Source: Brachionus plicatilis (Eukaryota; Rotifera; Eurotatoria; Ploima; Brachionidae). From it: 64,000 nucleotides of DNA. The notes under the pieces were generated by a model that was given only the letters and a program-made list of their open reading frames with translations, was not told the DNA's origin and made no database searches. The position numbers and the translations under genes are program-made. Positions within the stretch are counted from its first letter, which is position 1. Each line of letters starts with the position of its first letter. This document shows positions 1-64,000 of this stretch, piece after piece. The DNA lies in NCBI GenBank assembly GCA_010279815.1, contig QEOQ01000522.1, forward strand, positions 322,742 through 386,741, read 5' to 3'.

Positions 1-65
1 TCGGGTATCGAGAAAATGATCTCTTTTAAAAAAATTAACTCATTCAGCTGTACATTATTTACAAT

Positions 66-110
66 AAATGATCAAGTATGTATAATCAAAATATACATAC
101 TTGATCATTT
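66..110. repeat. Perfect 19-bp inverted repeat (hairpin)
   Basis: Arms at 66-84 and 92-110 are exact reverse complements (AAATGATCAAGTATGTATA) around a 7-nt loop. No transposon termini or promoter context are visible. It could be a tiny foldback remnant or a chance palindrome in AT-rich DNA. Confidence 0.75.
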
Positions 111-1616
111 TCAATATAGTAATTTATTGTGTTCAAGCTAAAAAAAAATAAATAAAAATAAAAAAAAATTCGATTTGTTATACAGGTAATTAATAACTCG
201 TGAAGTGCTAATGATTTTTACTCTTAAGAATCAAATTCAGAGTTGATTAAAAAAACTAATCTAGTCATGCCATTAATCATTTCACACAATTTATGTTATA
301 ATTTTTAATAAGAAATTATTAAAATCAGGAATTTTTGTTTTCGAAGATAATATACATTATAAAAAAAATATTTTAAATTAAATACAGAGAACAAAAATAA
401 AAATTAAAATTTGATTGCGCAACAAAAACAACATTGAAAAAAATAAAAACTAGAAAATGGATACTTCTCTTTTTAATTTTGAAAAACGATTAATTAGATT
501 AAAAATAAATAGCTAAACGAACTAGAAAATGAATTTGAAAATTTAAAACGAATTTTTTCAGTACAAAAGTATTGTTTTACGGTAGATTATAAATAAAAAA
601 TTTGATTAGATAGATCTTTAATTCAAGATTTATGATTATAAATGTTGGACCAAAAAGAAGTAACCGTTTTTGGAAGAAAAAAATTTCACTTATGTTAATT
701 CCTTAATTTGGAATCTTTTAAAATAAATTATCTTTTATTTGACAGAATTTTTCATCATTTTTGGTCATTGCATTAACAATTAAAATTTAGCATTATCAAT
801 TAAAATTAAAATTTTTCAAAATTGAATTTTTTAGCCTGAATTCAAAATTACTAAATCCTTCCGTTAGTTATGAAATTAAGTAAAAATAAAAAAACCAGGA
901 ATTTTACTTTTTTTTTTTCGTTCTGAAAATTTATTATTCATTAAGATTTAAAATTAACCTAGAAACTCCGCTTTTTTAATAAATGCACCTCTATTTTATT
1001 AAAAACACTGCTAATTTATATAAATTAAAGTTAATTAAAAACAAAAATTATTTTAAAAAATTTCTAAATTTTAAATGCTTTTTATAAATTGAATTTAAAA
1101 TTGAGTAAAGAAAATCAATTTTTTTTAAATTTGCATCTAAAACAAAAAAAAACATCTTCTCTTAGCCATTTGCATGTTGCAAGTTGAGCACAATTTATTT
1201 TCTTCATTTTCTTCATTTTCTTTTCATCAAATTTGTAGTTGGGTTTTTAGGAGAAGATCCATAATCATAATCAGTTTGATTTTCATCATCCTCATTTACT
1301 ATGCTTTTTGGGCCTGAGCGTTGCGTTGTTTCATTTGGTTGGCGCATAAGTACTGAAAGAGACTTTATAAGTTACATATTGGTTGATAAATTTTTTCTTT
1401 TCCTCTTCTAACAACATCAACTTCATTATCAACATCATCGGCGTCCAATATTGTGTCGTCATGGTTAGTCAATAGAATACTTTCCCTGCTAGACATTTTT
1501 GGCAATTTATTGCTGAAATAAACTGAAACTTCTAATTGAATATTTATATTTGTAAAACAATAAACTTGATACAATTTTTCTTTTTATTAATTTTTATTGA
1601 AATGTATTTTGATTAT
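111..1616. other. AT-rich intergenic DNA, no gene seen
   Basis: Very AT-rich sequence with poly-A/T runs and short direct repeats such as TTTTCTTCATTTTC near 1200. The only ORF is short and low in complexity, and no RNA gene or promoter can be supported. Confidence 0.6.
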
Positions 1617-1624
1617 GTTAGAGG
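1617..1624. repeat. Left target-site duplication of the hAT element (GTTAGAGG)
   Basis: GTTAGAGG immediately precedes the TIR that starts CAGGGATGTGCA. The identical 8-mer follows the right TIR at 4677-4684. An 8-bp duplication is the hAT signature. Confidence 0.95.
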
Positions 1625-1900
1625 CAGGGATGTGCATTAAGTACTTAAATCGTATTTTCAATACTTAAGTAAATGGACCATATTTTTAAGTAAATACTTA
1701 AACTTAAGTCCATTTTTCAATTTTTTTTAAGTAAATACTTAAGTATTTATCAGGATACTTAAGTACTTAAATTTTTTTCAATAAAATATCAAAAAAAAAC
1801 TATTTTTTATCAAAATTTTATTGCAAAAATTTGGGCTTATAAATTTAATTAAATTTAGTACAAAATCTTTTTAATTACCTAACATTTAATGTAACATATA

Positions 1901-3386
1901 CAGTACTGCTACGAAAAACTGTTTTTACGTGAAATTACGTGAAATTACGTAATTTTACGTAATTTCCGGTAATTTCACGTAAAATTACGTAAAATTACCA
2001 AAGTAAAAAAAAGTAATTTTACCGGATTTTACGTAATTTTACGTAAAATTACCGGAAATTACGTAATTTTTCGTAAAAAGTAAAATTCCAAAAAATACTA
2101 CTTTTTTTGAGAATTTTGGCATTTTTTGACTTTTTTGAAATTTTTTGGTCCTGAATGCGGAAAAAAAAAAATTACTTTTTTTCACGTAATTTTACGTGAA
2201 ATTTTATTTAATAGTGGTAAATTTTTGTAATTTTTAGTAAAAAAAAGTAAAAAAAAGTAAAATTTTTAAATCTTTGAAAAAATTTTTGCGGAAATTTTAT
2301 TTTTTTTTATTTTTATCATTTTTAAAGCTGTCACCAGCTTTTTTCCATGATTTTTTGAAATTTGAATTTTTTGGCACCAGCTTCAACAAATCTTCTTTAA
2401 TAAAAAAAATTTAAAATTAAAGCTTATTTTTTTTCATTAAAATATTTACCTTTTATTTCCTCCATTTCATTATGAATTTTTTTTTCATAAAACCCTAGAG
2501 TCTGACCTTTGTCATTTACAAATCTCTTCATTATTTAACTTCTGAGACGATTTGTAAATGGCTTATTATTGACTTAATTTTTTTTTTAGATTCTTTAAAA
2601 ATAATATATTTTAAACTTAAATATAAGAATACTTATGGTTTTAATAGCTTCGCTATCACTGGAACTACTATAAGTTCTTTCGGCCTTTCTTTTGGTTCCT
2701 GGTGAAAAGAATGAACTGTCAGTTTCACCCCCCAATAATTAATTTTTTAATGGCTTCATTTTCGCTATTAAGTTTCGAAACATTTGTTTTTAGCTTATTA
2801 ATTCATTCATTGTAAATAAATTTTGTTCTAAAGATGCACGGTTTGATGACTTTATCTCATTCAAGAGCTTATATTAGTCAATATTAAATTATATTTTTCC
2901 TTTACGCGAGAAACGTCGAACAAAACGTCAAAAAATACGTGATTGTTTTCATGAGCATTTACACCATAAAAAACATTTTTGTTTTTGCATTTTTGTTTAT
3001 TGTTTATAATTAGCTTTTTTAAAATTTTACTTTTTTTTACTTTTTTTTACTAAAAATTACAAAAATTTACCACTATTAAATAAAATTTCACGTAAAATTA
3101 CGTGAAAAAAAGTAATTTTTTTTTTTCCGCATTCAGGACCAAAAAATTTCAAAAAAGTCAAAAAATGCCAAAATTCTCAAAAAAAGTAGTATTTTTTGGA
3201 ATTTTACTTTTTACGAAAAATTACGTAATTTCCGGTAATTTTACGTAAAATTACGTAAAATCCGGTAAAATTACTTTTTTTTACTTTGGTAATTTTACGT
3301 AATTTTACGTGAAATTACCGGAAATTACGTAAAATTACGTAATTTCACGTAATTTCACGTAAAAACAGTTTTTCGTAGCAGTACTG
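1901..3386. mobile_element. Nested foldback element with ~365-bp inverted arms, TA-flanked
   Basis: Arms of about 365 bp (roughly 1901-2268 and 3014-3386) are near-perfect reverse complements. They start CAGTACTGCTACGAAAAACT and end with the complement. Each arm is built of alternating short modules such as TTTTACGTAA and AATTACCGG. TA dinucleotides flank both ends (1899-1900, 3387-3388), which fits a Tc1/mariner-type TA target; an 8-bp duplication was looked for and not found. The ~750-bp loop is AT-rich with no recognisable ORF. A transcript would fold into a very long hairpin. Confidence 0.85.
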
Positions 3387-3405
3387 TAGTTACATTTTAA
3401 AAAAA

Positions 3406-4164
3406 TTAACGAAGAAAAATTGTATCTGTTAGCCTAGCTCGGTTTGGCCTAAGGATGTTTCCCCCTATGCTAAAAGTTCTTTCAACTGAAGCTGAAGTGG
3501 CAGGGGTCGTGAATATTTTTTTAGCAAACTTGGCTAATTTAGGATTGGAAGATTCCATCGCTTTCCAAAACCCATTCAATTGAAATTTTTCCTCATAAAC
3601 AAAGGTCTTCATGTAGTTGATAAAATTATTAACTTCTATTAGATTCAAGTCACTTTTATTTACTAATGGCTTTTCAATAAACAAATAAGACTTTGTCGGG
3701 GTGCTAGATTTATTGGACGGTTCTTTTCTTTAGTTACTTTGACTAAATTAGGAAGTAAACGACGATGGGCAACTGTTCTTGAAACATGATTAAATTGTGG
3801 GTTTAGTTTATGAATTAGATCCTTGAACGGACCCATATCAAGTATGCTAAGAGGAAGCAAACATAAGGCAAATGTTGAAACCATTAAATCTTCGCATTCT
3901 TTTTGAGCCTTGCTAGTTTTGCTCCATTTTTGGGGTTCAACTTTGAGGCAATCACTCAAAGTTGGTTGCTTATACAATGGTGTAGATTTCTTTGCGGTTT
4001 CGCATTTGTCTTTGATATGGTTTTTTCACAGTGTTTACAAGTAGCTGTAAAATTTTCCCATGGTCTTTCAATAGCGGACTTTTCAAAGTCAAAGTTTGAA
4101 AGAATCCGAGGATGTTGCTTAGGTAAAGAAGGTTAAGAGGGTTTTGTTTTTTTCTGAACACCAC
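3406..4164 (-). pseudogene. hAT transposase relic (BED finger + C-terminal dimerisation domain)
   Basis: Three overlapping minus-strand frames together resemble a truncated hAT transposase. The first (about 4050-3970) shows a BED-type zinc finger pattern (TCKHCEKTI, then NLHHC), out of frame with the annotated start. The second (3977-3663) has QPTLSDCLK followed by a stretch ending SRTVAHRRLLPNLVK, as in ZBED/hAT proteins. The third (3684-3406) carries the dimerisation-domain hallmark TSASVERTFSIGG followed by RPNRARLTD. The roughly 350-residue RNase H-like catalytic core expected between them is absent, and the parts sit in different frames. It cannot encode an active transposase. It lies inside the TIR- and TSD-bounded hAT element, whose ends may still be mobilised by a related transposase elsewhere. 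Confidence 0.9.
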
Positions 4165-4676
4165 GACCGATTATCATCTAAGATAGACAAAGAGAGAGTT
4201 AATTTGAATCGAAGATTAGATTTTTTGGATTGGGACAATAATCAAGAAAGGATGAGACCAATAATAAAAGTTTCTTTTGTTTGTAAAAAAAAAGCGCTGA
4301 GAGAATTTTTTTTTATAGCGGTTAAATTTCAAAGCACTGTGTTTTTGATTTAATACAACAAGTTAAACGAAGGAGAGTCTTCTTCAAGCCTTATTATTCT
4401 CTATTTAACAAATAAATAATACTGCATAAAAAATTATGTTTAATTTGTGTGTGAAATAAAATTTTTTTAATTGCAATCATAAACAAATGAAATAAAAAAA
4501 AATCTTAAATCATGAATGTTAATCAAAAAGTTAAGTATTTTTAAATACTTAAGTAAATTCCGTCTTACTTAAGTACTTAAAAAAAATTCGAATTTTTAAA
4601 AATTTATACTTAAGTATTTACTTAATTTTATTTTTTTTTAAGTACTTAAGTACTTAATACTTAATGCACATCCCTG

Positions 4677-4684
4677 GTTAGAGG
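4677..4684. repeat. Right target-site duplication of the hAT element (GTTAGAGG)
   Basis: Identical to 1617-1624 and directly adjacent to the right TIR. Confidence 0.95.
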
Positions 4685-4961
4685 TAAGTGTTATTAATTT
4701 AGATGAGTTTTTATTAGAAAAACGATGTTTTTAATAAACCCTAAAAACACCGCTAATTTATTAAAAGGCTTATATTATCAAAGCCCAAAAAATAATTTAG
4801 AAATATCTAATATGTATTAGTCATACCTAATTAAATTTTCAAGTACCAAAAAACGTTTTAGTAAGTTTTATTAGAAAAAAAATCTAATTTTTGACGTTTT
4901 ATAAAATTTTATTTAATTATAAAAAAGAAAATTTAAGAAAAGAATAAAAAATAAACAAATT

Positions 4962-5110
4962 TTACTCTTTAGCTAATCGAGCTGATCTTTTAACAATATC
5001 ATCTTTATTTTTACCTTTTTTGGTTTGTTCACTTTTCTTCCAGGCGGACTTTCCTATCTTTGGACGTCCCTTTTCACGATTTCCTTCAATTTTCAAATCA
5101 ACTTTGAGGA
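4962..5110 (-). pseudogene. Lysine-rich C-terminal ORF fragment, retroelement-like
   Basis: Read on the minus strand, an open segment ends with TAA at 4964-4962 after residues like REKGRPKIGKSAWKK and a terminal KRSARLAKE. Strongly basic tails with an RSARL-type ending are common at the C-termini of retrotransposon polyproteins, and a similar RRSAR run is seen at about 27.9 kb. No start codon or upstream domain can be joined to it. Treat it as a fragment of unknown parent; the retroelement assignment is inference. Confidence 0.35.
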
Positions 5111-5281
5111 TATGTTATAGGGCTTCAATTAGAAAAACCTTACAATGCAGGTTTTTCTAATTTAACTTTGGATAAAGTTTTAAAAGATAAGCATAAAAAT
5201 TAAAAAAGATAAATTTAAATAAGAGAATACTGCCACGTTTTAACAGTACCCCCTTCTAATAACTCATTGTTCGCAATGGGT

Positions 5282-6536
5282 TTAAAACAAAGTTTTCTTG
5301 TTCTCCATACCATTCTTCAAAACCATAATCTTGTTTTTAATATTTTTATTTGATGATACCATCGTGTCTTCTTGATTAATTGAATCACTCAAATCTATAT
5401 TTTTCCCTTCTTCAATTACTTTATTTGGCTTTGAAAAAATATTGCAGATTTTTATTAAAAAATATACAAAGCCTGACAACGTGCACATTGTAAATATAAC
5501 TAAAAGAACCTTATCATCAATATATTTTGATGCGTTTTCTATTATATTTGTTGAATTATCTAGTACAACGTGATCTTTCTTGAATATTGTTGCACTGTCC
5601 TTTAACTTATCTACTTCGTTATTAATCTTGTTGTTAGCAATCCAACTCAAAATCTTTTCATAGTGATGAAAGTTTAAATCGGATATATCTACTTGCTTAA
5701 AATTTATTCTTGTTTTTAAAATTGTGTAATTAAGCAAATATCTATTTTTTCGGACATAAACTATTGACGAATTCTTATCCAGAAAATGAGAGGAAATGCT
5801 GTCACAATTCACTAGAATCCTTCTAGGTAATATTAACACTTTTTACATTAAAACATTCCATTTTATAAAATTATTGAGTATTTGAATAAACTACCAGTTC
5901 TTTCCCATAATTATACTAAACAATCCCCTCAAATTGCTTAATGTGTTTAGCAGTGCCAAGAAATTGAAACAAAAAATACTTGACGTTTCAGTTTTTATCC
6001 TTCTGTAAATATCAAACATTTTATAATCTCCATCTGCCAGAGAAAGTTCGATTAGCTCGTTAATTTCAGTCTGTTCATTATCACTGTCGAAAATTGTTAA
6101 ATTTTCAGCTAGATATAAACTATCACTTGTTTTCAACACCGTATTATTACTGTCCTTTTCTTCTCCAGTAACTTATAAAAGGATCTTTTCTTTATCAAGA
6201 AGAAAATGGTATGTGAAATTCTCATGTTCAGTTTCCCTATTAATTTCAGCTCGTAATTCTTTTTTATGTTCGATCTCCAAACAATTATTTTTTGGTTAAT
6301 CGCACAAGATTCATCTGCTAAATTACAGTTCCGATAAACATTGTTTTTATCTAGAACTCGATATATTGGTTCTGAACTATTTTGATTTGAATTGGTTTGA
6401 ACTGAAATTGACAATTCATTATATCAAATTCAATATTTTTCCAAAGACGAAAATCGACTTTTGGTTTTTCATCAAAAACACACTTTGATTTCAAACAAAC
6501 CATTGGTTTTATTCCGCATTTATGTATATTCACCAT
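5282..6536 (-). pseudogene. Decayed glycoprotein-like gene, possibly env or chuvirus-type relic
   Basis: Minus-strand open segments at 6536-6351, 6414-6133, 6139-5891 and 5839-5282 run in one direction but in shifting frames with stops between them. Together they show features of a single-pass viral-type glycoprotein: several cysteines early (CLKSKC), a C-x(n)-C followed by a conserved-looking IIVW stretch, and a C-terminal membrane anchor (VLLVIFTMCTLSGFVYFLI, about residue 110 of the last ORF) with a polar tail of ~50 residues. The layout recalls glycoproteins of chuvirus-like viruses and of env-bearing BEL/Pao elements. This is inferred from pattern, not alignment. No adjoining LTR or polymerase was recognised. 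Alternatives are a host membrane protein with introns or an unrelated pseudogene. Confidence 0.4.
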
Positions 6537-7032
6537 TGTCCAATATTCGTAAGAAATTGAGATAAAGAAATTGGTTCAGTTTTATAAGATAGTTCATCAT
6601 GTTCTATTTTTTCTTAATTTTTATTTTATTTTTTTTTTAATCTGAAAGAGCTTTAGCTCGGCACAGATAAAACAAATAAACAATAATAATAAATTTTTTC
6701 TTAAATTTTACATCAAAATAAAATATTTCTAAAATTAAATTCTTATCATCAAAAATATTTATCTACAAAAATTAAAAATAACTTAGCAGAATATTTTTTT
6801 ACATCAATTTTTTTTTCAAATTAATCAAATTAAAAAAAAAAGATTGCAAAAGTAACCCTAATTTATTTTTTAAAAAAAAAATATTTGAAACATCGTACTT
6901 TTTTCTAGCTTTTTCAAAATTTTTTGAAAATTTTCATTAAAAGACGAAAAAAAACACCATATATATTTTTATTTGATTTTCACAAAATATATAATAGTAA
7001 AAATTAGGCTTTAATAAAAATAAAAATAATAA
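6537..7032. other. AT-rich spacer, includes a short dispersed-repeat stretch
   Basis: No gene seen. Positions ~6887-6980 share a diverged block (TTTGAAACATCG... followed by AAAAGACGAAAAAA and ACACCAT) with 30411-30495. Part of it recurs inverted near 48853-48878, so it belongs to an old repeat family. Confidence 0.5.
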
Positions 7033-7362
7033 TTAGATTAATAATCTAATTGTACTCCTTAAGTTTGGTGCAATTAGATCACTGGTACGTTTCGTCCTGA
7101 TCTCATTTCTGCCATATGGATCAGAACTGTTCATCAAAGTTGAATAGACTATTTGGTTCTTTGCAAACTTTAGTTTCTGTGGGCTATCTCTGTAAAGAAT
7201 GTTAACAATTAGCTTAGAGGTGTCTTTTGGTCTGGCATCGGCTTTTTTTGTCTCAATAGGCGACAGTTCATTGTCGTTTGTGAGCAATTCGTTGAACGAA
7301 TATTTGGTGTCTTTGACGCTTGCAATAGCCAAAATGATAATAATAAAAAAAGTTCTTCTCAT
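7033..7362 (-). CDS. Small secreted-protein candidate (109 aa), possible peptide precursor
   Basis: Starting at the ATG at 7362, the ORF opens with a classic signal peptide: basic MRR, then the hydrophobic run TFFIIIILAIASV, with cleavage likely near residue 16-20. The rest is hydrophilic and has no cysteine. It contains basic processing-type sites, a KK near residue 39 and an RTKR near residues 91-94, followed by an 18-residue C-terminal peptide beginning TSDLIAPNLRST. Signal peptide plus dibasic sites plus lack of cysteines is how neuropeptide precursors look. The tail has a vague resemblance to the N-terminal half of CRF/DH44-like peptides but is too short. Base composition is close to background. 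It could instead be the N-terminus of the neighbouring glycoprotein-like relic, or an exon with a missing 3' part. No homologue is recognised. Confidence 0.4.
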   Translation of the reverse strand: MRRTFFIIIILAIASVKDTKYSFNELLTNDNELSPIETKKADARPKDTSKLIVNILYRDSPQKLKFAKNQIVYSTLMNSSDPYGRNEIRTKRTSDLIAPNLRSTIRLLI

Positions 7363-7546
7363 TTTTAATGAAATTTTTTTTAATTTAAACTAGTTGTAAG
7401 TGAATATTTGAAAAATCAACGTTCGCTTAAATTGAGCTTTTGAGAAAAATTGAAAGCTTAATTTAAAGAAAATTTTTAGAAATTAGATGATTTTAAGAAT
7501 TCATCTACTTGAGCTCAATTAGTCTTCAATAATTGCTGAACTTTTA

Positions 7547-9450
7547 GGCATCTTGAAGTTGAAGATCAATTCAAAATATCATTTCAATTCAAAGGGGTTA
7601 TTATTCGATATTAAAATTAATCTTTAAATTTATTTAAATAATTTTAGTGTACATTGCTTTACATGTTATGCAAATTACAAAATTTAAACAATTTAAGAAA
7701 ACATTTTCTAAATCCATTAATAAAATCGATTTTTAAATTTAAATTTTGTTAAATTGATTTTTGGTAGAGTTTATTTTGAAATTTTTATTTCAAAAGTATT
7801 TGTATCTGGCACTCAAAATTAAAATTAAATTTAAGGTGCGCGTCATTCTAAGATCAACAGTAAATAACATAATAAAGGTTTCTTGTATAATATGTCCACA
7901 ATCGTCCTTGAATCTTATTTTTTTGACCAATACCCGAAAGTGTCTTATAACCCAGCCATGTTAGGTCCTATAATCTTAAAACTAAAAAATTTGAATTCCT
8001 TAGTAATTTTAACTTAAGGCTTGAGAGAGTTTTTTTTATTTTCTCTTTTATTTCTCATAAAAAAAGTGCTCAAAATGAGGCATTTTTAAAAAAAATGAAA
8101 AAAATAAAGTTTATTGAGGTTTTTAATCAAAATTTGTATCAAAATCTTTTTCTTTTTGATTTTATTGGAGGTATTCGATATATTATTGGATATATTAGCT
8201 AATGAGGGCATCTTGAAGTTGATGATCAATTCAAAATATCATTTCAATTCAAAAAGTTTATCTTTAGATATTAAAATAAAACTTTGATTTAATCTATATA
8301 ATTTTAATGTAACATGCTTTACATGCAATGAAGATTTAGAAAATATGAAAAAATTTAAAAAAACATTTCCTCAATACATTGATAAAATCGATTTTCAATT
8401 TAGTTAAATAATTTTTTATTAACTGATTTAAGTTTTATTTTCATTTTATTACTTATTTGGAATTTTTTATATGAATTTCTTTTTCAAATTTAATTGTAAA
8501 TGCTAGATACAAATACTTTTGAAAAAAAAAATACATTCAAATATTAAAATCGATTATCAATGGATTGAGAAAATATTTTTTCAATTTTTTTTTTATTTTC
8601 AAAATCTACATTGCATGTAAAGCATGTTACATTGCAATTATTTAAGTTAAATCTAAGGATAAAATTTTTGAATTTAAATGGTATTTTGAATTGATCAGCA
8701 ACTTCAATATGCCCTAATGAGGTGTCTGAAAAAGTGCCACTTTGTCTATTTCGGAAGCAACAGCGATCGCTGGCGATTTAATTAAAAATAATTAATTAAA
8801 ATGACCGCTAAAGATAAAAATTACTACGGAATTCAAATTTTTTAGTTGATTATAGGACCTACCATGGCTGAGTTATAAGACACTTTCGGGTATTGGTCAA
8901 ATAAATAAGATTCAAGGACGATTGTGGACACAAAAAATAGAACTTGTCGAAACCAAATCCAGTATCTAATAAAATAACCATTTTTCTGTAAAAATTTTAA
9001 AAAAAAATTTGTAAATCGCATATATCAAGCATGAGATATTCAAATTTATCGAATATCCTCTAAAAGCCAAAGAATTCTTTAAAGCCTTATATCTTCTTTA
9101 TTATACAAGAAACCTATATAATATATACTGTTGATCTTAGAGTTCTTTTCTTTACAAAATGATATATAGATATCTGGAAAAAAGTAATATCGATACGTAT
9201 TGAATGACGCGGACCTTAAAAATGAATTTCAAATATTAAAATTCCAAATAAGTAATAAAATGATAAGATCGATTTTTTCTACAAGCATTTTTGGAATAAA
9301 TTTTTTTTTTTATTTTTTAAATTTACATAACTTGTAAAGCATTTTACATTAAAATTTTTCCAATAAATTCAAAGATTTAGTTTAATATCAAATGATAACC
9401 TCTTGGAATTGAAATGATATATTGAATTGATCATCAACTTCAAAATGCCA
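7547..9450. repeat. Large nested palindromic repeat (foldback)
   Basis: Four related segments containing GATCAATTCAAAATATCATT occur as two forward (7547-7685, 8208-8345) and two inverted (8605-8714, 9320-9450) copies. Further in, 7839-7975 (CATTCTAAGATCAACAGT..., then GACCAATACCCGAAAGTG) is matched in inverse at 8848-8935 and 9095-9220. The whole forms a diverged ~1.9-kb inverted structure with an extra inverted pair in its loop. It is probably one or two foldback elements inserted into each other. No ORF is supported. Confidence 0.75.
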
Positions 9451-10225
9451 ACTTTTAGTCAAACTTTTATTAATTCTAGATATTTCGATTAATAATTCGA
9501 CTTATAGAGTTTCATAAATGTTTTTGTATTAAGGAATTGGAGCCAAAATAAAAAAGACAACAAAATATAGTCTTTTCTCGATTATCCAACTCTCAAAATT
9601 CACGTAGGAAGAGAAATAAGAAAACATAAAAAAGACAAAAAATATGTAGAAGAGAGTAAAAAGCATAAGTATAAAAATAGCAAAAAGAAAAAAACAAAAT
9701 TATTTTAAGACATTTAAATAATTAAAATGAGTGAAATTTAGACTTAAGTAACCAGTTGAACTTGAAAATATTTCATTTCAAATGAGGTAGTCTCCGGTCA
9801 TTCAAATCAAAAAATAATATTTCAAGAAAATTTTATGGATGGGATATGAATTGGGTAAAATATAAGCTGGTTTATTAACTTTTGTAAAGTTATTCGCGGC
9901 AAAGATTGAATTTAAAATTATTTGCTTTTCTAATTTTTAGTCGTTTAATTCCACATAAAATTGTAATATAGTATTTCAGTATTACAATTAATAATAAAAA
10001 AGAGATAATCAAAGTATTTAAACACTTTGATACACTTTGATATACAATATAGTATACACATTTATTTTAAACAAAATTTTACATTTAGTTGTGAAATTTT
10101 TACTTTTCGTAGTATGAAGAGTTTTTTAATAGAAAATGAATTTATAAAGTACGAAATCTTAAGTTCGTCAAATCAAGAGTTTTTAATATCAAAATTTTTT
10201 TTTGTCAAATAATTTTTCTTTCAAA
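9451..10225. other. AT-rich intergenic DNA, no gene seen
   Basis: Only short AT-driven ORFs are present, and no repeat or RNA gene was recognised. Confidence 0.5.
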
Positions 10226-10425
10226 TAGGTTGCCAAATTTCCGAATTGGGTGAAAATTAAAATTGGAGTTTCACAACGTTCAGTGCTGGGTCCTTTTCTC
10301 TTTGTTATTTATATAAACGATTTGATGAATATTGTTCAAAACAATTTTGAAGCTTATGCTGATGACACAAAGGTCTTATTCACAATAAATAATTTCAACT
10401 TGATTTTTGATCTACAATCAGATAA
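10226..10425 (+). pseudogene. Non-LTR retrotransposon reverse transcriptase fragment
   Basis: The frame read through 10250 contains KIGVSQRSVLGPFLFVIYIN, then DLMNIV and AYADDTKVLF. These are the GxxQGSxLGPLLFxIYINDL block and the YADD catalytic box of LINE (Jockey/RTE-class) reverse transcriptases. The catalytic YADD is intact, but the canonical QG has become QR. Coding resemblance stops within about 60 codons on either side, and there is no endonuclease, tail or target duplication nearby. It is a short dead fragment embedded in AT-rich sequence. Family assignment beyond non-LTR is not possible from this length. Confidence 0.85.
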
Positions 10426-10501
10426 AGATAGTACAGTTTGTTGCAAAAATTTAGAAATTAAATATTTTATTTATCTTAAATTGTTTATTGATTGTATTTG
10501 A

Positions 10502-13500
10502 CGAAAAATTGAGTTCAAAAGAAAAAAATAAAAACACTATTTGGTAGATTTTTTTTCTCTTCAATTTGATATATGACACTCGGCATAAAAATATAATCAT
10601 CATTTAAATATTTAGAATCAAATAACTTCCTTTAAAAATTGAAAAATAAAATTTAGTTCAGAAGTTTAGAAATTCGGATGATCCAAAAGATTAAACAATA
10701 ATAAGAATCTTTTTTCACACCTTTATGATTAATTCTTACATATTTTCTAATTTTGAGTAAATTGTACTCTTAAACTGCTTAATTTAAATACTCTCTAACT
10801 CCTGATGTCTTTTTAAAATAACATTACCAAATAATCTTTATTTTGCCAAAAAATTGGTAAAAAAATGCGTCTTGCCCATTAAAATGGTAGATCGTGGGTC
10901 TGCTAAAAATTTTAGATAAAAAGCTACAGTCTACATCAGCAACTAGGAAAACAATCTTTTACCATCTGTTGAATTCATATTTGAGCCCTTGGATTCATTA
11001 GCTTGTCCGCAACTTCATTTAGAAAAAAATTATGATCAGATAATGATAAAATTATGAAAATTTACATTCTGGTGAAAAATTTACTTTTTTTTTGAAAATA
11101 ATAATGGCATTTTAAATTTTTTATTTTTCACATGCTTTATACTCAGGTGTGACACATTCCCTGACCTAAAATTGTACTCGGTGGTTAAGAAAATTTGAAT
11201 ACCAGTATGATATATCAATTTGTAGAAAATTTTATCCTGATAAAAATGAGCTATTATTTGTTTTAATCGGATGATTTTTGAAGGAGTTATGTTGAGAAAA
11301 CAATAAAATATTAAGATTTATGAAAAAAGTGAACATTCAGTAAAATGATCGCTTTTAGCAAATATCTATCGACCAGAATTAGATATTTACCTGAAATTTT
11401 ACACTCATTTTAAATAGAGAATTAGCTTTTAAACAAGTGGCTAATTAATATTCGGGTTTGATTTAAAGCACTTTTTTAAGAGCTGAAATAAAAATATAAA
11501 AAATAATAAATTCGATGAAAAATATTTGAATTAAAATTAATTTGTTTATTAATGTTTTGCTTGTAAAATTCTTTATTTAATTTAATTCAAAAGCCTTGGC
11601 CGGTTGGAATGGAGACTTAGTCCAAAAGTGATTATCATCAATGTTTGTCAAAGCAAGAATTAACTGACTTAAGAACAGCAAGATTAATTTACATCAAGTC
11701 CTTTTAGATAAAGACTTTTAATATTTTGAAAACTATCATGTCCTGTAAAGTTAAAAATTAAGAAAATTTTTTCAAAAATCCAAAAACACTTGATGTAGAT
11801 TATACGATGAGAGATTTATTTATTAATCAAAAAGGTTGTTTTATAAAAATTAGGTCGAAAAAATTTAAATAATCAAGAGAACAAAATCTATGATAAATTT
11901 GTTGCTTCACACCAGATTTTTTTAATTCTTCGATGTGTATTTTTTTTTAGGATAACATGAAATACTAAATTAAATAATAGTATAAAAAATATTAATCTTT
12001 AAAAAAACCCATCTTTTAAGGGTATTAAATTGTAAGTATTTTGATTAATTTTTTAGTCATATTAAATATTATGTACAAAAGTTAGGGAATAAGTAAACAA
12101 ACTAAAATTTTTATCTTTTTTGATTTATATTATAAAAAACAATAAAATCTTATCAAAGAATTAACTGAATTAAGAACAACAAGATTAGGTGGTTGCTTAA
12201 TTCAAATGTTCAAAGTGGCAAACAATTACGAAAAACTTAATAAAGGAATCAACTACAGTCTAAACGTAAGTTCAGCTATACGAATATATGAATTAGGGAG
12301 AAATAGTTTTTGTCTGATTCGTGGAAAATAAAGAATTGTCTTCCAATATTTAACTTTTTTAAAAATACAGTCGTGAATGGATGGAACTAACTACTGGAAT
12401 AGTTATATTTAGATAATCTGTAAGCTGAATTTTAAGAAGCTGATACTTTTACTACTTTATTTCAAAATGTCCGGCATTATTAGCCGTCTGCAACTTAGAT
12501 AAATAGACGTTATAATTATTTAGGAGCAGAATTTAATAATTACGTGTGTGTTTAATTTTGAAAAAGAAAACAAAAAAATGTACCTAGAAAATGAAACTAG
12601 TTTTTTATAAAAGAGTTTTTTGTTATTTTTAATGTATTAAAAGTTTCTGATTAGAAGCTTTCTTCGTTTGGCGTAGTTAATTTCTAGACAAATAATAAGA
12701 AAATTTGTTTTATTTTCTTTCTTCACCTGACGTTTGATTTAAAATTCTAGAAATATCAAAATGTTTTTTGTTCAAATAGATTTTCATATTTTAAATTGCG
12801 TTTAAGTTTAAATGTAAAAATAAAATAAAATTTGGAAAATATTTAAGTTCAAGTTCACAAACAATTTTCATTTTCTTCGTATTTAATAACAAAAGTTTCT
12901 TGTTAAGTAAATTATAATAAAGGTGTAATAGAATAAATATTCTAGAATTCAAATTTGAATTTTTTTTTTCATTTAAAAAATCTGGGCAAAGTAAAATATT
13001 TTAGTAAAATTAATAATTAAATTACAAGCAATTAATATTGGGAAAACGAAAACAATTAAAATTACTGTTGAATTATTTTATTTATTTTAGCGTCAAGTTT
13101 AGAAAAAGAAAACTTTTTTATTTACTCTATAGTATTTAGTTGAAAATTATATTTTTTATGTGAAATTTTTAAGTTATAATTTTATGCTTAATTGACTTTG
13201 GTCACAAATGAATTCAAAATTATTTTCACTAGCTTCTACAAAATTTAGAATTTTCTACAAATTTCGAAAAATAAAATTTAAATTTATTGAGCTAGATATT
13301 GAGATTTTTTTACGTCTGCGAGTTAAAGGCAATTCTCAAAATAAGATTTAAAAATGAGAAAAATTTTTTAAACAAAATTAAATGATTTAAAAATTTTTTG
13401 TGAACATCAATCAACAGAGAGATCAAGTAAATAAAATTTTTGACTTTTTTCCTAATTTTATTTGTAAAGATATTTCAAACATATAAAATTGATTTATCAA

Positions 13501-13845
13501 ATTCTCAATGTTAAATTTTCTCTTATCAATTAAAAACATTTAAATTTAAGTCGTTTTTTAAACGAAGTTTTAAAGAAATAAACTCATTGAATAAAGAGAA
13601 TGCATAAAAAACTATTTTTTTTTTTATAAGACTTTTTTTGTCTTTTTTACCTCGATATTGGGAAATTCAAATACAAATTTAACAAAAATAATTTCTTTTC
13701 GATAAATTAAAATGAAAGAGAGTAAAGTTTAATTTAAAAAAATCCTGCTACATAGTGGATTGTCTTTATTTTATTAGAATAGCAAATGAACCTAATGAAA
13801 TTTCAATTCAGATTATTTTTTATTTTGAAAAATTCTTAGACGACA
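10502..13845. other. AT-rich gene-free stretch
   Basis: No convincing gene, tRNA or bounded repeat was seen. A segment around 11190-11300 (CAATTTGTAGAAAATTTTAT...) resembles one near 39238-39260, suggesting an old dispersed repeat, but boundaries cannot be set. Confidence 0.5.
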
Positions 13846-13849
13846 GTAG

Positions 13850-15066
13850 CTAATACAGCTTCAAATACCTATAGAACCACTTCCTTGCTTTGTTAGTTTA
13901 ATAATGCAATCTTCATTATACTTCTCTGATGGCATTCTTCTTATCTGAATTCGATTTTTTCTATTGTCTACTTCAATGTTCATTTGGCCACTGATAATTA
14001 TTTGTCTCCATTTAGTCTTATCCGTGATTTTACATTGAGACAGAAATTTTTTTTAGCTCTTATTGAGATTTTGTTAATCTTGGTTTTCGAACCGCATACT
14101 TTCATTCAAGTTTTCTTTCTAATAATCCTCGTCTAACCAGAGAATCTGATGCTTTTCTGCCATTACAAAGCTAAAATATGTGAAGTCCGTTTAATAATAG
14201 ATAGTAGAAATCGTAGTAGAAATCTTAGGTCTTCAAGATCTTGGACAATCGTCGCATGAATTTGTTAGATTATATCGATCAATAATAATCTAAATGCATC
14301 ATTTGGACGGTATTTTATGAATTTTCCCCCCGTAAAAATTCCCCCGTAAAATTTTCCCCTTTTTTTTCTCCCCTTTTTTTATTTTCCCCTTTACTGAAAT
14401 TCCCCTTTTTAAAAATTTAATTCTATGAACAATAATATTTTTTTAAATCTTCTTTAGACAAAATTTTACTGGTCACAATATTTAATTTGATTTTTGAAAA
14501 AACAAACAAAAAATAAATTATTTGATTATATTCTTAAATTTTTAAAATGTCAAGTTAAATTTGTGAACAAAAAATTTCTAATTTCAAATTTTAATTTTAA
14601 AATAAATATAAATTATAAAAAATGAAATTATCGAATTTACTTAAATTTTTACGAGTAAATATTAATTAATTGAATTAGCACAAAGGTGTTTATCAGGAAG
14701 CTTAATTATTGAAGATAAATATGTCGCTTTTTTAAGCTTTTTTTTTAGCGTAATCGTAAAACTATAAAGTGTTTTTTAATTAGATCATTTTATTATCTTT
14801 CGTTTTTTTCAATTTAATTATTTAAAAATGTTTAAAAATGATAAATTATTTGATTAATTATAAAAGGAGAATTTTTTTAGGGGAAATTAATTAAGAGGGA
14901 AAATTAATAAGGGGGAAAATCTTTAATGGGGAAATTTTAAATGGGGGAATTTTAAAAGGGGAATATCCATGTAGAATCGATTTGGACCTGTTTAGATCAT
15001 TGCCTATTTCGGCATATGATTTTCCATTTTGCCGAAGAAAAACAGCCTTTATTCTGTCCTCTTTAC
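13850..15066 (-). pseudogene. Tc1/mariner-like transposase relic, split by a later insertion
   Basis: On the minus strand, 15058-14976 encodes an N-terminal helix-turn-helix like Tc1 transposases (RIKAVFLRQNGKSYAEIGND, then LNRSKSI). After an insertion at 14317-14970 the similarity resumes. 14170-13855 shows ILWLDEDY (the DE-x box region), then TKWRQ, RIQIRRMPSEKYNED and GSGSIGI followed by a stop where Tc1 proteins carry a WGC-type box. Several stops and frame changes make it nonfunctional. The ORF is too decayed to delimit terminal repeats. Family assignment rests on these short blocks and on their correct order and spacing. Confidence 0.7.
14317..14970. mobile_element. C-run/G-run foldback element, copy A (654 bp)
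   Basis: The left end carries runs of CCCC separated by T/A tracts (14326-14408), and the right end carries matching GGGG runs (14879-14962). The outer tips, ATGAATTTTCCCC and the complement of GGGGAATATCCAT, are near-identical inverted repeats. It interrupts the Tc1-like transposase relic, so it is the younger insertion. The interior is AT-rich with no ORF. A diverged, right-truncated copy lies at 28745-29295 and shares both the C-run end and the interior (for example TTAATTGAATTAGCACAAAG). Confidence 0.8.
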
Positions 15067-15076
15067 TACCTCTTTA

Positions 15077-15759
15077 CGCCTGAAAATAGTACGGTTTCAA
15101 AAGTACGGTCTGAAAATAGTTCGGTGTATTTTAGTACGGTTCTGAATAAAAGCTAATCAAATTCTTTAGAAGATTTTATTTTAATTATAAATGATAATTT
15201 TTAATTATTTTAAGAAAAATACATATTTGATATACAATTAAAAAAAATGATAAATTAAACACAAAAAATACAAAGGAAAAAAGTTGTAATTTTCGCTCTT
15301 CATTAGTATTAAATGACTTGAAAGCACCTAGATGATGAGTTTTTACATACATATTATGATTATAGCGCATAAAATCTTGATCATAAGTACACTTGGCTGG
15401 ATCACGCTTTAAAGATAACTTAAAGCACACGCCAATGCAAATAAGCCACAGTCATTGCCACCTTTTTGAAATATCATTTCGACCATATAAACAAAATGTA
15501 GCTCTTGATTTGGGTACAAAAATTGCATAATACGCTTTGGTCTTAGCCAAAGTGATAATTAGAAGCCTGCAAGATTATTGATCATTTATTAAGCTAATAA
15601 TTTTTTTATTATTGTGTCAGATTTTTAAATAATTTTTTATTAATTATCATACAATTATCATATTTGACCGTACTTTTGTAAACAATTTTTTTATCAAACC
15701 GTACTAAAATACAAACCGAACTATTTTCAAACCGTACTTTTGAAACCGTACTATTTTCA
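15077..15759. mobile_element. TIR element (GCCTGAAAATAGTACGG ends) carrying a Ulp1-like fragment
   Basis: About 65 bp at each end are inverted copies. The left starts CGCCTGAAAATAGTACGGTT (15077-15142) and the right ends with its complement (15693-15759). Internally repeated (A)GTACGGT steps are visible in both arms. The interior, read on the minus strand, encodes a frameshifted Ulp1/C48-type protease fragment. No clear target duplication was identified. Confidence 0.75.
15185..15525 (-). pseudogene. Ulp1/C48-like cysteine protease fragment
   Basis: Minus strand 15525-15409 reads IFQKGGNDCGLFALACA. This is the Q-x(n)-DCG-x-F-A box of Ulp1/SENP (C48) proteases, with the oxyanion-hole Gln and nucleophile Cys both present. 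A single-base frame change near 15411 moves the continuation (KRDPAKCTYDQDFMRYNHNM) into the ORF 15430-15185. In orphan C48 proteins of animals this box is similarly followed by a [F/Y]DQ-x-x-MR stretch. The upstream catalytic His and Asp are not seen, so only the C-terminal part is preserved. It sits inside a TIR-bounded element, suggesting that the protease was carried by a DNA transposon. It is not functional as it stands. Confidence 0.6.
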
Positions 15760-15799
15760 GGCGTACTATTCTAAGACCTTACTTTTATACAAAATACCG

Positions 15800-16880
15800 T
15801 TTGAATTGATATTTTGGTTACAAAAGCGATTAGATTTGTTCCATTGTTTCATTGTTTCATTTTAAAATTATTTTTAACAAAACATTTTTAAGAGGGATTG
15901 CGCTTGTCGCAAAGAAAAAAGAAAAATAATTTTAGCCGTTTTTGCTTTTTCACAATTAAAATAATAAATAAATGGATTGTCATTCTAGTCCATTTTTTTT
16001 TCATTCTGATCTAATTGAATACAGAATTTAGCCGAAAAAAAGGGACTGTCTTTCTTTGTTTGCTCTTGCGTTCAAAGACAGACCCTGAAAAAAACACCCA
16101 AACCATCAATGGTTAATGACTGAGTTTTACGATAATAATTGTAAGGTTAATGCATACAAAATGATCACAAAATATTTTACTTAAATAAGTTGTTGGCTTG
16201 GCTTGAGTCCAATAAACAAGATTCATAGCTATTGAATCAATTTTGTTGCATTTGAAAGCAGAATTAGAAACAAAATTAAAATACAAATTATTCTTTTCGT
16301 TCAGGATGAGTAAATTCGCGCACAATACATAAAAAGAAGTTTAAGAAAAATAACTTGACAGCATGAAAATACTAACGAATAAAAATTATTAATAACATTT
16401 AAAATTTATTATTAATAAATAAAAATAAATCAAATTTTTTTTTAACTTACTTCGTTTTAAAAGTACAATTTTTTTTAATAAATTATTTTTTTCTAAAAAA
16501 ATCAATTTAAAGTTTAAAATAATTACAAAATTGAAAAATATTTAGTGAGTCTGTGCCAAAATAGCACATTTAATACAAAAGAGGGAACGTTTATATTATA
16601 GAAAAAATTTGACAGAAAATACATTGAATTGAAAATTAAAAAAAAAAATCTGTCTATTATACCACAAATTGCTTTTACACAATACATTTTTTTCATTAGT
16701 GAAAGATTTAACGTTTTTTTTATTTTCAAAATTTTGTATATGTAATAGAAAATCTTGATAATTATTTATTCTAAAAGTACCTAGCAACCTCAAACTTTAA
16801 TAAATCTGGCTGAAAATGCTTTCAACGAAAAGTTGAATATTTTTTCTACCATAATCTTTTTTCTGATTAAATAATAAAGA
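15800..16880. other. AT-rich intergenic DNA, no gene seen
   Basis: Only short AT-rich ORFs are present. A loose inverted pair flanks a stretch near 16045-16085 (GACTGTCTTTC and GAAAGAC-like), too weak to annotate separately. Confidence 0.45.
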
Positions 16881-16889
16881 GAATAATTA

Positions 16890-17662
16890 TTCGGCTGTCT
16901 CTAATACACGGACCCGGAACCCAATAAGATTTTTTGTTACAAAAATACGGACTCCGAATTTTTTCAATCAGACTAAAATATGGACTCCATGTCAATTTTT
17001 TTTCTAGAAAAACGAAACAAGTGAGTGTGTAAATGGTGTGAATTTCCAAAATCTTAAAAAAAAAATATATGTTTTATCTTTAGTATTGTACTCAAAAGAT
17101 TTATTTGATTGATTTGAATTTTTCAAATTTAATTTACGAAAAAGATCTAATTTAACCTATAATTTTACCTAAACTTTTACATTTACATTTACTAAAAATT
17201 AGAAAAAAATTTAAACTTGGCGAAAGGAGTTTAATTACTCGGAGCCTTATTTTAATATAAATAAACTATTAACAACAACAACAACTAATAGTTACTTTTG
17301 AAAATATTCCTAACCGAATTTCGCATATTTATTTTATATTTTTTAAAAATTGTTTCTCTTCAGAAGCTTTTGAAATTATTAATTTAAATTTAGAAGACTG
17401 TAAGTTTAAAAAAAAAGATAAGAATTGAAAATTATAAAATTTTGTTATAGTTGTGTTTTTTTCGTCCATTTAATCTATTTTTAATAATGATTATATGATT
17501 AGAAATAAATTTCCATACATTTTATTCGTATTTTTATATAAAGATTTTTTGGTATATAATTTTTTTTTGAGACCGGGTCCGAACTTTAAGAGATTTTTTT
17601 GGGGCCCAGTCCATGATTTAGGCTCGAAAAGTTCGCGTCCGTGTATCAGTGACAACCTAAGT
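16890..17662. repeat. Inverted-repeat element with ACACGGAC ends
   Basis: The left end reads CTAATACACGGACCCGGAA (16900-16919). The right end is its diverged complement, GTCCGTGTATCAG (17637-17649), and there are further matched GGACTCCG/GGGTCCGAA pieces. The interior is AT-rich and holds no coherent ORF. It looks like a ~0.77-kb nonautonomous DNA element; target duplication not determined. Confidence 0.55.
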
Positions 17663-17844
17663 ATTCGCAAAGCTATCAAATTGTTTATCATTTTGAACTT
17701 GCCATTTTGAAACTTGGCTTGTATTTATAAAGCTTTTAAACCAAATTTAATTTGGTGTATGTTTTTGTATATCAATTAATAATAAATTAGACATAGCTTT
17801 GGTCTGTTGAAATAGACGCTTAGCCATTCTTTTCAGTCACAATT

Positions 17845-18258
17845 AGTGTTGGATACGGTCAAGACAGACCGGTCCATTACACGGACGGTTTTTTGCGGTC
17901 ATTTGGCCGGTCAGCCAGGCGGCCTAATTTTTGGACCGCCAAAATAAACGGCCTAAAATAAACAGACGGTCAAAAAATACGGCCAAATTTTTGGCGGTTA
18001 GCCACTTAAATTGATATTTTTTTCGAAAAAATGTTTTTAATTTTTAAAAAATAACTTATTAAAATGATAAAAAAAGTAGAAAAAAATTTTTGTAATTAAT
18101 TTAAAAAGTTATTTTAAATTTTTTTTATTTTATTTTTCAAAATTTTACAAAAAATTTAGTGACCACCCACCTAAAAATTAGACCGCCTAGCTGACCGGCC
18201 AAATGACCGCTCGTTTAAAGGTTGTCCGGCTACTGCGGACACGGTCACGGTTTCTGAA
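17845..18258. repeat. Inverted-repeat MITE rich in GGCC/GGTC modules
   Basis: TGCGGTCATTTGGCCGGTCA (17894-17913) is matched in inverse by GACCGGCCAAATGACCGC (18192-18209). The outer parts carry further ACGGTC repeats (17854 and 18239-18250). The GC-rich arms stand out in AT-rich DNA. It is about 410 bp with no ORF. Confidence 0.7.
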
Positions 18259-19777
18259 AAGAAATTTAAGAAATTTTTTTACAAATTTCTGAATGTAGAC
18301 TGGTGATTAATTTATAAATATATATTTTTTTGAGCTTTTAAGCATTAAAAAGAGAAGCTTTTTAGTATTTTTTTTTGAAATAAATCATTATTTAAAAATT
18401 CGTTTTTTTTTCAACTGAATCTTAATAAAAAACTAAGCTCAATATTAAAAAAGTGTCTGGAACAATTTTTTAAAAATTTAATTCTCTACAAAATGATGTA
18501 TTTATCAAACCATCTGATAATTCGGTTCAGAAGTTATAACGCTTTAAACTTAAGATAAAGAAAAAAAATTTTTTTAATGATATATCGTGAAAAACACAAC
18601 ACAGACGCTTGAAATGTTGTGGATATTCTTAATGAGCTTCCTCGATTACCCAGAAAAGGTTAAAATTATTTTTTGGAAGTTTCGTTGTCCAAAATATCGA
18701 AATTGTCTAAAATATGTGTAAAATTAAAAGAAAGTAAAAATTAGAAGGTCAATGTGAAATATTTAGGAAACAAACTCGAAATAAAGTTGACACTAAACAA
18801 TGGTATCTTTTCTTATTATTTAAAAAATAAAAATGTTAAAAAAGTTTGTCAATTATCAACATTTTAAAAAAGAGTTTAGCGCCTTCTTTAACATCATTTG
18901 TCTTTTTTCTTTTTCTTTTAGTTTTTAACTTATCTAATTAATTGTAAGATTTTATCTTTAAAATTAATTTTTTATCTAATTTTTTAATTTTATTTTAATT
19001 AAAATTCTGAAGTGACTTTATTTCAACACAGATACACAAATAATAATGTCTCTATAAATTTCTTTTTCTATATATCTCTTTTTAATTTTCTTTTATTTTC
19101 TTTTAACTTTTAACTTTATTTTGATTTTTTTAATGAGATTTAGATTGGGCATTAAAAAAAATCATATGTTAAAATATATAAATAGCTTCTCTTAATAAAA
19201 AAAATATTAGCTTAAATCAAAAATATATAAAATTAAAATATAGAAGTTCTTTGATAAAAAAATTGACTTAAAATTAACCTCTGTCTTAATAGTTGATGAA
19301 ATAAAAAAGCTTTGTAGTTTAGGGTTAAACTCAAATAAAATTATTTTATATCACAACATGGTTTAATAAATTAAAAAGAAGATTTTCTCTACTTAATCTA
19401 AATAAACTCTAACTAAAACTAAAATTCAACATTAATATAAAAAGAGAGAGAGACAGGCCTGGGGCACATGGAGTGTTACAGTAGCTTATTTAAATATTGT
19501 AATTTTTTTATTTTATTTGAATTTTTAATAAACAAGATTAATATTAATTGGAAAAATCGATCACGGAAAATTATTGTGCAAAAATTAATTGATTTAAAAT
19601 TAAAAGAAAACAGTTAAAAATTTATTTTTTCTTAGCATTACTACCTTTTCTTTCATTTTAGAATATTTCAGCATTCAGAAGTTTAATTTTTTTTTAATTT
19701 AAAGATTAGATTCTTAAAGACTGTGAGTATTTAAATTTTTTATTAATTGTTTGGCAAGCTTAAAAGTTTAAAAGGCT
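18259..19777. other. AT-rich gene-free stretch
   Basis: No gene was supported. A short GA tract lies at 19440-19453. Confidence 0.45.
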
Positions 19778-19785
19778 ATTTTGAC

Positions 19786-20381
19786 GGGTCTAGTGGAAAA
19801 TGTGAACAATTGTTCACAAAAAAATGTGACCATGAGTATCAAGTTCACATAATCTCTGGTCACATATTTAGTGACCAAAATAGATAAATAAAAAAATTTT
19901 TCGAGTCCAGTTTTTATTTTTTGTGAACATTAATTTTAGAATAAAAGTTTAATTTTAAATGCAAATAAAAAAAAAAGATAAATTCCGATTCCTTTTTTGA
20001 TTAGTTTTTATGTTTTTTTGCCATATGCAACTTTACACCCTTGATGTTTTTCATTAATTCTCCACATAAATCACACGGTACAGGGTTTGCATGTTTGCTG
20101 AGTGCTGTTTTTACTACATTCAAAGTTTCTTGAGAAGTAGTAATTTCAGTCATTGCTTTTTCACGATAATGTATTAAGAGATTTTCACGATAATCTCTTA
20201 ATTCCTTATCTATTGTAATTAAATTCTCACTAAAATTTGGTAAACATTTTTTTTTATGTGACCAGCTTATGGTCACCAAATATGTGACCAGAAATTATGT
20301 GAACAAAGCGTTCACATCTTGGACTTGATACTCATGGTCACATTTTTTTGTGAACAATTGTTCACATTTTCCACTAGACCC
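19786..20381. mobile_element. 596-bp TIR element (GGGTCTAGTGG ends, 8-bp TSD) with zinc-finger ORF
   Basis: The ends are perfect inverted repeats over ~57 bp (GGGTCTAGTGGAAAATGTGA... and its complement), extending with one indel to ~95 bp. ATTTTGAC is duplicated exactly at 19778-19785 and 20382-20389. An 8-bp duplication fits hAT, P or Merlin families, but the GGG start is not the hAT consensus, so the family is left open. The arms contain repeated GTGAAC/GTGACC steps and internal palindromes such as GAACAATTGTTC. A C2H2 zinc-finger ORF occupies the minus strand of the interior. Confidence 0.95.
20001..20279 (-). CDS. C2H2 zinc-finger ORF inside the 596-bp TIR element (92 aa)
   Basis: The ORF starts with an ATG inside the terminal repeat and ends inside the element. 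It is mostly charged and helical. Its C-terminus holds one C2H2 finger with ideal spacing, C-x2-C-x12-H-x4-H (VPCDLCGELMKN then HMAKKH). Single C-terminal fingers of this type occur in transposon proteins and in host regulators. There is no catalytic domain, so it cannot be a transposase by itself; it may be the surviving DNA-binding end of one or a captured exon. The start lying within the TIR, and the frame staying open across most of the unique interior, argue that it is more than a chance ORF. Confidence 0.55.
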   Translation of the reverse strand: MVTISWSHKKKCLPNFSENLITIDKELRDYRENLLIHYREKAMTEITTSQETLNVVKTALSKHANPVPCDLCGELMKNIKGVKLHMAKKHKN

Positions 20382-20652
20382 ATTTTGACTATATGTCTTA
20401 CCTTTCCTCATATTTTTACATGATAAAAAAAATATAGAAGTAAGCTATTCAATTGGAATAAATATCTTTGATGATTATTACAAACGAATCTAAAAACAAT
20501 AAATGCTAAATAAGAATGTTATAAATTCCTTACTATAAAGTAAAACCTATGTTATTTCCCACATCGTTTTCAATAAAATGGGTTCTCTTTTTTTTTTAAA
20601 TAAAGCTATTAAATTTTTTTTATATAAATTTTTTTTTAAACATAAAAAACAT

Positions 20653-20985
20653 GGCAAGATGTTATTTGTTGTACATTTTTATATTTTTACATTTTTACAT
20701 TTTTGAGAGAAGAAAAAAAAATCTCAAAATCAAAAAATCTAAAAAAATTTTCATTCAAGAAAAGTAATAATAAATTCGCAATTACTTAAAAAGGAGTTTT
20801 AGAAAAATTTAAATGTAAAAACCAAGGATAATTTTTTGAAAATCCCTTTTAATTAATTGCGAATTTATTATCACTTTTCTTGAATGAAAATTTTTTTAGA
20901 TTTTTTGATTTTGATATTTTTTTTTCTTCTCTCAAAAATGTAGAAATGTAAAAATATAAAAATGTACAATAAATAACATTTTGCC
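20653..20985. mobile_element. Foldback MITE copy 1 (GGCAA ends, 9-bp TSD)
   Basis: 333 bp with arms of ~130 bp that are near-perfect complements (GGCAAGATGTTATTTGTTGT... and its inverse). A ~60-bp nonpalindromic core lies between them. AAAAAACAT flanks both sides (20644-20652, 20986-20994). A second copy in the opposite orientation lies at 60849-61180. Long TIRs with 8-9-bp duplications fit Mutator- or Merlin-type elements. Confidence 0.92.
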
Positions 20986-21259
20986 AAAAAACATCTGTCC
21001 TTTACTTAAAATATTATTTTCTAAAAGAATTTATATTCATGCTGCCTTGCACTTTATGTTAGAGCTGGACTGAGTCATTCTATCTCGTTGGTAATCAGGC
21101 TGGTAAGATAAATACCCAGAAGGTTTTGAATCTCGTTTTATGGAATACCCTAAGCCTTAGCGTAATTGCTATCTTGTAACTTCTTCGGTTCTTTAACTGT
21201 CCACTTTTAAATCTTTAAATTACCTCATGTACCTTATTCATTCTAACTTTTCTTTTATT

Positions 21260-21597
21260 GGTATTGTGAATTTCAGGTACAAAAATGAACGAAAATTCTT
21301 CCTTTTTTGCTAAATTAAAATTAAAGATGATAACATTTATTTTAAAAAATACTGCAACATACTTTGTTGCACCTTTTTTTATCTTGAACAATTTTTCTAA
21401 GCTTAAATCGTACAATAAATAAAACATCAATTAGATTTATATTGACTATTGATTTAATTTACTTAAAATAAAAATTTGCAACAAAGTATGTTGCATTGTA
21501 TTGCAATATTTTTTAAAATAAATTTTTTTATCTTTAATTTTAAATTGCCAAAAAAGGAAGTATTTTTATTCATTTTGCACTTGAAATTTACAATACC
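21260..21597. repeat. Foldback repeat with ~125-bp arms
   Basis: GGTATTGTGAATTTC (21260) through GCAACATACTTTGTTGCA (~21353-21370) is mirrored by TGCAACAAAGTATGTTGCA (21477) through GAAATTTACAATACC (21583-21597). The arms have diverged moderately. The two short ORFs reading along the arms are artefacts of the inverted repeat. Confidence 0.8.
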
Positions 21598-21699
21598 TCT
21601 TTATTTTTATTTTATTTTTTATCTTTATTCAAAACTTATTTTACGAAAACTTTTAATTTTATTTTACCATTTTTATTTATCTGAAGCTTTATCTTATTT

Positions 21700-21750
21700 A
21701 AAATTGTTTTTATTAAAGGCGTTCATTGAAATAAATAAATAAATAAAATT
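21700..21750 (+). repeat. LINE-like 3' tail (TTCATTG + AAATAAATAAATAAATAAA)
   Basis: TTATTAAAGGCGTTCATTG followed by a tandem AAATAAATAAATAAATAAAA tail resembles 3' ends of non-LTR elements. No coding part is attached. Confidence 0.45.
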
Positions 21751-23411
21751 AAAGAAAATTTGTGATTTTTTACCGATTTATGCTAAAGAAATTTAGAATT
21801 TTAGTTTTTCAATTAGTTAAATACAATTTTACATAAAATTCTTTTTTTTTTAAAAAATTTTACAAATTATTTAAAAATACTTATCCAGTTAATATCTTAA
21901 TAGCTGATGATGATCACAAGGAATGGGAAATGATCCGATCATGATCCAAAATTTCGATTGATCAACATCACTGGCTCGGTCAGATAAACAAATAAATAAA
22001 AAATAATGATACAATTAAATATATCTATACTCATATTTTATATTTTATATTATTTTTAGAATAGTTTAATAATCAAGCAGAAATTAGATTTCAATATATT
22101 CGAGTGGAGTGCATTTTACAGAGATTTTTAGGTGTAGATTGCAATTTTTTTTAATAGATTTTCTAAATAAAATTTTTTTTGTAAATTAGCAAAGGTACTT
22201 TTGTCTTTTTAAAAAATATTTTGTTGTCTAAACTTTAAAATTCTCAATTTTTGCTAGTTTCTCAAATTAAGCTTTTTTGTAACTACAAATTTGAAAATTT
22301 TATAGCAAAAATGAAACTATTTCCCGAGCTAAAAGTTTGACAAATCTTGTGACTTATCAAAAGATATTTTTTTGATAATTTTTAACAAAAACAATCAGAA
22401 TAATTGTCTTATTTGCTGGTTCAAAGAATGAAGTCCTTAGTACGACACTGTCTCCGCTTGACTTAATAATGGTTGGCAAGGCCTTGGCAAGCGAAACAGC
22501 TGCATACACAAACACCATAGTCAAATAATTTCAAAGGAAGGCCAATTCCTTAATTTAAAAGGTGTAATTAGAAAAATGGTTCAAATTAATTTTATTTGTT
22601 AAATCTAAATGAAGTAATTTGTCATGCCTGGTTTGAGCTAATTTAAGTAACGTGATCTAAATTATTTTTTAAACAAGCAAAAAAAGGAAAGCTTGTTGTG
22701 TCATTTAAAAATTTGAATTGTAATAGCGGCTCCAGCTAAAGGGAACACAACTTAGTTCATAAATATTGTGTCCAAAAATCGAGATCATATTTTGTAATTA
22801 CACCAGCTCTATTTAAAATTATAATAATTTAATATTAGCTCACGCACTCTCTCACGCTACTTGTTCAACGTTTATATAAAACTATCCACCATGACTAATT
22901 ATTGATATTTTTATATTTATATTTTTTTTTAATTAAACAAAGAAAAATCTTCCCAAAACTGGGTTAAACTATTTTTATGCATAGAATAAAAAATGCGTAA
23001 TTTTGTGCCATAGTGCGTTTCACTCCCAAATTCAACTTTTAAAAATTCATCTCATATTTTCAATTAACACATTCTAAATTTTAATAATTTATATTTTTTT
23101 TTTAGATTTTTAAAATCAAAAAACAAACAAACAAGCAAACAACTAATGTGAAAAATTCCGCAAACAAACACAATTAAACTGAACGATCAGGGAATCTGGA
23201 ACCTAAAATTCTACGAGCATAAATTAGCAGTGCTATTTGATTACCTTTCTGGCAAATCAAGTTGGAAACAGCCAAGTGTGGCAGAAAACTTCGCACTCAT
23301 TAAAAAAATAAAAAAATAAAAAAAAAAGAAAAAAAAATATTTTTTTATTCATAGATAGTGAAAAACAATCAAGAAGTGAGAAAAAAAAAGAAAGAAAGAA
23401 AAAAACAAGTA
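21751..23411. other. Upstream region and probable 5' UTR of the TBC-TLDc gene
   Basis: AT-rich with no other gene. A T-rich tract ending in AG at ~23090-23105, followed by less T-rich sequence, could be a 3' splice site of a 5' UTR intron. Purine-rich runs (23300-23410) directly precede the start codon. No TATA box was chosen with confidence. Confidence 0.35.
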
Positions 23412-25241
23412 ATGATTGTACTCGACAAGAAAGAAGTGAGTTGTGTGAACTGGAGCCTGGTGCAAAAAGACAAATTTCCGGACGAGTACACGAACGTGAA
23501 TGTGCGCGAAGACCTCGACCTGCTCTTCCAGGACCAAATCGATCAGGCCAAGCTAAAAGAAATATTTCGGTCATCTAGCCGGGAGCCCAACCAAGCAGTG
23601 CGCAAGTTTCTGTGGAAGCGCATCCTTCTGCCGGCCGACTCGAGCCAAACGGCGCTCACCATGCACAAGTACGCCCAAAAAATATCCGTGCTGTTCGGCA
23701 AGCACCTAAAGCTGAGGGCCGAGCTGCCCGACTTTGTCGACCGCGACCACCTCTGCTTCTACTACCTGAACGAGTCGGGCAAAGAGGCGGTGTGCCGCCT
23801 GCTCAACGTGCTCGCCACCGTCCACCCGGACATCACGTTCGCGCCGCTCCTCGCGCCCCTCGCCAGCCTCTTCCTGCACTACATGAGCGAGCCCGAGTGC
23901 TTCGCGTGCCTCCTCTCCGTCATCGAGTCCAACAACAAAATCACCCAGACCGACATCCACTGGATCACCACCAACTACGTGTTCCGCCGCTTCGCCCACA
24001 AGTACGCGGCGGCCGCCCTCGACCGCCTGCTCGACGGCCTGTACGCCCGCGGCCCCGGCCTCCTCGACCACTGGCAATGGTGGCTCTTCGAACACCTGCC
24101 CTTCCACTACGTCCTCAACATAGTCGACTGTTTTTTGCTCGAGGGCCAAAAGGTCCTCTACCGCTTCGGCCTCGCCGTCCTCGACTCCCACTACAAGGCG
24201 GCCGGCGGCGCCGAGCCCGTCCGCCACTTTTGCGCCAAAATGCCCGTTCCCTACGAGCGTCTCATGCGCACCGCTTTCGGCTACCGTAACATGAGCCGCA
24301 AGGACATAGACCACGTGTTCCAGTGCGAAGAAAAGGCCATCAAAAAGATGCGCTCGAACAACAGCGAGAACGGCCGCCTGCCCGTCGACTACAAAAAAAA
24401 AATCTACTCGGCCATATTGGCGCCCTTCATCAAGTCCCATCTCATCCAGGACCTCGAGCACGGCCAGCGCCACCTCACCGCTCTCTCGCTCAACCCAAAG
24501 TCGGCCGCCGGCGCCGCCCCCTCCGCCAAGAGCTCGTCGTGGACCGAGCCGTTCAAAAAGCTCGTCTCGCCGTCCAAAAAGTGGTACCTGAGCTCGCCGG
24601 CCGCCTCCTCCCACTCCTTTCATCATCACCATCATCACGCGCACAGCCATCCCAGTCTGCCCTCGTTCTCCGTCGAGACCATTGGCTCCAGTGTGCTCAG
24701 TCCCGAGCAAATAGCGAGCGTGTGGCGATGGCTGCCCAGCCGCTTTCAAATACTCGAGCTCCAGCTCACCTACTCCACCAATACGCACGGCTGTCGACTA
24801 ATGACCTTGTTCGACAAAATCGAGTTCTATCAGTCGACCATTTTGGTCATCAAAACGACCACTAATTCGGTGTTTGGCGCGTTCTGCGCGACGCCCTGGT
24901 CCGAGCGCGTATCTAGGCAGCGCACGTTCACACCAAGATTTTTTGGCAATGGCGAAACTTTTTTGTTCGAGTTGGCGCCGCGCGTTCACAAGTACGAGTG
25001 GGTGGGCAAAGGCAGCAAGGGCGAGACGAGCAGCGCCCAGGAGATGTTCTTGTATGCGGACAGTGATAAGCTGGTGGTGGGCGGTGGATGCGAAAAGGCC
25101 GTCGGCTTGTTGGTCAATAGTGATTTGATTTATGGACGGAGTGGCGCTTGCGAGACGTTCGACAATCGCACTCTCGGCACCGAGGCAGACTTTGAAATAG
25201 CCGTGCTCGAAGTGCTCACCTTCAAATCGGCTGAGAACTAG
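23412..25241 (+). CDS. TBC1D24: TBC-TLDc protein, TBC1D24 / Skywalker type (609 aa, single exon)
   Basis: The start is the first in-frame ATG (23412); the longer frame opens with GTG and is not used. The N-terminal half (~residues 35-290) is a degenerate TBC (Rab-GAP) domain of the TBC1D24 kind, recognisable in VRKFLWKRILLP, the DRDHLCFYYLNESG region and HWQWWLFEHLPFHYVLN. The classical IxxDxxR arginine finger is not present, as is known for this family. A low-complexity linker (~375-420) has Ser/Ala stretches and a His tract near residue 400. The C-terminus (~430-607) is a TLDc domain: WRWLPSRFQ, LTYSTNTHG, GGGCEKAVGLLV, CETFDNRTLG, AVLEVLTF. In flies and mammals such proteins act at synaptic vesicles/endosomes with Rab35 and phosphoinositides and in oxidative-stress resistance; this role is by family only. 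The gene has no introns and is extremely GC-rich compared with its flanks. Its 3' UTR runs into an assembly gap. Confidence 0.96.
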   Translation: MIVLDKKEVSCVNWSLVQKDKFPDEYTNVNVREDLDLLFQDQIDQAKLKEIFRSSSREPNQAVRKFLWKRILLPADSSQTALTMHKYAQKISVLFGKHLKLRAELPDFVDRDHLCFYYLNESGKEAVCRLLNVLATVHPDITFAPLLAPLASLFLHYMSEPECFACLLSVIESNNKITQTDIHWITTNYVFRRFAHKYAAAALDRLLDGLYARGPGLLDHWQWWLFEHLPFHYVLNIVDCFLLEGQKVLYRFGLAVLDSHYKAAGGAEPVRHFCAKMPVPYERLMRTAFGYRNMSRKDIDHVFQCEEKAIKKMRSNNSENGRLPVDYKKKIYSAILAPFIKSHLIQDLEHGQRHLTALSLNPKSAAGAAPSAKSSSWTEPFKKLVSPSKKWYLSSPAASSHSFHHHHHHAHSHPSLPSFSVETIGSSVLSPEQIASVWRWLPSRFQILELQLTYSTNTHGCRLMTLFDKIEFYQSTILVIKTTTNSVFGAFCATPWSERVSRQRTFTPRFFGNGETFLFELAPRVHKYEWVGKGSKGETSSAQEMFLYADSDKLVVGGGCEKAVGLLVNSDLIYGRSGACETFDNRTLGTEADFEIAVLEVLTFKSAEN

Positions 25242-25265
25242 CTTCTTATTTTTTTTTTTTTCTTT

Positions 25266-26243
25266 NNNNNNNNNNNNNNNNNNNNNNNNNNNNNNNNNNN
25301 NNNNNNNNNNNNNNNNNNNNNNNNNNNNNNNNNNNNNNNNNNNNNNNNNNNNNNNNNNNNNNNNNNNNNNNNNNNNNNNNNNNNNNNNNNNNNNNNNNNN
25401 NNNNNNNNNNNNNNNNNNNNNNNNNNNNNNNNNNNNNNNNNNNNNNNNNNNNNNNNNNNNNNNNNNNNNNNNNNNNNNNNNNNNNNNNNNNNNNNNNNNN
25501 NNNNNNNNNNNNNNNNNNNNNNNNNNNNNNNNNNNNNNNNNNNNNNNNNNNNNNNNNNNNNNNNNNNNNNNNNNNNNNNNNNNNNNNNNNNNNNNNNNNN
25601 NNNNNNNNNNNNNNNNNNNNNNNNNNNNNNNNNNNNNNNNNNNNNNNNNNNNNNNNNNNNNNNNNNNNNNNNNNNNNNNNNNNNNNNNNNNNNNNNNNNN
25701 NNNNNNNNNNNNNNNNNNNNNNNNNNNNNNNNNNNNNNNNNNNNNNNNNNNNNNNNNNNNNNNNNNNNNNNNNNNNNNNNNNNNNNNNNNNNNNNNNNNN
25801 NNNNNNNNNNNNNNNNNNNNNNNNNNNNNNNNNNNNNNNNNNNNNNNNNNNNNNNNNNNNNNNNNNNNNNNNNNNNNNNNNNNNNNNNNNNNNNNNNNNN
25901 NNNNNNNNNNNNNNNNNNNNNNNNNNNNNNNNNNNNNNNNNNNNNNNNNNNNNNNNNNNNNNNNNNNNNNNNNNNNNNNNNNNNNNNNNNNNNNNNNNNN
26001 NNNNNNNNNNNNNNNNNNNNNNNNNNNNNNNNNNNNNNNNNNNNNNNNNNNNNNNNNNNNNNNNNNNNNNNNNNNNNNNNNNNNNNNNNNNNNNNNNNNN
26101 NNNNNNNNNNNNNNNNNNNNNNNNNNNNNNNNNNNNNNNNNNNNNNNNNNNNNNNNNNNNNNNNNNNNNNNNNNNNNNNNNNNNNNNNNNNNNNNNNNNN
26201 NNNNNNNNNNNNNNNNNNNNNNNNNNNNNNNNNNNNNNNNNNN
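25266..26243. other. Assembly gap (Ns)
   Basis: A run of N immediately after the TBC-TLDc stop codon and a T-rich 3' UTR start. Its length may be an estimate. The poly(A) site of the gene is probably inside or beyond it. Confidence 1.
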
Positions 26244-27780
26244 AAATAAAAATTTTTATAAAATTTAAATAAAAAATTTTTTTTTTAAATTTAATTATGA
26301 AAAAACAAGCATCAAACTTGATTTTTAAAATAAATTCACATTTTTAAATTAACTAAGTAATTTTATGAAATGTAAGTCATTTTTATATTCATTTAGTAAA
26401 ATTGGTAAAAAATCAGTAATTTTAGTTAATGTATTAGCACACGCCAAAAAAAAATTTAAATAAGATAAGTTTTTTAAGAAGATGGTTTTTTAGACCAAAA
26501 ATCATAGAAAAACGTTTCATATGGAAAAGAAAGAAAAATGCCAATAAAAATGGTGAACAGAGTGAACCTACAATTAAAAGGACTGCTTTTTTGACTTTGA
26601 ACAAAATTTCCAGTTTTTAATTGTTTTTTTTTTTAATAGAAAAAATTAATAAATTGACTTTACAAAGATTAAAAATGATTTTTTTCAGTTTTTTGAGCAG
26701 AAGATTTTTTTACACCAAGAATCATAGAAAAACACTTTTACGTTCCATGTGGAGAAGAAAGTGAATAATGAATAATCCTATTTAATTTGTTTTAAGGCAC
26801 TAATTCGCGATTTTTATCTCCAAAAATTTTAATCATAACCCTTATCGATTATTTATTTAATAATTTTTTTTATATATTACCTACTTTTGAATCCTTTTTC
26901 AACCATGATAATAAAAATTTACCTTTGTTGAAAATTACAATAAAGTAAAAATTAAAGATAAAATTAAATGATCCGTACAAATAGCCCCAAATCTATCTTT
27001 TAATTCATTATTTCGCTTTATAATTTTACTATAAGGTGAGATGGTAAAATTATTAGCCTAACAAATCAATAAGTGTTTTTATTTATTTTTTACTCTTAGA
27101 ATAAAGACAAAAATTAGAACAATGGTTTACTTTTAAGTTTTATTTTATTTCGAATTTAGCTCGAAAGTTTTTTAAGTTTATTCCAGAAGAAATTCGAAAT
27201 TATTCTAAGAATAAAAGCAAGCTTTTGCGCTAACTCTTAGTTTAGAGAAAGAAGTCAAGGTTTATTCAAAAAAATAATAAAAAAAATTTATAACATGGCT
27301 TCGATGGTATTAGTTCAATTTAGGATAAACCCAAATTTTGACATTATTCCAAGAATAGTGGTCAGAAGTTAACGGTATTTTATTTGAATAGATTAATAAA
27401 TTTATAATAATAACGAATTAATAACCAATTAAAAATTTTTTATTTGGAGAAGGATATTTTTAAGGACTATTACATTGGACTAAATACTGTTCGATATGGA
27501 CAAAAATAAAGGTTCATTTTCAATTCACCTAATCAAAAAATTGTTCTTCATTTATGATATTTTATCTAGAAAAAAAAATTAATGTTTTTTAATAAAATAT
27601 TTGCAATTCAATTTATTTCAAAAATATAAAAAAAAAAATTAAGTTGTTAATTAAATTTAGTTGGTTAGAGTAAGTAAAATCTTCCAAACATATTAATCTA
27701 AGTATTCCAAAATTAAAAATTTGAAGGGTGATAAATTAATTATAATTTTCTTTAATTTTAATTATTATGTCTTAAGGCAA
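26244..27780. other. AT-rich gene-free stretch with a small duplication
   Basis: No gene seen. Two diverged direct copies of a ~55-bp unit (AATCATAGAAAAACGTTT at ~26501, AATCATAGAAAAACACTTTT at ~26721) are followed by similar GGAAAAGAAAG/GGAGAAGAAAG steps. Confidence 0.55.
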
Positions 27781-29950
27781 AGACTTAAGAAGGTAGAGAA
27801 GTTGGGTTTTTTGGATTGTTGAAAGTCATCATTCTTTTCGACCGGTTGTCTAAACTCCGGCCAAGTCATTGCAGTCTTGAGATTTACTTCCTTGTTAGCA
27901 GAAATTCAATACTTTCCGAGTTTGATTCTTCTAGCAGATCTTCGATGTTTGAATTCATATCCGTCAGATGATTTTGTCACAGCTAGAATAGTAGCTTCTG
28001 GCGTCTCTTCTTCTTGGACGTTTTCCTTTTCCTCCGTGATGGCATCTAAAGTTGGAAAAAGTTTTGATTATATTTTTTACCTTCATAATCAATCTAATGC
28101 TTTTCCTATTCAATTCTTAGATCTGGGATGTCCAAAAGGTCCCTCATTTGGGAATTAAAGAGTTCTTGATCGACGTCACCGATTTCTGTTCTGATGGTAG
28201 GTGGAATGGGATTATCAGCGAGTGAAACTTCATCCACATGAACATCTGGATTTGCGGTAGACATCCTTTGCTTTTTTGCAAAAAACTTGTCTTTTTAAGG
28301 AAAGTCAGAAACGTGTTTCTTCAGACTTCACCAATAGTTCTTCTTGATTGTTGTATCGAAAACTGTTTTCTAAGGGGTGAACCATCTATACATGTATTAT
28401 TAGCTTGTTTAGCAGTCTTCCTGAATCATATTCTAGTCTGAAGAAGGATTTAAAAGTTATCCAGTTATACACATACTCGTTCCGACTTTGGGGGATATGG
28501 CATCTGCTGGGTTTCCTTCACTGGTGATATACACGGGAGTGACCTGGGTTAAGAAGTTCCATTGTCCTTTAAAATATCGGATAAGCTAGGTTACTTAAAG
28601 ATGATGATGCATTGTATTTCATTCTTTTCTTCATAATGTAGCGGTCGCCCCTTGATTGTCAATCTGGCAGATGATTGAGACATTATCGTCTTTTGCGTGG
28701 TCACATATGTGTTTCAAAGCTATAAGGACAGTGATTGTTTCGGCATTTTATGAATTTTCTTCCTCTAAATTTTCCTCCCTTTTTTTGTTCCCCTTTTTTT
28801 TCCCCCGTAAATTTTTCCCCTTTTTTTGTTTTCCCCTTTAATGAAATTCCCCTTTTTAGAACAAAAATTGATTAGCCAATAAAAAAATTTATATAAAAGA
28901 AATGATTTCTCCAGCGAGTCTTTTTAATTAAGTTTGTCGCTTTTCGATGTAGCTTATAGTTATCATAAACTACAAATTTCTTTTCGGGGTCTAAATATTC
29001 GATAGTATCCATTCTGATTTTCCAAGAGTTTTAAAGAGATTATACGATTTAACATTGTTTTATACTTTTTATATCAAGTTATTTTTAGGAGTAAATATTA
29101 ATTAATTGAATTAGCACAAAGGTTTTTATCAGGAAGTCCTAATTATTAAAGATGTATATGTTGCTTTTTTAAACTTTTTTTTTATCGGAATCGGAAAACT
29201 ATAAAGTGTTTTTTAAAAAAATAATTTTTTTATTTTTCGCTTTTTTTCAACTAAATTACTCAAAAATGTTTAAAGATGATAAATTTTTTTATTGGCAGAT
29301 TTTTTTTTGATTCTCTTTATGGAAATGCCTTTTTTAAGGTCCTTTCTCTTGATTTTTGTGTTCTTTAAGTTTTCTTAGTAGTTTTAAGAGATTAGTTCTC
29401 TAGATTTTCTTTTGGATTTATCTTTTCTATAATTACCTTTTTTATTTATTCGATGCTTTCATCACTGTTTAGGTTATTCAAATCACCTTACAAATATCAG
29501 GAATAAGTTAAAGGAGTTGTAAGGTGAGAATTTAATTTCCTTAATTTTACTCAAATCATAGGTGAATTTGGTCCTAGGATCCGCTTTTTTGTAAATGGTA
29601 GGGTCATACTGCCCAGAATATTTGATGAGTTTCTTCCAATCTGTCTCATATTTTAGATCTGGTTGCTTTGAGTGTTTCATGTTGTGGAGAGCTACCGCTC
29701 TATGTTTTAAGTCGGGAACAGTGATGCTGTTGGCATTCGTTACCGACTGTGACATATTAATATCGATTAAATCGACGTCCGTTGGAGTTGGAACGTGTCT
29801 TCCTCTTGTCTCTTGAGCTGGATCTTCTGCCTTTAGTCTCTTCGGCTCTGGGTTTTCTAGATGGAGGTTTTCCTCCTCTACCTCCTATTGCGACATTATA
29901 GTGGCAATGTCTGACTATTTGTTCCCCTGCTGGTGCAGATTTATTGGAGG
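27781..29950 (-). pseudogene. Decayed retroelement relic with RNase H-like motifs
   Basis: On the minus strand the order is as follows. 29840-29483 is a gag-like charged ORF (its 90-residue core starts MSQSVTNANSITV). An inserted C-run element follows (28745-29295). 28741-28490 has an RNase H-like block: ETITVLIALKHICDH, then VSIICQIDNQGATATL, then after a frame change VTPVYITSEGNPADAIS. The DN box and the NPAD box are characteristic of retroelement RNase H domains. Next is a 52-codon ORF (28264-28106, MSTANPDVHVDEV...), and then a basic tail with HRRSARRIKLGKY near 27.9 kb. Stops and frame changes make all of it nonfunctional. Whether the parent was LTR, BEL/Pao or DIRS-like cannot be decided, and reverse transcriptase was not found. 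Confidence 0.5.
28745..29295. mobile_element. C-run foldback element, copy B (right end lost)
   Basis: It begins TTTTATGAATTTTC with CCCC/TTTT runs (28780-28853), like the left end of copy A at 14317, and shares the interior (for example TTAATTGAATTAGCACAAAG at ~29103). The G-run right end is missing. It cuts the RNase H-like relic just upstream of its ETITV block. Confidence 0.8.
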
Positions 29951-30211
29951 GAGGTACTCGGATTCATTGTTCGATTAATTCACCTAATTAAAAAATTTAG
30001 AGTCCTATGTATCTAAATTGATTTTGAATATTTTTTTAAAAGACTGATTAAGACTAGAAATTTACTATATTCTTAGGTATTGTATGTTTTTGAAAAAAAA
30101 TTATCTTTTTTTAAAGAAATTTATTTTTTTATTTGTTTTAAAAAAATTAATAAAATTTAAAGATTTTTTTTATAATGCAATCAAAATTAAATATCTACGT
30201 TTGCTATTTAA

Positions 30212-30351
30212 CGTAATCATCCGAATTGAGTGACATGTCTTTAAAATAGAGTACTCTATTTTATTGACACGCTGTTATAACATGTAAAAGATTCTATAGT
30301 GACATGTCACTAAAAAATTTAATGACATGTCAGTAAATTCGGATAATTACG
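30212..30351. mobile_element. 140-bp MITE with TTAA target duplication (piggyBac-like)
   Basis: CGTAATCATCCGAATTGAGT (30212) and the complement of its partner ending at 30351 agree over ~28 bp with three mismatches. Both end in a GACATGTC palindrome. TTAA flanks both sides (30208-30211, 30352-30355), the piggyBac signature. There is no coding capacity. Confidence 0.85.
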
Positions 30352-30538
30352 TTAATTTCAATGAAATAAAATTACAGAATTAAATCGCATTTATCTTTTC
30401 ATTTAAATAAATTTGAAACATCGCACTTTTTTTCCATACTTCTTCAAAATTTTCATCAAAAGACGAAAAAATACACCATTTTTTAATTGATTTTTTTTAC
30501 TTTTTTTTACTCTATTTTACTCATATTTCTAAGAAAAA

Positions 30539-30830
30539 TGTAGACGTCCAAGAAAAAAGCAAGTCAGTTTTGCTCAAAAAACGTTGTTTTTTTTTTTATA
30601 TATATGTTTTTCAGTTTCAGTTTATTATTTATTAGTTTTTTTAAGTTTAGTTTTTTGATATAATTTAATTTTTGTTTTTGTTTATTTGGTTTCGGATTTG
30701 GACCCCGTGTCCCAATTAAGTTGTTTAAAAAACCTTATTGTGTTTTGATCCGAAACCCTCGAGTCTAGAATAGGACTTGAGAAGTCTGACTTGGAAATAA
30801 AAATCTACCAGCAAACCCAGAAATATTACA
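30539..30830 (+). repeat. Left LTR of the Ty3/gypsy element
   Basis: Starts TGTAGACGTCC and ends AATATTACA (TG...CA). The poly(A)-signal position reads AATTAA here against AATAAA in the right LTR. Possible TATA-like GATATAATT near 30656-30664. Confidence 0.95.
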
Positions 30831-30831
30831 G

Positions 30832-30845
30832 TGGTGCCCAATTTG
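30832..30845 (+). promoter_or_regulatory. Primer binding site (TGGTGCCCAATTTG)
   Basis: TGG one base after the LTR, followed by GCCC, is the expected complement of a tRNA 3' end (…GGGCACCA). It is close to, but not the same as, the Lys-type PBS of gypsy; the tRNA is not assigned. Confidence 0.7.
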
Positions 30846-30951
30846 CTGAACAGTTTACAAATAGTAAACGTTAGAAACGAACTCACGATACAGAAAGAAC
30901 TCAGGTGGTAGTGTAGGTTAGTTTGCTGAAGCAGCAAGTGGATTTGTGTAT

Positions 30952-31250
30952 ACTAGGGACGCAGTGACAAGACGTCTAACAATCAAAGTTGTGCAAGACT
31001 GAATACACGTGTAAAAAACCACATAAGGGTGATCTGATTTGGCGAATCGACTATAGATTTAGCGATTCACGTGAAGAAAAAATTAAAGAAAATCAATTTG
31101 AAATCAGTTAGACTAGGGACGCAGCGACGAGACGTCTATCTGAGCGATTTAGTGCTGGAAACACGAGTGAAAAGACAACAAGAGAAAGACTGAATCTTTA
31201 ATTGTTGTTGGGTTTAAAAATTTCAAGACCAGGGACGCAGTGACGTGTAG
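30952..31250 (+). repeat. Three repeats of AGGGACGCAG(T/C)GAC in the retrotransposon leader
   Basis: Copies begin at 30955, 31114 and 31231. The first two are followed after two to three bases by AGACGTCTA; the third reads GACGTGTAG there. They lie in the untranslated leader between PBS and gag, where packaging or dimerisation signals of retroelements usually sit. Confidence 0.85.
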
Positions 31251-31338
31251 TCATTGTAAATAACTGTGTAGTGGTTTATTACCATATCCTTTTTAATCAT
31301 CGTATAAAAAAAGAAAACTTTAGGAAATACCCATCCCA

Positions 31339-32766
31339 ATGGACGAAACATTGGAACTCCGATCGATCATAGCAACAGCTTTGTTCGGAACACCGAGAGA
31401 AACAAAGAAGGTGGTTGAAGACGTCGTGGTACCAAAAGCGTGGTTCGAACACTATTTGAAGATAATGGAAACCACGTGGACCGATTATTACATCGGGGTC
31501 ATAGCGACACTATTAAGCATTATAGTGATCAGCACGTGGTATGGAACAAGACCTCGGAACAAAACTTTAGACGATAAGTTCAACAGAATCGACGCGAGAC
31601 TCGATCAATTGATGGGAAATATCAATAATAGACCTCAAGACTTCATATGCTCAAATGTTAACACGAACAGGTTGGACATTAAAAAAGCAATAGAGACTAC
31701 AAGGACATCATCCATGGAAGCAAGGAGGCAAACATCGCCGGAAATTTCAGACAGCACATTAACAACCCAGACGTCTGAAATTGGACCACCCAAGACCTGT
31801 AGCACACCGACCACAAAACAGGCAAGAGAATGGTACAATGACCATAACAGGATTGAAGGTCAACCAAAAAAAGTACCCATCGAGGAAGTGAACCCAACTT
31901 CAACGAGAGCGGACAATACTTTTGTCGACCTGGGTAGACAAGTGCGATTTAAAATGCCCAACACATTGAGCCAGCACAACTCCGGACAAAAGATTGAGAC
32001 GATCAATCCATACCCCATATTATTTGTTTTACCACCAGACAAATTTGACCCCAAAAGAACAGACGTCAGACAGTGGATTAAAGACTTCGATATGTTCATC
32101 GAATCAAACAACATCAACTCACACAAATTGAACATCGTCATTGCACAATTGGACCATGAAACAAGAAAGATAATTGAAAACAGCCAGTTCAGTCTAAATG
32201 AAGAAACTGCTTATGCGGAATTGAAAACACTTTTAAGCCAACTCTACGGAAGAAAAACTACTGCGAATCTGGAACTTAAAAGACAGTTCACAGAAAGAGT
32301 TCAAAGTTTCCACGAAAACGTCTACCTATACGCTTCACAACTTAAAGTAATGTCCAAACAGTCTCATTATGAACTTTTACCATATCAAAAGGACAATCTG
32401 GTGAAGGATCAGTTCATACGTGGACTAAGAGACAAATTCCTGCGCACACGACTACAGATCATAAGAGAAGACATGTCATTAAAAGACATTGTAGAGGAGG
32501 CGGCCAGATATGAAAGAGCGGTTGAGGACGTCCAAGAGTTCCCAGAAAGAACAAAAAAAGTAGATTTTGAAGAGAAAATTGAAAAACATTTTTACAAACC
32601 ACAACAAACACATAATCTTCAAGCAACACAACAAGGAAACACGCCAGGTTCCGATCAAATTATTTGCTCCAACTGCAAACAAGAAGGACACTATAGCAGA
32701 AGTTGCCCGCAAAAACCAAAACACACAGTAAACAACATTGAAACGACACCAATTCTGCAAAATTAA
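31339..32766 (+). CDS. gag: Gag polyprotein of the Ty3/gypsy element (475 aa), with N-terminal hydrophobic segment
   Basis: Intact ORF from ATG 31339. Residues ~50-70 (YYIGVIATLLSIIVISTWYG) form a hydrophobic segment followed by basic RPRNK, unusual for a Ty3/gypsy Gag and consistent with a membrane-anchored N-terminus. Residues ~70-220 are polar and low in conservation. ~225-410 is a retrotransposon capsid domain (FDPKRTDVRQWIKDFDMFIE, then LVKDQFIRGLRDKFLRTRLQ). The C-terminus carries one CCHC zinc knuckle, C443-x2-C446-x4-H451-x4-C456 (CSNCKQEGHYSRSC), for RNA binding. Gag overlaps the pol frame by 29 nt; pol lies in the +1 frame, so expression of pol would need a programmed shift or an alternative start. 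It is the only undamaged ORF of the element. Confidence 0.95.
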   Translation: MDETLELRSIIATALFGTPRETKKVVEDVVVPKAWFEHYLKIMETTWTDYYIGVIATLLSIIVISTWYGTRPRNKTLDDKFNRIDARLDQLMGNINNRPQDFICSNVNTNRLDIKKAIETTRTSSMEARRQTSPEISDSTLTTQTSEIGPPKTCSTPTTKQAREWYNDHNRIEGQPKKVPIEEVNPTSTRADNTFVDLGRQVRFKMPNTLSQHNSGQKIETINPYPILFVLPPDKFDPKRTDVRQWIKDFDMFIESNNINSHKLNIVIAQLDHETRKIIENSQFSLNEETAYAELKTLLSQLYGRKTTANLELKRQFTERVQSFHENVYLYASQLKVMSKQSHYELLPYQKDNLVKDQFIRGLRDKFLRTRLQIIREDMSLKDIVEEAARYERAVEDVQEFPERTKKVDFEEKIEKHFYKPQQTHNLQATQQGNTPGSDQIICSNCKQEGHYSRSCPQKPKHTVNNIETTPILQN

Positions 32767-35700
32767 CAATACCGGCGTAAGATTTTTGGTAGACACAGGT
32801 TCTAAGCATTCAATTTTGAGCGCGAAAGCATGTCGAAAGCTTAGATTAAAACCACAAGAAAGCTCAATTGAACTGCATAACGCTGATGGAAATAAAAAAG
32901 GAATAATCGGTCGCGCCGATGTAGACGTCAAAATAAACAATGAGTCATACAAAATTGGAATGATTATAGTTGAGAATTTAGTCAATGAAATGATTTTGGG
33001 TGTATATGATCTAAACAAATTTAGAAACCCAAGACGTTTTGTAAATGCGTTGAAGCAGTGGACCTCTAGCACATTGTGTAAACTCGAACCAGGAAAATTT
33101 AGAAAGCCGACTAAAAAGCTGACCCAAATGAAGAGCAAAATCGAAAATACACAAAAGGAAACCAATGTCATTTTAAAAGCAAATGGTGCTTCCAAAATTA
33201 CCGGAAAAGTATGTAAAACAACCTCGTTAGCGGTCATAAACAAAATTCAAGAAAAAATATCCATCAAACAAGAATTTAGCGAAGAACAACTCGAGAACGC
33301 GAGAAATAAGATAGACGAAAAGGTAACCGAAATTTCAGCTAGTAACCTTACAGATCTTACACCGACAAACAAAACACAGCACACCATCGAAGTAACCGAT
33401 AAAACACCCTTTCATATCAAAACGAGACCGGTATCATACGCCAAGAAAGAGGAATTCAAGGCATCAATCGAAGAAATGCTCGAAGCCAACCTAATCAGAC
33501 GTACAAAATCCCCTTATTCCTCACCTGTCCATCAAGTAAAAAAGCCAGAGGGCGGAACACGCATGACAATCGATTATAGAAAACTGAACGGGCGAACAGT
33601 CAAGGATAACTACCCGTTACCGAGAAAAGACGTCACAATATACAGCCTTAAAAATGCTAAAGTTTTTTCAAAAAAAGACTTTCACTCAGGCTATTTTCAA
33701 ATACTCATGAAACCAGAAAGTAGACCGTACACAACATTCAGTTGCGAATATGGGTTATTTGAGTTCAACGTAATGCCAATGGGACTGACAAATTCCGGTG
33801 CAACCTTCCAAAGGCATATGGACGATATTTTCAAAGATTTGATAGACAAATTCCTCATGGTCTATATCGACGATATAATTGTTTATTCAGAAACAATCGA
33901 GAAACACTTCGAACATCTCGAAAAAGTGTTTGACATTATAAAAAAACAAAATTTAAAAATTAAGCCAAAAAAATGCAAATTTTTTCAGACGTCTATTAAT
34001 TTTCTAGGGCATGCAGTGAGCAATGGAGAAATCAGACCATCAGCAGAAAAAGTAGAAGCCATTAAAAATCAGAAAAGACCCGAAAACGTTGAGAACATCC
34101 AATCTTTCATCGGTATGGCATCTCACTACAGAAAGTTCATTAAGGATTTCGGTAAAACGGCTTTCCTTCTACACGAACTTTGCGCCAAAGACGTCCCTTT
34201 CGTCTGAGATGACGAATGCCAAGCCGCCTTCGACAAGCTAAAGGAAGCGCTTACCAATGAACCAGTCTTGACAATACCAGACTTCAAAAAGCGATTCTTT
34301 TTGGAAACAGACGCTTCAAACAAGGGAATCGGCGCAGTATTGTCACAAATGGACTCAGAAGGCAAGTTAAGACCAGTGGCTTACAACTCAAGGAAACTGA
34401 GCAAAGCAGAGCAAAATTACTCAGCGTCGGAAAGAGAAATGCTTGCAATAGTAAACGCAGTCGAACATTTTAAAGAATTCTTATATGGTGCCGAATTCAC
34501 ATTTGTCACAGACCATCAACCACTAAAATGGATTAACAGCGTAAAAAAAACCCGCTCCACGTCTAATAAGATGGATAATTAGACTCGAAAATTATGATTT
34601 CGACATTTTGTACAGACCAGGCGTCGACAACTAAGCAGCTGACGGATTGTCCAGATGGCCAATGGACAAACTAACAGAGACGTCTGAGGACGAAAACGAA
34701 AATTTCATCATAAATAATTTGGTAGGAAAAGGGTCAATCAACACAATTATGTTAAAAAATTTAGAAGGCGATTTAAGTAACCTCAACACCGACGAAAACA
34801 TCGAATGGATCAAAAAAGTGATTGAAAGTGAAATAGGATACCAAGAAATCGAAATTCAATAATTAAACGACGAACAGGCTGACCTATTGAAACAGTCAAA
34901 AAACCTCAAAGTACATAAAAATCAACTTTGGAGAGTAATCGAGAACGATAACGATCAAATACTCCAAATGGTAGTTCCTGAAGCTGACCGAAGGATTATA
35001 ATAAAATTCAACTACTCTTCGATTCTATGTGGACATTTTAAATTTGAAAAAACAATTTCCGGATCAAAAGAAAATTTTATTGGCCGAAAATGAACATCGA
35101 TATTGCAAAATTCATTGAGGAGTGCATAGTATGCCAAAAGACGTCTAACACAAAAAACAAGATCAAAATTCCTTTAAACCCAATACTATCGTCCTTCCCA
35201 CTCGAAATAGTCAACATAGACATTGTAGGACCGTTAAAAGTTAGTAAGAACGGATTTAAATATATTTTAGTAGTTATTGATCATTTTACTAAATGGGTGG
35301 TGTTATACGCACTTAAAAATATCGACGCAAGGACAACTGCAAAAGCATTATTTGATTTTATATGCCGATATGGTATACCTGACGCCTTCTTATCAGACCA
35401 GGGAAAAAATTATCAAGCCCAATTACTTCAAGAACTTTGGGAATTGCTCGATATTAGACGTCTTAGAACAAGTCGATTTCATCCACAGTGCGATGGAGTC
35501 GCAGAAAGACTCAATAGAACATTGAAGCGTATGATAAAATGTTACGTTAACGAAAGTCATGACGACTGGGATGAGCTCCTACCAATGCTAAGCTTCGCCT
35601 ATAATACATCGGTTCACTCGACTACAAAGAACACATCATTTGAGTTAATGTATGGAAGAAAGCCCAAACTTCCTATAGATCTAGTATACCAAACACCTAA

Positions 35701-36389
35701 ACTAAACTTAAAGTTCAACCCGGACTCATATGCCCATTTCATTAAAGAAAAAACTCAATAAAATGTTCAATATCGTTAGGAAAAATAGAGACGTCCGAAT
35801 GCTAAGAAATAAAGTGATACATGACCGACAAGTGATGGCTTCAAGGTTTAAAAAAGACGATTGCGTGTGGCTCAAAGTGGAACAAGTAAAAAAGGTTCAA
35901 TGTAAAAAATTTATATTTAATTGGAAAGGCCCTTATATAGTCGTTGAGAATATACGTGACACAAACTACGTAATTAAGCCACTAAACAAAAGGGGTAGGC
36001 CTATGGTAGTGAATAGGGTTCGATTAAAAAGACATTATCAGAGTATAGATAGGCAGGAATTACCAAAAATAGAAAACTCGGTCAACTACAACAAAAAGCA
36101 TAATAAAGTGAGAGAAATAATAAAAAGAGCAAGAACAGTGAAAGTTCAACGGGTTGGACGAGAGAACAACGTTAGAAAAGTGAACAACGATGTCGACGCG
36201 AACAAAAACGCCCAAGAAGGAAACAGAGCTAAAGAGACGTCAAATCAAATTGAAGACGTCAAAAAGATACCCTTAAAATTTAAACAAAAGGACAAAAACT
36301 TCCAAGAACCAAAAATCAACCAAGAAATTTTTGTACCAGACAGACCAGTCAGGTCACGAAAGCCATCTGATCGATATGTGGCCAACTAG
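32738..36389 (+). pseudogene. pol: Pol of the Ty3/gypsy element, broken by stops and frameshifts
   Basis: Domains in order: aspartic protease (FLVDTGSKHSILSA, D19-T-G; ILGVYDL flap side); reverse transcriptase (33420-34140) with MTIDYRKLN, FSKKDFHSGYF, MPMGLTNSGATFQ and the YIDD box at residues 376-379; RNase H (34208-34580; FLETDASNKGIGAVLSQ, FVTDHQPLKW); integrase with zinc region, DDE core (35090-35700; NIDIVGPL, LSDQGKNY, HPQCDGVAERLNRTLK) and a GPY/F C-terminal module (NWKGPY, 35730-36389). Lesions: in-frame stops at 34205-34207, 34632-34634 and 34860-34862, and frame changes in the A-run 34543-34550, near 35075-35080 and near 35755-35760. One zinc-ligand position near 35010 reads Asn. 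As it stands it cannot yield active enzyme. Some frame breaks lie in homopolymers and could be assembly errors. Confidence 0.95.
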
Positions 36390-36588
36390 AAACATTTATA
36401 ATGCTAACTAATTGTACATAACAAACCGAATTTCGATAAGACAATTGCTTGTCATAATCAATTTAAAGAATTGCATCTTTTAGTCACGTGCTGTAAATAA
36501 AATAAATTATCCAAAAAAAAAGAAAAAAAAAAAATCTTTTCCTAATTCAAAATTCAAAATAAAATCGAACAAAATCCCAAACCAAGTA

Positions 36589-37455
36589 ATGGTGCGTTGC
36601 TTCCCAGCTGAACTACTCGAGGATCAAATAACCGACTTCGTAGACGTCCTCCGAGCCAAAATCGGGCCACTTCGATACGCCCGATTCATCGTCGAAGAGG
36701 ATAGATCACGACGCGACACAGTTGGCTTCATTTCATTTTACGACTTGCGAGACAACCAACGCTGCATCAACACAATAACTCATCGACTGCAATTAATGCT
36801 ACCGCATGACAAACATTACGTCCAGTTCAAAGAGAACCATGACTATAATCATACAGCATTTGACAAATGGCCGAACACCTAGCTAAGAGTATACGATATA
36901 GAAGAGGAACTAATACGTTATGCAAACGAGTACCCAGCGGAAAAACAAACAAGCCCGAGAGAGGAAAATGAGACGTCCTTCAATCCAAATATCAAACCAT
37001 CACACAACACTAAAACGGGTAAAGCTTCTTTTTTAGATAAATTTTATAGGAGCTACCTCGAGAAGACGTTCAATAACGTGATTAGGTTGTGTGACAAAAT
37101 AAAAGTCAAAAACGATAGAAACGGAATAGGGTAAAAGGAAGAAGAACGGACAAAAAACGAAGCCAGGAGAGAGCTGTCGGACGAATTGTGCGAATTGGAC
37201 CCAAAATATAAACACCACAAATCGGAAATGAGCGATTGGTCACTGTTTAAAATCAACAGTGAAATAGAAGTGACAAGGAAGTGGCAGCTAAAAAGAGCCG
37301 CGTTAATTGAGCTCAATAAACTCGACCCAAGCCAAATGAAATTCGGTATGGAGGCTCAATAGATGGATTGGCCTTTGGAGAAAATCCAAGAAGAGATAGG
37401 GAAGACCAAAAAACGGATAGAGGAGAAAGCCGAAAATGACGACACCCTCGACTAA
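36589..37455 (+). pseudogene. Third ORF of the retrotransposon (ORF3), putative RRM-like N-terminus
   Basis: After a 200-nt spacer from pol, an ATG in good context (AAGTAATGG) opens 97 codons to a TAG at 36880. The same frame stays protein-like to the TAA at 37453-37455, interrupted by two further stops (37132-37134, 37360-37362). It takes the env position but has no signal peptide, membrane anchor or cysteine pattern. The first ~85 residues follow the order strand-helix-strand-strand-helix-strand, with VGFISFYDL where RRM proteins carry the RNP1 (GFxFVxF-type) strand and a helix LRDNQRCINTITHRL after it. The remainder is highly charged and helical, possibly coiled coil (EKIQEEIGKTKKRIEEKAE). 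An RRM-like RNA-binding protein is inferred from pattern only. The stops show that this copy is dead. Confidence 0.6.
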
Positions 37456-37462
37456 TTTCACT

Positions 37463-37477
37463 TTTAGGGGGAAGTGG
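37463..37477 (+). promoter_or_regulatory. Polypurine tract before the right LTR
   Basis: TTTAGGGGGAAGTGG directly abuts the right LTR start, the expected priming site for plus-strand DNA synthesis. Confidence 0.8.
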
Positions 37478-37769
37478 TTTAGACGTCCAGGAAAAAAGCA
37501 AGTCAGTTTTGCTCAAAAAACGTTGTTTTGTTTTTTGTATATATGTTTTTCAGTTTCAGTTTATTATTTATTAGTTTTTTTAAGTTTAGTTTTTTGATAT
37601 AATTTAATTTTTGTTTTTGTTTATTTGGTTTCGGATTTGGACCCCGTGTCCCAATAAAGTTGTTTAAAAAACCTTATTGTGTTTTGATCCGAAACCCTCG
37701 AGTCTAGAATAGGACTTGAGAAGTCTGACTGGGAAATAAAAATCTACCAGCAGAGCCAGAAATATTACA
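37478..37769 (+). repeat. Right LTR of the Ty3/gypsy element
   Basis: Same length as the left LTR (292 bp). The first bases read TTTAGACG instead of TGTAGACG, a point change in the terminal TG. It retains AATAAA at 37653-37658. Confidence 0.95.
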
Positions 37770-38159
37770 AAAATGTGGTAATTAACCTAAATTTACTTTT
37801 TTCATTATATCTTCTTTTAAAATAAAAGATATTAATATTTCATGTTATTTTACCAAAATTAACACATAATTAAAGATGCATTTCAACTATCCATTAAAAG
37901 TTTAACTTTTAAACGATTTCAGTAAAAATCAATCATCTTTTTGAAAAATTTGGATCAAACGGTCAGAACCAAAAAAAATGAAAAAAAAATTTTTATTCAT
38001 TCTAAATTTGTTTAAATGATCTTTTTTAAATATTTATTTATCAAGTGATTCTCCAAAAAACAACAAAAATAAAAAATTATTTTCATTTGTTTGTCTTGCA
38101 ACAGTTTCAAATTTTTGTTCACTTTTATTTTTAAGTCTCAAAAGTGTATAATTTCATTT

Positions 38160-38418
38160 TGTATACGTCCAAGAAAAAAGCAAGTCAGTTTTTGCTCAAA
38201 ATCGTTGTTATTATTTATATGTTTTTCAAGTATTAGTTTTTTTTCAATTTTTGTATTATTATTTCATTTATATATTTGGTTTTGGATTTGGACCTCGTGT
38301 CCCAATAAAGTTATTAAAAAACCTTATTGTGTTTGATCCGAAACCCTCGAGTCCAAAACGGTACTTGAGAAGTCTGACTGGAGAGTAAAAGCCTACCAGC
38401 AGACCAAGAAATATTACA
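38160..38418 (+). repeat. Solo LTR related to the Ty3/gypsy element
   Basis: TGTATACGTCCAAG to AATATTACA aligns along its whole length with the 292-bp LTRs but is shorter (259 bp) and clearly diverged, so it is an older insertion of the same family. It keeps AATAAA near 38303. No exact target duplication was found at its ends. It lies only ~390 bp downstream of the full element. Confidence 0.92.
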
Positions 38419-40027
38419 GTTTAAATTTTGAATATAATAATTATTTTGATAATTTTTTGAATATTTTAACTAAATTTTAAACTCAATCTCTTTAAAATTA
38501 TTTTTATGCCATCAAAGTCTAAATAAATTTGTTCTCGCACTAATTACCTTGAGGTATTTGCCCAGGGATGATATGGAAACTAATGAAAAGATGGAAGCTA
38601 ACGTTGAACCTTTTTTTAATTATAATTTTCAAGAACCTTTATTTTCATCAGTGTCTTTATTTTCTTTATTAAATATTTAGTGAAAAATATGGACATAAAA
38701 TTGTTTTTTTCTTAAAAATCATTGCAAGCTAAATCTAATTGAGGGTGTATGGTGTTATTTAAAACAGTAAATATGAGCGGGAACAAATAAAAATTTTCTA
38801 GAATGATTGAGCTAGTAACAGAATAAAGAGAAAAGTTTTTCTCTTTGGGAAAAATTAATAGGACGTTTTTGGCATTTTTTGGAAGGTTACAAAAATGGTG
38901 GAACGTAGGATGAAGTTTTAAAAGCTTGAAAATCAAAAGAAAAAAAGAAAAGAAACAGTAGCCTTTAGAATTTCGAATTATTTTCTTTATTTATTTGAAA
39001 AATATGAAATTTAAAAAAAACAAATTTTTTTTGAGACTTTATTTATACAAAATAAAGCTAAAATTCAAAAAAGTAAAACCATAGATTTGTTTGGGTTCGT
39101 CTAGTTTATTTTTAAAAAAGAATATTTTTGGTCTCAAGTGATCCCTGGGACTGCATAGGATTCAAGTGAAAAAAAGCATTGTTTTTGGCTGTTTTTCAAT
39201 CAATAAAAGTGACACACCTTTTTTAAAATAAAAATATACACCAAATTGTAGAAAATTTTATGCTCTTTCAGAATATATTTAATTTTAAAAAATATTTAAG
39301 TTAAATCATTGAATATATGGGTCTGAAAGAACAACAAATTTTTAAGTAATCTTAGGACGCCTGGGTACAATTTTTTTTTTTAGCCCACCCCCACCAAAAA
39401 AAAAAGAAATTTTCAAAAGAAGTGATTTACGAATTTGAAGTCAAAAATTAAAGATTTAGATAGCACTTAAATTTTAAATTTCTTGAACTGTAAAAGGTAT
39501 TTTTTTCAAAATTTACAAAAAAGACACTTATCGTAAAAGTATATTTCTGAAAATGTATGTATATTTTTTTTACGTTTTAAATGAGGATCATTTGGTTAAA
39601 GTTTTCTCAATAATTCAATATTGTTTGAATTTTTATGTTATCAAAGCCTTTTCATAAATCAAAGTATACACCTATCTTTTAAAAATGATTCGGTTCACAC
39701 CTTAAAATTTCCAGCTACACACAGAAACTTAAAGTTTATGATCAAATGATCGATACTTAGTTGATTAAAATCTTAATGATAAATATATCATGTTTAATAA
39801 ATTTAAGTCATTTATTTTAAAAAAATTCATAAAAAATAATTTTTTTTTTTTGAAATAAAAATCTAAAAATTTTGATTTGAAATTCACTTTTGATTCAAAA
39901 CTTAAATATGCCCAACACAGCTCATTTTTCTAATATTTCTAATAATATTATTGACATAAATGAGAACTAATGTGAAAACTATTAAAAAAATCAAAGAAAA
40001 AAAAATAAAATTTAATTTTGTAAATAT
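38419..40027. other. AT-rich gene-free stretch
   Basis: No gene supported. A segment near 39235-39260 (CCAAATTGTAGAAAATTTTAT) resembles 11206-11232, which suggests an old dispersed repeat. Confidence 0.45.
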
Positions 40028-40033
40028 TTTATT
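40028..40033 (-). terminator. Poly(A) signal AATAAA of the PPSY membrane-protein gene
   Basis: AATAAA on the minus strand about 120 nt downstream of the stop codon at 40156, in an AT-rich 3' UTR. Confidence 0.55.
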
Positions 40034-40155
40034 ATTGCACATTATAAAAGAAAAAAAAATTAATAATTATGTACAACACTTTGGAAGACGTGAGATTTTG
40101 TAATGAATCGATTAAAAAAAATTGACTAGTTTTTTCATGGAATTGTACAATACTC

Positions 40156-40752
40156 TTAAAAATAAACCACATCCGGATCCGTGTCTGTACGTGACATGAC
40201 AGCTTCATAAGACGGCGGAACTTCATCATTTTGAAATAAATTATCCGCCATTGGAACATGTTCATTTTGTCTGGGAAGCGTTGCCGAAGATGTGACAAGA
40301 CTAAGACAAGTGTACTCGGGAAAAACAACACTATGTCTCTCATTATCCAGACAGAATGCAGCGTTCACTTGAGGCGACTGTTTTTGTCTTGGATAAGTTC
40401 TGATAACTCTATTCAATCTGGTCTTACCCAACGACTCATCGTAGCTAGGCGGTGGTCGCTGTGCTTTGCCGAATGCAGGCCGTGTCTCATTCACTTGGGA
40501 GGAAATTGCCGCTATGTCAACACTAGACCGGTCCAAATGAATCCTCGAATCAGACTCACCACTAAATCGCCTGCATCTCACACATCTAAAGCTTGTTCTG
40601 GCACACAAATAAACTATGAGGACACAGCTCAGAAAGATTATGGATGACATGAGCACTATGATGACAGGGCAGTAGTCTGCTGTGTCCAATTGACACCAAA
40701 CACGTGAGCCATCGTACAAATACATCATTGGTTTTTTTTGTACACTATTCAT
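40156..40752 (-). CDS. Single-pass membrane protein with two PPSY motifs (198 aa), putative Nedd4-type ligase adaptor
   Basis: The ATG at 40752 starts a frame with a clear composition shift from its flanks. Residues 1-27 are a short N-terminal segment with two Cys. Residues ~28-52 (PVIIVLMSSIIFLSCVLIVY) form one membrane segment followed by basic RTSFRCVRCRRF, predicting N-out/C-in without a signal peptide. The cytoplasmic tail (~145 residues) carries PPPSYDESLG near residue 100 and PPSYEAVM near residue 180. PPxY motifs bind WW domains of Nedd4-family ubiquitin ligases. Commissureless, NDFIP and WBP1-like proteins share this plan, but no specific orthology can be claimed. A pyrimidine-rich stretch ending in CAG just upstream (minus strand, ~40768-40790) looks like a 3' splice site, so a 5' UTR intron is likely. 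Its role in protein trafficking is inferred. Confidence 0.8.
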   Translation of the reverse strand: MNSVQKKPMMYLYDGSRVWCQLDTADYCPVIIVLMSSIIFLSCVLIVYLCARTSFRCVRCRRFSGESDSRIHLDRSSVDIAAISSQVNETRPAFGKAQRPPPSYDESLGKTRLNRVIRTYPRQKQSPQVNAAFCLDNERHSVVFPEYTCLSLVTSSATLPRQNEHVPMADNLFQNDEVPPSYEAVMSRTDTDPDVVYF

Positions 40753-43180
40753 TCTCTTTTATCTAAACTGGAGGAAAAATAAAATATTTTTTTTTGAGGG
40801 ATTTAAGTCGAAAAATTGGCCATGAAATTTATTTTAAATAAAAATAAGAAAAAGTTAAAAAAAAAATTTTGTGTTAGATTTTGGATGAAAAAGGGAAAAA
40901 ATTTTCTGGAGGAAATAACGTAAAATTTAGAGTTTAAATATTATGGTTAGAGGATGTAACGCTTGATTGACTAAATGATTAATTTGAGATTAATTGAGCG
41001 CAAATGGAAACCTGTTCGTAGAATATTTATAAATGTAATTGATTAGAGCCCAGTCGTGAATTGAAATAGATAAGATTAGAAGAGATGTGTAGAAGTTGTG
41101 TGATAGGTCAACAAAAGTGAGTATCACGAGAATGACAGTCGGCTCTGAACAAACAGAATAGATTAGAAGCCTTTAATTATCTATTCGATTACCTTTAATT
41201 CAAATGAACGGCTACTAATCAAAGTAATCGATTTCATGAAGTTTTTTCCTGCCTATTTTTTTTTCCTTTTTTTTTTTGTTGACTGATAACTTTGAAGATT
41301 ATATTGTCCTGAATATGGCACGTATTTACACATAACTTTTGTCTTTTTTCTTTATTTTTTTTTTATTTTTTTTATTGATTTTTTGTATTATTACTATCCA
41401 ATTTTGGCGCTCAAATCAATTTGTACATTAGTGATAAGTTTAGTCTGCATTTTGATTTTTTTTTATAAAAATAAATGAAAATTTTTTTTAATTTTTGCGA
41501 ACAATTAAATAATCTACAAATATATTTCATTTTTTTTGACCAAATTAATTACTATAAATTTGTCCGTATATTTGAACAATTACAAAAATTATCACCTTAA
41601 TTTTTTAAAATGCCTTTTAATATATTTTCACTTCTTATCAACATAGAAAATCGTATGTTTATTTAATAAATTAATAATTACAAGAAACTTTTACAATTTT
41701 TTTTAAATAAAATTTTTGAAAAAATTTGAATTTAATACTATAGTAAAAATATAAATATTAATATGATAGGAAAAAATCACTTCAATCAAATCAATTTTAG
41801 TCAAATTAAAAAAAAACTGAAAAAAGATGAAAAATTGAAAAATTTCAGTATAGTTTTAGTGTAATTTTAAAAATAAAATTCTATTCAAAATTTTATTTTG
41901 ATAAAATTCACAAAATCCAAATACTTTATCATTCTTTAAAAATTCCAGTAAACTTTGCTGCTTAATACTGAAATGATTAGACTGAAAATTTGTATGTGAG
42001 ACTTCTGCATTTGCCGAACTTTAAAATAATCAAAAATAAAAGAAAAATCAAAAAATTTTATTTGTAAAATAAAGTATACGGTTCATTGAGATAAGATTAA
42101 TCAAAGGTTTAAAGTATTGGCAATTCCTTAAACCAGAGAAAATAGCAGTATAATGGTAAGGTTAATTTGAAAGCTTCTTTATCCGATATCGACCAATTTT
42201 AAGATAAATAATTAATCATTATTGATAAATTCTAGCCAAGTTTATAAGCAAAAAAACACCTGAATCAAAGAAAACGAAATCAGCCCAAGATGATCAACAA
42301 CAAATTAAAATATCAAAATATAATTTATTATTTTCTTTATTTAATTAATTCTAGTTAACTCTCATTAGATTGTTAATTTTTGTTTTACAAAAAATATCAA
42401 TCAACTAAAAAAGTAATCAATTTCCTGTTTATATTTTTTTAAAATTTTTTTAAATATACACAAAATTTGATAAATTATTAAAAAAATTAGTTGTTTAGAA
42501 AAAAATATGATTCTTGATAAAATAAATTGATAAATTGAATTATTGATTGCTTATTTTTGACTAAATAGATAAAAAATAAGAATTTTTTTAATTGAAAGAT
42601 CGCTTTAATCATAATTATCAATTCATATAAACAAAAAAAAATATTTTTTTAGTTAATTTATTCTTGAGTTAATTATTTGCTCTTGAAATTATTTTAAATT
42701 TTTTAAATATAGACACACAATGTCTTTCTTGAAAAATAAATAATTATTATAAATTTAAGCTGAAGTAATTAATTGACAAATGTGTCAAATGTAACATTTT
42801 GTAAATATTTTTATCAAAAAAATTCTTCCTTAGAGTAAAATTCCATGAATCGTAACAACATTCTTTTTGGAATAATTAATGATTAGTAATAAAAAAAAAG
42901 AAATTTTTTTAGAAATAATTTTCAAGATTAAAAGAGTATTATATTGATCAAATTTTAAATTTTGATCTCGAGGAAGTAAACTTTTAAATATTCTACAATT
43001 TTATTGAGCGAATACACCAACATTTTAGTTAATAAGACGCTATAATTATTAAAACGTTTCAAAACATGTTAAACATTAAATCTATTATTTTTTATTTTTT
43101 TTATCTAAATTATTTACTCTTCTTCAAATTATATCTTTCAATATTATTAACTTTATATTTTATATTATCGTTTTTTGATC
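40753..43180. other. Upstream region of the PPSY gene; AT-rich
   Basis: 40920-41240 is more complex than its surroundings and contains several ATTA/TAAT and GATTA motifs (for example TCTATTCGATTACC). It could be promoter or regulatory sequence for the minus-strand gene. The rest is AT-rich with no gene. Confidence 0.35.
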
Positions 43181-43260
43181 ATTTGGCTGAAAGGAAGGAC
43201 TTGATTCCATTCCAACCTGCCTGGGTATTTCCCAAACTATATTTTTAATAAATAATAAGT
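43181..43260 (+). repeat. LINE/SINE-like 3' tail repeat, copy 1
   Basis: GGCTGAAAGGAAGGACTTGA, then CCATTCCAACCTGCC, then a short hairpin and an A/T-rich tail (AATAAATAA). It shares this layout with copies at 43465, 43603, 49149, 49621, 51094 and 59878. Confidence 0.75.
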
Positions 43261-43464
43261 AAGACACTAAATGAAAAAATGTAAACATATATTAAATTAT
43301 TAATATTATTAATAATTTAAATTATATTATTAATTTTTTAGATATTTATTTTTTAAACCAAAACGAGTTTTATTTAGAAACAAAATTTTGAATTTTTTTT
43401 ATTTTTTTTCAATTTTACTTAGAAAACCTAAATTTATAATTATCTCATTAAAATTTTTATCGTT

Positions 43465-43540
43465 AGGCTGAAAAGAAGGACTAGATCCATTCTACACAGC
43501 CTGAGGGCCTCCCTCAAATTATTTAATTAAAAAAAAAAAA
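43465..43540 (+). repeat. LINE/SINE-like 3' tail repeat, copy 2
   Basis: GGCTGAAAAGAAGGACTAGA, CCATTCTACACAGCCTGAGG, then a CCTCCC/AAATTATT end and a poly-A tail. Confidence 0.7.
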
Positions 43541-43602
43541 GTATACATCATTTTTTTATATAAACTAATTATTATTTTTAAATTTTCCATTTTTATATTA
43601 CA

Positions 43603-43690
43603 TGAGGACTTAAAAGAAGGCGATAAGCCGTTTTGGATAGATCTAAGGGTAAATCCCTAAAATTATTTTATAAAATAAAAAAAAAAATTT
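43603..43690 (+). repeat. LINE/SINE-like 3' tail repeat, copy 3 (diverged)
   Basis: TGAGGACTTAAAAGAAGGCG..., GGGTAAATCCCTAAAATTATT and a TAAAATAAAAAAAA tail. More diverged than copies 1, 2 and 5. Confidence 0.5.
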
Positions 43691-43699
43691 ATTAAATTA

Positions 43700-46640
43700 A
43701 TTTTAGTTAGTTGATTTTATGAGATTTTTAAAGTTATTTTTCATCTAAGAATGGTCATCTTTCATTCCAAATAGCGCATATTAATTTCCATTTAAACATT
43801 GAATTAAAAGCATAAAATTTTCGTAAATTAAATTTTATTTTAGATTTTTATCGGAATTTTTTCGATTTAATTTTTGAGCAGTTCTTCATCTCTACTAATA
43901 AACCCTTTTAAAAATATCCTTAAACAAATATTTAACTTCACTCCACAGGACTTGTTCTTTTACTAGAAACAGTTAAAACAATTAATTGCATCTCTTTTTG
44001 GCTTATTTTTTTAAATACATAAAAAATGTTTTCAACCGCACAATGCACAGAGTAATTGACTTAAATATTAAAATAAAACTGTAATTAAACAAAACAACTA
44101 ATAGCAGATATACAAATAAGAAATTAAAACTGCATGAAAATGGACTTTTAATGCTTAGACACTTGGGAATCCATATGAATAATTAGATGGATTCTTTTTT
44201 CTTCCGTTTAAATTATTTTTACTCAAACAAACATCAGCTCATCTGTTCAATCCATTACAATTTTTGTAAGTTACTGGTATTAAAGATTAATAGATTAAGA
44301 TATTCTGTCTGGATAGATTATCTGGACGAATAAATAATATTAATTTCGTTAGATTAAATTTTTAAAATATTTTAAAAGCAAAATATAAAGATAAAATTAT
44401 CTTAAACTTAAGTAAAATGACAACTTTGTTTAATAATTGACTTTAATCTTTGTTCTGAACGAATGTCATGAGTAATTTGTTTAGTTTTTTGTTGTTCACA
44501 TCCATTTTATGTCAAGCATTAAATTAATTTATCAAAATTAATAAAATTATTAAATGGCAAAATTTAATTGCTAATTTTCTGTTGAACATCACGCTATGTT
44601 TTCAGTTCATTTTTATGCTAAAAACTATCTCTAAAAATATTTTCGATAGAAATGAAAATAAATTATTTTTTAGAAAAGTCTCTTAGACAAAAAAATCTTG
44701 CCAATTTTTTGCACTTGAAATAATCTAATATATATAATTAATCTTACACATAAAATAAATTTACTAAAATTTAAAATTTAAAAATTATCAAAATAAGCTT
44801 TTTAGCTATTAAAATTTTTAGTCTAAAAATTAAAAAAAAAAAAAAAACAGATTAAAATGATACTTTCTAGCTTTTAAAAATCTTTTTGGCCATTTAATTA
44901 CAAATTTATACATATGAAAAAGTATAAAATCCTCACTAATCAACTAGAGAACATATTCATCTTATTCTAAGATAAAATTCACCACGAGCAAAAAATTTTC
45001 GTCTAGATTTTCTTTAAGTACTTAACTTTTTTCATCAACTGCACTTTTTGGCAATCAGTTTCAAAGTCTAAATTTGGTTGTTCTAAGACTTTAATATCTA
45101 TTCAATACTTTAATTTTTCGAATTGAATATTTTTTAATTCTTTTTGCATCAGAAGACCCCCTAATAGACTAAATATTTTCAAATTTTTTTTCCATCTAAA
45201 GGTGATAGTAAAAAATATTAAAATAAAAGAAAATTGTCTTAATTAATTTTTCAAAGTTATAAATGTTATATTGGTTAATGTTATTACTAAATTTTTTCTT
45301 AGCATTTCCAACTTTTCCAATTTGACTTTTTTTTATCATTAGCCTTCATGATTGCAATTTAATTTAAAAATTAATATTTTCGATACTGGAAATAATTGAT
45401 CACTAAAAGTACGTACCGGTATTGAAGAAAAAGACTCGGTCTCTTTGATGTTTAATATGATCAATATGACTTAATTTAACCATCATTTAAATTTCAAAAT
45501 ATTTTATTAATAATACACACTATTTTTGTTAAAATTGTTGTTTTCAAAACTAATTTCTTCATTCCACTTTATAATCTCTCTTCTCCCTTCCTATTTATAA
45601 AATTATTTATTTGTTTATGTGAACCGAGATCAAGTTCTTTTAGGCTCACTATTTAAGTTAAATAGAAATCTTTTTTTAATAAATAGAAATAATTTTTTTT
45701 TAAATAGAAATAATCTTTTTTTAACAAATTTATGCAACAAATAAACAAAAAAATTCTTTCCTAAAAAATTTATTTTTAAATTAATTTCTTTATATAAAAA
45801 AACTATTTGTATAATAAAAAATAAATGTATTTAATTTGTTATATTTTTTATGTAAAAGACTTATTTAACTATTTAGAAAAAAATTTCTTTTTAATAAAAA
45901 AATTTTAGCTATTTAAGTTAAATGTTATTTCGTTCTTTTAGATTACAAAAATACAAAATTAAAATAAAAAGTAAAAATAAAGTAAAATAACTCTTTAAAA
46001 AAATGTAAAACAGGAAGATAAATTAAATAAATTCAAATGAGCAATGACAGGTGATGCATGTTTTAGTATTGAACTTTTCAGTTTACATTTAAATTTATGG
46101 TTACTCCAAAATAAATCGCACCAAAGAATTGCAAAGTTTTGTAATTTTTTGATTCCGTTTTATTCTGGAAAAAATATTAACTAAATTTAGCCTTGAATTA
46201 CAACTTTCTTTAATTTCATCTATTATTGAATTAAAACTTCAATTTAAAGAATCATGATCCTCCAAGACATTTTAAATTTTATTTTATTGAAAATAAAATA
46301 GATGACTTAGATTTACGATTAAAAAAAAAAGCTATTTTAATTAACTTATTTTTGAAACCGAAAACTTATCTTACTAATAATTTCGTTCCTAATTTACAAA
46401 ATTTATTTAAAAAAAATATTTTTATAAATTTTAAGCTTTATTGTAATTCTTCACTCATTTTTTCTCTCAAATATCTTAAAATTTATTTATTTTATTTCAG
46501 CTTATAGAAGATACATAGGTCTATGAAACGATTCGTCTTTTTGTTCATTCACAAGATTTAATTTAGTGTTATAGTTCTCTAAATAACTACATCATCTTCT
46601 CACTTAAAGAACAGTTTATTTTGATTTAAAATATTACATA
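43700..46640. other. AT-rich gene-free stretch
   Basis: No gene, RNA gene or bounded repeat could be supported. Around 45660-45720 there are short tandem variants of AATAGAAATAATTTTTTTT. Confidence 0.45.
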
Positions 46641-46645
46641 TACAT

Positions 46646-46839
46646 ATATCAGAGCTGTTTAAAAGTCCCAATTAAAAGTCCAAGTCCGGAATTATTTTTT
46701 AATTTGCTAGATCAGGCTTCATATCAAAAAATTTATATACTCTTGGGTTGTCTAATGCAATAGATTTGCCATATATAAGAATTTTCTTGCAATTTTAGCA
46801 TAAATTTCTTCTATAGTATTCAAAATTTTTAAGCCTGGA
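46646..46839. mobile_element. Probable hAT MITE end running into the gap
   Basis: AGAGCTGTTTAAAAGTCC followed by a repeat AAAAGTCCAAGTCC resembles hAT nonautonomous termini (CAGAG start with subterminal AAGTCC steps). The other end would lie in or beyond the N run. Similar AAGTCCAAGTC steps recur at 48993-49030 and 50058-50075. Confidence 0.4.
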
Positions 46840-47295
46840 NNNNNNNNNNNNNNNNNNNNNNNNNNNNNNNNNNNNNNNNNNNNNNNNNNNNNNNNNNNNN
46901 NNNNNNNNNNNNNNNNNNNNNNNNNNNNNNNNNNNNNNNNNNNNNNNNNNNNNNNNNNNNNNNNNNNNNNNNNNNNNNNNNNNNNNNNNNNNNNNNNNNN
47001 NNNNNNNNNNNNNNNNNNNNNNNNNNNNNNNNNNNNNNNNNNNNNNNNNNNNNNNNNNNNNNNNNNNNNNNNNNNNNNNNNNNNNNNNNNNNNNNNNNNN
47101 NNNNNNNNNNNNNNNNNNNNNNNNNNNNNNNNNNNNNNNNNNNNNNNNNNNNNNNNNNNNNNNNNNNNNNNNNNNNNNNNNNNNNNNNNNNNNNNNNNNN
47201 NNNNNNNNNNNNNNNNNNNNNNNNNNNNNNNNNNNNNNNNNNNNNNNNNNNNNNNNNNNNNNNNNNNNNNNNNNNNNNNNNNNNNNNNNNNNNNN
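46840..47295. other. Assembly gap (Ns)
   Basis: A run of 456 N. Any ORF reported across it is meaningless. Confidence 1.
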
Positions 47296-49140
47296 AAACA
47301 GATAAAAAGTGATTCAATTAAAGCTAAGTTTATCGATTGGAGTTGAAAAACTTATCAAATATGATATACATGTTTAGTTTATTATATAAAAGCATGTTGA
47401 AATTGTAGCACATGTCTTATTACTTATTGTTCTTTTGTTCCATTTTTTTCCTATCTTTTTCTTTATATATTGTATTTTTCTTTAGGCTATAAGTGGCCAA
47501 AAACTTAACTAAATAAAATATTTACTAAGAAGAATTTCTTTTATTTATTTTAAATGTTTAAAGTATAAACCGGTTAGTACCGAATAAGTATGTTTACAAC
47601 ATTATAATCGAAATTTACACCAAGAAACCTTGGCGTCTTTTAATTCTATTTCCATAGATTCTTAGGTTTAGATCAGCATTTTCCTTATTATATTTAGAAA
47701 AGACCATTGAACAAGACTTTCAGCTGATATCCTCATTTTCATGCTTGTGCATCATTTATCTCTTTTAATTGACCTTAAGAGAATTTGAGAAAAAGCTTTG
47801 CTGGTCTAAATTTAAAAATAAACAATTAGAAAAAAAAAAGTTAAATTAACTGATCTTTCATAAAACGCCAATCACCATTAGTAACTTTAAAATTTGAAGA
47901 TCTTTTCTGATCAAAAGTTGAGACTGATAGTCCTAGAAAAAATCTGTCTGCTCGTGCTATTGGCTATGCTGGACTAGCGATATTGATCACAGTTTTGAAT
48001 TTGTTGATTCGAATGTTTGTGTTCGTGGCATTGATTGATTAGTGTAGGCTTTCATAAAAGAGATAAACATAGCATAGCAAATGTGTTTATGAACAAGCCG
48101 AATTTCATAGTTCAGTGATTAAATACTAATAGCCTTATCATTGGAATGCGCGCTGAACACAAAATTAGCACGAAAGCGCCACAACTGTTTCGCATGGAAT
48201 TTTTCATCAGCATGCTCGAAATGATAGAAGTGTGTAACATAAGCTCTGACAGTGAATTGAGCTCGCAGCTAAGCGAAATGTTGAGCACAATGAGTGGCGA
48301 GCTTTAATCCGGTTTTGATTAACAACAAAAAAATTTTTTCTGTACTTCCTTGAATGATGAAAATCTTGAAACTCAATGCTTATCTTGAAACTTATAATTA
48401 TGCTCGAAATGGTTTTTTTTTTTTTTAATTTATCGAATGACACTACTCGTATTGATTATCGATTAATTAAAAAAACCAATATTCAACACTTAAACAAAAC
48501 AAACTTTTGCCAACTCTCTTGATAGTTTTTTATTTATTTATTTATTTTTGTTGTTTCACTCAGTGATAAGTTGGCAAATGAGATGACAGATGCTCTCTTA
48601 GATTTTTTGTTTTATATTCAAATTAATTAATTTATTCTAGAGACGTTTTTGTTTTGTTTTATTTTATTCTTTTTTTTTAGAATCACAATTTTGTTCAACT
48701 TGACACTTGTTAAATTTGTGTTACACAACTAATAAATTGTACGAAATTTGAGTCTATTTTTATTCCATTGAGCCAAGTACTACAAAAAATGAGCTTGAAT
48801 TTGGTTGTTTTTTGTGTTTAAATAAAAAAAATATTCAGTCTTTAAATAGCATTCAAAAAGTGCGATGTTCAAATAAAAATTTTTTTTTTTTAAAGCTTTA
48901 AATATTCATATGGACAATTTAATCGCTGACTTTTTCAAAATAAAATGTGAGTCCAGTGATGATATTGATCGCTAAAAATCAAACTTTTTAAAAGTCACCA
49001 GTCAAGTTCAAGTCAAGAATTGGACTTGTTTAAAAAATATAATTAAAAATAATCATCAAAAAAAATAAAAAATAATTTTCATCTGTTTGTTTTGTAAAAT
49101 TTTCAAAATTTTGTTCACTTTTTTTAATTATCAAAACTGC
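47296..49140. other. Gene-free stretch, moderately complex at 47.6-48.4 kb
   Basis: 47600-48440 is less AT-biased than its flanks but shows no coherent ORF or RNA gene. It could be unique regulatory sequence or an old repeat. Confidence 0.4.
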
Positions 49141-49148
49141 TTAACACG

Positions 49149-49230
49149 AGGCTGAAAGGGAGGTTAATTACCATTCCAAACTGCCCGAGGTCTTCCTCTA
49201 ACTATTGCTTATAAAAAAAAAATAAATAGA
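49149..49230 (+). repeat. LINE/SINE-like 3' tail repeat, copy 4
   Basis: GGCTGAAAGGGAGGTTAATT, CCATTCCAAACTGCCCGAGG, then CTTCCTCTAA and an A-rich tail ending AATAAATA. Confidence 0.75.
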
Positions 49231-49620
49231 ATTAATAAATTATAAGTCGTAAATTTTTTTATTCAAGAAAAAATAAAATTATTACCCAAGCATCACGTTA
49301 CATCTCGCCCATGTTAATTTTTCCCCCCTTTAGATGCGTGCATTTAAAATGCAGATTTTTGGTGTTTAACGCCGCGTTAAAACCCTTAAAATCGAATTTA
49401 GATGCGACATCAATAAAACATGTTAGTCATTAACTTACTTAAAAAATTTCTTTTTTTTCTTACTTAAATTTTACATAATAAGTTTTTAACTCCTTTTATG
49501 TAATTTTGATTTTTTTTTAACATTAAAAGGAAAATTTAAAAACAAAACAAACTAATTTAACTTTTTTGAAAAAAATTTTATTATTTTTTTTTGCATTATG
49601 TGGAATCAAAAACTGATCAT

Positions 49621-49697
49621 GTGGCTGAAAGGAAGGACTAAGTTTCCATTCCAACCGACCAAGGCTTCGCCTAAATTATTTTTTAAATAAATAAATT
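49621..49697 (+). repeat. LINE/SINE-like 3' tail repeat, copy 5
   Basis: GGCTGAAAGGAAGGACTAAG, CCATTCCAACCGACCAAGG, TTCGCCTAAATTATTTTT and an AAATAAATAAATT tail. The closest match to copy 1. Confidence 0.8.
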
Positions 49698-50480
49698 AAC
49701 TTATTTTTGAAATTCAAATTTAGATGCCGGGTTAAAAATTGAAAAAAAAATTAATTCATAAATGATTAAAAATTGTTTTTTTTTATTTAAAAAACATTTT
49801 CTAGTTTTAAGTGCGGGGCTAATATTTAGATTTTAAAGTAAAAATTTGAGGAAAAGATTGTAAAAAAAAATTGAAATTAAAAATTTGGATAGTAAAAAAA
49901 TTAAAATGATAGAAAGCTAAAATCTTCTATTTTAAAAGTATACAAATTAAGTTCTTCTTTTTGATTTTTTGGCTTTTTCTTCCAAAGCTTTTGTATTTGG
50001 ACTATTTGGCGGACGATCTCTTCTTTTTGGTAATTGTGGGTCTTATTTAAAAAAAATTTCAAGTCCAAGTCACACTTTGACTTTGTTAGATTTTTATACA
50101 AGTCTGTCAAAAATTTGTGTAAAGAAAACTAGAAAATTTTTTTTTAAGCGTCAATCGTCCAGTTCAAAAATTAAATATTTTCATTTTTATTTATTTATTG
50201 ATTAAATTAACGACAATTCTGGCGATGTATAAGATAAAATAAAAAATTTAATTATTTGTTTTGTTTTTTACCACATTTACTTAGTCAAAGTCAAGTCACT
50301 CAAGAATGACTTAGATTTTTACTCAATTATAACTTTTCCTTCATCATACCTGATTCCATATCTGATCAGCTTATAAATTTCTAGATCATAAGTAATTATA
50401 AAATTTTTAATTTAATTTAAAAATTTGTATTAAATCGCCCCTTCTTCTTCCGTATCTAGATACTTAGTTATTTTATTTAA
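49698..50480. other. AT-rich stretch, no gene supported
   Basis: Overlapping short ORFs on both strands reflect low stop density only. AAGTCCAAGTCACAC (50058) and AGTCAAAGTCAAGTCACTC (50283) are degenerate repeats related to those at ~49000. Confidence 0.4.
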
Positions 50481-50745
50481 GCGACCTGTCTCCGTATTTC
50501 GTAGTGTCCAAAAAAAGGAAACAAACAGAACCAAATAAACAAAATAACACAACAAGTTAAAAATGAAATTATTTTTAATAGTAAAAATAGAAATTATGTA
50601 ATTTTTTTTAAGAATTCAAGACAAAAAATAATTTTCTTAATTTTTATTTAAAGAATTTTTCTTATTATTTATATTTTTATATTTATTTTTTTTGTCATAG
50701 CCAAATCTGTCGTAATTTTTGAAATAAATAATTAATAATAATTAA
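50481..50745 (+). repeat. Dispersed ~250-bp repeat, copy 1
   Basis: GACCTGTCTCCGTATTTCG, then AACACAACAAGTTAAAAATG and AATAGAAATTATGTAA, ending near TCTGTCGTAATTTTTG. Matches 58754-58990 along its length and 62025-62200 in its second half. Confidence 0.8.
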
Positions 50746-51090
50746 TTTATTTAAATAATGATTTAAAGGCCATTGTCCATGGTTAATTGAAAAAAAACTT
50801 TTTTAAAAATTAATAAAAAGACGAGGAAAGATTAGTCTTCTTGAAAATTAAAAATATTTTGATCTACTCTATCATTTGAATTGCCTCTGGACGTATTTGA
50901 TAGACTCAGCAATTGTACATAAAACTTTAGAGGCCAATTTCAAACATTTTCACCTTTTATACTCTCTGAACTATGTATATTTTGAATTATTTTTACTATT
51001 TATTTATTTATTTTTTTTTTCAATATCAGTTACTTTCAATTTTTAAAGAACTAAAAACTCTATTTTATTTTTACCATTTTTTTTGCAATA
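50746..51090. other. AT-rich spacer
   Basis: No gene or bounded repeat seen. Confidence 0.4.
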
Positions 51091-51093
51091 ATT

Positions 51094-51170
51094 GGGTTTA
51101 AACGAAAGCGTAAGCCATTCGGACGAACCTGGGGATCAGCCCCTAATTATATTTAAAAAAAAAAAAAAAA
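51094..51170 (+). repeat. LINE/SINE-like 3' tail repeat, copy 6 (diverged)
   Basis: GGGTTTAAACGAAAGCGTAAG, CCATTCGGACGAACCTGGGG, CAGCCCCTAATTATATTT and a poly-A tail. Same architecture as copies 1-5 but clearly older or a different subfamily. Confidence 0.55.
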
Positions 51171-54100
51171 TCATTCTTCATACTCAAAATTTTAACAATA
51201 TGGAATCAAATTCGTTGCTCTGTATTGTACTTTTTTCTCTTATCTTTTTAGAAGGATGCATTCCAAACAATAACTCCAAATTCAATAAGAGGTCTTACCA
51301 ATGAGGTTTAAAGAAACTTAAATACATTTGAGTCCAAAAATTTAAATTTTTTTTTCAAAAAAAATCATTCTCAAAATTATATCCGCTCTGTCAGAAAAGT
51401 AAAAAAATCATAATCCTTTTCCAATTTTGTTTGTCAATGACTCTGTACCATGTTTATCAATTGTGTGGTCAAACTGAGGATTTCTATTTCCTATATGCAC
51501 AACTTTACACCCAGCTATGCGTCTAAATCAGTCAGACATTACATGGCATGTAATCGCCCAGCTTGAAACAGCATTTTTATCGCGTTGTAAAGATAAGTTA
51601 TCATTTAAATGGTAATCGCTAACATGATTTTTCATATCAACAACATACTTTAGTTTCATTAATTAAAAACTACTTAAATTTGTTTGTTTATTTTTATTGT
51701 TTGAATAACGTGGAAAAATATTGAAAAATTTAAAAGCAGGTAAAATATCAAAGAAAATTGCTATAATAAAAATAATCTAAAGATACAGGAAAGCTAATAA
51801 AAGCAAAAGATTAAATTAATTATAAAGATAATAATCCTACCTGAATAAACCACTTAGAATTTCTTGATTATTTTGTTTCAGTAATAAACCAAAAAAATTA
51901 AATTATCGCACTATTTTTAACAAAAGAATATCAAGTGACAAAAATAATCATTTTTTTTTTGATTATAAATTTAACAACATTTTAAAATTTTAACTTTATT
52001 ATTTTCTTTTAATAATTTAATTCAATTTCCCATGGGACATTAACTAAATTAAATTGATACATTTTATTTTATTAAATTAATAATCTTAATTTATCCAATG
52101 TCTACATTTTCATATTTTCTAATATTTTTGTTGTAATAAATGAGTAATTTTTAAAAAAACTTCAAATCAAAAATAAATAAAAAATTAGAATTAATTTTTA
52201 ATGATAATTTTAAAATAATTAAAATTTTGTATCCAATTAAGAGTGAAAGTACCGTAAAATATTGAAGGCAATTCTCTATTAGACCTATTTTGTCAATAAA
52301 TAACACATTTTCATTGAGAGTATAAATTTTTTATACTAAAAATTATTTTTTTTACTTTTCAATTTGACGATATAAGAAAATTTTTACAACATAAAGAGAA
52401 AAAATACATTTTTTTCTAAGCATGATCACTTTTTTCGTTCAATATTTGAATAATTAATCAAATATTGAATTAACTTAAACAAAAAAATAAAAAATTTTCT
52501 CTAGTTTCATAATCTAAAATAATAATTTAGAGAAAATAGAAGAGCTAATAATTTTTAAGTTTACTTAAATAAAATATTTCAATAAACATTTTATTCTATT
52601 TTTGAGAATATTTTCTAAATTCTCTCATTAAAGAAAACACATAACATTTTTGATAAAAGTTTAAAAAATAAAATTTTAAAATAAATTCCTATAAATTACA
52701 AGAAATGGAGAAAATGTAATATTAAAATAAATCAAACGAATTTTTAAGACCATTAAAAGATAATTCAACTCAGAAAACATTGAATTTAAATATTAAGAAA
52801 ATAAAAATTTAACCACAATAATTTAATTTTAACATTGTTTTTTTTTAATTAAACTTACTCAAAAAGAAAACAATTGAAAAGAATTAAAGCAAAAACTCTA
52901 AAAAAATATAAAAAATAAATAAGTAAATTTAAAATTTGTTTAAAAAATTTTCATGTAATTTTTTTTCTATTTCTAAAATAATTATTTTAGAAGGAAAATG
53001 AAAAGTTTTATTCCAGCTCTATAAGTGCTATTAATTAATTTTCATTTGCTTCCTTGATTGAAAAACTCAGCCAGAATCTCTACAATGCTAACAGCTTATT
53101 TAGTCTAATAAATTTGATGAATAAAAATTTTCCCAAAACAAAAAATTCTACTAAAATGAGCAATTTAAAACCTAATCTAATTAATTTGCGTCTAGAGACA
53201 CATTTAAACAGCTTACTTGCTGCAGTCAAATTTTTATTATCACTCTAAACTAGAGCTCAAGGAAAAAAGAATTTAAAGAATAATCTTAAAATAGAATTTT
53301 TTCTAATATCAAGCTCAATCGACTGCTTTTTTATTCAAATGGAAATTTAAAACCGAAAAAGAGTAAAAAAATAAAATTTAATAAAAATAAGAGAAGTAAG
53401 TGAATTCTCAAATGATTAAAAAAATTGACAGCTCAGTCTCAATTATTTTAGCATATATAGATAAACCCTAAAAAAGATAGACTGACTGAGATACTTGATT
53501 TTTAATCTCTTATTCAGAAATTATCAGTGTTTTTTTGCTTAATTATTAACATATCAATTTTTAAATTTACCGACACGATCTTAAAAATAGGCCACAATTT
53601 TTAAGTTAATTAAAAATTAAAAAATAGAATTTTCTTCATCAATAGAAAATTGCTAATCACTTCAGTTAATGCTACTTCAATACTAATGCATCAATTCAAT
53701 CAAGATGTATAGCTTCTTAATTTGAATAAATTTTTCTTCTCGAGTGGAAAAAAAGTGTAATAACTTAAGAAAATTTCTATCAAAAATTTTTTTTTCCGGT
53801 TTGAAATTTTCTATTGCAAAATTTGATCAATTAAAATAAAATTGAAGAAAAAATAACTAAACGGTTAATATTTTAGAGTTTGATGAGTAAAAAACATAAA
53901 TTTTAAAATAAAATTTTGAAAAAAAAGTATTCAATTTTTTTAAAAACCTTTGAAAAACTTTTTTTAATTAGAAAAAAATTTAAGCCTATTCAACATTTTT
54001 CTTGAGATTTAATCACATTTTTTATTTATTTAAATTATTTTAGAGAAAAAAATTTGAAATAAATTATTTGATTATAGAAAACTCAAATTATAAAATTTAA

Positions 54101-55630
54101 ATTTAAAAAAAAATTTTTTAAAACTTATAATTTTATTTTCCAGATCGAACTTTTTTATTAAATTAAATTGTAGCAAATCTTACTTAACATTTTTTTAAAT
54201 TTTTTTAATTTTTTATTTATTTACACTCTTAGAAAAAAATGCTTATCAAAATTCAATTATCAAAATACACTAATCAAAGAATAAACATTTTTGAAGAATA
54301 AAAAAACTTTAAAAACTCATTTTTGTTGAGAAAAATTTCTTATTAACAGTTAGACACAAAGGACTACTCGAGTGCGTATATTTGGCCAGTGTTAAATTGA
54401 CAATAAATTACACAGGCCGCTTTGACACATTGTCAACAAAAGCAACTGGTCAAATTTTCTCAACTCGCTCTTCAAATCAAACTTTCTAGCTTCATTGGCC
54501 CAATAAATCCTCAATTCATTTGAGTGACCAGCAGAGCAAAACACTCAAATGATAGTGACATATGCTGTTTGCTAAATTGATGGCGAACAACTTAATGCCA
54601 AACTATCTAAAATCTCTCGTGATTTATCTCTCGATGGGCCTGATCAATTTTCTAAATGGAACAAATCGAGCAGATTTCCTATTCACCAGAAAAAAAAAAC
54701 GAAAAAAAAAAAACAAAAATCCACACACACATGCACACACACGCGATTCTATGATCGCACCGAATTGCTGCAAAAGTTTTTATTAAATTATCTTAATGAA
54801 TGAATGGCCTGTGGAGCTTGGCCTTCTGACCATTAATTACATTAATTGAGACCACGTTCCGCGACTGTGTCGCACTTTCAAAGCCTCTCACAGGCCGAGA
54901 ACCCGCAAACAAAATTGCAGCGTTAGCTCTTGATTCAACAATTTCAAGACTAGAAAAAACCACTCGGCAAGAGAGCCAATTAATTTATTAATCTTTAATA
55001 AGTACTTAACAAAAATACTAATCTCAAAACATGCAATTTATGTTCTTTTCTGTACAAAAGCCGACTAATTGATCCATTCATTTGAAATATGCTCTTGCAT
55101 TAGACTATCTGGCATCCTTTCTTAAAGAACACGTAAAATCGATTTTGTCACTTAATAAATAAGCTCCGAATCTATGTCCTCTTTTTTGTTTTCTTTAGTT
55201 TTAGTTCCTGCAGAAATAATCCATCAAATGGGCTTTTATCTCTGAGGCTTCTAGCAAAAATTAGAAGAATGTTTCTTCGTCTTATCTTGACTAGACAATT
55301 TTTTTTTAATTAAACCAATCTGCAGATTATGTGCCAGTCCAAATGCTCATCCAATTTTTTGGATTAATTCCGTGTCTGGAGAAATTGTTCTCAAGATGCT
55401 GAGATCACAAGTGAGCAAGAATGGATGCATGTGATTTTTTTTTGTTGAGCACTCAAACTCAGACAGTCAGTTGAATCATCGCATTTTGTAGTTGTTTGTG
55501 TCTCCTAGTCCAAAAAAAATATTTGACAACAAAATTTAAATTTATTTAAAAGTTAATTGTTTTTAAATTATCAGAAAAAATTATTTTGTCCTGAGAAACT
55601 TTTAATTTTGAAATTTATTATAAATATATA
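51171..55630. other. Gene desert, AT-rich, with a more complex segment at 54.3-55.5 kb
   Basis: 51.2-54.3 kb is monotonous AT-rich DNA without a supported feature. 54340-55480 has mixed composition, including a (CA)n stretch at 54721-54742 and GC-richer runs such as TGTGTCGCACTTTCAAAGCC near 54866. It holds no ORF or RNA gene, so regulatory sequence for an unseen gene is possible. Confidence 0.45.
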
Positions 55631-56725
55631 GGCACTAAATTTCTACTTCACCAAATAATTATTAAATACTTCACCAAAATAAACCACCAAAAAAATAATA
55701 AAAAGTGAACCAAATAAATATATTTTTCACCAAAAAAATATTATTTTTTCACCAAATTTATTAATTATTTTAAAAGAAAAAAATATTTATTTCAACCAAA
55801 ATAATAGTTTTTATCACCAATAATAATACAAATCAAACCAAAAATAATTACTGAACTTTCAAGGCTTGTTTTGCCTTTGCAGGTCTTCTAGGTTTTCTTT
55901 TTTCGCCGATAGGAATAGGGTTCCTAAACCCTTGATAAGAATGAGCTATTTTTTGTAAAAATATTAAGAATAATTCTGAAATATTCAATGATTATTGTAG
56001 TTTATTTCGATAAAAAGATTAGTATAACTGAAAACAAAATGAATAAATATTGAGAAAAAAAAATTAAATAGAAATTTCAGAATTAAAAAAGAAAATTTTT
56101 TTTGAAGTTTTGGCTTTATTTAAAAAAAATTCAAATCTTAAAAACTCTTATATATTTTGAATGTTATATTTTGAGCTATTATTTATTAACCACGACGTAG
56201 CAAAATTATTTAAGTAATTTAAGTTATAAAATTAAGGATGAAACTTTAAAAAACTGGAACATGGTACAGCACCCTATGCTCCCACTTTATATAATTAAAA
56301 CAATTTTTTAATTAAGAAAAAAATTTAATTTGATAATTAATTTGATTGACATGAAGACTAAAGATTTTTTTTGGTACAGAAAGTTCAAAATTCAACATAT
56401 TATTGCCATCATATCGATTGAGTTTCAATTGATTTTTTTAAGGATTTGCGGTAAAATAACATTATGAAAAATACAATTTATAATATTTTTGGGGAATAAA
56501 AAATTTATTTGGTGAAGTATAAATTAATTTGGTTAAAATAAAATTAATATGGTTTAGAAACCTATTTTGTATTGGTGGTTTGATTTGCACAGGTAATTGT
56601 GATTTTTTGGTGTCAATTAAGAATAAATTTGCGGCAAAATACACGAATTAGGTGTTCAATTTTGGTAATCGAGTTTCGCCTTAGATAATATTTTTTTGGT
56701 GAATAAAAAAAATATTATTAGTGAA
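55631..56725. repeat. Foldback of degenerate CACCAAA modules (~1.1 kb)
   Basis: The left side (55645-55850) is a series of CACCAAA/ACCAAATAA steps. The right side (56500-56720) carries the complementary TTTGGTG steps (ATTTGGTGAAGTATAAATT, TTTTTGGTGAATAAAAAAAA). The arms are degenerate, and the middle (55860-56480) has no ORF. Confidence 0.6.
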
Positions 56726-57860
56726 CGATAATTGTATGCCATATATATATGCTGGTACAGTCAATTCACTTTAAATATCTGGGCTCTTATTCGGAAAACT
56801 CAATAAATAATTATTTGAAGGAATTAGAACCATGGCTAGTAAAATGGAAAATGAATGTATCACTGACCAAATCAAATTATATAAGTATCTTGTTTATTTT
56901 ATATAAATATATTATTTAATTTATATGGGTTCAAAAAATGAAATAATATTTGAAAATAATTGACCATGAGTTGCTTGACAAACTGGAACTAGCATAGAAG
57001 TAGTTGATGTCTCACTTTCGCTCATTTTTTTAGTTTTTTAATTTTGAATTATTTTCGCATGGAAGACAATTTTTTCACAAAGAAGTAAATTCAGTTTTGT
57101 ATACTTTCACCATTTTTATAATAATTGGAAATTGATGTTTTAATATATGTTATAATTAAGTATCAATTATTAATTAATTTATCAAAAAATCATGCGAGTT
57201 TTTAAAGTTTATATAATTATTGAAATTAGTAAAATACATTAGATATTTTTATAATTAAAATTAGATACTAAATTCATTTATTTAGATACTGTGTAAAGAT
57301 GTAATTTCAATAACAAAAAGGAAAAAATAAAATTTTAATAAATTTTAACCTTGAAGTTATTTTTAGTTAAGTTAATTAGAAAAACTCTTATAACTTTGTA
57401 ATTTTCGTATATATATATTAATTGTTTTTTAAATAATTAAATAACTAAAAAATATAAATAAAATCTTAGAAAGAAAATAAATCTTAATTTACTTTCCGGA
57501 ATAAGATATTGAAAAGTATCTTTTAGTTCAATTTTATAGGTGATCGAAAAGTCATCTATCAGGTTACTCAAAAGTATCCTACTATAAAAAAATCCTAATG
57601 CTTCGTTCTTTGAGGCTCTAGGGACTAGGCGAAAGACTTGGTCATGAGCTGGCCATCTCAAGCAGAGAGTAGTCTAGTTTTTCCGTATATTGAAAAGTAT
57701 ACAAAAAAGGCATTGAAAAGTGTCATAGAGATCTCTCTTTCGATCGTACAACAGTCAAGCAAATCAACAGCCACTCAATCGTGACGGATCAGAAACTCAC
57801 CCGAGGCTTTACAACTGTATTAAATAGCAGCCATTAGATAATTTTTTGTTCTAAATAAGG
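56726..57860. other. AT-rich stretch, no gene supported
   Basis: A 74-codon minus-strand ORF (57437-57661) shows no recognisable domain and is not accepted as a gene. Confidence 0.4.
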
Positions 57861-58060
57861 CCGGAAAAGTAAAATTTTTGTTCAATTTTCAATTTGCTAT
57901 TTTAGCTAAAAATTTCAAATGCCCAATTTAGTTGAATTGTATATTTAAAATTTTTTAAAGTTAAAAGATTGTATAATTTGCAATGAAATTGCGCATTTGA
58001 AATTTTTAGCTAAAATAGCAAATTGAAAATTGAACAAAAAATTTACTTTGCCAATAGGCC
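57861..58060. repeat. 200-bp foldback MITE (GGCC ends)
   Basis: Arms of ~72 bp: GGCCGGAAAAGTAAAATTTT (57861) is mirrored by AAATTTACTTTGCCAATAGGCC (to 58060), with TTGCTATTTTAGCTAAAAAT in the arms and a short ~50-bp centre. Confidence 0.8.
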
Positions 58061-58750
58061 AACATTTTTCAAACAATCAATTTTTTTCTTTATAAATTCA
58101 ATTATGTTTTTTGAATAATGAGTTGAAATTATTGAAGTAGTAAATGTTGAAAATTACCTTTTGAGCCAATTGTTGTAATTGAAAGCTAATTGAAAATATT
58201 TGATTAACCATCCATTTTCTAAAGAAAATATAAACTTTATTTTTTCTTTTCAATTTTGTGACAAAATTGAAAAGAGAAGTACATGTGCGTTTTTGGCAAG
58301 GATATTGTAATATTGCTTTTTTGAAACTGTTAATGATGATTTAACAAAGTGTCCTTGCAGATACACTCAAAGTAAAAATGAGAATAAACAATTTTTTAGA
58401 AAATATGATCAAATATAACATCTTGAACTTCAAGTGTTTTAAAAACAAAGTAAACTATATATTATTTAAAAGATGTCTTTTTAATCATTTAAGTTAGTTT
58501 TAAAAACTTTATTTATTTGTTTAAACTTTTTTTAATAGATAAATGAACAAGCCAGCTACCAAGAGAGAAGTATATTCTACTTTGACTCACCGACAAGTGA
58601 AATAAAATAATCTTTTATTTATCTTTGCTTGTGACATCCAATTATGAACATATAATTTTCATCGATTGGTATTCTCTCAGAGCGTACTTGAGAATTACAT
58701 TTTACATTTAGAAGGTGCTGAAAATGGGTACAGCTGACCTCTCTCCAATA
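58061..58750. other. AT-rich spacer
   Basis: Nothing beyond low-complexity AT-rich sequence can be supported. Confidence 0.4.
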
Positions 58751-58753
58751 ATA

Positions 58754-58990
58754 GTGACCTGTCTCTGTATTTCGTTGTGTCTAAAAAACATAAGCAAATA
58801 AACTAACACAACAAGTTTAAAATGAAATTATTTTTAATTGTAATAATAGAAATTATGTAAATTTTTTTAAGTATTTACTTCTTGAATTCGACATTTTTTT
58901 TTTTATAAAAAGAATTTTTTTTTAATTTTATATTTTAATAAGTAATTTTTCCTGTCATCGCCTAATCTATCGTAATTTTTTAGCAAAAAT
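58754..58990 (+). repeat. Dispersed ~250-bp repeat, copy 2
   Basis: GACCTGTCTCTGTATTTCGT, AACACAACAAGTTTAAAATG, AATAGAAATTATGTAAATTT and CTATCGTAATTTTTTAG match copy 1 in order and spacing. Confidence 0.8.
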
Positions 58991-59877
58991 AAAAAATAAA
59001 TTTTGAAACTTTTTCTTTTGGATGTCTTTTTTACAACAACTCTGCCTTAAATTTCAAAGAAAAACTAAAGAAAAATGACTCAAGAAATTTGAATTTAAGG
59101 AACTTTGTGATCAAAAGATCAATGTTGAAGTTTCGACATTTGAGCTTTTAATTTTCAATAACATTTATTTTATTTAAAAGACTCTGTGGCTAAATTTGAA
59201 TTTTTTAACTTATAACTTGCTGATAAATTTTTATTATACCTATATAATCAAATAAAAACTTTATTTTATATTTATTCATTTTTATATATCTTGAGACATT
59301 GACACCAGTCTGTTGATTAACTTTGAAACTTGGAAAAAAATATTTTTTTAAATAATTTAAAAAAAAACAAATTAGTCTTAGGAAAGTTTTAATTTAGAAA
59401 AATAAAGAATACATGTTGCTATTTAATGGAGTACAGTCAACTCATTTTAAATCGAAACTCTTCTATCCGGAAAATTGGGTATTCGGATTTTTTTCTTCGG
59501 TCTACACCCCCTTAAAGATACACTCAATGAAAATTATTAAAAGCTTTGCATATCAAAATGATGTAAAAAATGTATTTCATAATTCGGAATTCTTAAATAA
59601 TACAAACATGTTATTCAAAATTAATTATTTATTCTTTCTTATTTATTAAAGTTAATTATATTGTAAAGTTCATTTTAGATAAAAATTACAGATAGACTAG
59701 AAAGAATAATTAATTAATAATTAATTGACTTTGATGAAAAGAGGCGGATAGCAATATTTTCTTATGAAAATCATAACTAAAAACAAAATGTATTTAAGAA
59801 TTGTTAAAGTTAATTTTAATTTCGCATTCCATCATCTAGAATGGGATTTATAATCAAAAATCGTAACATTTAACAAG
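58991..59877. other. AT-rich spacer
   Basis: No gene or bounded repeat seen. Confidence 0.4.
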
Positions 59878-59960
59878 TGTATGAAAGTCTCCATTCCAAG
59901 AAACCAGCTAAAGTTCCGCCTGAATAAAATTTTAAATAAATAAATAAATATTCTATATTT
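59878..59960 (+). repeat. LINE/SINE-like 3' tail repeat, copy 7
   Basis: GTATGAAAGTCTCCATTCC, AACCAGCTAAAGTTCCGCC and an AAATAAATAAATAAATA tail, in the same orientation as copies 1-6. Confidence 0.65.
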
Positions 59961-60111
59961 TAGGTAATATTCTAAATTTAAATGTAATAAAATTACTTAA
60001 GTAATTCCCATTTATTAAAAAAAAAATTGCAGAAGCGCATTAAATTTAAATTTATTTAAGAATTTATTTGAACTATTTTAGTGTTCGAATTTACATTTTT
60101 TACAATTCTGC

Positions 60112-60468
60112 GGGGTTGTGAAGTTGGTTTCAATTCGATCATTTCAATTCAGAAAAACTTGAATAACTATTTTACTTAAAGAGATAATTTAGTTCTGTAA
60201 AATGCTCAATTATAAGCAAATTTGCTTAATTCAATAAAATAAGTCTGCAAAATACTCTGCAATTTTATGCATTTTGCACACCATTAAATAGTATTCAAAT
60301 CAATTGTGCATTTATATTGCAGAGTTTTTTCAGACATATATTTTCGGATTAAGCAAAGTTGCTTAAACATTAAGCATTTTACAGAACTAAATTATTCCTT
60401 ATAGTAAAAAAGTAATTCAAATTTTTCTGAATTGAAACGATCGAATTGAAATGAACTTCACAGCCCCC
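60112..60468. mobile_element. 357-bp foldback MITE with 8-bp TSD (AATTCTGC)
   Basis: The ends GGGGTTGTGAAGTTGGTTTC and the complement of ...AACTTCACAGCCCCC form arms of ~130 bp. AATTCTGC flanks both sides (60104-60111, 60469-60476). The interior repeats TTTTGCA/TGCAAAA steps. Nonautonomous, family not assigned. Confidence 0.92.
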
Positions 60469-60848
60469 AATTCTGCTTGAAAAATTATCAAGATTAGTAA
60501 CTGTAATAAATATTAAACAAAAAATTAATATTAATTGAACACTGTTAAATTAAAATATGACAATGAAATTAATTTTTTTAATCTACAAAGAGAATATAAA
60601 ATAAATAGTCTTGATCGAAAAATTAATCTTTTGTCTCATATTTAGTTATGAACATGCTTTCAAAGAATTTTTGTTTACTATGGTTGTAAAATTATAAATT
60701 TGATAATATATTATTAAAATTAATTCAATTGTTATTTTTTAAAAATTTTTTATTTTATTTACTCTTGGTAAAAAAATTCTCTTTAATTTTTAATCTTTAT
60801 ATTATAAACTATTATAAACTTCAGCTAGACAAGAAAACACGAACAGAT

Positions 60849-61180
60849 GGCAAAATGTTATTTATTGTACATTTTTATATTTTTACATTTTTACATTTTT
60901 GAGAGAAGAAAAAAAAATCTCAAAATCAAAAAATCTAAAAAAATTTTCATTCAAGAAAAGTAATAATAAATTCGCAATTAATTAAAAGGGATTTTCAAAA
61001 ATTATCCTTGGTTTTTACATTTAAATTTTTCTAAAACTCCTTTTTAAGTAATTGCGAATTTATTATTACTTTTCTTGAATGAAAATTTTTTTAGATTTTT
61101 TGATTTTGAGATTTTTTTTTCTTCTCTCAAAAATGTAAAAATGTAAAAATATAAAAATGTACAATAAATAACATTTTGCC
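60849..61180. mobile_element. Foldback MITE copy 2 (GGCAAAATG ends, 8-bp TSD)
   Basis: Same element as 20653-20985 but inserted in the opposite orientation: the ~60-bp core is reverse-complemented between copies. GAACAGAT flanks both sides (60841-60848, 61181-61188). The copies are very similar, indicating recent activity. Confidence 0.93.
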
Positions 61181-61189
61181 GAACAGATT

Positions 61190-62020
61190 CTTAGAAAAAT
61201 TTTATATAATAATCTTAAGAATATTAATGAAAAAATTCAAAAATTAATTAAATATTACAAGCGAAGAAAAAATTTAGTACTATTTTAATTTCACCAAAAT
61301 TAAGATGATTTAATCAATGATGCTTACAAAAATACTTACATTTTAGGGTTCAAAGAGGGACAAACGCGCTGTTAATGATTCAAAAAAGTATTAAATGAAT
61401 TTAAAGCTAATAAAAAAAATAAATCAATCATTAGAAATGAATAAATGACACAATTTGATAAATAGTTCAAGAAAAATCAATTTCTCCGGTAAAGAAAAGC
61501 GTGAAAGACCACCATTAAAAAATAAAATATCAATTAAGTTTTATTTTTTTGAAATTGCGGAAAAGCCACAACAAAGTACCATAAATAAAAACAATTGTTC
61601 AGATGAAAAGAAAAGCTAATTGTTATTTTTTTGTTTTTATAAAAATTTTTCATTTCTTTTTCTTGATATTATTTAATTGATTTCCAATTTTAATCGATGT
61701 TTTTTTTTAATAAAATTAAAAATTGTCATATAAAAAAAAATATTTTTATCAAGTCGAATAAATTAAAAAATAAATTCATCAAAATGCCAAAATTTAAAAA
61801 ATAACATCCATGTAATTAGATTTCTTAAAATTTAATTTTAAAGAAAATTCGAAATATTAAGTAATTATAAAAGTTAAGTGATAATACTTCATTAGAAGGA
61901 GCTATTTTAATTAAAAAAATATTAATAAAATAATTATAAAAAATGGTTACTTTTATTAAGTACTAGTTGAAAATACAAAAAATCAGAAAACCATCAGATT
62001 AATTCGAATTATTAATAAAA
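61190..62020. other. AT-rich spacer
   Basis: No gene or bounded repeat seen. Confidence 0.4.
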
Positions 62021-62024
62021 AAAA

Positions 62025-62200
62025 ATTAAAAATTGTAAAAATAGAAATTATTTAACTCATTTCTCAAGTAGTCAATTCTTCAATTCGAGAAAAAAAATAT
62101 TTTTAATTTTTCTATAAAAAGAGTTTCTATTGTAATTTTATATTTTGATATTTATTAGTTTTTATCATCGTCGTTTCCGGCGTAATAAAATTAATTGAAA
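62025..62200 (+). repeat. Dispersed ~250-bp repeat, copy 3 (5' truncated, diverged)
   Basis: AAAATAGAAATTATTTAACT, CTATAAAAAGAGTTTC, TTTTATATTTTGATATTTAT and TTTATCATCGTCG follow the order of copies 1 and 2, but the GACCTGTCTC start is missing. Confidence 0.55.
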
Positions 62201-63830
62201 TAGGTTCACAAAAAAAGTGAAATTTTATTTTTGAGTTTGGCGATTTTTTTTGGAATTTAATAAATCTATAGAACTATCTTTGGATAGTCTTTTAATTATC
62301 TTTTTAACAAAATTTTAAAGCCTAAAAATAGTTAATTTAACAAAAATTTTATGGAATTTTTTTCCCAAATCACGTTTTTTTTTGTATAAGAACAAATTTT
62401 TTATCCCGAAACAAACTCTTTAATTATTTAGAAACGACCGGAAAAAAAATTGCCGATAATCTTTTTCTTCTTATTAAAAATTATAAACGAAATTAAAGTC
62501 TGCTTTTTACTACACTATTTAAAAATTCGAATTCGGACTTTTTTCAAAAAAAATTATCAGGACTAACTTATTTTATTCAAATTAAAAAGATTTAAACAAA
62601 TTTGATACCATAATTTATTGGATTAGATCATTCCTTGGTTCTAGATTGTCTAGGTTTGTTGAGTGATCAGATCAATGTAGCGGGAGGATTTTTTTTTGTC
62701 TATTTTTGATCAGCGTTTTGTACGTGATTTTTAAAAAAAGATACAGAACAAAAATAAATATTTATTTCTTTTAAAAGATTTGAATGCATTTTTATTTTTA
62801 ATAGAAAAAGGAGAATTTAGAAATTATGATAAGAGAGTGACAAAATGGGTTAAAAAAATTCTTATCTTTTTTATATAATTTTCATAAATAAAATTTTTTT
62901 ACACACAAAACAAAGTTATTTTGAATTTTATTTTTACATTTTATGAATTTTAATTGTTAATTTTTAAATAAAAATTGAGATAAAGACAATTCTCTTTTTC
63001 AAGTTCTAGTAGAACTTAATTACATTTTGATTTTACTGAGAAAATTCATCATCTTTTTTCTCATTTTCTAATACATAATTGATCAAAATGAATAAAATCA
63101 AAAAAATATGTCATTGTAAATTTTGGTACAAAAACAAAACAAAATATTAAAAACGCCAGAGCTTTTATTCGGAACGACCAAAACATGTTCTGTAAATTGT
63201 AGCAACTGGTATACCCCCTGATATTGGTGCAGTTCGTCCAAAAGTAATAGCAAATTAATTTACAAAACAGCCTCCTAAAATTCAAATAATCAAGAAATAG
63301 GCATTTGTAAAAATTATAAAAAAAATCAACAATTAAGATAAAATGTAGAAGAATTGTTGGATCAAAAAAAAAATGAAAAATATTTTTTGCCTTGTTTTAC
63401 ACAATGAATTTTTTTACCGATTCATATTTGAGAAATATTTTTTGTAATTAAAATACAAAAAAATATTTATTAAATAATTTGTTAGCTCATTTTTTTGCAT
63501 AAAAACTATAGATTGTTCAAACCAAATTATTTTTCGAGGAGTTATCATGTAAAAATCTTTATAAATAAGTTTATATTTCTAATTTTGATACAAAATAATT
63601 AATAAAATTTCAAAAGTTTATTATGCCATCAAAATCCGATAATATTTTTTTCTTAATTAAATTTTCCGACAATCTTTTTTTACCATCAATTAACTATTAA
63701 TTTTTTTTAAGCTTTTTACTTTCTTCTTTTAATTTAATAAAATTTACGTTTCAATTAAATAAATGCATTTTTATTGATTCTGCTGCTCTACTTTAAATAT
63801 CTTAATAATACTGATTACAGTGGTTCTTGC
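62201..63830. other. AT-rich gene-free stretch
   Basis: No gene supported. The small minus-strand ORF at 63061-63285 has no recognisable domain. Confidence 0.4.
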
Positions 63831-63845
63831 TAAAATGAAATGGTC

Positions 63846-64000
63846 CGTTCCCGAAAAGGAATGGAATGGAGACGCATTCCATAAAAAACCATTCCCGTTC
63901 CGTTCCATTTCCATTCCATTCTATTCCATTCCAACCGTTCCATCCGTTCCATTCCATTCCAACCGTTCCATTCCATTCCAACCGTTCCATTCCATTCCAA
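63846..64000. repeat. ATTCC/GGAAT-type minisatellite, runs off the window
   Basis: From ~63846 the sequence is built of GGAATGG/CCATTCC words. By 63935 it becomes a regular 19-bp unit, CCGTTCCATTCCATTCCAA, repeated about three times up to the window end. The same word on the minus strand gives the spurious W/N/G/E-rich ORF. Confidence 0.9.

What the first reader, a model, noticed from the sequence alone, without database searches (positions are those of the whole stretch)
30539..37769. Directional AGACGTC motif tiled across a Ty3/gypsy retrotransposon
I count 20 GACGTC hexamers in the 7231-bp element, at 30543, 30971, 31131, 31420, 31770, 32062, 32527, 32924, 33629, 33988, 34190, 34679, 35140, 35457, 35790, 36236, 36255, 36643, 36972 and 37482. 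About one is expected at ~40% GC. Although GACGTC is its own complement, 19 of 20 are preceded by A on the sense strand (the exception is 32527), so the motif is really AGACGTC with one orientation. It occurs in LTRs, leader, gag, pol and ORF3, and in different reading frames (as D-V, E/K/Q-T-S and R-R), so protein constraint cannot explain it. Spacing is more even than random (mean ~365 bp, SD ~150). Outside the element I saw only two GACGTC (28172, 29773), both preceded by C. A sense-oriented, frame-independent, evenly spaced motif suggests recognition of the genomic RNA, for example by Gag, ORF3 protein or kissing palindromes, or else of the cDNA.
Basis: partly seen in the sequence, partly recalled or inferred. 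Interest (0 to 1): 0.88.

Follow-up and report, generated by a model that had tools for sequence, protein, structure and literature searches.

The report
Jumping genes tiled with own word
A jumping gene, likely from a rotifer, repeats the seven-letter word AGACGTC 19 times along one strand, related jumping-gene families in the same genome repeat different words of their own, and these words are likely the marks by which an RNA-binding protein made by each element would recognise its own RNA.

Summary
Observation confirmed. The 7231-bp Ty3/gypsy element holds 20 GACGTC, 19 of them AGACGTC, against a mean of 0.4 AGACGTC in dinucleotide shuffles. In 11 further copies or fragments, 66 of 71 GACGTC are preceded by A and none is antisense-only. 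The larger finding is that AGACGTC is one dialect of several: related Ty3 families in the same genome tile AACGTT, ACAATTAC (18 sense, 0 antisense in one element), TAGTTGTT or AACCACTA. Words exceed codon-preserving shuffles and, between diverged families with one word, lie partly at shared and partly at different sites. Most word-bearing families encode an ORF3 that is RRM-like, in several followed by a coiled coil and a RING. A sister clade shows neither an ORF3 in position nor a strong word. Best reading: RNA-level self-recognition by an element protein, most probably ORF3. Binding is inferred; Gag is the main rival. ORF3 matches place the host near Brachionus plicatilis. My paper searches found no description of such words.

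The parts
30539..30830 (+). 5' LTR (TGTAGACG...ATATTACA)
   Evidence: 98% identical to the 3' LTR over 290 nt
37478..37769 (+). 3' LTR
31339..32763 (+). gag ORF, 475 aa, one CCHC zinc knuckle and an N-terminal hydrophobic segment
   Evidence: (zf-CCHC 3.1e-5)
32732..34204 (+). pol, protease and reverse transcriptase
   Evidence: RVT_1 8e-38; gag-asp_proteas 7.5e-12
34208..34579 (+). pol, RNase H
   Evidence: RT_RNaseH_2 3.4e-40
35048..35758 (+). pol, integrase core
   Evidence: rve 1.1e-14
35712..36386 (+). pol, integrase C-terminal part
   Evidence: Integrase_p58_C 3.1e-5, 24.4 bits, below that family's cutoff of 27
36484..36879 (+). ORF3, RRM-like part (frame interrupted after 36879 and after 37131 in this copy)
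   Evidence: (RRM_1 0.046, below cutoff)
36883..37131 (+). ORF3, second open stretch
37135..37359 (+). ORF3, third open stretch
30542..30548 (+). word AGACGTC, 5' LTR
30970..30976 (+). word AGACGTC, leader
31130..31136 (+). word AGACGTC, leader
31419..31425 (+). word AGACGTC, gag
31769..31775 (+). word AGACGTC, gag
32061..32067 (+). word AGACGTC, gag
32526..32532 (+). GGACGTC, the one exception; AGACGTC at this place in copies C17 and C18
32923..32929 (+). word AGACGTC, pol
33628..33634 (+). word AGACGTC, pol
33987..33993 (+). word AGACGTC, pol
34189..34195 (+). word AGACGTC, pol
34678..34684 (+). word AGACGTC, pol
35139..35145 (+). word AGACGTC, pol
35456..35462 (+). word AGACGTC, pol
35789..35795 (+). 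word AGACGTC, pol
36235..36241 (+). word AGACGTC, pol end
36254..36260 (+). word AGACGTC, pol end
36642..36648 (+). word AGACGTC, ORF3
36971..36977 (+). word AGACGTC, ORF3
37481..37487 (+). word AGACGTC, 3' LTR
33032..33038 (+). AGACGTT here; AGACGTC in copies C17, C18, C53, C29/93 and C93b

Best explanation
This Ty3/gypsy retrotransposon and related families in the same genome repeat a family-specific 6-8-letter word along the length of the element, mostly in the sense orientation, and the words are likely the sites at which a protein encoded by the element, most probably its RRM-type ORF3 protein, would bind the element's own RNA. Shown: the words, their excess over dinucleotide and codon nulls, the sense bias in most families, the dialect differences between families, the partial turnover of positions between diverged families that share a word, and an ORF3 that is RRM-like in most word-bearing families. 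Inferred: that the transcript is what is read; that ORF3 reads it; and the purpose, which I take to be picking the element's own RNA for coating and packaging out of a pool that holds several co-resident families. Many spaced sites would let a protein that multimerises through its coiled coil bind by avidity although each word is short.
Against: No binding data. Words in the A and B families are palindromic or nearly so, which dsDNA-binding dimers or RNA dimerisation would also favour. C95 has 8 sense and 3 antisense words, and AACGTC in C37 is 12:4; neither exceeds the composition expectation. Close A copies keep words no better than other 7-mers (C53 6 of 9, C1 4 of 8, against about 72%; C18 7 of 7, P 0.09; C17 7 of 11 against 39%, P 0.09; C29/93 3 of 5 against 17%, P 0.035). 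Predicted accessibility is raised only in C40 (0.53 against 0.34, P 0.002) and not significantly in A, C37, C51 or C29. ORF3 and word do not match one to one: C85, C2b and C9 have ORF3 and no clear word, C91 a weak one; C68b and C91b have a top word but no ORF3 hit, and C14 and C55, inside the word-bearing part of the tree, show neither. RRM evidence for the A/B ORF3 is weak by itself (RRM_1 0.046 in the window, no Pfam match for C37 and C51; profile best hit TIAR 0.0069; AlphaFold of P0001 failed, pLDDT 34). A Gag zinc knuckle is found in A, B, C40, C95, C19 and C68 (not in the held pieces of C29, C72, C68b), so Gag is not excluded.
Confidence: 0.5

Rival explanations
1. Gag, through its nucleocapsid zinc knuckle and flanks, is the reader: the words are dispersed packaging signals and ORF3 has another job.
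For: The NC part of Gag is required for RNA packaging in Ty3 (PMC4974528, passages read), and a CCHC knuckle is present in A, B, C40, C95, C19, C68 and C9. Dispersed packaging signals with a shared core are described for RNA viruses (PMC6281560, passages read).
Against: Knuckles of C40 and C19 are of one HHKH type although their words differ (ACAATTAC, TAGTTGTT); all six sister-clade families have a knuckle but no strong word; no knuckle was found in the held pieces of the word-bearing C29, C72 and C68b. A single knuckle reading 7-8 bases exactly is not known to me (recalled).
Confidence: 0.25
2. The words are double-stranded DNA sites for a self-targeting anti-silencing or chromatin protein, as in the VANC system of Arabidopsis VANDAL transposons, or for a host factor.
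For: VANC proteins read short element-specific words (YAGTATTAY; AGTTGTCC/AGTTGTAC) that differ between related elements (PMC5735166, passages read). A and B words are palindromic or nearly so; C95 words occur in both orientations.
Against: VANC words lie in non-coding tandem repeats; here 15 of 19 lie in coding blocks at a mean spacing of 386 bp. Sense bias of 18:0, 10:0, 9:0, 12:0, 7:0 and 7:1 is not needed for dsDNA sites. The third protein found is RNA-recognition-like.
Confidence: 0.12
3. A host RNA-binding factor (splicing, export or small-RNA machinery) is exploited or avoided by means of the words.
For: Sense bias and frame independence fit any RNA-level reader.
Against: Several families in one genome use different words, so a single host factor does not suffice; words follow element lineage.
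Confidence: 0.1
4. No function: composition, codon choice or copies of an old internal repeat.
For: Positions are largely shared among close A copies, so those copies are not independent.
Against: Dinucleotide and codon nulls; flanks of the words show no shared pattern by eye beyond the A, except one 30-nt leader repeat that carries two of the words; different families have different words; sites differ between C40 and C29 and between C37 and C51.
Confidence: 0.03

Closest known systems
Dispersed packaging signals of RNA viruses (MS2 and others; PMC6281560, passages read)
   Same: Many sites with a shared core spread over genomic RNA, recognised by a protein the genome encodes (here inferred).
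   Different: Here the word is nearly invariant, 6-8 letters, differs by family, and an RRM protein is the candidate reader.
VANC / VANDAL sequence-specific anti-silencing system (PMC5735166, passages read)
   Same: Short words characteristic of each mobile-element family that differ between related elements.
   Different: dsDNA, tandem arrays, non-coding regions, DNA transposons; here coding regions, spaced single words, mostly sense-biased, LTR retrotransposons.
LINE-1 ORF1p (coiled coil and RNA binding: abstracts in the listing; its RRM recalled)
   Same: A retroelement RNA-binding protein with a coiled coil and an RRM.
   Different: ORF1p is not known to me to read a tiled word; ORF3 here has the RRM first, then a helix, in some families a RING, and sits in an LTR element that also has Gag.
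ORF3s of bdelloid rotifer LTR retrotransposons (PMC5408684, passages read)
   Same: Rotifer LTR elements with a third ORF, often not a classical env.
   Different: The types named there are env-like, GDSL, DEDDy, TM and coiled-coil; RRM does not occur as a term in its main text. No tiled word is described in the passages seen.
DNA uptake sequences of Neisseria and Pasteurellaceae (recalled)
   Same: A short word tiled through coding sequence in species dialects that marks self.
   Different: Bacterial DNA uptake; unrelated machinery.

Membership tests
Ty3/gypsy LTR retrotransposon | Two LTRs bounding gag and pol | tested here: met
   290-nt direct repeat, 98%
Ty3/gypsy LTR retrotransposon | Order protease, RT, RNase H, integrase | tested here: met
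Ty3/gypsy LTR retrotransposon | CCHC zinc knuckle in Gag | tested here: met
Env-bearing retroelement (errantivirus-like) | ORF3 is an envelope glycoprotein | tested here: inconclusive
   No env family among Pfam matches of the three ORF3 pieces; RRM-like instead in this and related ORF3s
RRM proteins | Match to RRM_1 above Pfam's cutoff in an ORF3 of the clade | tested here: met
   ORF3 of C19, 23.3 bits against 20.7; the other 9 proteins of that call are below it or unmatched
RRM proteins | Match to RRM_1 above Pfam's cutoff in the window's own ORF3 | tested here: inconclusive
   E 0.046, 14 bits, below cutoff; for the A/B profile 13 of 14 PDB hits are RNA-binding entries and one a recombinase, best E 0.0069
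RRM proteins | beta-alpha-beta-beta-alpha-beta fold | tested here: met
   model of homologue P0006 of the C19 type; not shown for the A/B type
Dispersed packaging signals | Many sites with a shared core across the genome | tested here: met
Dispersed packaging signals | Core presented in stem-loops | tested here: inconclusive
   Predicted unpaired probability raised only in C40; loops as such not tested
Dispersed packaging signals | Recognised by the capsid protein and needed for assembly | not testable with these tools
   needs binding and packaging assays
VANC-like anti-silencing | Words in non-coding tandem repeats | tested here: not met
   15 of 19 in coding blocks, mean spacing 386
VANC-like anti-silencing | Element protein binds dsDNA and removes silencing | not testable with these tools
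   needs binding and methylation or expression assays

The most novel reading that the evidence does not exclude
A retrotransposon clade carries a self-recognition code: each family has its own RRM protein and its own word tiled through its genomic RNA, so that several co-resident families coat and package only their own transcripts, and word and protein diverge together as families split. In families whose ORF3 also has a RING, the word would bring a ubiquitin ligase to the element's own RNA particle.
Probability: 0.35. Interest if true: 0.94.

Novelty: new variant of a known kind. Interest (0 to 1): 0.86.

Why it matters
How a retroelement picks its own RNA out of the cell, and how related families in one genome avoid packaging each other, is largely open (my knowledge). 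A visible word code with several dialects and a candidate reader protein makes the question testable with simple binding assays, and it would show that an exact RNA code can be kept inside coding sequence in all three frames.

Tried and rejected
Kissing palindromes as general cause: ACAATTAC is not palindromic and is tiled as densely. Single host factor: words differ between families in one genome. Even spacing as a general rule: seen in A (P 0.0012), C40 (0.04), C68 (0.0002) and C95 (0.036), not in C29, C37, C51. AlphaFold of P0001 with 3 sequences: pLDDT 34, discarded. Non-autonomous copies C2, C42 and C13 share one internal deletion, 31869 to 37290, and keep most words of the parts they retain (C13 has AGAGGTC at 31419); not counted as independent evidence. 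Relatives in viral contigs: none confirmed by RT, so no second species could be tested at DNA level.

Limits: beyond the A copies, longer stretches were fetched only for ORF3-bearing families; the sister clade was scanned only in RT-centred loci of about 4 kb, and the two pieces downstream of C27 and C99 (L078, L079) were read for ORFs and knuckles only, L079 being partly N. In that RT-centred scan 13 of 28 loci have a top word reached by at most 1 of 200 shuffles; the 15 misses are four B loci (7, 9, 13 and 18 of 200; in one of them, B_C53, the top word is CGAAGAG), C19 (54, top word ACCAATA), C68 (4), C14 (143), C55 (12), C85 (61) and the six of the sister clade (4 to 187). C91b reaches 0 of 200 with AGCTGCT, 5 on each strand, unexplained. 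C72 was scanned on 2520 bases only. One search used 20 shuffles. A distant ORF3 could be missed. No scan of ordinary host genes was made. Papers: PMC5408684, PMC5735166, PMC4974528 and PMC6281560 were seen as passages, all others as listings, which are capped; the searches behind 'no description found' were made, and the rows shown for one search did not hold the word Brachionus.
Full report
What is in the window. Positions 30539-37769 hold a Ty3/gypsy element with 98% identical LTRs, a gag ORF with one zinc knuckle, protease-RT, RNase H, integrase and an ORF3 at 36484-37359. The pol and ORF3 reading frames of this copy are interrupted; they are described only. The host is inferred: ORF3 proteins of related families match Brachionus plicatilis proteins at 83 to 97% over parts of their length. 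The assembly has 102.9 Mb in 173 contigs; the window has 26% GC.

20 GACGTC, 19 AGACGTC. Genome-wide, AGACGTC has 1075 forward and 1095 reverse matches, about 0.15 expected in 7.2 kb on both strands (my arithmetic). Dinucleotide and codon nulls are exceeded. Across 11 further copies or fragments there are 71 GACGTC: 33 preceded by A only, 33 in the palindrome AGACGTCT, 0 followed by T only, 5 neither (C29 and the first C93 copy have nearly the same scores and may be duplicates). Twenty-five positions with the word in the window or a copy are tabulated; at 32526 and 33032 other copies have the word where the window does not.

The word is one dialect of several. I ranked all 6- to 8-mers in RT-centred loci of 28 Ty3 copies (earlier), extended eight elements by neighbouring stretches and fetched four more stretches. 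C40: ACAATTAC 18 sense, 0 antisense, including both LTRs; C29: 10 and 0; C72: 9 and 0. C37: AACGTT 18 within the element (19 in the held stretch), with AACGTC 12 sense and 4 antisense; C51: AACGTT 20. C19 and C68: TAGTTGTT 7 within each element, 1 and 0 antisense. C95: AACCACTA 8 and 3. C91 has a weak ACCAAATT (6 and 0); C85 and C2b show no clear word and C9 a weak AACAACTA (6 and 2). Coding words fall in two or three frames, except that all five of C68 are in one frame.

The words do not simply follow the protein. Codon-preserving shuffles are exceeded for A, C40, C29, C72, C37 (AACGTT), C51 (AACGTT), C19, C68 and C91 (0 of 400 each) and C95 (1 of 400); AACGTC is reached by 3 of 400 in C37 and 84 of 400 in C51. 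Diverged families with one word share some sites beyond chance and have others of their own: C40/C29, 3 of 10 kept against 4.6% of other 8-mers; C40/C72, 3 of 7 against 8.4%; C29/C72, 3 of 6 against 8.8%; C37/C51, 5 of 13 against 8.7% (some rows touch gaps or alignment ends). Close A copies show no such excess (C53, C1), as would be expected of decaying copies. So what seems to be kept over time is the word at a mean spacing of about 280 to 980 bp, with partial turnover of place.

Strand. After correcting for the A-rich sense strand, orientation is biased in A, C40, C29, C72, C19 and C68 (P 0.016 to 3e-5), not in C95, nor for AACGTC in C37. This favours a reader of RNA, or of single-stranded cDNA, over dsDNA; C95 speaks against a strict rule.

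ORF3. Searches with two ORF3s found relatives downstream of the RT of A, B, C40, C29, C72, C95, C19, C68, C91 and C85 (with positions). C19 passes Pfam's RRM_1 cutoff; C95 and C91 come close; C19 and C95 end in a RING. A profile of eight ORF3s finds RRMs in the PDB first (PUB1 2.6e-5, RBMY 1.3e-4), then also coiled-coil entries. Six homologues all match RRM_1 and RING at E <= 0.01, and the model of P0006 shows an RRM, a long helix and a RING region; most of the fold matches shown are RRM or RRM-like entries, with a few that are not, such as aspartate kinase and L7Ae. The A/B ORF3 is more distant: profile comparison with the others gives E 0.0012 at probability 19.6, and its PDB profile hits are led by TIAR and Sex-lethal at E 0.007 to 0.12.

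Phylogeny. The RT tree (26 rows) groups A with B; C40, C72, C68b and C29; C95, C19 and C68; C91, C14 and C55; and sets apart a supported clade C2c, C99, C77, C27, C44 and C142. In that last clade I found neither an ORF3 in position nor a strong word; near C44 an ORF3-like stretch lies upstream on the other strand. C14 and C55 have neither although they lie among the word-bearing families. Words and ORF3 thus go together by clade, but not one to one.

Mechanism. I commit to RNA-level self-recognition by an element protein (about 0.75 with Gag included), most likely ORF3 (0.5). RRMs read short single-stranded RNA words of this length (established knowledge, recalled), a coiled coil gives multivalency, and many spaced words would give avidity. 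Selection for picking the element's own RNA among co-resident families would explain dialects. None of the binding steps is shown.

Novelty. Searches in the held papers gave no description of such words; the nearest that I saw are dispersed packaging signals and the VANC system.

On rereading the calls I corrected: the host inference rests on ORF3 alone, not on gag; the B word is AACGTT, with AACGTC only in C37; eight, not ten, elements were extended; the zinc knuckle was not found in the held pieces of C29, C72 and C68b.

Noticed in passing
gag, about 31490-31550, and Gag of L028, L031, L036, L039, L040: Gag of A, B, C40, C19 and C95 has an N-terminal hydrophobic, transmembrane-like segment (mean hydropathy 1.77 to 2.95 over 19 residues); not seen in the partial gag held for C99, C77 and C2c; C27 and C55 are borderline.
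   Followed up: partly
P0003, P0010, P0013: Public records name a retrotransposon ORF3 of Brachionus plicatilis as E3 ubiquitin-ligase RNF4 or as a RING-type protein: probably element genes annotated as host genes.
   Followed up: no
copies C2, C42, C13 (L011, L012, L016/L017): Three copies share one internal deletion (window 31869 next to 37290): likely a mobile non-autonomous derivative that keeps LTRs, leader and most words there.
   Followed up: partly
window 38160-38300: A second, diverged LTR-like piece with TATACGTC where the LTR has TAGACGTC.
   Followed up: no
L032 (C93): GTGACCA occurs 11 times sense and 5 antisense in this 3.7-kb locus; possibly a satellite or another element.
   Followed up: no
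L051 (C91b): AGCTGCT and AGCAGCT, 5 each, top words of an RT-centred locus without ORF3 hit; both strands equally.
   Followed up: no
L024 and L056 (C53): ORFs beside and inside this A-family copy look by eye like pieces of a non-LTR element (zinc-knuckle, endonuclease-like and RT-like stretches).
   Followed up: no
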